NCBI GenBank assembly: GCA_017503785.1
Contig: JAFVSK010000009.1
Location: 1 to 45,113 of the forward strand
Origin: Clostridia bacterium
GTDB lineage: Bacteria; Bacillota; Clostridia; Oscillospirales; Acutalibacteraceae
Direction: 5' to 3'
DNA length: 45,113 nucleotides
This document shows positions 1-45,113 of this stretch, piece by piece (positions within the stretch are counted from its first letter, which is position 1; every line of letters begins with the position of its first letter). The notes under the pieces were generated by a model that did not search any database, was not told the DNA's origin, and saw only the letters and a program-made list of their open reading frames with translations. A program made the position numbers and the translations under genes.

Positions 1-103
1 AGGAAATCTGAACCCCCCAGTCCAGCTCTGATAATAAAAAAAGCGCGTAAAATAAGGCTATTTACGCACCGGATAATTATGGTAAGGGTTCGAATTCATA
101 CGC

Positions 104-115
104 AAAAACAGCAAA
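104..115. repeat. Left copy of a 12-bp direct repeat flanking the four-helix-bundle island
   Basis: The 12-mer AAAAACAGCAAA occurs here and again at 758-769, straight after the stop codon of the four-helix-bundle gene. The pair brackets the terminator, hairpin array and gene (about 650 bp). It may be a target-site duplication or recombination scar. The word is A-rich, so chance is a real alternative. Confidence 0.4.
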
Positions 116-140
116 AATATCTTTTTTGTAGCCCATAGAC

Positions 141-180
141 AAACAAAAAGAGACACCCAAGAGGGTGTCTCTTTTTGTTT
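141..180. terminator. Bidirectional rho-independent terminator, 18-bp perfect stem
   Basis: The arms 141-158 and 163-180 are perfectly complementary around the loop AAGA. Each side carries its own A/T tract, so the structure would stop transcription in both directions. It insulates the hairpin array to its right from whatever lies left of the window. Positions 1-140 hold no gene I can recognise; a weaker stem (GCGTAAA, 45-51 with 61-67) is the only structure seen there. Confidence 0.8.
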
Positions 181-186
181 GGTGGA

Positions 187-358
187 ATGAAGCGTTCCCT
201 TACGGGAACATTAAGCAGCCTTTGGCTATGAAGACACTTACGCTAATGAAGTGTGCCTACGGCACGATAAGGAACGCTTTGCTTCATAAATTCGCAAAGC
301 GAATTTGCATCATGGCGGCAAAGCCGCCGCTTCATATTTGCGTAAGCAAATGCTTCAT
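187..358. repeat. Array of seven short hairpins with ATGAAG / CTTCAT spacers
   Basis: Consecutive perfect hairpins lie at 194-209 (GTTCCC arms), 217-227 (AGCC), 234-254 (ACACTT), 253-265 (GTGCC), 288-306 (AAATTCGC), 314-328 (GGCGGC) and 336-351 (ATTTGC), mostly with 3-4-nt loops such as AAA, TAC, TTAC and GTAA. They are separated by the 6-mer ATGAAG in the left half (187, 228, 246) and its complement CTTCAT in the right half (282, 330, 353), with a variant CATCAT at 308. The whole array is therefore itself inverted and could fold into a branched cruciform. An outer pairing (187-198 with 271-287) competes with the first hairpin. The array ends exactly where the -35 box of the following gene begins, so that promoter would not transcribe it. 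Confidence 0.8.
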
Positions 359-386
359 TTACAAACCATAATATTTATGATATACT
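358..386 (+). promoter_or_regulatory. Sigma-A promoter of the four-helix-bundle gene
   Basis: A -35 TTTACA (358-363) is followed after exactly 17 bp by a -10 TATACT (381-386). The predicted start near 393 leaves a very short leader before the ATG at 409. Confidence 0.6.
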
Positions 387-408
387 AAATTTGAAAGTAG
401 GTGCTTTT

Positions 409-759
409 ATGCGTGACGATAAATTATCTGTTCAGTCTATGGACTTCGCCGTATCAATTATAAACCTTGTAAAAGAACTCAAACTCAAAAAAGAAAATAT
501 AATCTCTAACCAAATCGGAAGAAGTGGCACCTCTATCGGTGCAAATATCCGCGAAGCGCAGTATGCTCACGGCAAAGCGGATTTTGTATCAAAACTCCAA
601 ATAGCACTTAAAGAAGCCAACGAAACAGGTTACTGGCTTGAACTTTTATATAAAACGAATTACATTGACGAAGCAACCTATAAAAATCTCGATTCCGCTT
701 GTACAAGCATTCGTGTAATGCTTATTTCATCAGTAAACACAGTTAAATCTAAACAATAA
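409..759 (+). CDS. Four-helix-bundle protein, S23 / Avd-like
   Basis: A 116-aa all-helical protein of the four-helix-bundle family that includes proteins encoded in 23S rRNA intervening sequences (S23) and the Avd accessory proteins of diversity-generating retroelements. Seen directly are the family signature ISNQIGRSGTSIGANIREA (about residues 35-53), the following KADFVSKLQIALKEANETGYWLELL stretch (broken here by its own helix boundaries) and a basic C-terminus. The ATG at 409 is preferred over an in-frame TTG at 391 because AGTAGGTG lies 7 nt upstream of it. Family members are small basic bundles that bind nucleic acid; no enzymatic activity is known. There is no reverse transcriptase or rRNA gene nearby. 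The adjacent hairpin array and flanking 12-bp repeats suggest a free-standing element. Its AT-rich composition differs from most of the window. Confidence 0.85.
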   Translation: MRDDKLSVQSMDFAVSIINLVKELKLKKENIISNQIGRSGTSIGANIREAQYAHGKADFVSKLQIALKEANETGYWLELLYKTNYIDEATYKNLDSACTSIRVMLISSVNTVKSKQ

Positions 760-769
760 AAACAGCAAA
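758..769. repeat. Right copy of the 12-bp direct repeat
   Basis: Second copy of AAAAACAGCAAA, beginning inside the TAA stop of the four-helix-bundle gene and ending just before the ribosome site of the next gene. See the left copy at 104-115. Confidence 0.4.
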
Positions 770-781
770 GGAGAATATAAA

Positions 782-1078
782 ATGAAAAAATTATTTAGCA
801 TTATTGCTTTGATTCTCTTAATGTTAACTTTATCAGGATGTACCGTAAATTGGTTTGATAAGCATTATGATGTTCCTTGGTTTGTGATTGCGATTCCTGT
901 TATTATAATTTTTATAGTTGCTCATATTCATATTATGTCTGGAACTTATGTTTGTCCAGAGTGTGGTGCAAACTTTAAACCAAAATGGTATCAAATTTCT
1001 GCATATTTTCATTTTATGGGTGAAAGGCTTATTAAATGTCCAAATTGTAAAAAATCAAATTACTGCAAAAGAAAGTAG
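782..1078 (+). CDS. Small lipoprotein with a cytosol-facing or surface zinc ribbon, function unknown
   Basis: 98 aa. The N-terminus is a lipoprotein signal (MKKLFSI..., hydrophobic core, lipobox LSGC with Cys20). A second hydrophobic helix follows at about residues 33-51, then a zinc-ribbon made of CPEC (about 58-61) and CPNC (about 86-89). Whether it is processed as a lipoprotein or stays as a two-helix membrane protein cannot be settled; the ribbon's side of the membrane depends on that. The ribosome site AAAGGAG lies 7 nt before the ATG. It follows the four-helix-bundle gene by 22 nt in the same AT-rich island and may be co-transcribed. I do not recognise a characterised homologue. Confidence 0.7.
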   Translation: MKKLFSIIALILLMLTLSGCTVNWFDKHYDVPWFVIAIPVIIIFIVAHIHIMSGTYVCPECGANFKPKWYQISAYFHFMGERLIKCPNCKKSNYCKRK

Positions 1079-1113
1079 TGGCATCTAAATAGCTCGGAAC
1101 AGCCAAAAACAGG

Positions 1114-1140
1114 AAACCGACCCAACAGGGTCGGTTTTTT
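1114..1140 (+). terminator. Rho-independent terminator after the zinc-ribbon gene
   Basis: Perfect 10-bp stem AAACCGACCC / GGGTCGGTTT with loop AACA and a run of six T. It closes the AT-rich island. Confidence 0.85.
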
Positions 1141-1225
1141 GCTTTTCATAAGCGTTGCACTTTGCAGCGTTTCCTAAATATATGATTTCCTTATAATCCG
1201 ATGCCGTATTTTGGTTGCCTTTTTA

Positions 1226-1254
1226 TTGATTTTACTACCCTTATGTGATAGGAT
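1226..1254 (+). promoter_or_regulatory. Probable sigma-A promoter of the SGNH hydrolase gene
   Basis: TTGATT (1226-1231), 17-bp spacer, TAGGAT (1249-1254). The -10 is imperfect; the placement 30 bp before the start codon fits. Confidence 0.45.
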
Positions 1255-1285
1255 AGAACAAATAGCAATCTTAGGAGAACACAAC

Positions 1286-2320
1286 ATGAAAAAACGCATT
1301 CTGTATCTAGGTGGGTCGATCACGTGTGGAGCACGTGCGAGCGACTACGAACGGTCGTGGGCGCGGTTGTCCTTTAACGGGTTTTCTCGTGCCTTGTACG
1401 GTGACGATGTCGAAATGCTAAATGCTTCCATTTCGGGTACGGGCAGCCGCGTGGCGGCGTTTCGCTTACATGATCACGTGCTTCCCTACCACCCAGATAT
1501 GGTGTTGGTGGAATTTGCCGTCAACGACAACGAGGTATCCAAGCAAGACCGCGAGATGGTGATTGCGAGTATGGAATACCTCGTGCGCACCTTAAAAGCA
1601 CAAAACCCCGATGTGGCGATCACCTTTGTCTACGCCACTAACCGCGATGGCGAAAACGCTTCGCACGCGCACACGGTGGTGGCACAACATTACGGTATTC
1701 CCGAAATTGATCTGCGCGCCGCCGTGCTCGACAAGATCCATACGGGAGAGAATTCGTGGGATGATTTTTTGGCAGATGCCGCACATCCTGTGGATGCTGG
1801 GCATCGCTTATATGCCGACGTGGTCACGCAAACGATCTTAAGCGACCCCGCACGCTTCACCGCACCCGTGCGCGAGCGTGAGCCCATCGCGTCATGTGCG
1901 TTTTGCGCTCCGCGTATGCTTATTCCCAATATCGATGAGGCGGACGGTTTTACGATCGGCGAAGCCGACGATAATTCGCAGTTCAAGCGGTTGCCCACAC
2001 TGTTTGTACAAAAAGCCGCAATCACCGAGCGCGTGGGTGCCACGCTTATCTTCTCCTTTGAGGGCAACCATTTCGGCGTATATGCCCGTATCGGCGGAAA
2101 CGGCGGAAGAGTACGCGTGGAGATCGACGGCGTGGATCATGGCACGATTGAAGGGTATCATCGATACGGTGAAGGCACCGAGATTGGTGGCGAATACATT
2201 TCGCGGTTTTATGTACGTGGACTGACCGATGGCGTACACCGTGCAACACTGACGACCTTGCCGCCGCATCCCGATTCGGTAGGCAGTAAGGTCTGCATTG
2301 CCGCGTTTTTGGTGGATTAA
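1286..2320 (+). CDS. SGNH/GDSL-family hydrolase, probable carbohydrate esterase
   Basis: 344 aa. Block I is LYLGGSITCG (about residues 6-15) with the serine in GGSIT, the variant of the GDS motif common in SGNH proteins. Asn in the middle block is in VEFAVND and the C-terminal catalytic pair is in DAAHPVDAGH (D-x2-H). A beta-rich C-terminal domain (about 215-344) follows the hydrolase domain, as in rhamnogalacturonan- or xylan-acetylesterase-like enzymes. There is no signal peptide, so it is likely cytoplasmic. The ATG at 1286 with TTAGGAG upstream is chosen over the longer in-frame start at 1211. It stands alone between two terminators. Substrate unknown. Confidence 0.8.
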   Translation: MKKRILYLGGSITCGARASDYERSWARLSFNGFSRALYGDDVEMLNASISGTGSRVAAFRLHDHVLPYHPDMVLVEFAVNDNEVSKQDREMVIASMEYLVRTLKAQNPDVAITFVYATNRDGENASHAHTVVAQHYGIPEIDLRAAVLDKIHTGENSWDDFLADAAHPVDAGHRLYADVVTQTILSDPARFTAPVREREPIASCAFCAPRMLIPNIDEADGFTIGEADDNSQFKRLPTLFVQKAAITERVGATLIFSFEGNHFGVYARIGGNGGRVRVEIDGVDHGTIEGYHRYGEGTEIGGEYISRFYVRGLTDGVHRATLTTLPPHPDSVGSKVCIAAFLVD

Positions 2321-2342
2321 CAATCACAGAATAATTATTTTT

Positions 2343-2372
2343 AAAAAGGCACGATCCGAATCGTGCCTTTTT
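2343..2372 (+). terminator. Rho-independent terminator after the SGNH hydrolase
   Basis: AAAGGCACGAT / ATCGTGCCTTT stem with loop CCGA and flanking A and T tracts. Confidence 0.85.
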
Positions 2373-2583
2373 ATCCTTTTTTCCTCAACCCTTCACAATT
2401 GTTTGCAATCCCCCTTGCTGCTGTGCTGCTGTAAGAAAGACCAATCGGAGGTCAATCTATACATCGCCAATAACGGCAAAGGAGACGGAACTCCACTCTT
2501 TAAGGCGGAAGGAAAAACAATCCAATATGAATGTTGTTACATGCTCAAAAAACACAACGGTGACTCAAGCGGTAGCGGCGGTG

Positions 2584-2698
2584 GGTGGATTCAATTTCAC
2601 TTGATGCGTCAGCATCAAATTTCACAATTCACGAAGTGAACTATTTCACCGTGAGCGAATGCGAACGATTTCATTAAAATCTCTGCCAAGGTGGATTC
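2584..2698. repeat. 9-bp direct repeats flanking the second hairpin array
   Basis: GGTGGATTC occurs exactly at 2584-2592 and 2690-2698, on either side of the array at 2594-2674, with mismatches immediately outside both copies. This is the pattern of a target-site duplication around an inserted element of about 97 bp. Confidence 0.5.
2594..2674. repeat. Second hairpin array: ATTTCAC spacers every 24-25 bp
   Basis: The 7-mer ATTTCAC (last copy ATTTCAT) starts at 2594, 2619, 2643 and 2668, a period of 25, 24 and 25 bp. The spaces hold hairpins: TTGATGC/GCATCAA with loop GTCA (2601-2618), TTCAC/GTGAA with loop GAA (2628-2640) and an imperfect CGT...ACG stem (2650-2667). The architecture (7-mer plus hairpin) matches the array at 187-358, but no helper gene is beside it. 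Confidence 0.65.
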
Positions 2699-2865
2699 GA
2701 AAGGCCGTTAAGAAAACAGTTCGGAAAAATGCTTGAATAGTTTAAAATAACTCTAAAGTATTCTTAAACAAATCGTGACTTCTACATTCTAATGTGCATA
2801 ATTACTGTTACCCCAAAGAAAGTCGGCAGTAATATATTTTGCGATAAGCCGAACAAAAAACAAAA

Positions 2866-2900
2866 GGCTGATTTAGCGAGTATGTTTTGCTAAATCAGCC
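2866..2900 (-). terminator. Terminator of the membrane-protein operon
   Basis: 12-bp perfect stem GGCTGATTTAGC (2866-2877) / GCTAAATCAGCC (2889-2900). A-rich sequence on its left gives a U-tract for minus-strand transcripts, and T-rich sequence on its right could serve the plus strand. Confidence 0.8.
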
Positions 2901-2905
2901 CTTTT

Positions 2906-3721
2906 TTATTTTTGCTCCTTCAATCTTGCTTTTGCTTCTTCAACGGTTTCGCCGTCTTTTGTGAGATAAGCATCCACAAACTTGTCTTCAATTTTGGTGT
3001 AACCGTCTACAACGCTTTGTTCGATCTTCTTGTAGCCCTCTACAACACCCTTTTCGATTTTTTTGTAACCGCCGGTTACGGCTTCGGCAATTTTTTCATT
3101 CGCCTTTACAATTTTTGATTTAGCCATATCTGTATATTTTCCTCCAATCAGATTGATTCCGAGAAGCAGTACAATGATCCATACTGCTGTTCCCGTAAAA
3201 ACGTTTAGTAATACGATTTCCGCTGCTTCCATCCCCGGAAAGGACACAAGCATTGATCGTTGCATTGTGTAAACGGAAACACAGGCATCGGCCAACGATA
3301 TATTGCGGAGTGTCCTTAGCGCCGGAGAATCGGAATGCTTTGCTTTCACCATACCGATAATCGAAATGGTGATTTTAGTAAACGTGTACGTGGCAATGGT
3401 GATCATTACAATTTCGTGAAAAGCGGTGCCCCTGTCTTTAATAGCAGACAGCACGTTCACACCGACTATGCAGAACGAAAGCACCACCAATAAAATTCCC
3501 GTAATACGCCGTGCAAAAAGCTCGGTGTCATAATCGCCATTTGCTTTTCGCTTGACCTGTAACACAGAAAACCGTGTGATTGCCAGTACGGTATAATACG
3601 CACCTACCGTAATAAACCACCACGAATGTGAAAGAAAACCGATAATGCAGTTGCCGAACGCATAAGCGGCGTTAAGTGCAAGACTTATATAAGGACTTCT
3701 TATACGGTTTAATGCTTTCAT
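2906..3721 (-). CDS. Integral membrane protein with C-terminal 11-residue amphipathic repeats
   Basis: 271 aa. Roughly six hydrophobic segments occupy residues 10-190. The cytoplasmic tail (about 195-271) contains near-perfect 11-residue repeats of the form GYKKIEKGVVE, GYKKIEQSVVD, GYTKIEDKFVD, which would form a long amphipathic helix. The start overlaps the stop of the upstream gene by 4 nt (ATGA), so the two are translationally coupled. The pair is divergent from a TetR regulator. Such membrane proteins are seen next to TetR genes in clostridia, but I know of no tested function; membrane-surface binding by the repeat helix is an inference. Confidence 0.75.
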   Translation of the reverse strand: MKALNRIRSPYISLALNAAYAFGNCIIGFLSHSWWFITVGAYYTVLAITRFSVLQVKRKANGDYDTELFARRITGILLVVLSFCIVGVNVLSAIKDRGTAFHEIVMITIATYTFTKITISIIGMVKAKHSDSPALRTLRNISLADACVSVYTMQRSMLVSFPGMEAAEIVLLNVFTGTAVWIIVLLLGINLIGGKYTDMAKSKIVKANEKIAEAVTGGYKKIEKGVVEGYKKIEQSVVDGYTKIEDKFVDAYLTKDGETVEEAKARLKEQK

Positions 3722-4086
3722 TTGATACCTTTAATCATCGGAATGAGTGCAAGCAACATAATGATACCAATCAAACCGATGAGGGTGCCCCCAATGATCT
3801 GTTCCCACACAAGGCATATACACATACCTAAGCCAAGCACCAATGCGGCAACAATGGCATACGTGATGCGGAACACCGTTTTTCCGTTCATCTTCGGCAG
3901 CTTTTTGTTTTCCATTTTGCACCAGATAAGCACTGTGATGATGCTGAGCACGATACCGACAGCACCGAAAATGATTCCCTCTGTGAAGGCGTTCCATTCA
4001 GGCAGAAGCGCCATACACATACCGAGTGCGAAAAGCACTCCGCTCACAGTTCCAAGGATCAACGCAACAAAACTACTCTTTTTCAT
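3718..4086 (-). CDS. Small four-helix membrane protein
   Basis: 122 aa with about four transmembrane segments: residues 5-28, 37-56, 73-95 and 97-117. The start MKKSSF at 4086 has AAGGAGATC upstream and is preferred over the longer open frame reaching 4224, which runs through the promoter and operators. It is the first gene of a two-gene operon with the repeat-tailed membrane protein and is controlled by the TetR boxes in the divergent region. No family function is known to me. Confidence 0.7.
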   Translation of the reverse strand: MKKSSFVALILGTVSGVLFALGMCMALLPEWNAFTEGIIFGAVGIVLSIITVLIWCKMENKKLPKMNGKTVFRITYAIVAALVLGLGMCICLVWEQIIGGTLIGLIGIIMLLALIPMIKGIK

Positions 4087-4108
4087 GTTAAGATCTCCTT
4101 TCATTAAA

Positions 4109-4250
4109 CCAACACTTGTGTTGGTATTGCATTTATAGTATACTGGTTTTGCTAAAGCAAAACAATCGACAATCAAACAACAAGTGTTGGAATAAAAGCA
4201 AAGCGTGACCATCAGTGTTGCCAAAAGTGTTGGAATAATGGAGAAGTGTT
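4109..4250. promoter_or_regulatory. TetR operator cluster and divergent promoter region
   Basis: A perfect 16-bp palindrome CCAACACTTGTGTTGG lies at 4109-4124, just downstream of a minus-strand promoter (TTGTTT at 4160-4165, 17 bp, TATACT at 4137-4142, read on the minus strand). Single half-sites CAAGTGTTGG (4181-4190), AGTGTTG (4214-4220), AAGTGTTGG (4225-4233) and AAGTGTT (4244-4250) continue to the TetR start codon. The regulator most likely represses both directions through this motif. Confidence 0.65.
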
Positions 4251-4769
4251 ATGAACGTAAAGAACAATAAGCGGCGCAGAGAGTCGCAGGAGAAAATTGA
4301 AAGGGCGTTTATCGAGCTGCTGCAGACCCGTGAGATCAAGGACATTACGGTTTCGGATCTCATTAAAATAACGGAATTAAATCGCAGCACCTTCTATGCA
4401 AACTACATTGATATATTCGATCTTGCCGATAAAACAAGAGAGAAGCTCGAAAATGATTTCAGCAATCTGTTTGCGGATTACGATTATTTCAACGAGCGCT
4501 CAGGTGCGCTAAAGATGTTCAAGCACATTAAAGAAAACCAAATTTTCTATAATACCTATTTCAAACTGTGTTATGACGACAAACATCTTATCTCGATATA
4601 TGATACAAGACGAGCAGAAAAAGAACAGATCGACAGCAATATCAAATATCATATTGAATTTTTTAGAAACGGTCTTAATGCTATTATTAAGCTATGGCTT
4701 GCCGGCGGATGTCAGGAATCTCCCGAAGAAATGGCCGAGGTCTTAAAAAAGGAATATCGCGGAAGATAA
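4251..4769 (+). CDS. TetR/AcrR-family transcriptional regulator
   Basis: 172 aa. The N-terminal helix-turn-helix occupies about residues 10-58, with the characteristic ITVSDLIKITELNRSTFYANY recognition region (split at its turn). The C-terminal ligand domain is of the short TetR_C type found in DhaS-like regulators. It is divergent from the two-gene membrane operon, and the shared region contains repeated AAGTGTTGG boxes, one palindromic, so autoregulation and control of the membrane proteins are likely. The ligand is unknown. Confidence 0.85.
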   Translation: MNVKNNKRRRESQEKIERAFIELLQTREIKDITVSDLIKITELNRSTFYANYIDIFDLADKTREKLENDFSNLFADYDYFNERSGALKMFKHIKENQIFYNTYFKLCYDDKHLISIYDTRRAEKEQIDSNIKYHIEFFRNGLNAIIKLWLAGGCQESPEEMAEVLKKEYRGR

Positions 4770-4807
4770 ATTTAGCAAACCGACAGATAATGGTCCGTAA
4801 CAGCTAA

Positions 4808-4841
4808 ACAAAGAACCGACCCGATAGGGGCGGTTCTTTGT
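4808..4841 (+). terminator. Rho-independent terminator after the TetR gene
   Basis: CAAAGAACCG (4809-4818) pairs with CGGTTCTTTG (4831-4840), with an inner CCC/GGG extension. Confidence 0.75.
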
Positions 4842-4875
4842 TGTGTAGGTGCAACAAGAAAATTTTGAATATATC

Positions 4876-4904
4876 TTGCTTGATTTTGGATTTTGTGATA
4901 TTAT
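4876..4904 (+). promoter_or_regulatory. Promoter in front of the MFS remnant
   Basis: TTGCTT (4876-4881), 17 bp, TATTAT (4899-4904). It sits directly before the truncated transporter fragment and probably now drives the YeiH-family gene behind it. Confidence 0.5.
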
Positions 4905-4914
4905 TAGGCCGATA

Positions 4915-5295
4915 ATGCATTGCTATGTCTTTGTTGCGGAGCGTTGTCGTTGTATCGGTTGTTATTTGCTGGCTTCACTGTCCACATTGCCGATTTTGGG
5001 GCTTGCAGGCTGCGCTCTTTGCGGCTTAGCCGTGGGGATCATGTGGCCGGGAACGATCGGTGTTTCCTCGCAGGAGTGCCTGAGAGGCGGCACGGCCATG
5101 TTTGCTTTTTTGGCTTTGGCCGGTGATTTGGGCGCGACGGTTAGCCCCACCATGGTGGGTACTCTTTCCGAACTGGCAGGCGGCAATTTAAAGATCGGCT
5201 TGCTGGTAGCCACGCTGTTTCCTGTGGTGTTAGTTGTGGGGTTGCTTGGTTTAAGACATATAAGAAAAGGCAATGCAAGGGCGTGCGCCCGTTAA
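4915..5295 (+). pseudogene. Remnant of an MFS transporter (C-terminal third only)
   Basis: The open frame matches the end of sugar-permease-like major facilitator proteins: helix, GLAGCALCGLAVGIMWPGT loop, the RGGTAMFAFLALAGDLG segment, and a final helix ending in a basic tail. Only about 110 of roughly 400 residues remain; nothing like the first eight helices lies upstream. The frame extends back to a GTG at 4849, but that start lies before the apparent promoter and has no ribosome site. The first in-frame ATG is at 4915. A promoter just upstream suggests an internal deletion that fused the original promoter region to the 3' end of the gene. Confidence 0.75.
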
Positions 5296-5316
5296 AAGAA
5301 ATGTAAGGTGATAGAA

Positions 5317-6342
5317 ATGAAATCGAAAGTAAAAGACAGAGGCTTATTTGTTGCAGGTGTTGCGATCTGCTTTGCGGTGGCGGGCTTGTCGGTTTTGGTG
5401 GAAAAGCTGATTCCGGGCGAGCTGCTGGGAGCCTCCATTGTTGCCCTGTTCATGGGTACCATCATTAACAGCTTTTTTCATCCGGCGTGGATCAAGCCGG
5501 CACTTAAATTTACGTCTAAAAGGATTTTAAAGGTTGCCATTATTCTTTTAGGTGCATCGCTGTCGATCAACACGATTATGTCGGTGGGGAAGATGACCTT
5601 TTTTGTGATGATCTTTACGTTTGCCATGTGCTTTGGCGGCGGCTATTTCGTGCGCAAGATTTTCGGTCTTAACTGGAAATTGGGCAACCTGATCTCGGCC
5701 GGCACCGGCATCTGCGGCGGTTCGGCCATTGCGGCTATCGCTCCCGTAATTGATGCTGAGGATAAGGATATTGCTTTCGCCATGTCGTCCACGTTCCTTT
5801 TTGATATGGTGATGATCGCGCTGTATCCGCTTATGGGTAGAGCGTTGGGACTGTCAGATATCGCCTATGGCATTTGGGCGGGAACGTCGGTGAACGACAC
5901 GGCCAGCGTGGTGGCTTCGGGCTACGCTTTTTCGGAGATCGCCGGCGATTTTGCTACCATGGTTAAGCTTACCAGAACCATTGCGATCATTCCGACAGTG
6001 CTGGTGTTTGCCTACGTTGGTACTCGCATAAAGCAAAAGGAACTGAAAGCGGCAAGCAAAGGCCAAAAGGTGAATTTGGTGAAAATCATCCCGTGGTTTA
6101 TCGGTGGTTTCCTGCTGCTGGCGGTTATAAACAGTGTGGGCTTGATCCCTGAGGCGGCTGCCGGTGTAATCAAAGGGACCAGTAAGTTCTTGATGGTTAC
6201 CGCGTTGGCGGCGATTGGCTTGGGAACGAGTATTACCGACTTTAAAAAGGCCGGACTAAAGCCGATGTTCTACGGTATCACCATTGACACCTTGGTAACG
6301 CTCACAGCACTGATTGTTATTTGGTGCATGGGGTTGCGATAA
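5317..6342 (+). CDS. YeiH/UPF0324-family membrane protein (putative sulfate exporter family)
   Basis: 341 aa with about ten hydrophobic helices. Family signatures are KFTSKRILKVAIILLGASL (about 67-85), GTGICGGSAIAAIAPVI (about 131-147) and GIWAGTSVNDTASVVASGYAF (split by a helix turn). UPF0324 proteins are annotated as putative sulfate or sulfite exporters, but the transported ion is not certain. The ATG at 5317 has TAAGGTG 7-8 nt upstream; a GTG at 5308 in frame overlaps that site. It lies 21 nt after the MFS remnant and 42 nt before an SGNH hydrolase, possibly one transcript. Confidence 0.85.
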   Translation: MKSKVKDRGLFVAGVAICFAVAGLSVLVEKLIPGELLGASIVALFMGTIINSFFHPAWIKPALKFTSKRILKVAIILLGASLSINTIMSVGKMTFFVMIFTFAMCFGGGYFVRKIFGLNWKLGNLISAGTGICGGSAIAAIAPVIDAEDKDIAFAMSSTFLFDMVMIALYPLMGRALGLSDIAYGIWAGTSVNDTASVVASGYAFSEIAGDFATMVKLTRTIAIIPTVLVFAYVGTRIKQKELKAASKGQKVNLVKIIPWFIGGFLLLAVINSVGLIPEAAAGVIKGTSKFLMVTALAAIGLGTSITDFKKAGLKPMFYGITIDTLVTLTALIVIWCMGLR

Positions 6343-6384
6343 GCGAAAAGAAAGGTTTGCTTAAGAAAGGCGGTTACTTTACTT

Positions 6385-7014
6385 ATGAAGAACGTATTGT
6401 TGGTAGGCGATTCTATTCGTTTGGGATACGATAAAGCCGTTAAAGCATCTTTGGACGGCAAGGCAAATGTGTATTTTCCGGAGGAAAACTGCCGCTTTGC
6501 TTCCTACGTGCTGCGCTACATACACGAGTATAAAGACTTGGTAAAAAACGGCGATGTTGACGTTCTTCACTGGAATGCCGGTTTGTGGGACTGCTTGCGC
6601 CTTTTTGAAGAGGAGCCGCATACACCCATCGACGTGTATGCGTATTATATTGATCGCATTTGCGTGCGCATCAAAAAGGTCTTTCCCCATGCTCGCGTGA
6701 TTTTTGCAACGTCAACGAGCGTTCAATCCGAGCGGATGTCGGTGAACTTTAAACGCTATAACGAGGAGATCGAACGCTACAATGAAGCGGCCGTAGCCGT
6801 TGTGAAAAAACACGGTTTCGAGGTAAACGATCTGTATGCGGTTTCCGTATCGCTGCCTGCAGAAGCACATTCGGATGCGGTGCATTATTACACACCGATG
6901 GGGACGGAAGCGTTTACAAAGCAGGTGTTATCCTATCTTGCTCCGGCATTGGAGCTGCAAGAGCCGATTTGTTACCGAGAATCGCTCTATACAAACAAAC
7001 CGATTGGTATTTGA
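6385..7014 (+). CDS. SGNH/GDSL-family hydrolase
   Basis: 209 aa. Block I is VLLVGDSIRLGYD (about 4-16) with the catalytic Ser in GDS; the conserved Gly/Asn block is HWNAGLWDC (about 62-70). The C-terminal Asp-His pair is probably in SDAVHYYTPMG (about 163-173). No signal peptide, so cytoplasmic deacylation of a small sugar ester is plausible. It is followed after 20 nt by a NodB-type deacetylase and then an EEP-fold enzyme, suggesting a small gene set acting on one modified sugar or polymer; this is inference. Confidence 0.8.
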   Translation: MKNVLLVGDSIRLGYDKAVKASLDGKANVYFPEENCRFASYVLRYIHEYKDLVKNGDVDVLHWNAGLWDCLRLFEEEPHTPIDVYAYYIDRICVRIKKVFPHARVIFATSTSVQSERMSVNFKRYNEEIERYNEAAVAVVKKHGFEVNDLYAVSVSLPAEAHSDAVHYYTPMGTEAFTKQVLSYLAPALELQEPICYRESLYTNKPIGI

Positions 7015-7034
7015 ACAGCAATAGGAGTGATACG

Positions 7035-7892
7035 ATGCGTGCCATGTTTATGAGGTATCCCGGAGGGAAAGCCAAGGCCGTTACGTTCAGCTACGACGAC
7101 GGTGTTCCGCAGGATAAACGCCTGGCGGCCATGTTTGATGAATACGGTTTAAAAGCAACCTTTAATTTCAATAGCGATAAATCTCGGAGTGTTTCGTTTT
7201 CCAAGGAAGAAATTCACGAGTATTTTCTCTCAAAGGGGCACGAAATTGCCGTTCACGGCGCTTTCCACCGAGCGAACGGTCATTTGCGGCCGATCGAGGG
7301 AATACAAGACGTGCTGGATTGCCGGTTGGAGCTGGAGGAAAAATGCGAGCGTATTATCCGAGGGATGGCGTATCCGGATAGTGGAATACGGCGAATGGGA
7401 AACTTGGGAACCTATGAGCAGATCAAAAATTATCTCACAGAGTTGGATATTGCGTATGCCAGAACCTTAGGCGGCGACAACGATACCTTTCATCTGCCGG
7501 AGGATTTCCATGCGTGGATGCCCACGGCTCATCATAACAACCCTCATATTATGGAGTACATTGTTAAGTTTTTGGAAACGGATCTGTCGTCGAACGTGTA
7601 CTACGCTAGGCGCGCGTCGATTTTGCTCTATATTTGGGGACATAGCTATGAGCTCGATAGGGAAAATAACTGGGAGCATATGGAAGCAATTTGCAAAAAG
7701 CTGGCTGCCAACGAGGAACTGTGGTATGCTACCAATATAGAAATATACGATTACGTGCAGGCGTATAAGCAGTTGCAATACAGCGCCGACGGACGTATGA
7801 TTTACAATCCTACGGTACTGACAATCTGGCTTGATGTCGACGGTGTGCTGTACAGCGTGCCGTCCGGCAAGACGATTCGTATAGAAGGTTAA
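7035..7892 (+). CDS. Polysaccharide deacetylase (NodB) family protein
   Basis: 285 aa. Motif 1 is TFSYDDG (Asp21-Asp22, catalytic base and metal ligand) and motif 2 is HGAFH (His74 and His78, the H-x3-H metal site). The C-terminal half contains the WGHSYELD segment often seen in deacetylase-like proteins that lack a secretion signal. No signal peptide is visible. The ATG at 7035 is set by AGGAGTG 6-7 nt upstream; an earlier in-frame start would overlap the preceding gene. Likely substrate an N- or O-acetylated sugar; not determinable here. Confidence 0.82.
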   Translation: MRAMFMRYPGGKAKAVTFSYDDGVPQDKRLAAMFDEYGLKATFNFNSDKSRSVSFSKEEIHEYFLSKGHEIAVHGAFHRANGHLRPIEGIQDVLDCRLELEEKCERIIRGMAYPDSGIRRMGNLGTYEQIKNYLTELDIAYARTLGGDNDTFHLPEDFHAWMPTAHHNNPHIMEYIVKFLETDLSSNVYYARRASILLYIWGHSYELDRENNWEHMEAICKKLAANEELWYATNIEIYDYVQAYKQLQYSADGRMIYNPTVLTIWLDVDGVLYSVPSGKTIRIEG

Positions 7893-7910
7893 TAAACGGA
7901 GGTGCTTACC

Positions 7911-8768
7911 ATGATTCGATTGATGACTCACAACGTATGGAACTGCGACAACAATCATCCCGCTTGGGAGGCTAAGGGGGAGGATTGTTCGGCTGCGGCG
8001 CGAATTGACGGTCTTATCCAAATTTACCGCGATACACAACCGGATATCATCGGCTGTCAGGAGGTTTCCGGCCTGATGGCGGATCTGTTGAAAGAGCGCA
8101 GTCACGAGGCAGGGCTGGACTACACGCTCATTTGGGGGCGCTACACGCCCATTTTGTATCGTGCCGATAAATTTGAACTGGTGGATTCGGCGTTTGGTAC
8201 CTATCCGGAGCATATCGAGGGCTTTGAGGGGACGTTTAACGATGTGCGCTCGAAGGCGTGGAATTTGGGTGTGTTCCGCGAAAAGGCGAGCGGTAAGCTG
8301 TTTATTTTTTGCACCACGCATTTGTGGTGGAAATCCGGTGATGTGAGCAAAAACATGTCCGCCCCCGATTCTTACCAGGCTTTTTCCAATGAGGCGAGAG
8401 AATATCAGATCGCATTGCTGGTAAAAAAAGCGCTGGAATACCGCGAAAAGTACGGATGCCCCGTTGTGCTGGTGGGTGATTTGAATACCGATTATAACTC
8501 CAAGGCGGTGGCGCATTTGTTTGCCAACGGGTTCCGCCACGCGCACGATATCGCTACGGAGTATGCCGAAGAAAGCGTGGGGTATCATTATTGTTTCCCT
8601 GCGGGTTACGAGAAGCAGTATTACGACAAGCCGTTTGAATGGGCGATCGATCATATCGTACTGCTGGGCGAGCCCGAGGGCGCTGTGAAGCGTTTCGAGC
8701 GCTATTCGCCCGACTATTATTTGCCGATCTCCGATCATTCGCCGGCATACATTGATTTAGAACTTTAA
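7911..8768 (+). CDS. Endonuclease/exonuclease/phosphatase-fold enzyme
   Basis: 285 aa of the EEP superfamily (DNase I-like fold). Motifs in order are MTHNVWNCDNN (N-terminal metal Asn, about 5-15), DIIGCQEVSG (metal Glu), TTHLWWKSGD (catalytic His region), VVLVGDLNTDYNS (Asp/Asn pair) and the terminal ISDHSPAYIDLEL with Asp-His. Members include nucleases, phosphodiesterases and inositol or sphingolipid phosphatases, so the substrate is open. The ATG at 7911 follows ACGGAGG by 7-8 nt; the in-frame GTG at 7902 is inside that site. It ends an apparent operon of SGNH hydrolase, deacetylase and this gene. Confidence 0.85.
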   Translation: MIRLMTHNVWNCDNNHPAWEAKGEDCSAAARIDGLIQIYRDTQPDIIGCQEVSGLMADLLKERSHEAGLDYTLIWGRYTPILYRADKFELVDSAFGTYPEHIEGFEGTFNDVRSKAWNLGVFREKASGKLFIFCTTHLWWKSGDVSKNMSAPDSYQAFSNEAREYQIALLVKKALEYREKYGCPVVLVGDLNTDYNSKAVAHLFANGFRHAHDIATEYAEESVGYHYCFPAGYEKQYYDKPFEWAIDHIVLLGEPEGAVKRFERYSPDYYLPISDHSPAYIDLEL

Positions 8769-8890
8769 ATATTGAATAAAGGAAATATATTCGTCAAGAA
8801 AAACAATATTTTTTGTTGCAGTTTCGGGTGGCTTTTTTAATCGTTCTGTGTTATGCTTTGCTTAATTCAAGTATGAACGGAGAATGCTTT

Positions 8891-10015
8891 GTGAAAAAGG
8901 TAGTAGCGCTGTTGCTGATTGCGGCGATGCTGTTCACGGTTACGGCGTGCGGCGACACGAACGCTGCAAGTAAGGCTGAGTTTGAGCAGCTGTTGGTCGA
9001 GCGGAATGTGCCCGAGCTGCTTTCCCGTGAGGAAATGCTGAACGTGCTGCAAACGCAGGTGTACGGCAAGATGCCGCCGGCAATGGAGGATCAATATTTC
9101 TCGGTACAGGAGAATACCATTGATAATTACTGCGGCGGTAAGGCGGTACATCACAAAGTGTTTGCACGGGGTACCATTAACGGCAAGGGCTACGGCTTTG
9201 GCTTTAGCGTGGTGCTGCCGACAACCGAGGGTAAGCATCCGTTTTTTGTACATATCAAATTCAGCGGCAACGCGACCGACAGTCAACAGCCCACCGAGGA
9301 ATTGGTGGATAACGGCTTTGCCGTGTTGTCTTTCAATTACGAGGCGGTTACCAGCGACGATTCCGATTTTACCGACGGCTTGGCCGGCGTGTTGTATGAG
9401 GACGGCGTGCGTGTAAACGACGATGATCCGGGTAAGATCGCCATGTGGGCGTGGGCGGCACAGCGCGTGATGGATTATGCCGAAACGCGTGAGGATGTGT
9501 TGGATCTTGATCGTGCGATCGTTTGCGGTCATTCGCGGCTGGGAAAAACGGCGTTGCTGGCGGCAGCCACCGACGAACGGTTCACCTTTGCCTATTCCAA
9601 CAACTCCGGTTGCAGCGGCGCGGCGCTCTCGCGCGGTAAGGAAGGCGAGGATCTGGAGCGTATTCATAAGACTGCCTCGTATTGGTTCTGCAAAAACTAT
9701 AAGCAGTATATCGGTAAGGAAGAAACGCTGCCGCTGGATCAGCACTATTTGCTGGCAAGCATTGCGCCGCGCAAGGTGCTGGTGGGCAGCGCTTCCGAAG
9801 ACAAAACAGCCGATCCCATTTCCGAACAGCTGGGTTGCCTGGCAGCTTCGCCGGCATTCGAAAACGGATTCGTGTACACGGGCGTGGCACAGATCGGCGA
9901 TAAGTTCTTCGACGGTGATATTGCCTATCATCTGCGCAAGGGAAAACACGCCTTCACGCGGGACGACTGGCATCGCCTGATTGAATTTGTAAATTTGAAA
10001 ACCGAAAAGAAATAA
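8891..10015 (+). CDS. CE15-like (glucuronoyl esterase family) lipoprotein
   Basis: 374 aa alpha/beta hydrolase. A lipoprotein signal ends in the lipobox VTAC with Cys20. The serine is in CGHSRLGKTA (Ser215), matching the CE15 S-R-x-G-K signature; the SNNSGCSGAALSRG segment (about 236-249) resembles the CE15 acidic/Gly-rich block, and a late His lies in GKHAFTRDDWH (His353). CE15 enzymes cleave the ester between glucuronoxylan and lignin alcohols, but many bacterial relatives have other sugar-ester substrates. The GTG at 8891 with ACGGAG 8 nt upstream gives a correct signal peptide; the ATG at 8873 lies before that site. It is probably anchored outside the membrane. Confidence 0.8.
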   Translation: MKKVVALLLIAAMLFTVTACGDTNAASKAEFEQLLVERNVPELLSREEMLNVLQTQVYGKMPPAMEDQYFSVQENTIDNYCGGKAVHHKVFARGTINGKGYGFGFSVVLPTTEGKHPFFVHIKFSGNATDSQQPTEELVDNGFAVLSFNYEAVTSDDSDFTDGLAGVLYEDGVRVNDDDPGKIAMWAWAAQRVMDYAETREDVLDLDRAIVCGHSRLGKTALLAAATDERFTFAYSNNSGCSGAALSRGKEGEDLERIHKTASYWFCKNYKQYIGKEETLPLDQHYLLASIAPRKVLVGSASEDKTADPISEQLGCLAASPAFENGFVYTGVAQIGDKFFDGDIAYHLRKGKHAFTRDDWHRLIEFVNLKTEKK

Positions 10016-10017
10016 CG

Positions 10018-10052
10018 AAAACACCGCCGATCATCTGATCAGCGGTGTTTTT
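10018..10052. terminator. Terminator shared by convergent genes
   Basis: Imperfect stem ACACCGC-GATC / GATC-GCGGTGT (10021-10048) with T-run on the right and A-run on the left, between the CE15-like gene and the LysR gene. Confidence 0.75.
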
Positions 10053-10888
10053 TAACTGTTATTTTTTAAAAAGTCGACAAAGCTTTTTACGTTGCCGTAA
10101 TAGGCTTTGGCGTTGTAAAAGGCATATACGGTGTAGGTTTCGTTAAAATCGGTAACGTCCAGATTTTTAACGCCTTGGTGGTGGCTTTCGGCGCGCCCTA
10201 CGCCGATGCCGAGCCCTGAGGCAATGAGCTTTTCGTAACACTCAATATCGTTGCACAGTACCGATACTTGCGGAGTAAAGCCGGCGTGGTTGCAGGCCTT
10301 GGCAAGAATGCGGTGCATATTGCTGTCGTGTCCCATGGAAATGAACGGGCGGTTGCATAACTGTCGCAGCTGCAGCGCTTTATCGCACAACGGATCGCCG
10401 GCGGAACACTTTAAGTGTAATCGCATGGTAAACAGCTCAAAGCGCTCGTAGTCGGGGTAGTGGTCATTTTCTTCGTCGATGATGATATCGTATTCTTCCA
10501 ACGCGGTTTCACCGAAATCAAACACCGTTTTAAAGGAAATATGCGGATGCTTGGTGCTGTATTCAATGATCAGGTCGGTGATGCGGCGACGCATGCCGCG
10601 CACCAACAGACGGATCTCGCGTTGATCGGCGTTATGGGTGGTGAGGGCGTCCACCGCATCGTCCAGCGCCGAAAACGCCGCACAGAGCGATTGCTGCAGG
10701 CGTTTGCCGTTGGCATTAAGCGTGACACGGTTGGCTACGCGATCGAACAGGCGGCAGTCAAGTTCGGTTTCTAAGCGTTTTATTGAGGCGGATACCGACG
10801 TGGTGGGGACTTGAAATTTGCGGGCTGTTTCGGCAAAATTTTCGGTTTTGGCGCTTTCGAAAAAGTAACGCAGCTGCAATAATTCCAT
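10052..10888 (-). CDS. LysR-family transcriptional regulator
   Basis: 278 aa. The winged helix-turn-helix covers about residues 1-60: LQLRYFFESAKTENFAETA followed by SASIKRLETELDCRLFDR. The C-terminal substrate-binding domain is of normal length. It is divergent from an ornithine cyclodeaminase-family gene with 120 bp between them. Its own promoter reads TTGCAC (10935-10940), 17 bp, TATGCT (10912-10917) on the minus strand, beside but not overlapping the opposite promoter. It probably controls the neighbour in response to an amino acid-like ligand; that is inference from position. Confidence 0.88.
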   Translation of the reverse strand: MELLQLRYFFESAKTENFAETARKFQVPTTSVSASIKRLETELDCRLFDRVANRVTLNANGKRLQQSLCAAFSALDDAVDALTTHNADQREIRLLVRGMRRRITDLIIEYSTKHPHISFKTVFDFGETALEEYDIIIDEENDHYPDYERFELFTMRLHLKCSAGDPLCDKALQLRQLCNRPFISMGHDSNMHRILAKACNHAGFTPQVSVLCNDIECYEKLIASGLGIGVGRAESHHQGVKNLDVTDFNETYTVYAFYNAKAYYGNVKSFVDFLKNNS

Positions 10889-10958
10889 AACGATCTCTCC
10901 TTACATCAATCAGCATACCACACTTTTAACGATGGTGCAAGTACATTTTAGGCAATTA

Positions 10959-10987
10959 TTTACAGTTGTGTATGGGCGTGCTACAAT
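10959..10987 (+). promoter_or_regulatory. Promoter of the ornithine cyclodeaminase-family gene
   Basis: TTTACA (10959-10964), 17 bp, TACAAT (10982-10987), followed by AAGGGAG before the ATG at 11009. Confidence 0.65.
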
Positions 10988-11008
10988 AGCGTCAAGGGAG
11001 ATGAGATA

Positions 11009-12028
11009 ATGGATGTAAAAATGCTGTTTTTGAACAACAAGGCAATGGATGAAACCGGTGCTTCCGATATGAAGGCGGTTATGCGTGACGTGGAGCAGGT
11101 GTATATCCTCAACCAGCAGGGCGACGTGATCAACCCCGGTAAATGTGTGCTTCGCTGGGGTAAAACGGTGGAAGATGAAAACGTGATGGGGCGTATTAAT
11201 GCAATGCCCGGCTATATCGGCGGCGAGTACGATATGGCGGGTATCAAATGGATCGGCAGCGGCCCGATGAACTACAAGCAAGGCTTGCCGCGTGCGAGCG
11301 TGACGATCATTCTGAACGATCCCGATACGAAGCTTCCCATCTGCGTGGCAGACGGCACGGCAATCAGTACCATGCGTACCGGTGCTTCCGGCGGTGTGGC
11401 CATTCAGTATTTGGCCAAAAGCGATGCCGCGGTGATGACCATTTGCGGCGCGGGCGCACAAGCGCCGACGCAGCTGGAAGCGGCGCTGCTGGCGCGGCCG
11501 ACTATCCGCACGGTGTACGTGTATGATATTCGCCGCGAAAGCTCCGAGCGTTTTGCCAAGGCGATGAAAGAAAAGTATCCGCAGCTTACGCTGATTCCCA
11601 CCGACGACGTGGAAGCGGCAACGCGTTGCAGCGATATTATCGACTGTGTAACGCTGGCCAGTGAGCCGTTTATCAAGGGCGAATGGCTGAAAAAGGGCGC
11701 ACTGGTGATGAATATGGCTGACTACGAGGTGGATAACGAGTGCGTTAAGCGTGCCGATAAATTGGTGGTGGACTATTGGGAAAACGTGAAGCACCGCATG
11801 ATCAGCACGGTGGCGTTGATGTGGCGTGACGGCTTGCTGAAGGATGAGGATATTCACGCCGAGCTGGGTGAGATTTTGCTTGGCACCAAGGCTCCGCGCG
11901 AAAGCGATGATGAGATCATTTATTTCAACGCGGTTGGTGCAGGTATTATGGATATTGCCGTGGCAGCACGCTGCTATCGCAACGCCAAAGCATCCGGTAA
12001 GGGAATCACGTTACCGTATTGGGAATAA
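11009..12028 (+). CDS. Ornithine cyclodeaminase / mu-crystallin family protein
   Basis: 339 aa. The N-terminal domain carries INAMPGYIGGEYDMAGIKW (about 68-86), which includes the conserved substrate Lys, and TGASGGVAIQYLA before the Rossmann domain; the dinucleotide loop is CGAGAQAPTQ (about 149-158). The family covers ornithine cyclodeaminase, alanine and other amino acid dehydrogenases, ketimine reductases and siderophore-precursor enzymes, so the reaction is NAD(P)-dependent imine or amino acid chemistry, specificity unknown. A longer-than-usual C-terminus resembles the subfamily some databases label tyramine oxidase subunit B, a name I would not trust for function. It is regulated most likely by the divergent LysR protein. 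Confidence 0.82.
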   Translation: MDVKMLFLNNKAMDETGASDMKAVMRDVEQVYILNQQGDVINPGKCVLRWGKTVEDENVMGRINAMPGYIGGEYDMAGIKWIGSGPMNYKQGLPRASVTIILNDPDTKLPICVADGTAISTMRTGASGGVAIQYLAKSDAAVMTICGAGAQAPTQLEAALLARPTIRTVYVYDIRRESSERFAKAMKEKYPQLTLIPTDDVEAATRCSDIIDCVTLASEPFIKGEWLKKGALVMNMADYEVDNECVKRADKLVVDYWENVKHRMISTVALMWRDGLLKDEDIHAELGEILLGTKAPRESDDEIIYFNAVGAGIMDIAVAARCYRNAKASGKGITLPYWE

Positions 12029-12032
12029 ACAA

Positions 12033-12058
12033 AAAAGACCGCGAAGGCGGTCTTTTCC
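12033..12058 (+). terminator. Rho-independent terminator after the ornithine cyclodeaminase-family gene
   Basis: AAAAGACCGC / GCGGTCTTTT stem with loop GAAG. Confidence 0.85.
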
Positions 12059-12135
12059 TTTTTGAACGACCTACAGGAAGGGCTTGCATTTTTTTGGCAG
12101 CTGTGGTATTCTCGTAGTAAAGGAGGATGAGTGTT

Positions 12136-12849
12136 ATGGAGGAAATGACAACCAATCAGGAATTTGTGCAGGAGGCTGAGGTCCAGTCCGTGGCCGAACA
12201 GCCGGCTGCGGCGCCGCAGCCGGTTTATCCCCAGGCTCAGCCGCAAGAGAAGAAGGACGGCGTGGTCAACTTCTGGACGTTCTTGGGGCTGATCGTTTTG
12301 TTCGCGATTCCCATTGTTGGGTTTATTGCGTGCATCGTGTTCATGTTTGCTCCCAAGAAGCAAAGCTTAAAGAACTATGCTCGTGCGATGATGGTATGGA
12401 TGGTTGCCAACGTGGTGTCGACCGTGTTGGTCGTATCGCTCGTTTTGTCCCTGCTCGGCGGTATGTTGTTGCCGTCGATCAACGAGGCGTTAAATACCGA
12501 ATTCGATAGCTTTGGCGAGGTGCTGAGCATTGCCGGTGCTGCTGCACGAGGCGATTACGGCAGCGTTCTTTCGCATTTTGAAGATCAATTGATCGATCAG
12601 ATGGGCGAGGAATACGCTCCCTTTGTGAAAGAGCTGTGCAGCGGCGATTATAACGATTTGTTTGCCAAACTGCAAAACGGCGACTACGATTCCATTGCCA
12701 ACAGTATCGAAAACGGCGACTACGACGGTTTGCTGGACACACTCGATAAAGAAACCGCCGATGAATTTGTTAAGGAAATCCAAGCGGCAGCCAACGGTGA
12801 CGTGTCGGATGCACTGAATGAGCTGAAGAACATGATCCCGACCTTTTAA
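12136..12849 (+). CDS. Two-helix membrane protein with C-terminal GDY repeats
   Basis: 237 aa. A disordered Glu/Pro/Gln-rich N-terminus (about 1-42) precedes two hydrophobic helices at about 47-70 and 88-114. The exposed C-terminal region contains four GDY motifs, at residues 139, 170, 182 and 194, the last three spaced exactly 12 residues apart with helical patterns such as GDYNDLFAKLQN and GDYDSIANSIEN. The perfect AAAGGAGG is directly adjacent to the ATG at 12127, so translation must begin at the ATG at 12136, 9 nt downstream. It stands alone between terminators. I recognise no characterised family. Confidence 0.7.
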   Translation: MEEMTTNQEFVQEAEVQSVAEQPAAAPQPVYPQAQPQEKKDGVVNFWTFLGLIVLFAIPIVGFIACIVFMFAPKKQSLKNYARAMMVWMVANVVSTVLVVSLVLSLLGGMLLPSINEALNTEFDSFGEVLSIAGAAARGDYGSVLSHFEDQLIDQMGEEYAPFVKELCSGDYNDLFAKLQNGDYDSIANSIENGDYDGLLDTLDKETADEFVKEIQAAANGDVSDALNELKNMIPTF

Positions 12850-12862
12850 ATGACGAAAAAAT

Positions 12863-12900
12863 GAGCAGGCAACCAAACGGTTGTCTGCTCGTTTTTTATT
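12863..12900. terminator. Terminator between convergent genes
   Basis: Stem GAGCAG-CAACC / GGTTG-CTGCTC (12863-12890) followed by TTTTTT; serves the plus-strand gene and partly the GH43 gene from the other side. Confidence 0.75.
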
Positions 12901-12902
12901 CC

Positions 12903-13808
12903 TTAAATTCTGTCGGGATAGCGCTCGGCGGTGATGATACCGTCTTTTACGTGCAGCTTGCAAATGCGAGCGGTGCGTTGTTCAACGTAGGTGTCGTCGG
13001 CAAGATCGCGATGGTCACGTGCGTGGTAGATCGCATAATATTGCCCTTGATATTTAATAACGCTGTGGTGGCCCGTGCCTTCCTCAAACTCATTTTTAAT
13101 GAGTACAGGGGAGAAGTGACCGTTTTCCGTGTGCTTTATAAATTCTACCTTGGTTAGATCGGGCTCGTTAGTTTTGGCAGCGGCGTAGCCAACGTGATAG
13201 GTGTCGTTTTGATAGTTACCGCCGCTGTACATGAGGTATTGCCAGTCGCCCTCTTGGAACCAAAAAGCACCTTCCAACGTGTAGTGGTTTTGATCCAGCA
13301 GAAAACGCTCCTCCTCAAAGGTGGGTACCAGCATCTCGCGCGGCTCATAGGCGGGAGTGTAAGGGTCGAGCAGCTTGTCGACAAACAAACGCGTACCCTT
13401 CAGTACACAGTTGGTGTTGTTCTTGGCATACCACAGGAATAGACCTGCTTCGGTTTCAACCACGTGGGAATCAATCGAGAAATGATCGTACAGACATTTG
13501 GGGTTGGTGAACGGACCCAGCGGAGATTTTGCCGACAATACGTGCATATACTGGCTTTGATTTTTTGCCCAACACGACACGTATAAATAATACGTGTCTT
13601 GATACCGAATAACCGACGGCGCCCAATAATCGCAGCGGTTATCAACGCTGCCGACAATGCCCTCAAAATGCCATTCGCCGAAAATGTCCGTTGCAGAATA
13701 GGCTTCCACGCCATCCATAGCCGTAACGTAAAGATAGAACTTGCCGTTGTCTTCAAAAATAAACGGATCGGGTTGATGCTTATCGGGTGTGTTAAAAGTC
13801 AGTTTCAT
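12903..13808 (-). CDS. Glycoside hydrolase family 43-type protein
   Basis: 301 aa, one five-bladed beta-propeller domain. Expected GH43 residues are seen: Asp14 in QPDPF (base), Asp113 in SIDSH (pKa modulator) and Glu179 in LEGAFW (acid). GH43 enzymes act on arabinofuranosides and xylosides. There is no signal peptide, so an intracellular role on imported oligosaccharides is likely. It starts 11 nt after the GH35 gene on the same strand with TTGAGGTG as ribosome site, and is almost certainly the second gene of that operon. The combination of GH35 and GH43 suggests side-chain removal from arabinogalactan- or galactoxylan-type glycans. Confidence 0.83.
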   Translation of the reverse strand: MKLTFNTPDKHQPDPFIFEDNGKFYLYVTAMDGVEAYSATDIFGEWHFEGIVGSVDNRCDYWAPSVIRYQDTYYLYVSCWAKNQSQYMHVLSAKSPLGPFTNPKCLYDHFSIDSHVVETEAGLFLWYAKNNTNCVLKGTRLFVDKLLDPYTPAYEPREMLVPTFEEERFLLDQNHYTLEGAFWFQEGDWQYLMYSGGNYQNDTYHVGYAAAKTNEPDLTKVEFIKHTENGHFSPVLIKNEFEEGTGHHSVIKYQGQYYAIYHARDHRDLADDTYVEQRTARICKLHVKDGIITAERYPDRI

Positions 13809-13819
13809 GTAATTTCACC

Positions 13820-15871
13820 TCAAAATTCACGATAAAAATCATTCTTCAGCTCCGACATTACCAAATAGCAGGTCTTGCCGTACAGCAGGGCTGCCGGAAC
13901 GCGCCACGGTACACCAATGTAATAATTATCGGCTACCATGGTGCCGTCGGCGTAGATCTGTGATACGTCACACGCATCGGGGATCTCGATAAAGCCATCG
14001 GCGGTGGAAACGGTGAGCTGCTTCCAGATGCGTTTACGCTCGCCGTTCATTGTCAGCTCACGCAGATACGGCGGGGTGAACGGCTCGTCGATTGCTTCGG
14101 CAGTGAGCACGGCCTGCTCAAACGGACGGGTCTCGCTATGCTTCTCAAAAGCGGTGCCGTTCCAAAGGGTGTAGCAGAAATCACCGCCCTGTACGGCGCA
14201 AAGCTCACCGTTGTATTCGTACAAGTCGCAGTCGCAACCGATATACAGCTTGCCGGAAAGCTTGCGAGCGTAGGCGGCTTGTTCGGCGGTCAGCACGACG
14301 ATGTTCACATTTTTGTGAGCGATAACGGTGTTGCACGCAGCGTCGATCGTGGTGCCCTCAAAGCGGAAGGTGGGCTTTACGCCGGGGATTTTGGCAAAGA
14401 AATAGGTGTTATCAATGCGGCAGAGCGGTTGTGCGGTAGCACAGATGAGATCGTTGCCGCCGAGATCCATGTGGAACGGCAGGAAGAAAGCAATATCACC
14501 GCACACGTCGATAGCGGGGAACTCCACGTCCAAAGCTTGGAAAACGACATCGTGCACGTCGGCCAGCTTGGTTAACCGCTGGTAATGGTTCACAAACACC
14601 AAACCGCCTTTGCCGTCGGTGCGCATGCCGTAGCGCAGGGAGGTGGTGTCGTCGCGTGCCACGCTGTCGGTGGGTTCCACAAAGCTCATCGGTGCCAGGG
14701 TGGCATCAAAATCATTAACGAACAGGTGCAGCATGTTCAAGTAACGATACTGGCCGCGTACCTCGCCGTATTCCGAAAGCGGTGCTTGGAAGTCGTAGGA
14801 CAGTACGGCATAATCGTTGGGGTAGCCGGTCTCCTTGGTTTCTTGTGTGGTGGACAGCTTGCCAATGGGATTGGTGCCGCCGTGGAACATGTAATAACCC
14901 ACCAGATTGTTGCCGCAGCCCAGCTTTGTTAAGGCGATGGAATAAATGTCCATCGGTTTCACAATGGGACGGCGATGGTGCGTTACTTCGATACCGCCGC
15001 CCAGCTCGCAGGTGGCAAACGGATACCGTTCATACGGCATTTGCCAGCCGCTTTCGTTTTCGGGAACGATCATCAGATCGGCACCGATGGCGCCGTCGTT
15101 GCGCATGCCGGTGAAAAAGCTGTGTACCGACGGCGGCAGCTGTTCGGTATGCTCAAACCAGGGGCCTTCACAATAGCCGCCGAAAACGGGAACAAATTCC
15201 TCAACCGGCATTTCGGTGCCGGCGGTGCCGCCCCAACCGGTGATGGTGTAGATGGGGGCGCGGAAGCCACATTCCAGTGCAATTTTTTTCAGTTCGGCGA
15301 GATGCGGAGCGTTGCGCGCTAGTTCGTTTTCGATCTGCAGGCCGACAATGTTGCCACCCTCGCAGAATTGCAGGCCTTGGATCTGTTCAAACACCTTTTG
15401 ATAGAAAATGCGAACGTAGTGCAGATATTCCTCATCGTTGGTGCGGGTTTCACAGCCCTTTTCCATCAACCAATCGGGGAAGCCGCCGTTGCGACATTCG
15501 CCGTGAGCCCACGGCCCGATGCGCAGGAACACGTCGAGCCCGGTGTCGCGGCAAGCTTCGATGAAGCCGCGCAGATCGTTGTTGCCGCTGAAATCAAAGC
15601 AGCCTTCGACTTCTTCGTGGTGGATCCAAAACAGATAGGAGGCAACCACGGTGATGCCGCCCGCCTTCATTTTGGCAAGCTCGCGACGCCATTCGCGGTG
15701 GTCGTAGCGGGAAAAATGAAATTCACCCATAACGCCGATCCACGGAGTACCGTTTTTGGTGAAATAACTGCTGGTAACGTCGATGGTGTTGCCGGCGGGG
15801 TCGGTGTCGCCCATTTTTAGATGGCCGGTGAGTAGTTCCGGTTCCTGATAGGCTTTAAAGGTGTATTTCAT
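13820..15871 (-). CDS. Glycoside hydrolase family 35 beta-galactosidase
   Basis: 683 aa. The TIM barrel shows GEFHFSR (about 49-55), the acid/base motif GLQIENE (Glu183), nucleophile region ATCELGGG (Glu289) and the GH35 hallmark YYMFHGGTNP (about 326-335). C-terminal beta-sandwich domains follow. It removes terminal beta-galactose from oligosaccharides; without a signal peptide it is probably cytoplasmic. The ATG at 15871 follows AAGGAGTG by about 10 nt; a GTG at 15883 in frame overlaps that site. The promoter TTGCAC-17-TAAAAT lies on the minus strand at 15905-15933. It is followed by the GH43 gene in the same operon. Confidence 0.9.
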   Translation of the reverse strand: MKYTFKAYQEPELLTGHLKMGDTDPAGNTIDVTSSYFTKNGTPWIGVMGEFHFSRYDHREWRRELAKMKAGGITVVASYLFWIHHEEVEGCFDFSGNNDLRGFIEACRDTGLDVFLRIGPWAHGECRNGGFPDWLMEKGCETRTNDEEYLHYVRIFYQKVFEQIQGLQFCEGGNIVGLQIENELARNAPHLAELKKIALECGFRAPIYTITGWGGTAGTEMPVEEFVPVFGGYCEGPWFEHTEQLPPSVHSFFTGMRNDGAIGADLMIVPENESGWQMPYERYPFATCELGGGIEVTHHRRPIVKPMDIYSIALTKLGCGNNLVGYYMFHGGTNPIGKLSTTQETKETGYPNDYAVLSYDFQAPLSEYGEVRGQYRYLNMLHLFVNDFDATLAPMSFVEPTDSVARDDTTSLRYGMRTDGKGGLVFVNHYQRLTKLADVHDVVFQALDVEFPAIDVCGDIAFFLPFHMDLGGNDLICATAQPLCRIDNTYFFAKIPGVKPTFRFEGTTIDAACNTVIAHKNVNIVVLTAEQAAYARKLSGKLYIGCDCDLYEYNGELCAVQGGDFCYTLWNGTAFEKHSETRPFEQAVLTAEAIDEPFTPPYLRELTMNGERKRIWKQLTVSTADGFIEIPDACDVSQIYADGTMVADNYYIGVPWRVPAALLYGKTCYLVMSELKNDFYREF

Positions 15872-15904
15872 GATAAAGACCACTCCTTGACTTTTTTCAA
15901 GTTG

Positions 15905-15933
15905 ATTTTATCATAGTTTAAACTTTTGTGCAA
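15905..15933 (-). promoter_or_regulatory. Promoter of the GH35-GH43 operon
   Basis: On the minus strand TTGCAC (15928-15933), 17 bp, TAAAAT (15905-15910). Confidence 0.55.
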
Positions 15934-15998
15934 TCCTTTTTGTGCAGTCTTGCATGAAGTATCCATGATTTTGCAAAAATTCTCCATGTAAGTATACC

Positions 15999-16027
15999 TT
16001 GCCAAGCGGCGGCGCATTTTATATAAT
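15999..16027 (+). promoter_or_regulatory. Promoter of the DNA glycosylase gene
   Basis: TTGCCA (15999-16004), 17 bp, TATAAT (16022-16027), immediately followed by GGAGGTGG and the ATG at 16046. Confidence 0.65.
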
Positions 16028-16045
16028 GTAGCCGGAGGTGGTTGT

Positions 16046-16543
16046 ATGAAGCAACTGGATCGCGGCTTTTTTCGCCGTGACTGCTTAGAGGTGGCACGTG
16101 ACCTGGTGGGGAAGCTCCTTGTTAACGGCAACGTACAGCTGCGCATCACCGAAACCGAGGCGTATCGCGGCGAAGAGGATACGGCTTGCCACGCACACAA
16201 AGGCCGCACGAAGCGCACCGAGGTTATGTACGGTGAATCAGGGACGATATACGTGTATTTGTGTTATGGTATGTACTGGCTGCTGAATATCGTTACCGGT
16301 GAGGTGGACGAGCCGCAAGCGGTGCTTATCCGTGCTTGCGAAACGGCAGAGGGCCCCGGCAAATTAACCAAAGCGTTGTCGGTAACGGGAGAGTACAATC
16401 GCCGCAGTGTGGGGGAGGAAAACGGCCTTTCTGTGTGGGACGACGGTTTTCGCTGCCCAATAGAAACGGATAAGCGCGTGGGGATCGGCTATGCCTCCAT
16501 TGAAGATCAAGAACGGCTGTGGCGTTTTAAATGCGGTTCTTGA
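16046..16543 (+). CDS. DNA-3-methyladenine glycosylase (Mpg/AAG type)
   Basis: 165 aa. It excises alkylated purines in base-excision repair. Family motifs are FFRRDCLEVARDLVGKLL (about 8-25), ITETEAYRGEEDTACHA with the catalytic Glu, GTIYVYLCYGMYWLLNIV with the intercalating Tyr, and AEGPGKLTKAL. It is shorter than the usual 190-200 residues, mostly through trimmed loops near the C-terminus, but all active-site blocks are there. It is divergent from the GH35 operon and followed by a promoter that begins at its stop codon. Confidence 0.9.
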   Translation: MKQLDRGFFRRDCLEVARDLVGKLLVNGNVQLRITETEAYRGEEDTACHAHKGRTKRTEVMYGESGTIYVYLCYGMYWLLNIVTGEVDEPQAVLIRACETAEGPGKLTKALSVTGEYNRRSVGEENGLSVWDDGFRCPIETDKRVGIGYASIEDQERLWRFKCGS

Positions 16544-16568
16544 ATTTACCCTTGTTGTATGATACAAT
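16540..16568 (+). promoter_or_regulatory. Promoter of the MFS-GDPD-trmO run
   Basis: TTGAAT (16540-16545, overlapping the preceding stop codon), 17 bp, TACAAT (16563-16568), ATG at 16588. Confidence 0.6.
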
Positions 16569-16587
16569 GAACCGTGAGGTGTGAAAA

Positions 16588-17850
16588 ATGAAGTTAAATT
16601 ATAAACGTACAATACTCATCGGCTTAGCTTTTATGTCCATCTTGGCATTTTGGCAGTTCTACGATCAGGTGATCCCTTACGTGCTGGAAAACGTGTTTGG
16701 CTTGCAGACCTTTGCAGCCAATGCCATTATGTCGATTGACAACGTGTTGGCCATTTTTATGCTGCCGCTGTTTGGCACGCTGTCCGACCGCACGCGTACC
16801 CGCTTAGGTCGTCGCACACCGTATATCCTGTTTGGCACCATTGCGGCGGTGATCCTGATGGTGGTGCTGGGCCTGTTTGAGGAAGCGCGTCACTTTATGG
16901 GCTTTACCGTGACGCTGATCTTGCTGCTTATCGTAATGGCGACCTATCGCACGCCTGCGGTGGCGTATATGCCCGACGTTACCGAAAAGCGCCTTCGCAG
17001 CGAGGCAAATGCCATTATCAATTTGGTAGGATATCTGGGTGGTATTTTCTCCACTGTTGTGATGATGTTCCTGCTGCGCAGTGACAAAAATGCTGCAGGT
17101 GAAACGGTGTATGCCGAAGATCAATCCTTCCTGCCGGTGTTTTTGGTGGTGGCAGGGTTTATGCTGTTGGTGGTACTGGTGATGGTGTTCACCGTGCGTG
17201 AAAACAGCTTGCCGCACGTGGTAGACGAACCGGAGGAGCAGGAAATTACCGCCACGGGGAAGCTGTCTCGTCCGGTTATGCGTAGCCTGGTGCTGATTTT
17301 ATTGTCGGTGTTTTTGTGGTTTATGGCCTATAACGCCGTGACGACGGCCTTTTCGCGGTATTGTGTTGACCAATGGAAGGTTGACTTGGGTGCCTCGTCG
17401 GGGTATTTGCTCACGGCAACCGTAGCGGCAATTGCCGCGTTTGTGCCGTTGGGCTTTTTGTCGCGCAAGCTGGGTCGCAAACGTGCCGTACTGTTGGGTG
17501 TGGCGTTAATGACGGTGTGCTACGCTTCGGCAATGCTGTTCACCAAGGCCAGCCCGCTGATGTATTTGATCTTTGCACTTGTCGGCATCGGTTGGGCGTG
17601 CATCAACGTGAACTCGTTCCCGATGGTGGTGGAAATGTGCAAGGGCTCCGATGTGGGTAAGTACACCGGCCTGTATTACACCTTCTCCATGGCGGCACAG
17701 ATCACCACACCCTTGCTTTCGGGCTTCTTGATCGATCGCTTGGGCTTCGGTTATGCCGTGCTGTTCCCCTATGCTGTGCTGTTCTCGGGCTTGTCGTTTG
17801 TGACGATGCTGTTTGTCAAGCACGGCGATGCCCGCCCGCAGGAGGGATAA
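16588..17850 (+). CDS. Major facilitator transporter, SLC45 / sugar-cation symporter-like
   Basis: 420 aa, twelve predicted helices. The loop after helix 2 reads LSDRTRTRLGRRTPYIL (about 65-81), the signature of the SLC45/GPH-like group that moves sucrose, maltose or related sugars with a proton. A central cytoplasmic loop (about 200-235) separates the halves, and the second half has SRKLGRKRAV. It is the first gene of a tight run: the GDPD gene starts 3 nt after its stop. Substrate unknown; a sugar is the family-based guess. Confidence 0.83.
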   Translation: MKLNYKRTILIGLAFMSILAFWQFYDQVIPYVLENVFGLQTFAANAIMSIDNVLAIFMLPLFGTLSDRTRTRLGRRTPYILFGTIAAVILMVVLGLFEEARHFMGFTVTLILLLIVMATYRTPAVAYMPDVTEKRLRSEANAIINLVGYLGGIFSTVVMMFLLRSDKNAAGETVYAEDQSFLPVFLVVAGFMLLVVLVMVFTVRENSLPHVVDEPEEQEITATGKLSRPVMRSLVLILLSVFLWFMAYNAVTTAFSRYCVDQWKVDLGASSGYLLTATVAAIAAFVPLGFLSRKLGRKRAVLLGVALMTVCYASAMLFTKASPLMYLIFALVGIGWACINVNSFPMVVEMCKGSDVGKYTGLYYTFSMAAQITTPLLSGFLIDRLGFGYAVLFPYAVLFSGLSFVTMLFVKHGDARPQEG

Positions 17851-17853
17851 ACT

Positions 17854-18666
17854 ATGGTTGTTTTTGCTTGCGTTACGGGAGCGCTATTGTTGTTATTTTT
17901 ATTTCTACTCTTTCCGTCGCTGCGCCGTCATCCTGACCGTGCGTGGCTCCGTGGGCTGTATATTGCCCATCGCGGATTGCACGATTTGAAGGAAAACACC
18001 CCCGAAAATTCCTTGGCAGCCTTTCGGGCGGCAATTGAGCATGACTTTGCGATTGAGATCGATATTCATTTGACGGCCGACGGCGAGGTGGTGGTGTTTC
18101 ACGACGATACGCTGCAGCGTATGTGCGGCGTTGACGGCCGCCCGGAGGAGAAAACTCTTGCCGAATTGAAGCAATTGCGCCTGCAGGGAACGGACGAGCA
18201 GATCCCCACGTTGCGGGAATGCTTGGACACTGTAAGCGGTAAGACACCGCTGTTGATTGAGTTTAAATGCTCTTCCGGCTCGTGTAAGGCGCTGTGCCGC
18301 GCTGCCGATACGATTCTCTCGGCTTATCAGGGTGCGTATTGCGTGCAGTCGTTTTATCCGCCGGTGCTGCTGTGGTATCGGCGGCACCGCCGCGAAATCT
18401 GTCGCGGTCAGCTGGCTTCTGCTTTCCCAAAAGAAGCAATACATAAGCAGCTGTTAGGCTGTATGGTGTTCAATTGCTTGGCCCGCCCGGACTTCGTGTC
18501 CTACGATCATGGCTACGCAGGTCATGCTTGCCGCCGCTTGTGCACACTGCTGGGAGCACATCCGGTGGGGTGGACGTTTAGAACACAAGCGGAATTGGCG
18601 GAAGATAAGGCAGCATTTGACACCTATATTTTTGAAGGCTTTTTGCCGACTGTTGAGGAAGAGTGA
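17854..18666 (+). CDS. Glycerophosphodiester phosphodiesterase, membrane-anchored
   Basis: 270 aa. A single N-terminal helix (about 3-22) precedes a GDPD TIM barrel with YIAHRGLHDLKENTPENS (His and Arg of the metal/substrate site, about 36-53), IEIDIHLTADGEVVVFHDDTL (Glu-Asp and His-Asp blocks) and IPTLRECLD. It hydrolyses glycerophosphodiesters from phospholipids or teichoic acids to glycerol-3-phosphate and an alcohol. It sits 3 nt after the MFS gene and 2 nt before trmO. Confidence 0.88.
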   Translation: MVVFACVTGALLLLFLFLLFPSLRRHPDRAWLRGLYIAHRGLHDLKENTPENSLAAFRAAIEHDFAIEIDIHLTADGEVVVFHDDTLQRMCGVDGRPEEKTLAELKQLRLQGTDEQIPTLRECLDTVSGKTPLLIEFKCSSGSCKALCRAADTILSAYQGAYCVQSFYPPVLLWYRRHRREICRGQLASAFPKEAIHKQLLGCMVFNCLARPDFVSYDHGYAGHACRRLCTLLGAHPVGWTFRTQAELAEDKAAFDTYIFEGFLPTVEEE

Positions 18667-18668
18667 GT

Positions 18669-19340
18669 ATGGCAGCGTGGCAGATCATCGCAAAAATACA
18701 TAACGATTTTTCCGATAAGTTCGGTATCCCGCGCCAAAGCGGCTTGGTGCCGGAGCTGCAGTCGCTTATTGTGTTTGAAGAACCGTACCGTAATCGTGAA
18801 GCCCTGCGTGGAATTGAGGAGTATTCTCATTTGTGGCTGCTTTGGCAGTTCTCCGAGGTTCAGCGCGAGGGCTGGAGCCCCACGGTGCGCCCACCGCGGC
18901 TGGGTGGTAATCGGCGGATGGGCGTGTTTGCCACGCGGTCGCCGTTTCGCCCCAATCCCATCGGACTATCTTCGGTGAAGCTGCTGGGCGTGGAGGAAAC
19001 TGCACAGGGGCTCGCCTTGCGGGTGGCCGGCGCCGATCTGATGGACGGTACGCCCATTGTGGATATTAAGCCGTATTTGGCCTACACCGATGCACACCCC
19101 GAGGCCGTGGGTGGTTTCGCCGATGCGTTTGTGGATTATCGTCTTTCTGTCACGTGTGATGAAGATCTATTGAAGAAGATCCCGACGGAAAAGCGCGAGT
19201 CGCTGCTGGCGGTGCTGGAGCAAGATCCGCGTCCCTCGTATCAACACGACCCCAAACGGGTGTATGCGCTGGATTTCGGCGGTTTCACCGTGCATTTTCG
19301 TGTGGAGGATACAACGCTTATCGTTTTGGAGATTCAATAA
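18669..19340 (+). CDS. trmO: tRNA (adenine37-N6)-methyltransferase TrmO
   Basis: 223 aa. TrmO (TsaA/YaeB/VirR family) methylates N6-threonylcarbamoyladenosine at position 37 of ACY-reading tRNA-Thr. Signatures are EEYSHLWLLWQFSE (about 44-57), the VRPPRLGGNRRMGVFATRSPFRPNPIG block (split: PPRLGGNRR then GVFATRSPFRPNPIGLS), and DGTPIVDIKPYLAYTD. The C-terminal small domain (about 165-223) is present. The ATG at 18669 is chosen; an in-frame GTG at 18663 overlaps the previous stop. It is notable that a tRNA-Thr gene, the class of tRNA this enzyme acts on, is encoded 685 bp downstream. Confidence 0.9.
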   Translation: MAAWQIIAKIHNDFSDKFGIPRQSGLVPELQSLIVFEEPYRNREALRGIEEYSHLWLLWQFSEVQREGWSPTVRPPRLGGNRRMGVFATRSPFRPNPIGLSSVKLLGVEETAQGLALRVAGADLMDGTPIVDIKPYLAYTDAHPEAVGGFADAFVDYRLSVTCDEDLLKKIPTEKRESLLAVLEQDPRPSYQHDPKRVYALDFGGFTVHFRVEDTTLIVLEIQ

Positions 19341-19373
19341 AAAAGTACCCGAACGTGGTGTTCGGGTACTTTT
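19341..19373. terminator. Terminator between convergent trmO and XRE genes
   Basis: 14-bp stem AAAAGTACCCGAAC / GTTCGGGTACTTTT with loop GTGGT; symmetrical, so it works from both sides. Confidence 0.9.
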
Positions 19374-19893
19374 ATTCTTCAAACGGATTGCTGTTGTCGA
19401 GGATGATATCGGCATCATCGTCATCCAAACCGTACAGCTCGCGTTGCGTGCGTTCGACAGTTGAGGACATGTCGGTGATAAATTGCAGCTTGTCGCTTTG
19501 TTCCAGCTGACGGTAATACAACACCAACAACTGTTCTTCGGTGCTTAGTGCACCCAGATTGGCGGGGAGTGGGAGAGGGTTATAAGCAGGGGTGCTTTCG
19601 TCCGAAGGTGTGGTGCCGAAGAAGGCATCCACGTTGGCGGGGCCGCTGTCCCATAAGTCTTGCAGGCCGTATTCTCTGCCGAGCAGCATATCCAACGAAA
19701 TGCACAGCATCGAAGCAATGCGGCGCATGCGGTTGAAGGAAGGATACACACGGCCGGATTCGTAATAGGCCAAGGTGGAACGATCAATGCCGGTGGCTTC
19801 GGCTAAGGTATCTTGTGTGAGTGAGCAAGCACTGCGAATATCTTTTAGTCGTTCGCCTAAAAACGGGATAATTTCTCTTTCTTGATCCGACAT
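19372..19893 (-). CDS. XRE/Cro-C1-family regulator with acidic C-terminus
   Basis: 173 aa. The helix-turn-helix domain (about 12-70) shows LKDIRSACSLTQDTLAEATG and IDRSTLAYYESGRVYPS. The rest is a linker rich in Pro/Ser and a helix (about 115-150), ending in an acidic tail DDDDADIIL. It has the ribosome site AAAGGAGGG. No phage or toxin genes are next to it, and target genes are not evident. Confidence 0.8.
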   Translation of the reverse strand: MSDQEREIIPFLGERLKDIRSACSLTQDTLAEATGIDRSTLAYYESGRVYPSFNRMRRIASMLCISLDMLLGREYGLQDLWDSGPANVDAFFGTTPSDESTPAYNPLPLPANLGALSTEEQLLVLYYRQLEQSDKLQFITDMSSTVERTQRELYGLDDDDADIILDNSNPFEE

Positions 19894-19982
19894 GGTAGCC
19901 CTCCTTTCTTTGCATCATAGTAATAGTAAACCATAATTCGACAAATTTTGCAAGAAAAAATACGCATATCTGAAAATTTCTC

Positions 19983-20011
19983 TTGACGAGGCGGCGGAAC
20001 TTTGCTATAAT
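19983..20011 (+). promoter_or_regulatory. Consensus promoter of the tRNA-Thr gene
   Basis: TTGACG (19983-19988), exactly 17 bp, TATAAT (20006-20011), 15 bp before the tRNA. Confidence 0.85.
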
Positions 20012-20025
20012 ACAAACACTGTCGT

Positions 20026-20101
20026 GCTACCGTGGCTCAGCAGGTAGAGCAGCTCACTCGTAATGAGCAGGTCGTCCGTTCGAATCGGATCGGTAGCTCC
20101 A
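20026..20101 (+). tRNA. tRNA-Thr (anticodon CGU)
   Basis: 76-nt cloverleaf with a perfect 7-bp acceptor GCTACCG / CGGTAGC, D-arm GCTC...GAGC, anticodon stem GCTCA / TGAGC around CTCGTAA (anticodon CGT at 20059-20061), T-loop TTCGAAT and an encoded CCA at 20099-20101. Confidence 0.95.
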
Positions 20102-20134
20102 AAATCCCGAATGCGTAAGCGTTCGGGATTTTAC
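20102..20134 (+). terminator. tRNA terminator
   Basis: AAATCCCGAA / TTCGGGATTT stem with GTAA-capped inner loop and following T-rich tract. Confidence 0.85.
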
Positions 20135-20158
20135 TTTTTATGTAGCAGGATTTTCATA

Positions 20159-20187
20159 TTGCGCTTTGCGGCGGTGAATGGTATAAT
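20159..20187 (+). promoter_or_regulatory. Promoter of mnmA
   Basis: TTGCGC (20159-20164), 17 bp, TATAAT (20182-20187). Confidence 0.6.
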
Positions 20188-20218
20188 GCAAGTGATAAAA
20201 TCAAAGGAGGTGTGCGGA

Positions 20219-21277
20219 ATGGCAAAAAAGGTGCTCGTTGGTATGAGCGGCGGTGTCGATAGCTCGATGGCGGTATCGCTGTTGCAGGAGCAGGGCTATG
20301 CGGTGTCGGGTGTCACACTGCGCTTGTGTGCCGATCCGCATACCGTTACCGAGAAAACGCTGCAAGCCGAGCGTGATGCGGCCGATACGGCGGCTCGGCT
20401 CAACATTTCTCACGTCGTGTGGGATTACAGCGAGCATTTTCGCAGCACGGTAGTGAACGATTTTGCGGCGGTATATGCGGCCGGTAAAACGCCGAATCCC
20501 TGTATCGTGTGTAATCGCTGCGTGAAATTCGGTAAAATGCTGGATGATGCACGGGAGGCCGGCTACGATGCCATTGCTACAGGGCATTACGTGCGTTCGG
20601 AATGGGATGAACAACGCGGTCGCTGGCTGCTGAAAAAAGCGGCCGATCCGGCACGCGATCAAACCTACGTATTGTATATGCTCACGCAGCATCAGCTGGC
20701 GCACACGCTGTTCCCTTTAGGTGAATACTATAAGCCCGATCTTCGTCGCATGGCGGAAGATCGTGGTTTTGTCAATGCACAGCGCCCCGACAGTCAGGAT
20801 ATTTGCTTTGTGCCCGACGGGGATTACCTGGGCTTTTTGCAAAATGAGATGCGGCTTTGCTGTAAAAGCGGTCATTTTGTTGATGAGCAAGGCGCGGTGC
20901 TTGGTATGCACAAAGGGGTGGAAGCCTACACTATCGGCCAGCGTAAAGGGCTGGGCATAGCGTTCGGTGAGCCGCGCTTTGTGATCGCCAAAAATGCAGC
21001 GGATAACACGGTGACCTTGGGCAAGCGTGAAGCGCTGTTTTCCAAGGAGTTGTACGCTGAAAATGCCAATTGGATCGCTATTCCTGCGCTGACCGAGTCG
21101 ATCCGTGCCACGGTACGTACTCGTTATCACCAAAAAGAGGCGGCGGCCACAGTGGAACCCTATGGTGATAACGGCTTCCGCGTGGTGTTCGATGAACCAC
21201 AGCGTGCTTTAACACCGGGGCAGGCGGTCGTGTTGTACCAAGACGAGCTCGTGGTGGGCGGCGGCACCATTATTTAA
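20219..21277 (+). CDS. mnmA: tRNA-specific 2-thiouridylase MnmA
   Basis: 352 aa. It installs sulfur at C2 of the wobble uridine in tRNA-Lys, -Glu and -Gln. The PP-loop is GMSGGVDSS (about 8-16); the catalytic Cys is in NPCIVCNRCVKFG (first Cys of NPC) and the persulfide-accepting Cys in SQDICFVPDGDY. The central GHYVR and the TIGQRKGLG block of the C-terminal domain are intact and the length is normal. The ATG at 20219 has AAAGGAGG 8 nt upstream; the frame continues back through the tRNA gene and is not coding there. Confidence 0.95.
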   Translation: MAKKVLVGMSGGVDSSMAVSLLQEQGYAVSGVTLRLCADPHTVTEKTLQAERDAADTAARLNISHVVWDYSEHFRSTVVNDFAAVYAAGKTPNPCIVCNRCVKFGKMLDDAREAGYDAIATGHYVRSEWDEQRGRWLLKKAADPARDQTYVLYMLTQHQLAHTLFPLGEYYKPDLRRMAEDRGFVNAQRPDSQDICFVPDGDYLGFLQNEMRLCCKSGHFVDEQGAVLGMHKGVEAYTIGQRKGLGIAFGEPRFVIAKNAADNTVTLGKREALFSKELYAENANWIAIPALTESIRATVRTRYHQKEAAATVEPYGDNGFRVVFDEPQRALTPGQAVVLYQDELVVGGGTII

Positions 21278-21280
21278 CAA

Positions 21281-21307
21281 AAAAACCGACCGTTTCGGTC
21301 GGTTTTT
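21281..21307 (+). terminator. Rho-independent terminator after mnmA
   Basis: AAAAACCGACC / GGTCGGTTTTT stem, 5-nt loop. Confidence 0.85.
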
Positions 21308-21340
21308 CTTGAAAATTACAGGGTAGTCTTTTATAATGAA

Positions 21341-22231
21341 TTACAGAGTGATCTGAATTTCCGGATACACAGCCACGGTTTCTCGCAAGCAACAGTAAAA
21401 GGCTTCGATGGCAGCGTTGCTTTTTGCAGAGCTGTCGGTCAAAATAGATACCTCGCGTTGCGGCAGGGGAAACGTGGTTTTTAACTGCCGTATTTCACAG
21501 TGGCGAGCCACTAAGCCGGCGGCAACGCTCACAGGGACGATAGCCCAGCAGTGCTCACGGTCCATGAATTGCTGCAGGTGTGCCATGATGGAAATGCTGA
21601 TTTGCGGATGCAGATCGCCAAAGGTTTGCTGATGCCAGCGCGCGAAGCGATTGCTCCATTCAACGTACACCTCGTGTCGCAGCGATAATTGCTCGGGTGA
21701 AACTTGTTCGTTATACGGCGCGTTGATGCCGCAAATGAGCACCATGGGTTCCACGAAGGCCAGCGTTTGAGTGATTTGCTTGTCATCGAGTGTTCCTGTG
21801 GTAAAGGCGAGATCGGTGGTGCCGTTCCGAATACTTTGACTGGCGGCCTCAATTTCCATATCTTGAATTTCCAACCCGATCTCGGGATAGTTTTGCAAAA
21901 ACCGCTCATACACATCGGGCAGCAGGAACGTGTCGAGACTGTTCAAGGAAGACACACGCAGGCTCTCCGGTTGCTTGTGGCAAACCTGAAGCATTTGCTG
22001 CACTAAGGCCTCGTATTGCGTGGCGAGCTCGTAAAACTCCTTGCCTGCGGCGGTAAGCACCATTTCGCGGCTGCCCTTTTTGCGAACAAACAGCGAGCCG
22101 CCCAATTCGTTTTCCAGCGTTTTAAGCCGAATACTGAGCGAGGGCTGTGTGATAAACAGCGATTCCGCGGCGCGGCTGGCTGTTTTGTGGCGACAAATTG
22201 CTAAAAAACACTCGATTTCCGTATGGGTCAT
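21341..22231 (-). CDS. LysR-family regulator of the YitT / AlaDH-like operon
   Basis: 296 aa. N-terminal winged helix: ECFLAICRHKTASRAAESL, then ITQPSLSIRLKTLENELG (about 20-45). The effector domain follows to the end. The ATG at 22231 has GGAGGAG 6 nt upstream; an in-frame TTG at 22246 lies inside that region. It is divergent from a four-gene operon (YitT, AlaDH-like, M20, PrpD) with 113 bp between them, the classical arrangement for a LysR activator of a catabolic operon. Ligand unknown. Confidence 0.88.
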   Translation of the reverse strand: MTHTEIECFLAICRHKTASRAAESLFITQPSLSIRLKTLENELGGSLFVRKKGSREMVLTAAGKEFYELATQYEALVQQMLQVCHKQPESLRVSSLNSLDTFLLPDVYERFLQNYPEIGLEIQDMEIEAASQSIRNGTTDLAFTTGTLDDKQITQTLAFVEPMVLICGINAPYNEQVSPEQLSLRHEVYVEWSNRFARWHQQTFGDLHPQISISIMAHLQQFMDREHCWAIVPVSVAAGLVARHCEIRQLKTTFPLPQREVSILTDSSAKSNAAIEAFYCCLRETVAVYPEIQITL

Positions 22232-22286
22232 GCGGATCTCCTCCAAATATAGAGTTCATTCTATAATATAACATAGAAATAACAAT

Positions 22287-22315
22287 TTTACAACCCCCAA
22301 TATTTCTACTATAAT
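22287..22315 (+). promoter_or_regulatory. Promoter of the YitT-AlaDH-M20-PrpD operon
   Basis: TTTACA (22287-22292), 17 bp, TATAAT (22310-22315), within the LysR intergenic region. Confidence 0.65.
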
Positions 22316-22344
22316 AGGCTCGTTCGAGTCTTGGGGGTGTCTGT

Positions 22345-23298
22345 ATGAAAAAAACGGTTACGATTGCCAAAAAAGAGAAAAAGGCAAAACCGATCAAACC
22401 CAAAAAGCAGTTAAAAAAAGGCTGGTTTTGGAAGCTGTTGGGTGACTATGCGGTAATCACCATCAGCGCGTTGTTGTATGCATTTACTTTTAACTTCTTT
22501 TTTGAAACCAACAATTTGGCAATGGGCGGCTTTTCGGGTATCGGCCAGGTGCTGCATCATTTCTTTGCCTTTTTAACGCCCGGTGTGGTGGTGTTCGTTA
22601 TGAACGTGCCGCTGATGATCATCGGCATTAAAAAGCAGGGCTGGTCGCTGCTGTTTACCACCATTTACGCCATTACCGTTACCTCGTTCTTTATTGACGG
22701 TATGAACATTGTGGTAGATAAGCTGGGCTGGGCCTATCCGCCCATGGATCCGTTGCTGGCTTGCCTTTTCGGCGGCGTGCTGTGCGGCGCTTCGCTGGGC
22801 TTGATGATGCTCAAAAACGCCACCACAGGCGGCACCGAGCTTGCGGCGCGGCTGTTGAAGTACGTATTTCGCAGCTTGTCGATCGGTAAGCTGTGCTTGG
22901 CCATTGACGTTACGGTCGTGTGCATTTATGCTGTTTCGTACGGCATCTTTGAATCGGCACTGTACGGTGCCATCGCTATGTACATAGCCAGCATTGCCAT
23001 GGACATGGTGGTGTATGGTACTAACAACGCCAAGGTCGCCTATATCATCAGCGATCGCAACGAGGAGATCAAGCAGAAACTGCTGGAAATGGAACTGGGT
23101 GTTACCATTTTGGATGGCCACGGTGCGTTTACCGGCAACAATAAGCAGGTACTGATGTGTGCGGCCAAATCGGCAAAGATCGCACGGGTCAAAAATGCCG
23201 TGGTCGAGATCGACCCCGAAAAATCTTTTATCATCGTAACCGACGCCAAAGAGGTGTATGGTGAGGGCTTCGGCGAATATAACGACGATACCCTATAA
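22345..23298 (+). CDS. YitT-family membrane protein (DUF161/DUF2179)
   Basis: 317 aa. A Lys-rich N-terminal tail precedes about five to six helices with the family motifs NFFFETNNLAMGGFSGIG (about 49-66) and LMLKNATTGGTELAARLL (residues approximately 155-170). The C-terminal soluble DUF2179 domain (about 225-305) ends in the GVTILDGHGAFTGNNKQVL segment and a PEKSFIIVTDA strand. Function of YitT proteins is unsettled. It is the first gene of a LysR-controlled operon with catabolic enzymes, so a transport role for that substrate is a reasonable guess. Confidence 0.85.
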   Translation: MKKTVTIAKKEKKAKPIKPKKQLKKGWFWKLLGDYAVITISALLYAFTFNFFFETNNLAMGGFSGIGQVLHHFFAFLTPGVVVFVMNVPLMIIGIKKQGWSLLFTTIYAITVTSFFIDGMNIVVDKLGWAYPPMDPLLACLFGGVLCGASLGLMMLKNATTGGTELAARLLKYVFRSLSIGKLCLAIDVTVVCIYAVSYGIFESALYGAIAMYIASIAMDMVVYGTNNAKVAYIISDRNEEIKQKLLEMELGVTILDGHGAFTGNNKQVLMCAAKSAKIARVKNAVVEIDPEKSFIIVTDAKEVYGEGFGEYNDDTL

Positions 23299-23330
23299 AA
23301 CGTATTAAAATGTGTTAGGAGGAAAACACA

Positions 23331-24497
23331 ATGGTATTTGGTATTTTGAAAGACATTAAAGAGGGCGAAAATCGCGTAATCTGCACCCCGATCGAGGTTG
23401 CTTCGATCGTAGCGGCCGGTCACACGGTGCTGGCTCAGCGCGACTGCGGCGTGGGTTCCGGCTTCTCCAACGAGAAGTACGAGGCTGCCGGTGCCGAGAT
23501 CGTTGACACGATGGAGGAAATGTACGCTCGCTGCGATTTCCTGGCCAAGGTCAAGGAGCTGTTCCCCTGCGAATACGATCTTCTTCGTGAGAATCAGCTG
23601 GTGTATTGCTGCATTCATCCCGCCGGTCATCCCGAGGAAGTGGATGCCATTCTGAAGAGCCGCTGCATTGCGCTCACGGCGGAAGACAGCCACCGTTACG
23701 GCTCGCCCAACTGTGAGGCTGCCGGTAAGCAGGGTGCGCTGTTCGGCCTTGAGTCGATGCTCTCCATCAACGGCGGTAAGGGTAAGTTTGTCGGCGGTTT
23801 CGCCGGCGCTCCCGGCATGAACGTGCTGATCCTGGGCGGCGGTGTTGTCGGTCAGGGTGCTTTGTCGGTGCTGTATGCGCTGGGCGCCAACGTGACGGTG
23901 ATGGATATCAACGCCGGCGTGTTGCGTATGCTGAGCGATCGCTACGAGCAGAAGATCAACACCATGTTCTGCACCAAGGAAACCATTGCTGCCCTGCTGC
24001 CGCAGACCGACATGGTCATCAACTGCGTAAAGTGGCCCAAGCAGCGCAAGGATTTCCTCATTGATAAAGAGATGCTGAAGACGATGGAGCCCGGCAGCGT
24101 GCTGGTGGATATCTCCAACGACGATCCCGGTGCGATCGAGTCCAGCCATGAAACGCATCACGACGATCCCCGCTACGTGGTGAACGGCGTTGTGCACTAC
24201 TGCGTGAGCAACATTCCCGGTGCGGTGGCTCACTCCACCTCCGTGGCGCTGGCTGCCGAAACGCTGCCGATGCTGCTCAATGTGATGAACAACGGTTTGG
24301 AAGAGGCCTGCGTGCGTGATGGCTTTATCCGCCGCTGCCTGACGGCCTATAAGGGCTACCTCACTCACGAGGAGACCAGTGCCATTCAGAACCGTCCGTG
24401 GATCCGCCCCGAAGATATTTTGGGCATTGCCGACCGTGCTTTGGATCCCGCACCTCCGGCAACGACCACGCGCAGCAATAACTTCATCAAACTGTAA
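23331..24497 (+). CDS. Alanine dehydrogenase / PNT-family oxidoreductase, divergent
   Basis: 388 aa. The fold is that of alanine dehydrogenase: N-terminal ILKDIKEGENRVICTP (Arg of the substrate site), KVKEL (Lys), YCCIHPA (His), a Rossmann loop LGGGVVGQGA (about 166-175), and NGVVHYCVSNIPGAVAHST near the end. The usual active-site DQGG is replaced by DDPG, and the C-terminus is extended after AYKGYLTHEE. These differences argue that the substrate is not simply alanine. AGGAGG is 8 nt before the ATG. It lies between YitT and an M20 peptidase in one operon; it may oxidise or reduce an amino or imino acid released by that peptidase. Confidence 0.8.
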   Translation: MVFGILKDIKEGENRVICTPIEVASIVAAGHTVLAQRDCGVGSGFSNEKYEAAGAEIVDTMEEMYARCDFLAKVKELFPCEYDLLRENQLVYCCIHPAGHPEEVDAILKSRCIALTAEDSHRYGSPNCEAAGKQGALFGLESMLSINGGKGKFVGGFAGAPGMNVLILGGGVVGQGALSVLYALGANVTVMDINAGVLRMLSDRYEQKINTMFCTKETIAALLPQTDMVINCVKWPKQRKDFLIDKEMLKTMEPGSVLVDISNDDPGAIESSHETHHDDPRYVVNGVVHYCVSNIPGAVAHSTSVALAAETLPMLLNVMNNGLEEACVRDGFIRRCLTAYKGYLTHEETSAIQNRPWIRPEDILGIADRALDPAPPATTTRSNNFIKL

Positions 24498-24509
24498 GAG
24501 GTTATCTAT

Positions 24510-25640
24510 ATGAAGGTTGACTTGGAACGGTTTCTCAAGGAACTGGAAACACTGGTGAATATCGACAGTGGGCAAGGCAATCCGGAAGGAATTACAGCGG
24601 TAGGCGATTTTTTCGCCGACCGCTTTTCCTCTATGGGGTGGATCGTTGAAAAATACGACCTTCGCCCCGACACCGGGAATTGCACCGTGGTGAAAAATCG
24701 CGAAGCAGAGCGGTACGACGTGATGCTGATCGGCCACGTGGATACGGTGTTTTCTTACGGCGAGGTCGCCAAGCGTCCGTTTCGCCGTGATGAGAACAAC
24801 TGCTACGGTGTGGGCGTAATTGATATGAAGCAGGGCTGCTTGTCGATGCTGCATATTCTGGAAGCGCTACCGCCCGAGGTGAACGAAAAGCTGAATATTA
24901 TCGCTGTCTTTAACCCCGATGAGGAGATCGGCAGTCGGTATTCCAAGCCGATCACACAGCGATACGCCAAGCTTTGCGACCGCGTATTCGTGTTTGAAGC
25001 CGGTGGCTCCAACGGTGCAGTCACGGTGGAGCGCAAGGGGCAAACAGCACTCGCCGTTACCATTCGCGGCCGTGCCGGTCACGCCGGATATATGTTCGAG
25101 GGGAAATCGTTGTCGGCCGTAACCGAAGCGGTGTATTGGATCAACGAGCTGCAGAAGTTTCATTCGGCCGAGCGGGGGACCAGCGTGAACGTGGGTACCT
25201 TCCACGCCGGCGAAAAGCGCAATATCGTTGCCGAGGAAGCCCGGGTGGGCTGGGATATTCGCTACGAGGAAAAGGAGGTCTGCAGCGAACTGGAGTCCTG
25301 TGTTGCCGACTTGGTGCGCCATGCTGAGGCGGGGGGATATCAGGTGGAGTTTGCCGTGCGCAAAACAACGCCTGCCCTGGTGCCCGACGAACGCACCTGG
25401 GCCTACGTAGAGCGTATGTGCGCTGTGGCCGAGCGGATGGGGCGTCCGCTTTTGCTGAAAAAGCGGGGCGGCTTGTCAGATGCCAATCATTTGGCAGCCT
25501 GCGGCCCCATTTGCATTGACAGCTTGGGCCCCACGGGTGATTTCGATCATAGTGATAAAGAGTATTTAGCCATTGATACCATTCAACCGCACACGGAATT
25601 TGCCTATGAGCTGTTGTGCGATCTGGCGGAGGGTAAGTGA
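24510..25640 (+). CDS. M20-family metallopeptidase, carboxypeptidase G2-like
   Basis: 376 aa. Two-zinc M20 site: His76 and Asp78 in GHVDTVF, Asp105 in GVIDMKQGC, Glu138-Glu139 in DEEIGS; a late metal-binding His lies in the GDFDHSDKEY region. The dimerisation/lid domain (about 180-290) contains the GRAGHAGY motif. The subgroup cleaves C-terminal Glu or other acyl-amino acids. No signal peptide, so cytoplasmic. It is spaced 12 nt after the AlaDH-like gene and 4 nt before the PrpD gene. Confidence 0.87.
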   Translation: MKVDLERFLKELETLVNIDSGQGNPEGITAVGDFFADRFSSMGWIVEKYDLRPDTGNCTVVKNREAERYDVMLIGHVDTVFSYGEVAKRPFRRDENNCYGVGVIDMKQGCLSMLHILEALPPEVNEKLNIIAVFNPDEEIGSRYSKPITQRYAKLCDRVFVFEAGGSNGAVTVERKGQTALAVTIRGRAGHAGYMFEGKSLSAVTEAVYWINELQKFHSAERGTSVNVGTFHAGEKRNIVAEEARVGWDIRYEEKEVCSELESCVADLVRHAEAGGYQVEFAVRKTTPALVPDERTWAYVERMCAVAERMGRPLLLKKRGGLSDANHLAACGPICIDSLGPTGDFDHSDKEYLAIDTIQPHTEFAYELLCDLAEGK

Positions 25641-25644
25641 TAGT

Positions 25645-26979
25645 ATGCATTTTCAAACAGATTACAAATTAGAAAACTATATTTTAAACGCGCGGTGGGA
25701 GGAGCTGCCCGCCGAGGTGCAAGAACGCATGAAGGGTTGCTTTGTCGACCTCATGGGTGCGTTGGTGATCGGCAGTCGCAGCCGCCAGTTTGAGGTTGGC
25801 CTGCGGCTGGCAGAGAGTCTGTTCGGCAAAGGTGACATTCCTGTGATCGGCTCGGACAAGCGGTTTGGCTTTGCCGGCGCGGCCACGGCGATGGGGCACT
25901 CTTCCAACGCATACGATATCGACGATGGTCACAATATGACTCGCGCTCATCCCGGTACGTCGTTTGTGGGTGCCGTTTTGGCGGCTGCGTATGAGAAAAA
26001 TGTATCGCGCAACGAGTTTTTGGCAACGATGCTGGTGGCGTATGAAGCCACCATTCGCATGGGTGCAGCGCTGATGGATTACTATCAGTATGCACACAGC
26101 AGCGGCACGTTTGGCGCCGTGGGCGTGGCAGCCGGTGTGGGCCGTTTGTATGGATTTACGAAGGAACAGATCAACAATGCATTGTCGGTTGCTGAGTTTA
26201 ACGCACCGCTGGTTCCCGGTATTCGCAGCGTGGAATATCCGTCGATGAACAAGGACGGCGTGCCCTTCGGTGTTATGACGGGTGTGTTGGCTGTGCTGAA
26301 TACGTTGTGCGGTTTTGAGGGGAATAAGCACATGCTGGAGGCAGATGAGTATCGCCATTATTTGGACGACCTGGGCGACTATCATCAGGTGATGGCGCTG
26401 TACTTTAAGCCCTATCCCTGCTGCCGTTGGGCGCATCCTGCCATCGACGCGTGCGTCGGTCTTATGCGGGAGCACCATTTGTCGGCTTCGAATATCGAGC
26501 GTGTAACCATCCATACCTTCAAGCGTGCCACCTTGCTGTCGAAGATCGTGCCGCAAACCGCCGATGAAGCGCAGTATAACATTGCGTATCCCGTAGCGGC
26601 TTCGCTGGTGTACGGTGATTTCGGCCTGATGCAGGTACGTGAGGAGAATTTGAACGATCCCATGGTGCTGAACATGATGAAGCGCCTGTCCTTTGTTGTG
26701 GACGAGGACTTGGATGCTCGCTTCCCGGCCGAGCGTATTTGCCGTGCCGAGATCGTTACCAAGGATGGTCGTCACTTTATGTCGGACGAATGTGAGCCGC
26801 GCGGCGAGGCGAAGGAGAATATTCGTTTGCCGTGGCTGTGCGATAAGTTCCGCCGCATTACCGGCCCCGTACTTACCGAAGCAGGGCAGGAACGGTTGCT
26901 GGCACTCATCACCGGTGAGGACGATCTGCCCATCCGCACCATTGTGGACGAGGCAAACAACGAAGCCTTTTGGAAATAA
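25645..26979 (+). CDS. MmgE/PrpD-family protein
   Basis: 444 aa of the MmgE/PrpD family, which includes 2-methylcitrate dehydratase, cis-aconitate decarboxylase and iminodisuccinate epimerase. Visible signatures are GHSSNAYDIDDGHNMTRAHPG (split at the helix: AYDIDDGH and RAHPGTS, about 78-105), HSSGTFGAVGVAAGVG and KPYPCCRWAHPAIDA. No methylcitrate synthase or lyase gene is near, so propionate catabolism is unlikely. Because its operon partners are a divergent AlaDH and an M20 peptidase, an epimerase or lyase step on an N-substituted dicarboxylic amino acid is an attractive but unproven reading. The ATG at 25645 is used; the frame extends upstream into the peptidase gene. Confidence 0.85.
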   Translation: MHFQTDYKLENYILNARWEELPAEVQERMKGCFVDLMGALVIGSRSRQFEVGLRLAESLFGKGDIPVIGSDKRFGFAGAATAMGHSSNAYDIDDGHNMTRAHPGTSFVGAVLAAAYEKNVSRNEFLATMLVAYEATIRMGAALMDYYQYAHSSGTFGAVGVAAGVGRLYGFTKEQINNALSVAEFNAPLVPGIRSVEYPSMNKDGVPFGVMTGVLAVLNTLCGFEGNKHMLEADEYRHYLDDLGDYHQVMALYFKPYPCCRWAHPAIDACVGLMREHHLSASNIERVTIHTFKRATLLSKIVPQTADEAQYNIAYPVAASLVYGDFGLMQVREENLNDPMVLNMMKRLSFVVDEDLDARFPAERICRAEIVTKDGRHFMSDECEPRGEAKENIRLPWLCDKFRRITGPVLTEAGQERLLALITGEDDLPIRTIVDEANNEAFWK

Positions 26980-26981
26980 TA

Positions 26982-27019
26982 AACAAACCGCCTTGGAGCA
27001 TGCTCCAAGGCGGTTTGTT
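26982..27019. terminator. 38-bp perfect palindrome terminating convergent genes
   Basis: Arms 26982-27000 and 27001-27019 are perfect complements with no loop bases (centre GAGCA|TGCTC), with A and T runs outside. It overlaps the stop codon of the minus-strand gene. Confidence 0.85.
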
Positions 27020-27869
27020 ATCGAACGAGGAATAGGCCGACGCCGAAAAACACAAGCAGTAGCATAATGATAAAGGTTGTTGCCGTGGCAGTTCCTTCGT
27101 CCAGCTTGCAGACAATCAGTAGAAAGCGCAGGGCGTAGGCTAATGCAAAAAGCAGAAGCAGCCCCACAATATAAAGTGCGCCGTATCTCCATAATCGTCC
27201 GATTATCAGCAGTAAATAGGAAGCAGCATAACAAAGGGAACTGAAAATGATATTGCCGCGCACCGGAGGTAGTTCATTGCCGCACTGAACACAACGGACG
27301 GCGCGATGGTGCCAGTGATAATATTTCCCGATTTCACAAAGTGCGGTAAGCAGGGACAGGAGGCAAGCAATGCCCCCGGCGATCTTACCTGGGGAAACTA
27401 GGAAAACCGTGGGAGAAGCAATGAATTGCCATAGTATAAAAACAAAAAGCGCAAAAAATATGGTTGTACCAACAACTTGTGCTGTAAGAAAATTCTTTTT
27501 AACCCACCGATGCAGGGCGGAGAGTTCTACTGTGGCATCCGTTTCCGGCGAGGTTGAATTGCTGTTGTTACAGCAAAAAATGTGCAGATAATCCGTGGAA
27601 AATACCGATTTCCAGCCGCTGTGTTCGTATAGTTCCTGAAATCGGTGCTTATTAGCGGAGTATTCTTCTTCCTTGCCGATCGATGGTGGGGGAAACGAGG
27701 CAGCAAAACGGAGCGTTTGTGGTTCGGTGTATCGGAAAAGCCAGCGTTTGCCAGTTGAGGAAAGCCCCTCTACCATCCATCCTTTGGCTGCCTGTTTTTC
27801 CAAATACCGTTCCATTCCGGCGCGGTCGTACGGGAGAAAATAGTTGAATCGGTATTTTACATTTCTCAT
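27018..27869 (-). CDS. DUF2812-domain membrane protein
   Basis: 283 aa. The N-terminal DUF2812 region (about 1-100) begins RFNYFLPYDRAGMERYLEKQAAKGW, split by its helix, then about five hydrophobic helices (115-140, 150-170, 200-225, 228-250, 255-280) with a CVQC pair in the third loop. It overlaps the PadR gene by 4 nt (ATGA). DUF2812 proteins paired with PadR regulators are common in Firmicutes and are presumed to sense or respond to envelope stress; no mechanism is known. Confidence 0.8.
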   Translation of the reverse strand: MRNVKYRFNYFLPYDRAGMERYLEKQAAKGWMVEGLSSTGKRWLFRYTEPQTLRFAASFPPPSIGKEEEYSANKHRFQELYEHSGWKSVFSTDYLHIFCCNNSNSTSPETDATVELSALHRWVKKNFLTAQVVGTTIFFALFVFILWQFIASPTVFLVSPGKIAGGIACLLSLLTALCEIGKYYHWHHRAVRCVQCGNELPPVRGNIIFSSLCYAASYLLLIIGRLWRYGALYIVGLLLLFALAYALRFLLIVCKLDEGTATATTFIIMLLLVFFGVGLFLVR

Positions 27870-28186
27870 ACGTTCTCCTCCTCAAAATAACGGCGGTAAT
27901 CGACGGCTTGTGCGTTCAGTCGATCGTATTCTTCTTTCAGCATGGCACGGCCTTTGTCGGTCAGCAAATAGCTGCGGCGACGGCCTTCGTTTTTGGTTTC
28001 ACGAATGATGCCGGATTCGGAAAACTGCTCCAGCAGATGGTACAGCGTACCGGAGCCCACGCGCACGCGGCCGTTTGTCATTGCCGGGATTTTATCTAGC
28101 ATATCTAATCCGTAACATTCCTCACGTAGGCACAGTAGTACGTAAAACATTTGCTCGGTGAGGGTTTTAAATTTCTCGCGGGGCAT
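27866..28186 (-). CDS. PadR-family transcriptional repressor
   Basis: 106 aa. Winged helix with TEQMFYVLLCLREECYGLDM, GRVRVGSGTLYHLLEQFSESGII (split at the wing) and the RRRSYLLTDKGRAML wing strand, then a short C-terminal helix for dimerisation (PadR subfamily 2 size). It controls the DUF2812 gene in its own operon and, by the two palindromes in front of it, itself. Confidence 0.9.
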   Translation of the reverse strand: MPREKFKTLTEQMFYVLLCLREECYGLDMLDKIPAMTNGRVRVGSGTLYHLLEQFSESGIIRETKNEGRRRSYLLTDKGRAMLKEEYDRLNAQAVDYRRYFEEENV

Positions 28187-28197
28187 GGGCTCACCTC

Positions 28198-28255
28198 TAT
28201 TCTCGAATATCGAGTATTACAATTTTATTATATTCTCGAATATCGAGAATGTCAA
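28198..28255 (-). promoter_or_regulatory. PadR promoter with two operators
   Basis: On the minus strand a full-consensus promoter: TTGACA (28250-28255), 17 bp, TATAAT (28227-28232). The 17-bp spacer is itself the inverted repeat ATTCTCG-N5-CGAGAAT (28231-28250 region). A second copy, with one arm as CGAGTAT, lies at 28198-28217, 33 bp away (about three helical turns). This is the expected layout for a PadR repressor blocking polymerase. Confidence 0.8.
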
Positions 28256-28277
28256 GAAGTATTTCGAAAAATGGCGA

Positions 28278-28306
28278 TTGACTTATTAAAAGTAGTGTGC
28301 TATAAT
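28278..28306 (+). promoter_or_regulatory. Strong promoter of the SCIFF gene
   Basis: TTGACT (28278-28283), 17 bp, TATAAT (28301-28306), divergent from the PadR promoter. Confidence 0.8.
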
Positions 28307-28338
28307 ATAACAAATTATAAATCTTGGGGGTTACCGAA

Positions 28339-28491
28339 ATGACTCGTATTCAGACTTTGGATACTAAGAACCTGTGCGAAAGCGCAAAGAACGGCGGCTG
28401 CGGCGAGTGCCAGACTTCCTGCCAGTCTGCTTGTAAAACCAGCTGCGGCATTGCCAACCAGCAGTGCGAAAGCAAAAAGCAGGATAAGTAA
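28339..28491 (+). CDS. scfA: SCIFF (six-cysteines-in-forty-five) ranthipeptide precursor
   Basis: 50 aa, too short for most gene callers. The SCIFF core CGECQTSCQSACKTSC is intact (Cys21, 24, 28, 32, 36) with Cys43 as the sixth; an additional Cys13 makes seven. SCIFF peptides are modified by their radical SAM partner to contain Cys-to-Thr thioether links. From memory, the mapped link in homologues joins the Cys at position 32 to the Thr right after the last core Cys (position 37). Here that residue is Gly37 (SCGIANQ instead of SCTVGNQ). GGGGG before the ATG at 28339 is the ribosome site. A terminator and then the maturase gene follow. Confidence 0.95.
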   Translation: MTRIQTLDTKNLCESAKNGGCGECQTSCQSACKTSCGIANQQCESKKQDK

Positions 28492-28504
28492 TCATTGCGC
28501 ATAA

Positions 28505-28529
28505 ATGCCGCCTGAGGGCGGCATTTTTT
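28505..28529 (+). terminator. Terminator or attenuator between scfA and scfB
   Basis: ATGCCGCC / GGCGGCAT stem with loop TGAG and six T. It lies between precursor and maturase genes, with no new promoter evident in the 17 bp before the scfB ribosome site, so scfB expression probably depends on read-through. Confidence 0.8.
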
Positions 28530-28546
28530 GTGGGGAGAGATACAGT

Positions 28547-29929
28547 ATGTTACATTGCTATAAACTTGGCGGCCTTAACATTGTGCTGGATATTTATTCC
28601 GGTTCGGTGCACGTGGTGGATGAGGTGGCCTACGATATCATCGAAGCCTACGAACAAACGCCGCGCGAGGAATTGGTGGCTCACATTCTTGAAAAATACG
28701 CCGATCACGCTGACGTAACGCGTGATGAGGTGGAAGCGTGCTGCGATCAGGTTGAGCAATTGAAGCAGGCAGGTAAGCTGTTTGCCCCCGATACGTTTTC
28801 GGCGATGGCGGGCAGCCTTAAAGAACGCAGTGCCGGTGTGGTAAAAGCGCTTTGCTTGCACGTGGCACACACCTGCAACTTGAATTGCGCCTATTGCTTT
28901 GCAAGTCAGGGAAACTACCACGGCGACCGCGCTGTTATGAGCCTTGAGGTAGGGAAGCAGGCGTTGGATTTCCTTATGGAGCATTCTCCTGGTCGCACCA
29001 ATCTGGAAGTGGATTTCTTTGGCGGCGAGCCGCTGATGAACTGGGATATGATCAAAGAACTGGTTGCCTACGCGCGGGTGCGTGAAAAAGAAGCGGGGAA
29101 AAACTTCCGCTTTACGCTCACCACCAACGGTGTGTTGGTGGATGACGACGTGATCGACTTTGCCAACCGCGAGATGAGCAACGTGGTGCTCAGTCTTGAC
29201 GGCCGCAAAGAAGTGCACGACCGTTTTCGCGTGGATTACGCGGGCAACGGCAGCTGGGAAAAGATCGTTCCCAAATTCCAACGCTTTGTGGAAAAACGCG
29301 GCAACAAGAATTATTATATGCGCGGCACCTTCACCCATGCCAATCCCGATTTCTTGAAGGATATTGAGGAAATGCTGCGCTTGGGCTTCACCGAGCTCAG
29401 CATGGAGCCTGTCGTGTGCGCACCTGATGATCCCTCGGCGCTAACGGCAGATGATCTGCCGATTGTGATGCAGCAGTATGAGCAGCTGGCCGAATTGATG
29501 CTCAAACGCCACCGCGAGGGTAAGCCGTTTACGTTCTATCACTATATGATCGATCTCAAGGGTGGGCCGTGCATTTACAAGCGGTTATCGGGCTGCGGCT
29601 CGGGAACCGAATATATGGCGGTTACACCGTGGGGCGACTTGTACCCCTGCCACCAGTTTGTCGGTGAAGAGAAATTCAAGCTCGGCAACGTGTGGGACGG
29701 CGTGACGAATACCGCTGTTCAAGACGAATTTGCTGCCTGCAACGTGTACACCCGCGAGGAGTGTAAGGATTGTTGGGCAAAGCTGTATTGCTCGGGTGGC
29801 TGTGCCGCCAATGCGTATCACGCCACGGGCTCGGTGAACGGCGTTTACGAATACGGTTGCGAGCTGTTCCGCAAGCGTATGGAATGTGCCATTATGCTGG
29901 AAGCTGCTAAGACGATGGGGGAATGTTAA
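28547..29929 (+). CDS. scfB: SCIFF radical SAM maturase (thioether-forming)
   Basis: 460 aa. An N-terminal peptide-recognition region (RRE-like, about 1-90) precedes the radical SAM barrel with the CNLNCAYC cluster motif (Cys110, 114, 117), FFGGEPLMNW and the LTTNGVLV strand. The C-terminal SPASM region has the expected cysteines: GGPC, SGCGSG, LYPCHQF, ECKDC, LYCSGGCAANAYH and YGCELF, binding two auxiliary 4Fe-4S clusters. It abstracts hydrogen from the precursor to forge the thioether links. The ATG at 28547 has GGGGAGAG upstream. Its TAA stop shares its last base with the next gene's ATG (TAATG). Confidence 0.93.
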   Translation: MLHCYKLGGLNIVLDIYSGSVHVVDEVAYDIIEAYEQTPREELVAHILEKYADHADVTRDEVEACCDQVEQLKQAGKLFAPDTFSAMAGSLKERSAGVVKALCLHVAHTCNLNCAYCFASQGNYHGDRAVMSLEVGKQALDFLMEHSPGRTNLEVDFFGGEPLMNWDMIKELVAYARVREKEAGKNFRFTLTTNGVLVDDDVIDFANREMSNVVLSLDGRKEVHDRFRVDYAGNGSWEKIVPKFQRFVEKRGNKNYYMRGTFTHANPDFLKDIEEMLRLGFTELSMEPVVCAPDDPSALTADDLPIVMQQYEQLAELMLKRHREGKPFTFYHYMIDLKGGPCIYKRLSGCGSGTEYMAVTPWGDLYPCHQFVGEEKFKLGNVWDGVTNTAVQDEFAACNVYTREECKDCWAKLYCSGGCAANAYHATGSVNGVYEYGCELFRKRMECAIMLEAAKTMGEC

Positions 29930-31266
29930 TGAATACCCCCATTTGTGATTTCGTGCGCAAGTATGCGCAGTCAAATGCCGTGCGGCTGCACATGCCCGGA
30001 CATAAAGGCTGCGGCGTACTCGGCGTGGAACCGTGGGATATTACCGAGATCGACGGTGCCGACGTGTTGTATCAAGCGAACGGGATCATTAAGCAAAGTC
30101 AAGAGAACGCGGCCTCGTTGTTCGGCACCGCCAAAACGGTATATTCGGTGGAGGGCTCGTCGCTGTGTATTCGTGCAATGCTGTATTTGGTGCGCGTGCT
30201 TGCCAAGGCGAGCGGCAAGCGGCCGTTGATTGCTGCGGGTCGCAACGCCCATAAGGTGTTTATGACAGCGGCGGCGCTGTTGGATATCGACGTTGCCTGG
30301 CTGTATCCCGAAAATCGGGAAACGCTGTTGTCGTGCACGCTCACGGCGCAGGCGATCGAGCAGTATTTAAGCAAGGCACAGGAGCTGCCGCTGGCGGTCT
30401 ATCTCACCAGCCCCGATTATTTGGGAAATATGGTGGATATCGCAGCAATTGCCGAGGTGTGCCACCGATACGGCGTATTGCTGCTTGTTGATAACGCTCA
30501 CGGTGCCTACCTTCGGTTTTTACCGGAGTCCTACCATCCCATCTCATTAGGGGCCGATCTGTGCTGCGATTCGGCGCACAAAACACTGGCGGTTCTCACG
30601 GGCGGTGCGTATCTGCACGTTGCAAAAACGGCTCCGCAGCTGTTTGTCGAGCACGCCGAAATCGCCATGTCGGTGTTCGCTTCCACCAGTCCGTCCTACG
30701 TGATTTTACAATCCTTGGATGCGGCAAACGCCCGCTTGGCGGGGGAGTATCCTGGTCAGCTTGCCGCACTGGCACAACGCGTGTTTACGCTGAAAAAGAC
30801 CTTGCGCCAACACGGCTATAGGCTGGTTGGCAACGAACCGTTGAAGATTACGGTTGCCCCTAAAATGTGCGGGTACACGGGAACGGAGTTGGCGGCGCTG
30901 CTTTGTGAAAAGGGGATCGTGTGCGAGGCTTCCGATCCCGATTTTGTGGTGCTGATGCTTACTACCGATATCGGTACCGATGAGCTTGCGCATCTGGAAA
31001 CGGTGCTGTGCTCCTTGCCGCTGCGTGAGCCTGTTGTGGCATGGGCGCCGTCGGCACCGCACACCGTACAGCGCTTGTCGCCGCGTGAGGCGCTGTTGTC
31101 GCCGTCGGAAGCGTTGCCGATCGAACAATGCGTCGGCCGCGTGTTAGCAGCGGCAACGGTTTCCTGTCCGCCGGCAATTCCGGTGGTGGTTTGCGGTGAG
31201 GAGATCAACGAAGAAGCGGTTCGCTGCTTTGCGTATTACGGCATTACCGAATGCCGTGTGATTTAA
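29929..31266 (+). CDS. Orn/Lys/Arg decarboxylase family protein (PLP fold type I)
   Basis: 445 aa. It belongs to the group of short, Gram-positive arginine/lysine/ornithine decarboxylases. Visible are MPGHKG (about 20-25), the EGSS loop, the LLVDNAHGAYLRF block with the PLP-ring Asp and the Schiff-base Lys in DSAHKTL (about 212-218). The C-terminal region is trimmed relative to the large decarboxylases. The ATG at 29929 overlaps the scfB stop by one base with GGGGG 7 nt upstream, so it is translationally coupled to scfB. A decarboxylase coupled to scfB is unexpected; it could be simple read-through grouping. Confidence 0.82.
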   Translation: MNTPICDFVRKYAQSNAVRLHMPGHKGCGVLGVEPWDITEIDGADVLYQANGIIKQSQENAASLFGTAKTVYSVEGSSLCIRAMLYLVRVLAKASGKRPLIAAGRNAHKVFMTAAALLDIDVAWLYPENRETLLSCTLTAQAIEQYLSKAQELPLAVYLTSPDYLGNMVDIAAIAEVCHRYGVLLLVDNAHGAYLRFLPESYHPISLGADLCCDSAHKTLAVLTGGAYLHVAKTAPQLFVEHAEIAMSVFASTSPSYVILQSLDAANARLAGEYPGQLAALAQRVFTLKKTLRQHGYRLVGNEPLKITVAPKMCGYTGTELAALLCEKGIVCEASDPDFVVLMLTTDIGTDELAHLETVLCSLPLREPVVAWAPSAPHTVQRLSPREALLSPSEALPIEQCVGRVLAAATVSCPPAIPVVVCGEEINEEAVRCFAYYGITECRVI

Positions 31267-31277
31267 GGAGTGGTTGT

Positions 31278-32078
31278 GTGCGTACTATCGGTATCAATTT
31301 GCACGCCCGCGCGGGGCTAAACGATGAAGAGTATCTTCGCTCAATGGCAGAGTTTGGTTTTGGTGCCACCTTTACCGGTTCGCAGTGGACAGATCCTAAA
31401 AAACTGATTGTGTTTGCCGACCTGTGTGCGAAGCATGGGATCACCTATGAAACGATGCACGCCCCGTTCGGCCATATCAACGATATTTGGTATGACAACG
31501 AGGATGGCGAGGCCATGCTGTCGGAACTGACCGCTTGCGTGGATAACTGCGCATTGGCAGGGGTGGGCATTGCCGTGGTGCATCTGTCGTCCGGCTTAAC
31601 ACCGCCGTCGATTACGGATGTCGGTCGTAGTCGTTATGAAAAGTTGGTCGACCATGCGGCGTGCAAGGGTGTGAAGATCGCCTTTGAAAATCAGCGCATG
31701 CTGGCCAATCTGTCGTGGGCGTTGGAAACCTTTGGGCCCGACGTGGCCGGTTTTTGTTGGGACTGCGGCCACGAAAACTGCTTTACTCCCGGTCGCGAGT
31801 ATATGCCGTTGTTTGCAGATCGCTTGATCTGCACGCACATTCACGATAACGACGGCGTATTCAACAACGACCTGCACCTGATTCCGTTTGACGGTACGCT
31901 TTGTTATGAGCGCGTAGCAAAGCAACTGGCAAAATCACCGTATACCGGTTCGCTGATGCTGGAGGTCATTGCTTCAACCAGCGGTCGGTATGAGGATATT
32001 TCCGCAGTGGAGTACCTCGAAAAAGCGGCTGCTGCAGCACGCCGTTTAGCGGATATGACGGTATCAAACACCAAATAA
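31278..32078 (+). CDS. Xylose isomerase-like TIM-barrel (sugar phosphate isomerase/epimerase)
   Basis: 266 aa of the AP-endonuclease-2 / IolE superfamily. Metal ligands are expected in YETMHAPFGHIND (His), VVHLSSG (His), IAFENQR (Glu), CWDCGHENC (Asp-His), HIHDNDG (His-Asp) and LMLEVI (Glu), which together make a complete site. Substrate is not inferable; inositol-, tagatose- and hydroxypyruvate-type isomerases all share this fold. The start is the GTG at 31278 with AAGGAG 7 nt upstream rather than the in-frame ATG at 31251, which lies inside the previous gene. Confidence 0.82.
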   Translation: MRTIGINLHARAGLNDEEYLRSMAEFGFGATFTGSQWTDPKKLIVFADLCAKHGITYETMHAPFGHINDIWYDNEDGEAMLSELTACVDNCALAGVGIAVVHLSSGLTPPSITDVGRSRYEKLVDHAACKGVKIAFENQRMLANLSWALETFGPDVAGFCWDCGHENCFTPGREYMPLFADRLICTHIHDNDGVFNNDLHLIPFDGTLCYERVAKQLAKSPYTGSLMLEVIASTSGRYEDISAVEYLEKAAAAARRLADMTVSNTK

Positions 32079-32106
32079 CGCCCATACTAATGTGGGAGGA
32101 GAAATC

Positions 32107-33141
32107 ATGAAAATTGCCTTTTTTGATGCCAAACCGTACGACAAACTGTCGTTTGACGAGCAAGCCGCTCAGCATGGTGTTACGTTTAAATATTTTGAAA
32201 CCAAATTGAACGAGGATACTGTCGATTTGGCGCACGGCTTCGACGGCGTTTGCGTGTTTGTAAACGATACCGTAAACGCCGCGGTGATCGACCGTTTGTG
32301 TGAGATGAACGTTCGCATTGTAGCACTGCGTTGTGCAGGCTTTAACAACGTGGATATGAAATACGCCTTCGGGAAACTGCACGTTTTCCGTGTGCCGGCC
32401 TATTCGCCCTATGCGGTGGCCGAGCATACCATGGCGTTGCTGCTTACCTCGATTCGCCGTATTCATAAGGCGTATATCCGCACGAAGGATTTTAATTTCA
32501 GTTTATCCGGCCTCACCGGCTTTGACCTGCACGGTAAAACGGTGGGTGTTATCGGCACCGGTCGCATCGGTCGCGTGTTTATTGATATCTGCCGCGGCTT
32601 CGGAATGCGCGTGTTGGCGTACGATAAATTTCCCGCTGCAGGGCTGGATAACGGCGATACGGTGAAATACGTGCCGCTGGATACGCTGCTTTGTCATAGC
32701 GATATCATTTCGTTGCATTGCCCTTTAACAGAGGAAACGCATCATATAATCGACGAAGCGGCGCTGGAACAATGCAAGCGCGGTGTGGTGATCTTAAACA
32801 CCTCGCGCGGCGCCTTGGTGGATGCAGAGGCGCTGCTTGCAGGTATCAAATCCCGCAAGGTAGGGGCGGCGTGCTTGGACGTGTACGAGGAAGAGTCCGA
32901 TTTGTTCTTTGAGGACAATTCCGGTCACATTCTTGAGGACGACACCTTAGCACGCCTGATTTCAATGCCAAACGTCATCGTTACCTCGCACCAAGCCTTT
33001 TTAACCGAGGAAGCACTGGCGAACATTGCCGAAACTACGGTGAACAATCTTGTTCAGTTCCGAGAGACACAGCAATGCCCCAATGAACTGTGCTATCGTT
33101 GCGGTACCACGGAAGACTGTAAGGATGGAAAATGTTTTTAA
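32107..33141 (+). CDS. ldhA: D-lactate dehydrogenase (LdhA type) with a Cys-rich C-terminal tail
   Basis: 344 aa. It reduces pyruvate to D-lactate with NADH. The sequence parallels enterobacterial LdhA along its whole length: RCAGFNNVDM (about 76-85), VPAYSPYAVAEHT, GTGRIGR (dinucleotide loop), SLHCPLT, NTSRGALVD (substrate Arg), DLFFEDN and VTSHQAFLTEEAL (catalytic His). After the usual end CPNEL it adds a tail with Cys329, Cys332, Cys338 and Cys343 (C-x2-C-x5-C-x4-C). GGGAGGAG sets the ATG at 32107. The next promoter downstream drives the iron-regulated feo genes. Confidence 0.9.
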   Translation: MKIAFFDAKPYDKLSFDEQAAQHGVTFKYFETKLNEDTVDLAHGFDGVCVFVNDTVNAAVIDRLCEMNVRIVALRCAGFNNVDMKYAFGKLHVFRVPAYSPYAVAEHTMALLLTSIRRIHKAYIRTKDFNFSLSGLTGFDLHGKTVGVIGTGRIGRVFIDICRGFGMRVLAYDKFPAAGLDNGDTVKYVPLDTLLCHSDIISLHCPLTEETHHIIDEAALEQCKRGVVILNTSRGALVDAEALLAGIKSRKVGAACLDVYEEESDLFFEDNSGHILEDDTLARLISMPNVIVTSHQAFLTEEALANIAETTVNNLVQFRETQQCPNELCYRCGTTEDCKDGKCF

Positions 33142-33168
33142 CAACGAAAAAATTTTCCAAAAAACCGC

Positions 33169-33253
33169 TTGACAACAGGCGAAAGAGTGATATAATGATG
33201 AATGGTTAGCGAGTGCTAACCATTCTTTACAAAAATCAGTTAGCCTAGGCTAA
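33169..33253 (+). promoter_or_regulatory. feo promoter with two DtxR-type operators
   Basis: TTGACA (33169-33174), 16 bp, TATAAT (33191-33196). Immediately downstream is a palindrome with 10-bp arms AATGGTTAGC / GCTAACCATT (33201-33224), covering the start site, then a second palindrome TTAGCCTAGGCTAA (33240-33253). Both contain TTAG-N6-CTAA, the core of the DtxR/IdeR box, so iron-bound repressor would shut the operon. Confidence 0.8.
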
Positions 33254-33279
33254 TATCCGTTTTGATTTTGGGTGATGGT

Positions 33280-33492
33280 ATGAACTTAAGAGAAGCTACG
33301 GAGGGTGTGGAATACACCATCCAACGAATCGAAACCGACGACGAAGAACTGGATGCGTTCTTGTTTTCTCTCGGTTGCTACAGTGGGGAAACCATCACGG
33401 TGGTATCGCATTTAAAGAGCAGCTGCATTGTGTCAATTAAAGACGGCCGCTATAACATTGATACCCAACTGGCCGAGGCTATTATTATATAA
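33280..33492 (+). CDS. feoA: Ferrous iron transport protein FeoA
   Basis: 70 aa SH3-like domain protein that assists the FeoB transporter. MNLREATEGVEY at the start and the SLGCYSGETITVVS strand-turn region are typical. The ATG at 33280 is used; only a weak GGGTGATGG precedes it. It is the first gene behind the iron-responsive promoter and is separated from feoB by a weak terminator and a third DtxR-type box. Confidence 0.88.
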   Translation: MNLREATEGVEYTIQRIETDDEELDAFLFSLGCYSGETITVVSHLKSSCIVSIKDGRYNIDTQLAEAIII

Positions 33493-33498
33493 GTTTTT

Positions 33499-33522
33499 AA
33501 AAGCAATCTGAGGATTGCTTTT
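33499..33522 (+). terminator. Weak hairpin terminator between feoA and feoB
   Basis: AAAAGCAATC / GATTGCTTTT stem with loop TGAG; the T-run is short and interrupted, so partial termination is likely. Confidence 0.6.
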
Positions 33523-33534
33523 CTCAAAGATAAC

Positions 33535-33552
33535 AGTTAGCGGTGACTAACT
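33535..33552 (+). promoter_or_regulatory. Third DtxR-type box, in front of feoB
   Basis: AGTTAG / CTAACT arms around CGGTGA, again TTAG-N6-CTAA, located 36 bp before the feoB ATG. Confidence 0.7.
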
Positions 33553-33587
33553 AAAGATAGAGTGGGCAGAAACAAGGAGGAGAGAGT

Positions 33588-35651
33588 ATGAGAATTGCAT
33601 TGACGGGTAACCCTAACTCGGGAAAAACCACCATGTACAATGCGCTCACCGGTCGTAACGAAAAGGTGGGTAACTGGGCGGGTGTTACCGTGGAAAAAAA
33701 GGAGCACCCCATTAAGAAAAGCTATTACACGGGTGAGGAACAGCTCATCGCCGTTGACCTGCCGGGTGCATACTCCATGTCGCCGTTTACCAGCGAAGAA
33801 AGCATCACCAGCTCGTATGTGCGTAAGGAAAACCCCGATGTGATTATCAACATTGTGGACGCCACCAATTTGAGCCGCAGCTTGTTTTTTACCACACAGC
33901 TGTTGGAGCTGGGCATCCCGATGGTGGTCGCGCTGAATAAGAGCGATATCAATGCGAAAAAGCAAACCAAGATCAATTCGGTTGCCTTGTCGGAAAAACT
34001 GGGCTGCCCGGTGATTGATACGATTTCCACCTCGGCCGAGGGCTTGAAAGCGGTTGTGGAGGCAGCGGTTACAGCTTTTGATAAGGAGCAAAAGGCACCG
34101 TATCATCAGGGCGAGATCGACAACACCGATAAAAAGGCCGTCGAAGCAGCCGACCGTAAGCGCTTTGAGTTCGTGAACGCCATCGTGCGCGAGGTAGAGA
34201 CCCGCAAAGTACTTACCAAGGATAAGAACTTTGGTGATAAGATCGATGCCGTACTTACGAACAAATGGCTGGGTATCCCGATCTTTGCAGTGGTTATGTT
34301 CCTCGTATTCCAGATCTCGCAGGCGTGGGTAGGCGCTTGGATCGCCGAAGGCTACGAGTTCTCGAACGGCACGGTTATTCCGGGTCTGGTCACGTTGATC
34401 GATATGTTTAAGGAATGGGTCGCCGGTCTGCTGGAGGGCGGCAATGAGTTCTTGGTGGCCCTGCTTACCGAGGGTATCATCGGCGGTGTCAGTGCTGTTG
34501 TCGGTTTCCTGCCGCTGGTTATGGTAATGTACTTCCTCATTGCCCTGCTGGAGGATTGCGGCTATTTGGCGCGTGCCACGGTCGTGCTGGATCCCATCTT
34601 CAAAAAGGTGGGTCTTTCCGGTAAATCCGTCATTCCGTTTGTTATCGGTACCGGCTGTGCGATCCCCGGCGTTATGGCGGCGCGTACCATTCGCAACGAG
34701 CGTGAGCGCAACGCCACGGCAATGCTCACCCCCTTTATGCCCTGTGGCGCCAAGCTGCCGGTTATCGGCTTGTTTGCCGGCGCTTTCTTTGGAAACGCCT
34801 CTTGGGTGGGCACGTTAATGTACTTTGCCGGTATTCTTCTGATTTTGCTCGGTGCCTTGCTCGTCAACAAGATCGCGGGCCACAAGAACCGCAAATCCTT
34901 CTTCATTATTGAATTGCCGGAGTATAAAGCTCCCAGCTTCAAGCGTGCGTTCATGTCGATGTGCAGCCGTGGTTGGGCCTATATCGTAAAGGCCGGTACC
35001 ATTATTTTGTTGTGCAATGCCATCGTTTATCTCATGCAGTCCTTCGACTGGAGCTTCCGGCTGGTTGCCGAGGGTGCTGAAAGCAGCTCTATTTTGGCCA
35101 CGATCGCGGCTCCCATCGCGGTGGTGCTGGTTCCGATTGTCGGCATCAAAGCGTGGCAGCTGGCTGCTGCGGCGGTCACCGGCTTTATCGCCAAGGAAAA
35201 CGTGGTTGGTACACTGGCGGTGTGCTATGGTATCTCCAATTTGATTGATACCGAAGCCCTGGAAATGGCCGAGGGTGCCGGTGCCGAAGTGGCAGCGATT
35301 TTTGGGCTCACCAAGGTGGCGGCACTGGCCTACTTGATGTTCAACCTGTTCTCACCGCCTTGCTTTGCGGCAATCGGTGCCATGAACGCGGAGATCTCGT
35401 CGAAAAAGTGGCTGTGGGGCGGCATTGCGCTCCAGTTGGGTGTCGGCTACTCAATTGGCTATCTGGTATACACCATCGGCACGCTGATCACAGCTCCCGC
35501 TACGCTCAACGTGGGCGCAGCCATCGGCGGCGGCTTGGCAGTGCTGGCTATGGCGGCAGTGGTCATTGTGTTGATCCGCAACGCCGACAAGAAGCTGAAA
35601 GCAGAGTATGCACTGAAAAAAACGGCTAAGAAAGAGCCGGTAACAAAGTAA
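33588..35651 (+). CDS. feoB: Ferrous iron transporter FeoB
   Basis: 687 aa. The N-terminal GTPase domain has G1 GNPNSGKTT (about 7-15), G3 DLPGAYSMSP (about 59-68) and G4 NKSD (about 119-122); a helical linker leads to the Gate/core membrane region with the two FeoB motifs CGYLAR (about 324-329) and the second Gate half after residue 450, plus GCAIPGVMAAR and PCGAKLPV. It imports Fe2+ across the cytoplasmic membrane. AAGGAGGAG sets the ATG. A Cys-rich helper protein gene follows after 3 nt. Confidence 0.95.
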   Translation: MRIALTGNPNSGKTTMYNALTGRNEKVGNWAGVTVEKKEHPIKKSYYTGEEQLIAVDLPGAYSMSPFTSEESITSSYVRKENPDVIINIVDATNLSRSLFFTTQLLELGIPMVVALNKSDINAKKQTKINSVALSEKLGCPVIDTISTSAEGLKAVVEAAVTAFDKEQKAPYHQGEIDNTDKKAVEAADRKRFEFVNAIVREVETRKVLTKDKNFGDKIDAVLTNKWLGIPIFAVVMFLVFQISQAWVGAWIAEGYEFSNGTVIPGLVTLIDMFKEWVAGLLEGGNEFLVALLTEGIIGGVSAVVGFLPLVMVMYFLIALLEDCGYLARATVVLDPIFKKVGLSGKSVIPFVIGTGCAIPGVMAARTIRNERERNATAMLTPFMPCGAKLPVIGLFAGAFFGNASWVGTLMYFAGILLILLGALLVNKIAGHKNRKSFFIIELPEYKAPSFKRAFMSMCSRGWAYIVKAGTIILLCNAIVYLMQSFDWSFRLVAEGAESSSILATIAAPIAVVLVPIVGIKAWQLAAAAVTGFIAKENVVGTLAVCYGISNLIDTEALEMAEGAGAEVAAIFGLTKVAALAYLMFNLFSPPCFAAIGAMNAEISSKKWLWGGIALQLGVGYSIGYLVYTIGTLITAPATLNVGAAIGGGLAVLAMAAVVIVLIRNADKKLKAEYALKKTAKKEPVTK

Positions 35652-35654
35652 GCC

Positions 35655-35822
35655 ATGATCAATTATATTATTATCGCAGTTATTGCGGCCATTGTCGGCG
35701 GTGCTGCGCTGTACTTGTATAAGGCGAAAAAACGCGGAGAGACCTGTGTTGGTTGTCCGTATGCCAAGCAGTGCGGCGGTAAATGCAGCGGCGGTTGTGA
35801 TACAACGAAAACAGAGGGCTGA
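35655..35822 (+). CDS. FeoB-associated Cys-rich membrane protein
   Basis: 55 aa, easily missed. One N-terminal membrane helix (about 2-22) is followed by a basic stretch and the metal-binding-like cluster CVGCPYAKQCGGKCSGGC (Cys31, 34, 39, 43, 47). Proteins of this kind follow feoB in many anaerobes and are thought to help the iron transporter, perhaps as a membrane-bound iron-binding partner. It begins 3 nt after feoB and is closed by a terminator. Confidence 0.88.
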   Translation: MINYIIIAVIAAIVGGAALYLYKAKKRGETCVGCPYAKQCGGKCSGGCDTTKTEG

Positions 35823-35858
35823 TAAAAGCCTGTTACACGGTGATACACATATAATAAA

Positions 35859-35888
35859 AACAGCAGCGCTTGGCGCTGCTGTTTTTTT
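35859..35888 (+). terminator. Rho-independent terminator of the feo operon
   Basis: 11-bp stem AACAGCAGCGC / GCGCTGCTGTT with loop TTG and seven T. Confidence 0.9.
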
Positions 35889-36021
35889 GATTTCAGCCCA
35901 TGGAAGCCGTTATAAGCAGAGAGATTTTTTTGGTACAGCTTTAAAACCAATTATTCAAACAAAAATATTTTTCGAGCATTTTATTATTTACAAAAAATAA
36001 TAAGGCGTTTTGCTTGAGTGG

Positions 36022-36050
36022 TTTACTTTTTTTGCACTGTTTTGTATAAT
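36022..36050 (+). promoter_or_regulatory. Promoter of the Lrp/AsnC gene
   Basis: TTTACT (36022-36027), 17 bp, TATAAT (36045-36050), followed by GGGGG and the ATG at 36076. Confidence 0.65.
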
Positions 36051-36075
36051 CAAGGAGAAAAAAGGGGGTATTAAA

Positions 36076-36525
36076 ATGGATGCAATAGACCATCGGATTT
36101 TAGCTTGCCTAAAAGAAAATTCCCGAGAAAATGCTACCAATATCGGTGCCAAAATCAACCTGTCGCCGTCGGCAGTGATCGAGCGCATACGAAAGCTGGA
36201 AAACTCCGGACTCATTCAGCAGTATACGACCATTATCAACCAAAACGTGATCGGTCGCGACCTGATGGCCTTCATTAACGTGCGTTTGGAGCATCCCCAG
36301 CATTACGAGCATTTTGTAGAGATCATTAACAGCAATACGTCGATCGCGGAATGTTATTACATTGCAGGTGATTTTGATTTCTTGCTCAAGGTGGTTACCA
36401 CCACGGGGAAAACGCTGGAGGAGATCTTAACGTATATTAAATCCATTGAGGGTGTTTCCCTTACGCGAACCACGGTGGTATTGTCCACCAACAAGCACGA
36501 GGTGTGCTTGCTTCCCGACGAATAG
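36076..36525 (+). CDS. Lrp/AsnC-family regulator
   Basis: 149 aa. The N-terminal helix-turn-helix is AIDHRILACLKENSREN followed by SPSAVIERIRKLENSGLI (about 3-50); the RAM ligand domain (about 65-145) has GDFDFLLKV. It precedes the transhydrogenase genes by 51 bp on the same strand. Because the first pnt gene starts after an AT-rich gap with a possible TATAAA, it may regulate pnt in response to an amino acid, or simply be its neighbour. Confidence 0.88.
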   Translation: MDAIDHRILACLKENSRENATNIGAKINLSPSAVIERIRKLENSGLIQQYTTIINQNVIGRDLMAFINVRLEHPQHYEHFVEIINSNTSIAECYYIAGDFDFLLKVVTTTGKTLEEILTYIKSIEGVSLTRTTVVLSTNKHEVCLLPDE

Positions 36526-36576
36526 AATTGTTGAAAAACAATCTATATAAAATTTGTAACAAAGGGGTCAACGATT

Positions 36577-37734
36577 ATGGTTATTGGTATTCCTAAGGAA
36601 ATTATGCACGGTGAAGGCCGCGTATCGGCAATTCCGGAAACGGTTGCTAAACTGAAGGCAGACGGTTATGAGGTGCTGGTAGAAAATTCGGCCGGTGACG
36701 GCGCGTTCTTCAGCGACGAGGAGTATGCAGCGGCGGGTGCTACGATGATCGCCGACGTTGCCGAGCTGTATGCGAAAGCGGATATTATCCTCAAGGTTAA
36801 AGAGCCTCAGTTCAACACCGAAAAGAACCTGCACGAAATTGATATGATGCATGCCGGTCAGTACCTGATCACGTTTATTCATCCGGCATCGCCCGTAAAC
36901 CACGAGATGGTGAAAAACATGGCCGCCAAGGGCGTTATCGGTCTTACACTGGACGGTGTGCCGCGTATTTCCCGTGCACAGAACCTCGATGCTCTGACCT
37001 CCATGAGCACCTGCGCCGGCTATAAGGGTATTCTGATTGCCGCTAACGATCTGGCGAAGTTCATTCCGCAGATCTTCTGTGCTGTAGGTATGATCAAGCC
37101 CTGCAACGCCATGGTTATCGGTACCGGTGTTGCCGGCTTGCAGGCATTGGCTACCGCCAAGCGTTTGGGCGCTATCACCTATGCTGCCGACATTCGTCCC
37201 GCCGCTGCCGAGCAGGCAATGAGCTTGGGTGCTAAGATCGTCGATACGGGCGTTCCCGCCGAGATCGCCGTGGGCGAGGGTGGTTATGCCAACGCACTGA
37301 GCGAAGAGTGGCTGGAAAAGGAGCGCGAGGCGCTGAAGGATACCATTAAGGAAATGGATATCGTGTTCTGCTCGGCATTGGTTCCCAGCAAATTGGCTCC
37401 CATTCTGCTCACTGAGGATATGGTGAAATCCATGAAGCCCGGTTCGGTTATCGTGGATATTTCCATTGACCAGGGTGGTAACTGTGCCATCACCGTGCCC
37501 GGTGAAACGGCGGTGAAGCACAAGGTCACTATCGAGGGTATTAAGAACATTCCCGGCATGCTGCCCACCAGCTCCACCTGGATGTTCGCCAACAATATCT
37601 ACAATTTGGTGAAATACTTAACCAAAGACGGCGTGATCGCATTGGATACGAACGACGAGATCGTGCGCGGCATCATGACGACGATCGACGGTGAGATCGT
37701 ACATAAGGGCGCTTTGGAAGCCATGAAAGCCTAA
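36577..37734 (+). CDS. pntAA: NAD(P) transhydrogenase alpha subunit, part 1 (domain I)
   Basis: 385 aa. Domain I binds NAD(H) outside the membrane and exchanges hydride with domain III. Signatures are IGIPKEIMHGEGRVSAIPE (about 3-21), FIHPASPVN, a dinucleotide loop GTGVAGLQAL (about 184-193), DIRPAAAEQAMSLGAK and DISIDQGGNC near the end. The alpha subunit is split: this protein lacks the membrane helices, which are in the next gene. AAAGGGG lies 9 nt before the ATG. Confidence 0.9.
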   Translation: MVIGIPKEIMHGEGRVSAIPETVAKLKADGYEVLVENSAGDGAFFSDEEYAAAGATMIADVAELYAKADIILKVKEPQFNTEKNLHEIDMMHAGQYLITFIHPASPVNHEMVKNMAAKGVIGLTLDGVPRISRAQNLDALTSMSTCAGYKGILIAANDLAKFIPQIFCAVGMIKPCNAMVIGTGVAGLQALATAKRLGAITYAADIRPAAAEQAMSLGAKIVDTGVPAEIAVGEGGYANALSEEWLEKEREALKDTIKEMDIVFCSALVPSKLAPILLTEDMVKSMKPGSVIVDISIDQGGNCAITVPGETAVKHKVTIEGIKNIPGMLPTSSTWMFANNIYNLVKYLTKDGVIALDTNDEIVRGIMTTIDGEIVHKGALEAMKA

Positions 37735-37757
37735 TTGACGAAGGGAGAACCTGCGCC

Positions 37758-38054
37758 ATGTATATGCCTTATATTTTGGTGGGTATTTTTGTGGTGGCCG
37801 CTATTGTTGGCTACTTCATCATCAACAAAGTGCCCACGCTGCTTCATACGCCGCTGATGTCGGGCATGAACGCCCTCTCCGGTATTACCGTGCTGGGTGC
37901 GTTGACCGTGCTGGCGGTAGCGCTGAAAGAAAAAGCCCCCGTAGTTAGCGTGATCATCGGGATTGCGGCAATCGTGTTTGCCATGGTCAATGTGGCCGGT
38001 GGCTTTGCCGTTACCGGCAGAATGCTCAAAATGTTCAAAAAGGAGGACAAGTAA
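37758..38054 (+). CDS. pntAB: NAD(P) transhydrogenase alpha subunit, part 2 (membrane helices)
   Basis: 98 aa with about four helices, the alpha-subunit share of membrane domain II. TPLMSGMNALSGITVLGAL (about 33-51) is the conserved first helix pair and TGRMLKMFKKED the cytoplasmic end. AAGGGAG precedes the ATG. It ends directly at the GTG of pntB. Confidence 0.9.
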   Translation: MYMPYILVGIFVVAAIVGYFIINKVPTLLHTPLMSGMNALSGITVLGALTVLAVALKEKAPVVSVIIGIAAIVFAMVNVAGGFAVTGRMLKMFKKEDK

Positions 38055-39959
38055 GTGATTCCGAATACGGTCTATTACGTTATCAGTGCTGTCCTCGTTT
38101 TGGGTGTGCTGATTGGTATCAGCATGATGAGTAAGGTGAAAAGTGCTAACAGCGGTAATACGCTGTCGGCCGTGTGTGCGTTGGCCGCCATACTGGTGGT
38201 TATGTATAACGCCGAAATCCTCACCGCCTGGCAAGCCTGGCTTGGCATTGCGATCGGCGCGGTAATCGGCCTTTTTGGCGCCGTTAAGGTCAAAATGATC
38301 GAAATGCCGCAGGCGGTGGCGCTGTTGAACGGCTTGGGCGGCTTGGCCAGTGCGCTCGTGGCAATCTTGACCATTGCTCAAGTAACGGATGCCACGCCGA
38401 ATAAATTGTTTGCCCTGTATACCGGCGCGCTGGCGTTGGTGGTGGGCTTTGTCACCTTCACGGGAAGCTTGGTTGCTGCCGGTAAGCTGCACAAGCTGCT
38501 GCCGCAAAAACCGGTTGTTTGGCCGGCTCACTCGGCGATCGTAGCGGTTACGCTGATTGCAACCGCGGCGGTGGTAGTCATCGCTCCCGAGTGTATGTGG
38601 CTCATTTCCGTTTTGTCGGCGTTCTTTGGCATGGCGTTTGCAATTCGCGTTGGCGGTGCCGATATGCCCATTACCATTTCCTTGCTCAACTCGCTTAGCG
38701 GTGTGGCAGGCGGCATTGCCGGTATCGCGGTGGGCGATCCGCTGTTGGTTGCCATCGGCGGTATCGTGGGTGCCTCCGGGTTGCTGCTCACCCAGATCAT
38801 GTGCAAGGCGATGAACCGTAGCCTGCTCAGCATTTTGCTGGGCGGCAAAGCGAAAAAGGCAGCTGCTCCGTCTGTAAAGGCGGAGGAAAAGGTTCAAGCG
38901 AAAACGGAAGAACCGGCTGGCGTTACGGTAGATACGGTTCTTAATACGGCAAAAAAAGTCATGATCGTCCCCGGCTACGGCATGGCGCTCGCACAGGCAC
39001 AAAGCGCGGTGAAGAGCTTGTCGGATAAGCTGGAAGCTAGCGGCGTGGAAGTTAAGTTTGCCATTCATCCGGTAGCGGGTCGTATGCCCGGCCACATGAA
39101 CGTGCTGTTGTGTGAGGTCGACGTTCCGTACGATAAGCTGTACGAAATGGAAGCCGTGAACGGTGAGTTCGCAGAATGTGACGCCGCCATCATCATCGGC
39201 GCAAACGATGTGGTAAACCCCGCAGCCAATACCGCCGAGGGCACGCCCATTTACGGTATGCCTGTGTTGAACGCTGCCGAGGCCAAGAACGTTATCGTTT
39301 GCAACTTTGATACAAAACCCGGCTATGCCGGCGTGCCGAATCCGTTGTACGAGGCTCCCAACACCATCTTGATGCTGGGTGATGCCAAGGAAACCGTAGC
39401 GCAACTGACGGCGGCTATCGGTGCTGCCGCGGCTTCTGCTGAGGAAAAAGCCGATACCGTATCGGTGGGGAGCGTTTTGGGATCGGCAAAGAAAGTGATG
39501 ATCGTCCCCGGCTACGGCATGGCGCTCGCACAGGCACAAAGCGCAGTGAAGAGCTTGTCGGATAAGCTGGAAGCTAGCGGCGTGGAAGTCAAGTTTGCCA
39601 TTCATCCGGTAGCGGGTCGTATGCCCGGCCACATGAACGTGCTGTTGTGTGAGGTCGACGTTCCGTACGATAAGCTGTACGAAATGGAGGCCGTGAACGG
39701 TGAGTTTGCTGAATGTGACGCCGCCATCATCATCGGCGCAAACGACGTGGTAAACCCCGCAGCCAACACCGCCGAGGGCACGCCCATTTACGGTATGCCC
39801 GTGCTGAATGCTGCCGAGGCCAAGAACGTTATCGTTTGCAACTTTGATACGAAGCCCGGCTATGCCGGCGTGCCGAACCCGTTATACGAGGCCCCCAACA
39901 CTATCTTGATGCTGGGTGATGCCAAGGAAACCGTGGCGCAGCTGATCGCTGCATTTTAA
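38055..39959 (+). CDS. pntB: NAD(P) transhydrogenase beta subunit with duplicated domain III
   Basis: 634 aa, compared with about 460 in normal PntB. Residues 1-265 are membrane domain II (nine or so helices). Residues 299-455 are a complete NADP-binding domain III, with VMIVPGYGMALAQAQ, HPVAGRMPGHMNVLL, GANDVVNPAA and GYAGVPNPLY. Residues 478-634 are a second complete domain III, identical to the first except for the last few residues, joined by a 22-residue Ala/Glu linker. The 2'-phosphate site expected as K-R-S before GYAGV reads N-F-D in both copies. The GTG start at 38055 directly follows the pntAB stop with AGGAGG upstream. The enzyme couples hydride transfer between NAD and NADP pools to proton movement; how two domains III share one domain I is unknown. 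Confidence 0.92.
   Translation: MIPNTVYYVISAVLVLGVLIGISMMSKVKSANSGNTLSAVCALAAILVVMYNAEILTAWQAWLGIAIGAVIGLFGAVKVKMIEMPQAVALLNGLGGLASALVAILTIAQVTDATPNKLFALYTGALALVVGFVTFTGSLVAAGKLHKLLPQKPVVWPAHSAIVAVTLIATAAVVVIAPECMWLISVLSAFFGMAFAIRVGGADMPITISLLNSLSGVAGGIAGIAVGDPLLVAIGGIVGASGLLLTQIMCKAMNRSLLSILLGGKAKKAAAPSVKAEEKVQAKTEEPAGVTVDTVLNTAKKVMIVPGYGMALAQAQSAVKSLSDKLEASGVEVKFAIHPVAGRMPGHMNVLLCEVDVPYDKLYEMEAVNGEFAECDAAIIIGANDVVNPAANTAEGTPIYGMPVLNAAEAKNVIVCNFDTKPGYAGVPNPLYEAPNTILMLGDAKETVAQLTAAIGAAAASAEEKADTVSVGSVLGSAKKVMIVPGYGMALAQAQSAVKSLSDKLEASGVEVKFAIHPVAGRMPGHMNVLLCEVDVPYDKLYEMEAVNGEFAECDAAIIIGANDVVNPAANTAEGTPIYGMPVLNAAEAKNVIVCNFDTKPGYAGVPNPLYEAPNTILMLGDAKETVAQLIAAF
38949..39416 (+). repeat. Domain III coding repeat, copy 1
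   Basis: First copy of an approximately 465-bp in-frame tandem repeat; copy 2 starts 537 bp later. By eye, about 18 positions differ, all silent until the last five codons, and most lie in the second half. Confidence 0.9.
39486..39953 (+). repeat. Domain III coding repeat, copy 2
   Basis: Second copy, ending at the pntB stop. See copy 1 at 38949. Confidence 0.9.
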
Positions 39960-39987
39960 CCAAAAATCCACTTCCCCCTTATATCGA

Positions 39988-40024
39988 GCAAGCGGCCACT
40001 CTTACTTGAGTGGCCGCTTGCTAT
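39988..40024 (+). terminator. Terminator after pntB
   Basis: 14-bp stem GCAAGCGGCCACTC (39988-40001) / GAGTGGCCGCTTGC (40008-40021), loop TTACTT. The T-tract is short. Confidence 0.75.
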
Positions 40025-40139
40025 TGTTTAGTGCGGATGAACACGACGGGCCAAAAACACCGGGCTGGTTTTGTTAAATTCGTTTTTACCGATGATATAA
40101 TTTTAATTGAGCTTTTTGTGTCTTTATCCGTCTAAGGCC

Positions 40140-40168
40140 TTGACGAAATGAGAAAAGTGTGCTACACT
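40140..40168 (+). promoter_or_regulatory. Promoter of the V-type ATPase operon
   Basis: TTGACG (40140-40145), 17 bp, TACACT (40163-40168). The interval 40025-40139 holds no gene or structure I can support. Confidence 0.65.
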
Positions 40169-40192
40169 TTAGCAAGTAGATATACTTGTATT

Positions 40193-40238
40193 AATGGATC
40201 CAGCTGTCTGCAGAGAAACCTGGATCCATTTTGTTTTT
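40193..40238 (+). terminator. Leader terminator / attenuator ahead of the V-type ATPase operon
   Basis: 11-bp stem AATGGATCCAG (40193-40203) / CTGGATCCATT (40220-40230), 16-nt loop with an inner CTG/CAG pairing, then TTGTTTTT. It lies about 15 nt after the predicted transcription start and 40 nt before the first gene, so it would yield a 60-nt RNA unless bypassed. Confidence 0.7.
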
Positions 40239-40278
40239 AGCAGTAAATTTATCTAAATATAAAAAAGGAGATAGAATT

Positions 40279-40887
40279 ATGGAAGTTCAACTTCAGGAGC
40301 TTATTGAGCAGATCAAGAAGGACGGTGCGGAGGCTGCCGAGGCGGAAGCCAAGGCTATAGTTGAAGAGGCAAAGTCGGATGCCGAAAAGATTGTTGCGCA
40401 AGCACAGGCGCAGGCAGACAAAATCTTAGCCGATGCAAAAGCTGAAGCTGAGCGAATGACGAAATCAAGTGAGGATGCGATTCGTCAGGCTGGTCGCAAT
40501 CTGCTGATCTCTTTCAGAGAAAGTGTAACAAGAGAACTAAAGGCTGTCGTTGGCGAACAGGTTACGGCAGTATATTCATCAGAGGCGCTCGCAAAGCTGG
40601 TTATCAGTATTGTTGAAAACTGGGCAGATCAGCCTGATGCTGAAGATGTCGCGGTGATCTTGAACACTCAAGACCTTAAAAAATTAGAAGATATCTTTGC
40701 GGCAGCTCTTAAAGAAAAGCTGTTAAAAGGTATTACGTTAAAAGCGAATGATAATTTTGACGGTGGATTCCGTATCGCTGTAAATAGCGGCAGTGCATAT
40801 TACGATTATTCGGCAGAGGCGGTTGTGGATATGCTTTCGAATTATCTTAGTCCTAAGGTTACCGAGCTTTTGAAAGAGGCGAAGTAA
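40279..40887 (+). CDS. atpE: V-type ATP synthase subunit E
   Basis: 202 aa. The N-terminal two fifths is a long Ala/Glu/Lys coiled coil (about 5-80) forming the peripheral stalk; the C-terminal globular part holds GGFRIAVNSGSAYYDYS (about 161-177). It ties the catalytic head to the membrane sector. AAAAGGAG is 8 nt before the ATG at 40279. It is first in the operon, without the I and K genes that often come first in clostridial V-ATPase operons. Confidence 0.88.
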   Translation: MEVQLQELIEQIKKDGAEAAEAEAKAIVEEAKSDAEKIVAQAQAQADKILADAKAEAERMTKSSEDAIRQAGRNLLISFRESVTRELKAVVGEQVTAVYSSEALAKLVISIVENWADQPDAEDVAVILNTQDLKKLEDIFAAALKEKLLKGITLKANDNFDGGFRIAVNSGSAYYDYSAEAVVDMLSNYLSPKVTELLKEAK

Positions 40888-40892
40888 TAACT

Positions 40893-41450
40893 ATGGCTGA
40901 ATATTATTTAATATCGCAGTTGCCGTCTTTGGATGGGATAAGTGAAAACGATCCGCTTCCGATTACCGAAGAACAATTTACAGAGCTATGTAACCGCTTT
41001 TTAGAAAAAAAGTCACAGGAAGCTCTGGAAAAACTTACTTTATCACCTTCTAAAAAATTTGAAAGTTCGGGGTCTGCTTTGATTGATGCCTGGAACGAAA
41101 GAGAAAGAGAACTTCGGTTTGCGCTTGGTAAAGTTCGGGCCGAGAAAATGAAAAAAGTCTTTGACACAGAAAACAGGGTTTTTCCTGTGGAATATATCAA
41201 GGCAGCAAGTGCGGCACTAGAAATAGAAAATCCAATGGAAGCAGAAAAATATCTAAACAGTTACCGCTTGTCGATCTTAGAAACGTTAAGACCCATGGAT
41301 AACTTCTCTGAGGAGTACATCTTCTATTATGGGCTTAAATTAAAATTGCTTCTTCGTATAAGGCAGTTTGATACAAAGAGCGGAGAGCAAGCATACAAAA
41401 ATATATACGACTCCATTTTAAACGGAGATAGGCTGGAGGCAAAACAATGA
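40893..41450 (+). CDS. DUF2764-family protein of V-type ATPase operons
   Basis: 185 aa. It starts with AEYYLISQLPSLDG, the typical opening of the DUF2764 family, which sits between subunits E and A in V-ATPase operons of spirochaetes, Chlamydiae and Bacteroidetes and probably replaces the C/d subunit that couples rotor and stalk. The rest is mainly helical. It overlaps the subunit A gene by 4 nt (ATGA). Confidence 0.8.
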   Translation: MAEYYLISQLPSLDGISENDPLPITEEQFTELCNRFLEKKSQEALEKLTLSPSKKFESSGSALIDAWNERERELRFALGKVRAEKMKKVFDTENRVFPVEYIKAASAALEIENPMEAEKYLNSYRLSILETLRPMDNFSEEYIFYYGLKLKLLLRIRQFDTKSGEQAYKNIYDSILNGDRLEAKQ

Positions 41451-43216
41451 CCGAAAATAAAGGAAAGGTAGTAAGCATAAACGGAAACTTGGTGTCGGTA
41501 GAATTTGACGGCAACGTTTCTATGAACGAAATATGCTACGTTGTTGTGGGGGATACTACCCTTAAAAGCGAGGTTATCCGTATAAAAGGTAACGTAGCAC
41601 AAGTGCAGGTTTATGAAATGACCGATGGCATTCAATGCGGGGATACGGTTGAATTTACGGGAGATATGCTCTCGGCAGATCTCGGCCCCGGATTACTCGG
41701 CCAGATATATGACGGACTGCAAAATCCGCTTCCTATTTTAGCAGAGCAAGCAGGTTGGTTTTTGGAAAGAGGAATTTATGCAGACGGACTCAATACGGAA
41801 AAGAAATGGGAATTCACACCGACTGCGACGGTTGGCGAGAGCGTTCGTGCGGGTGAATACATCGGCACAGTGCCCGAAGGTCCGTTTACACATAAAATTT
41901 TTGTTCCCTTTTATCTGCTTGGGAACTATACGGTAAAATCTATTGCCGACAAGGGCGAATATACCGTTAAAGAAACCATTGCGGTAGTAACCGATGAGCG
42001 AGGCCGCGAGATCCCCATATCCATGTCCTTTAAGTGGCCTGTTAAACGTGCGGTAAAGTGTTATAGCGAGAGATTGGCACCTATTGAAACAATGGAAACC
42101 AAGGTGCGCCTTATCGACTCGTTCTTCCCTGTAGCAAAAGGCGGAACCTATTGCACTCCCGGACCGTTTGGCGCAGGTAAAACGGTGCTACAGCATACCA
42201 CTTCAAAATATGCAGATGTAGATATCGTTATTATCGCCGCCTGCGGTGAGCGTGCAGGTGAGGTTGTTGAAACACTTACCGAGTTTCCCGAACTGACCGA
42301 CCCTAAAACCGGTCGTTCGCTTATGGAACGCACCATTATTATATGTAACACCTCCTCTATGCCCGTTGCTTCCCGCGAAGCTTCGGTTTATACCGCAGTA
42401 ACACTTGCTGAGTACTATCGCCAAATGGGTCTTGATGTTCTTATGTTGGCAGACTCAACCTCTCGCTGGGCACAGGCGATGCGTGAAATGTCGGGCAGAC
42501 TTGAAGAAATTCCCGGCGAGGAGGCTTTCCCCGCATATCTTGAATCGTACATTGCGGCATTTTACGAAAGAGCAGGTTATGTCCGTTTGCCTGACGGCAG
42601 TACGGGTTCTGTTACTATCGGCGGTACGGTATCCCCGGCAGGCGGCAACTTTGAAGAACCCGTAACACAAGCGACCTTAAAAGTTGTAGGTGCTTTCCAC
42701 GGTCTTTCCCGTGAACGTTCGGATGCAAGAAAGTATCCTGCCATTGACCCGCTTATCTCTTGGTCGAAGTATAACAGTGTTATTGATGGTGAAAAGCTGG
42801 AATTTTGCAAGAGAATTCTTCATTACGGTGACGAGATCGGCTCTATGATGAAGGTCGTCGGCGAAGAAGGGACTACACTTTCAGATTACATTACCTATTT
42901 GAAATCTGAAATGCTCGATGCGGTTTATCTGCAACAGAACTCCTTCGATTTGGTTGAGGCAAATTGCGGAAAACAGCGTCAGCGTTATGTTACCGATAAA
43001 CTCGTATATGTTTTAGGCAGCGATTATGCTCTTCCGAATAAAGACGATGCGAGAGGCTTCTTTAACCGTATGCGTCAAAAATTCATCGATTGGAATTACA
43101 CCGAGTTTGAGAGCGAAGCGTTTAAAAAAGCAGAAACTGAGATCGATGAATTGTATCACAAAGGCGAAGGCAAATTAGCCGCGCCCACTGAAAAACTATT
43201 AAAGGACGGTGAATGA
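41447..43216 (+). CDS. atpA: V-type ATP synthase subunit A (catalytic)
   Basis: 589 aa. Catalytic subunit of the V/A-type rotary ATPase. An N-terminal barrel (about 1-75) and the bulge domain precede the nucleotide domain with Walker [10 protein letters not shown] (about 239-247), GERAGEVVE (catalytic Glu region) and the Walker-B strand [12 protein letters not shown]. The C-terminal helical domain is complete. Overlaps of 4 nt on both ends couple it to the genes before and after. In other bacteria such enzymes pump Na+ or H+; the ion is decided by subunits outside this window. Confidence 0.95.
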
Positions 43217-44514
43217 GATTGAATAAAGTATATAATCGAATAGAATCCATTACCGGTAATGTTATCACTGTCCGAGCAAATGGTGTTAAGTATAAGGAAT
43301 TGGCACAGATCAATACACGCTTCGGCAAGTCCTTGGCTCAGGTTAATAAAATTGAGGGAGATATTGTTTCTCTGCAGGTTTTTGCCGGCGGTCAAGGCGT
43401 TTCTACAGGCGATGAAGTGCGCTTCCTCGGCCACGAAATGCGAGTGTCCTTCAGTGAAGATTTGTTAGGACGTATATTCAACGGCTCAGGAGAGCCGAGA
43501 GATAAAGGCCCTGCGCTTACGGAGAATATGAAACCCATCGGTGGCCCCTCTGTGAATCCCACGAAGCGTATTCTCGCCAATCGAATGATGAGAACCAACA
43601 TTCCTATGATTGATATGTTCAACACCTTGGTTGTTTCTCAGAAACTGCCCATTTTCTCAATTTCGGGTGAGCCGTATAACCAACTTCTTGCCCGAATTGC
43701 CATGCAGGCAGAAGCCGATGTAATCGTTCTTGGCGGTATGGGTCTTAAATATGATGACTTCCTGTATTTCAAGGATGCGCTTTCCAAAGGCGGAGCACTC
43801 AGCAAAACCGTTATGTTTATTCATACCGCTTCCGATCCTACCGTTGAGTGCATGATGATTCCCGATATGGTGTTGGCGGTAGCGGAGCAATTTGCGCTTC
43901 AGAATAAGGACGTATTGGTGCTTCTTACCGATATGACCAACTTTGCTGATGCTATGAAGGAAATTGCTATTACGCAGGAACAGGTTCCTTCCAATCGAGG
44001 ATATCCCGGCGACCTGTATTCTCAGCTTGCAGCCCGTTACGAAAAGGCGGTTGATTTTGCTGATTCGGGTTCGGTCACCGTTTTAGCCGTTACTACAATG
44101 CCCGGTGATGACGTTACTCATCCGGTTCCCGACAATACAGGATATATTACCGAAGGTCAGTATTATCTTAAAGGCGGTCGTATAGAGCCGTTCGGTTCTT
44201 TGTCCCGACTGAAGCAAAACGTAAACGGTAAAACACGGAAAGACCATCGAACACTTATGGATGCGATGATTCGCCTGTATTCTTCCTACAAGGAAACGCT
44301 TGAAAAGAAAAACATGGGTTTTTCTATGAGTCGTTGGGATGAAAAACTGCTGAAATACGGGGAACTTTTTGAAAACAAACTAATGTCGCTGTCTGTTAAT
44401 CTTTCGCTTGAAGATGCACTTGATTTGGGATGGGAGATTTTAGCGGATTGCTTTGAAAAAGACGAAACCGGAATCAAGTCAGACCTCGCTGATGAATTTT
44501 GGCCTAAACGTTAA
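43213..44514 (+). CDS. atpB: V-type ATP synthase subunit B (non-catalytic)
   Basis: 433 aa. It lacks a Walker A, as expected for the regulatory B subunit, and keeps the conserved [12 protein letters not shown]-like loop (here [13 protein letters not shown], about 89-101), [29 protein letters not shown] and [12 protein letters not shown]-like [14 protein letters not shown]. Length is normal. The ATG overlaps the subunit A stop (ATGA). Confidence 0.95.
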
Positions 44515-44528
44515 GGAGGTCTGTGGCT

Positions 44529-45113
44529 TTGGCAAAAATCAAACTAACTAAAAATGAGTTGAAGGTACAAAAAGACGCACTTAAAATGTACCGTAGATAT
44601 TTGCCTACTCTAACGCTGAAAAAGCAACAACTCCAATCGGAGATCCGCACGATCGAAGCCCAGGCGAAAGCCGTGAGAAAAGAAAGAGAAGATCTTGAAT
44701 TCGGCTTTCGTGAATGGATCGCTGTTTTCAGTGAAATGGATGCCTTCCCCAAGGGGATCATAGCTGTTAGCAATATTCGCAAAGGGAAAGGGAATATTGC
44801 AGGCGTGGATATTCCTACGTTTGAGGGCGCGGATTTTAAAAGAGGAGATTATGATCTTTACGAAACACCTCTTTGGGTGGATATCGCCGCAAACCATATG
44901 GAAAAGGCAATGTCCCTTGATTTAGAGGCGGAAGTGTTAGATGAACAGGTCAGACTATTAGAGATTGAATTGCTTTCAACTTCTCAAAGAGTCAACCTGT
45001 TTGAAAAGGTTAAAATCCCCGAAACCGAGGAAAATATCAAAAAAATATCGATTTATATGGCAGACCAACAGGTTAGTGCCGTAGTGCGTTCAAAAATATC
45101 AAAACGAAAGATA
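44529..45113 (+). CDS. atpD: V-type ATP synthase subunit D (partial at window end)
   Basis: 195 codons visible, no stop before the window ends. Subunit D is the central rotor stalk: a long antiparallel coiled coil, with LTKNELKVQKDALKMYRRYL at the N-terminus (about 5-24) and a matching C-terminal helix that ends here with VNLFEKVKIPETEENIKKI. The start is the TTG at 44529, 9 nt after AAGGAGG; a GTG at 44523 is too close to that site. Subunits I and K are expected just beyond. Confidence 0.88.
   Translation, partial: MAKIKLTKNELKVQKDALKMYRRYLPTLTLKKQQLQSEIRTIEAQAKAVRKEREDLEFGFREWIAVFSEMDAFPKGIIAVSNIRKGKGNIAGVDIPTFEGADFKRGDYDLYETPLWVDIAANHMEKAMSLDLEAEVLDEQVRLLEIELLSTSQRVNLFEKVKIPETEENIKKISIYMADQQVSAVVRSKISKRKI

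Follow-up and report, generated by a model that had tools for sequence, protein, structure and literature searches.

The Locus and Its Products

The window, meaning the whole stretch of 45,113 nucleotides analysed here, carries on its plus strand an operon of the pntAA-pntAB-pntB type, in which domains I, II, and III (dI, dII, and dIII) of a transhydrogenase are encoded together, and its PntB is the sole one detected in the source assembly (95.3% complete). The first gene, pntAA (36577..37734), encodes dI, a protein of 385 amino acids recognized through Pfam AlaDh_PNT_N/C, through phmmer matches to solved dI and alanine dehydrogenase (AlaDH) proteins, and through residue comparison. It possesses an NAD(H) site with the RQD loop, along with the AlaDH residues R15, K75, H102 (H96 in AlaDH), and D298 (D270 in AlaDH). 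The codons of K75-E76 are found at 36799..36804 (K75 of AlaDH binds pyruvate), that of H102 at 36880..36882, and that of D298 at 37468..37470, the last two matching catalytic residues of AlaDH. The second gene, pntAB (37758..38054), encodes a small membrane subunit of 98 amino acids (Pfam PNTB_4TM, 3.4e-29). The third, pntB (38055..39959), is an intact open reading frame with a GTG start, encoding 634 amino acids that Pfam and AlphaFold2 resolve into dII followed by two tandem dIII. Based on alignments, the sequence itself, and the AlphaFold2 model, PntB is made of the membrane dII with its coupling residues D203 and R255 retained (residues 1-264; 38055..38846), a first linker of low model confidence (residues 265-288; 38847..38918), dIII copy 1 (residues 299-455; 38949..39419), a second, Ala/Glu-rich linker (residues 456-477; 39420..39485), and dIII copy 2 (residues 478-634; 39486..39956). 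The tripeptide Asn-Phe-Asp stands in place of the conventional KRS motif in both copies (residues 417-419, 39303..39311, and residues 596-598, 39840..39848).

Directly upstream of the operon, separated from pntAA by 51 bp, lies a gene for a regulator of the Lrp/AsnC family (36076..36525, also on the plus strand), recognized by NCBIfam Lrp/AsnC-type matches that fall below the cut-offs. Inspected by eye, the pnt operon is followed by what appears to be a V/A-type ATPase operon. Both large subunits also fall short of the NCBIfam models for transhydrogenase, PntB scoring 538.6 bits against the equivalog cut-off of 689 (NF006974), and PntA 369.4 bits against 383, with a model that describes an unsplit alpha subunit.

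Domain III Is Present Twice

The first-pass annotation of this DNA had described a dIII present twice in PntB, the copies differing at about 18 DNA positions, all silent until the last few codons, and had held that the duplication was no assembly artefact and that both copies were under strong selection or gene conversion. All of this is borne out. The copies are in register at an offset of 179 residues, or 537 nt, Pfam PNTB covers the protein in two stretches, and the AlphaFold2 model (mean pLDDT 74.9, pTM 0.49) contains two dIII units connected by low-confidence linkers, with pLDDT below 50 at residues 265-288 and 457-469, as well as in the intra-dIII loops 342-350 and 521-525. When this model was compared to the PDB using Foldseek, the first 24 matches were all transhydrogenases; a match to PF00205 within dIII (32.2 bits against a cut-off of 30.4) is taken as distant fold similarity. 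Across residues 303-451 (149 codons, 447 nt), the copies differ by 18 nucleotides, 17 of these at the third and one at the first codon position, with no amino acid changed (dN 0, dS approximately 0.20 by NG86), indicative of purifying selection on both copies; by a simple random-substitution estimate, the chance of all 18 being silent is 1e-10. The only replacements across residues 299-455 are T452I and I455F, and the linkers are unrelated. With copies and linkers thus diverged, and with tandem dIII also encoded in genomes made of a single contig, such as G415 (four copies, 1015 amino acids), G408, and G580 (two copies each), an artefact of assembly is ruled out.

A Clade Defined by the Cofactor Motif

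PMC9529548 assigns residues K424-R425-S426 of the Escherichia coli protein to the NADPH site and attributes the preference for NADP(H) over NAD(H) to loops D and E. Loop E of conventional dIII reads K-R-S/G, with the Lys and the S/G position each conserved in 42 of 42 proteins. In the relatives of the window protein, N417 and D419 are both present in 66 of 66 proteins, and Asn-x-Asp is found in all 132 dIII copies that span the motif, 12 further pieces being without coverage. Judging from Rossmann enzymes, an invariant Asp together with the absence of Lys and Arg fits the expectation for an NAD(H) site. Thus, because the KRS motif is replaced by Asn-x-Asp, dIII of this clade is predicted to bind NAD(H) and probably not NADP(H), and the label of "NADP-binding," which the two domains were given initially, becomes doubtful. 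The main caution about this cofactor reading is a Lys gained at position 421, two residues beyond the motif, that is present in 51 of the 66 clade proteins and might partly serve the 2'-phosphate. Residues of proton coupling in dII are retained: D203 in 66/66, N212 in 65/66, and R255 in 61/66 clade proteins, with a residue other than Arg in five, the window D203 and R255 aligning with beta-D213 and beta-R265 of E. coli.

The two classes of PntB, clade and conventional, are named by the motif and are thus split by definition, but two features independent of it, the residues of dI and a tree of domain II, divide the proteins alike. In that tree, clade proteins (66 rows) and conventional ones (41) are separated by one branch with SH-aLRT of 100. 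Mariniphaga anaerophila encodes two operons, one clade-type and one conventional, and in each the residues are those of its type.

Alanine Dehydrogenase Residues in Domain I

A second set of replacements concerns dI. Among 56 clade dI sequences (pairwise identity 0.62 on average and 0.47 at the lowest, with the decayed L136 excluded), 61 columns are invariant, of which five hold residues that are rare (10% or less) in 41 conventional dI: K75, E76, H102, P106, and D298. K75, E76, H102, and D298 are each present in 56/56 clade sequences, while in the conventional set they are counted 1, 0, 0, and 2 times, respectively, with Glu replacing D298 in 37. In an alignment with five AlaDH that score above the TIGR00518 cut-off, K75, H102, and D298 correspond to K75, H96, and D270 of AlaDH, and R15 is common to clade dI, conventional dI, and AlaDH. 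PMC10401832 describes AlaDH as binding pyruvate through Arg15 and Lys75, counts a His and Asp270 among the residues of the active site, and reports that activity is abolished by Ala replacement of R15, K75, H96, and D269; its numbering alternates between Asp269 and Asp270 and between His95 and His96, while PMC4691113 gives His96 and Asp270. The AlaDH set R15, K75, H96, and D270 is found in 55/55, 56/56, 57/57, and 56/56 of the clade rows in which the respective column is covered (57 rows in total), with all four present in the window protein. AlaDH residues M133, S134, and N301 are likewise retained (57/57, 57/57, and 56/56).

The traits remain linked in 13 loci that were read afterward. Five of these, L204-L208, are clade-type, with R/K/E/H/D in dI, and eight are conventional (L182, L209, L210, L212, L213, L215, L216, and L217), each covered at all five positions and possessing none of K75, E76, H102, and D298; outside these eight, dI is partly covered in L211 and not covered in L214. 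The dI and dIII residue sets part on a single deep branch, and this counts as one evolutionary event, though the residues have been strictly kept since. In a dI tree with the five AlaDH as the outgroup, a quick tree splits the clade, but a tree constrained to keep it together is not worse (p-AU 0.739).

In clade dI, the RQD loop is present besides the AlaDH residues: position 133 is Arg in 51 and Lys in six of 57 sequences, and Q135 and D138 are in 57/57. Since Q135 and D138 are kept, clade dI looks to retain both jobs, that of the transhydrogenase partner and that of an AlaDH-type site. A reversal of roles, with NADP bound in dI, was considered and rejected: the acidic D205 is kept in all 56 clade dI in which the column is covered, and dI thus stays of the NAD type.

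A conservative interpretation of these observations is that the operon specifies an ordinary NADH:NADP+ proton-translocating transhydrogenase, in which NADP(H) is bound in some other manner, for example via K421, the dI residues have been inherited for folding or nucleotide contacts, and the extra dIII arose by slippage. The same operon, the same three domains, the coupling residues, the RQD loop, and the prevalence of K421 are all as this interpretation would have them. However, all three residues of KRS are replaced, the S/G position being an Asp (66/66) that would be expected to repel the phosphate, and K421 is missing from 15 of the 66 proteins. Moreover, vestigial residues would not be expected at 56/56 when just 61 columns are invariant, and one organism, M. 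anaerophila, retains both types. We consider this interpretation unlikely.

A different possibility is that dI is an active amino acid dehydrogenase, but for glycine, serine, or other 2-oxo acid, or else that it acts only as a gradient-driven oxidase of amino acids. The catalytic residues say more about the chemistry than about the side chain of the substrate, and the position of AlaDH E118 is an Asp in 57/57 clade dI. The records of several relatives cite animal guts or feces, and oral-type treponemes are among the relatives; fermentation of amino acids is plausible in the gut-type relatives and in oral-type treponemes. Retention of M133, S134, and N301, on the other hand, favors a pocket like that of AlaDH, and we regard this possibility as a whole as improbable.

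Copy Number and Distribution

Among 60 complete PntB proteins of the clade, 26 possess one dIII, 20 possess two, 10 possess three, and four possess four, so that 34 of the 60 encode two to four, whereas all 42 complete conventional proteins possess a single dIII; these counts exclude 16 loci that are cut by contig ends, hold runs of N, are decayed, or leave the motif uncovered, as well as the duplicate loci L127, L147, and L160. Insertion of elements into dIII was considered for L134 and L135 and dropped, since the breaks there are runs of N, and both loci are among those excluded. In an initial survey of GTDB contigs, tandem arrays of two to four dIII were found in 22 of 81 loci (the window plus the best 80 of 592 confirmed stretches), a share to be read with the two-dIII query in mind, as it favors multi-copy relatives.

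Surveys of the window's family and phylum, with a single dIII as the query, reveal a patchy presence. Of 200 genomes in the family, seven encode a dIII, clade-type or conventional (the conventional one being G196), as do 53 of 398 in the phylum, where the conventional ones number at least seven. Within the family that includes Treponema putidum, PntB was matched in 14 of 118 genomes, eight of them conventional and six clade-type. The six clade-type genomes all encode two dIII. In five of them both copies are intact and the array lies on a contig of roughly genome length, which likewise speaks against an assembly artefact; in the sixth (L204), copy 2 is frameshifted. Extra dIII does occur outside the clade, but not as a tandem fusion: the conventional genome G718 encodes a full pntB along with a detached dIII gene of 172 amino acids and, on another contig, a pntB remnant of 224 amino acids.

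Evolution of the Copies

The copies show signs both of homogenization and of separate histories. Copies of one protein group together in 22 of 38 multi-copy proteins and do not in 16 (FastTree). When the window locus (L001) is compared to L002, with two copies each, 100 site patterns are concerted, two positional, and two crossed, and concerted evolution is thus visible; the second linkers of these two proteins are alike by eye. One example of near-identity is L122, an array of four copies in a single-contig genome, with identities of 0.975-0.994 within the array. Examples of the other kind are the last copies of L018 and L019, which are only 0.55-0.61 identical to their neighbors while being 0.936 identical to each other, and the pair L144/L145, for which 68 of 79 informative patterns are positional. 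In the treponemes, both signals are present. Later copies are no less conserved than first copies: over 57 sites that hardly vary among single-copy proteins, the rate of matching is 0.988 for the former and 0.985 for the latter (three duplicate loci, later removed from other counts, are included here). Decay of a copy in relatives, named in the first-pass annotation as evidence against its reading, does occur, in the third copy of L128 and in copy 2 of L204, while the copies in the window are without decay. With both signals present, with the sites conserved, and with these cases of decay, the copies are homogenized in many lineages, sometimes specialize, occasionally decay, and otherwise look functional.

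These data bear on the possibility that the extra dIII have no mechanistic role and represent a harmless tandem repeat, expanding and shrinking by unequal crossing-over. The number of switches between single and multiple dIII, at least 15 among the 60 clade proteins, would fit such a repeat, as would the array of L122 and the decaying copies. Conservation of the later copies at the 57 sites speaks against it, as do the persistence of position-specific copies in L018/L019 and L144/L145, the two-copy array common to the six genomes of the T. putidum family and intact in five, and the fact that none of 42 conventional proteins have undergone tandem expansion. We view the harmless repeat as somewhat doubtful, though worth keeping in mind.

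Neighboring Genes and Separate Alanine Dehydrogenases

The regulator upstream of the operon is shared by few relatives. Using the window protein as the tblastn query, with which distant regulators could escape detection, we recognized relatives, 55-73% identical and in the same place, at nine of 54 other clade loci and at none of 40 conventional loci, and the regulator was not found beside the other 45 (55 clade loci were scanned and 54 recorded, as the flank of L001, the window copy, ends before the regulator). By Pfam, Lrp/AsnC is the nearest upstream open reading frame at eight of 51 clade loci and at no more than one of 39 conventional loci, among the 25 families listed. A conserved partner gene was sought and not recognized: in 57 flanking proteins from 32 clade loci, AsnC domains led with five and ABC transporters numbered four, among the 25 families listed of 105 (69 reading frames were picked at 36 clade loci, and 57 of these were scanned). 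A V/A-type ATPase was likewise absent from the 25 commonest families, both in this set and in the 51 upstream reading frames.

The latter result concerns one more alternative, a redox-gated proton leak, in which NAD(H) in dI and NAD(H) in dIII would shuttle hydride between them, let protons in, and spill energy. The dI and dIII sites do both look specific to NAD(H), and the apparent ATPase operon, as seen by eye, is next in the window. The strictly kept AlaDH residues would be left unexplained by such a leak, and the ATPase is not a common neighbor of the other clade loci; this scenario seems very unlikely to us.

Of 41 hand-picked clade genomes, 11 encode a separate AlaDH that scores above the TIGR00518 cut-off, compared with 72 of 149 genomes in a sample of the phylum, though the former span several phyla, the latter represents one, and the sets of clade genomes overlap. 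If clade genomes are removed from the phylum sample, approximately 68 of 131 encode AlaDH (Fisher p 0.007, with kinship ignored); the removal, done by hand, took out 18 genomes, four of them over the cut-off, and included G344, in which the motif is unread, and G255, in which the operon is decayed. The Lrp/AsnC neighbor and the lower frequency of AlaDH are hints in support of the reading proposed below, each of them weak.

A Proposed Proton-Coupled Alanine Dehydrogenase

We propose that the operon encodes a proton-coupled alanine (amino acid) dehydrogenase built on the frame of a transhydrogenase, and, judging from comparisons of sequences, we give this reading a probability of about one half. 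NADH would load onto a dIII, and dII, as in the ordinary transhydrogenase, would link the movement of protons to this loading and to the occlusion of that dIII. The loaded dIII would dock on dI, hand the hydride to the NAD+ held by dI, and depart, and the NADH formed in dI would then reduce pyruvate and NH4+ to alanine via R15, K75, H102, and D298. The net reaction would be NADH + pyruvate + NH4+ -> NAD+ + alanine, accompanied by outward pumping of protons; operating in reverse, the enzyme would oxidize the amino acid using the power of the proton gradient. An enzyme with NAD(H) in both dI and dIII would seem paradoxical, as it would be futile, and we infer that an amino acid site in dI would remove the paradox. 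The potential of the alanine couple is approximately -0.13 V and that of NAD approximately -0.32 V; about 37 kJ/mol would be available under standard conditions, and less in cells, with either direction possible near one proton per hydride.

As to the extra dIII, two to four of them may function as parallel swinging arms for shared dI sites, with gene conversion and unequal exchange maintaining their similarity. By analogy with tandem lipoyl domains, several tethered dIII could be loaded simultaneously and wait their turn while dI switches between dIII and the acid substrate. For the conventional enzyme, PMC5742237 describes tight docking of one dIII on a dI dimer and weak docking of a second, the two dIII of the dimer having opposite orientations. 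The first-pass annotation had anticipated a change in stoichiometry and in mechanism. The former stands, as the ratio of dI to dIII follows from the anatomy; as to the latter, the mechanism is probably not ordinary transhydrogenation at all, with PntA possessing the catalytic residues of AlaDH. The 26 single-dIII proteins among the 60 imply that the extra arms are not required.

A number of observations weigh against a proton-coupled alanine dehydrogenase. The window dI falls far below the AlaDH equivalog cut-off of TIGR00518 (167.9 against 391.85 bits), the E118 position has changed to Asp, K421 persists in most of the clade, and R255 is replaced in a few proteins. The joint presence of the dI and dIII residue sets counts as a single evolutionary event, a canonical AlaDH is present in some of the clade genomes, Lrp/AsnC was not found beside most clade loci, some extra copies decay (L128, L204), and an extra dIII is encoded in the conventional genome G718.

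Relation to Known Systems and Significance

The closest known system is the Re/Si NAD(P) transhydrogenase (PntAB/NNT), represented by the enzymes of E. coli, Thermus thermophilus, Rhodospirillum rubrum, and sheep, with which the clade shares the dI-dII-dIII organization, the split operon, the RQD loop in dI, the coupling residues in dII, and the dIII fold. That enzyme, however, possesses one dIII per PntB and the KRS motif, whereas the clade possesses one to four dIII with Asn-x-Asp and adds K75, H102, and D298 in dI, and the window PntB and PntA score below the NCBIfam cut-offs. L-alanine dehydrogenase (Ald, TIGR00518) is homologous to dI and has R15, K75, H96, D270, S134, M133, and N301 in common with it, while the window dI differs in its score, in having the RQD loop and an Asp at E118, and in being encoded with dII and dIII. 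A more remote likeness, by analogy, is to the E2 component of pyruvate dehydrogenase, which carries one to three tandem, near-identical lipoyl domains on flexible, Ala-rich linkers, serving shared active sites, in numbers that vary among species. Here as well, near-identical carriers are arranged in tandem on Ala-rich linkers and vary in number, but fold and chemistry are unrelated, the nicotinamide carrier is non-covalent rather than a lipoyl-lysine, and there is coupling to protons at the membrane.

No description of tandem dIII, of a PntB with Asn-x-Asp, or of a proton-coupled alanine dehydrogenase was found among the open-access (PMC) articles searched, in which the classical work on transhydrogenase is probably underrepresented. 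The initial claim that the arrangement is undescribed holds to this extent, yet the arrangement is not unique to the window, as one to four dIII are encoded across the clade.

The clade is a group of mostly oxygen-avoiding bacteria whose genes would match as NADPH-making transhydrogenases, and this annotation is probably wrong clade-wide. We tentatively suggest, as a conjecture we would not yet lean on, that these bacteria possess an unrecognized primary ion pump, in which reductive amination of pyruvate, or its reverse, would drive protons with the use of up to four NAD(H) heads per subunit, and that, provided AlaDH is the right outgroup, an ancestral active site would survive in the clade, the classical transhydrogenase having arisen through loss of this site and a change of the dIII cofactor. 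If the proposed coupling is real, fermenting anaerobes would conserve energy in the formation of alanine, an electron sink usually counted as yielding none, or, in reverse, would use the proton gradient for oxidation of amino acids, and the origin of transhydrogenase from alanine dehydrogenase would become testable. The proteins with one to four dIII represent natural variants that bear on the number of dIII one dI dimer can employ, and thus on the mechanism of alternating dIII.

Other genes in the window

The window also carries a second alanine dehydrogenase-like gene, separate from pntAA (23331-24497, forward strand), whose 388-aa product scores 271-272 bits against the alanine dehydrogenase model TIGR00518, for which the cut-off is 391.85. 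By residue comparison with alanine dehydrogenase, equivalents of R15, K75, H96, and D270 are all present in this protein, and NDDPG replaces IDQGG. Among the open reading frames 3' of the gene, one resembles an M20-type peptidase and another an MmgE/PrpD protein, both judged by eye. A candidate V/A-type ATPase operon, also judged by eye, starts about 270 bp past the end of pntB (40231-45113, forward strand).

Variation in domain III copies

Domain III (dIII) is also found outside the tandem arrangement. One genome of the conventional type, G718, encodes a full pntB followed, about 3 kb downstream, by a detached dIII gene of 172 aa (locus L213, oriented positions 7576-8094, reverse strand), and a pntB remnant of 224 aa is found on a different contig (L214, oriented 1438-2112, reverse strand). 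Another assembly, G508, possesses two separate single-dIII pntB genes, C212 and C230, the latter with an NKD motif, as read in locus L117. In locus L040, pntAB and pntB appear to be joined into a single reading frame of 643 aa.

As to copy counts, the dIII copies in the assemblies of L134 (genome G208) and L135 (G343) are interrupted by runs of N; draft genomes may give too low a count for arrays of similar copies. Decay is also apparent. In L128 (G280), a third dIII with broken frames lies past the stop codon (oriented 5338-5808), a decaying copy adjoining two intact ones. A decayed pnt operon is found in L136, from a genome (G255) represented by two contigs and belonging to the same phylum as the window.

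The final dIII copies of L018, L019, L144, and L145 are strongly diverged and carry the motif YNLDR. As these copies are diverged yet conserved between sister lineages, their sequences suggest that the last dIII is a specialized head.
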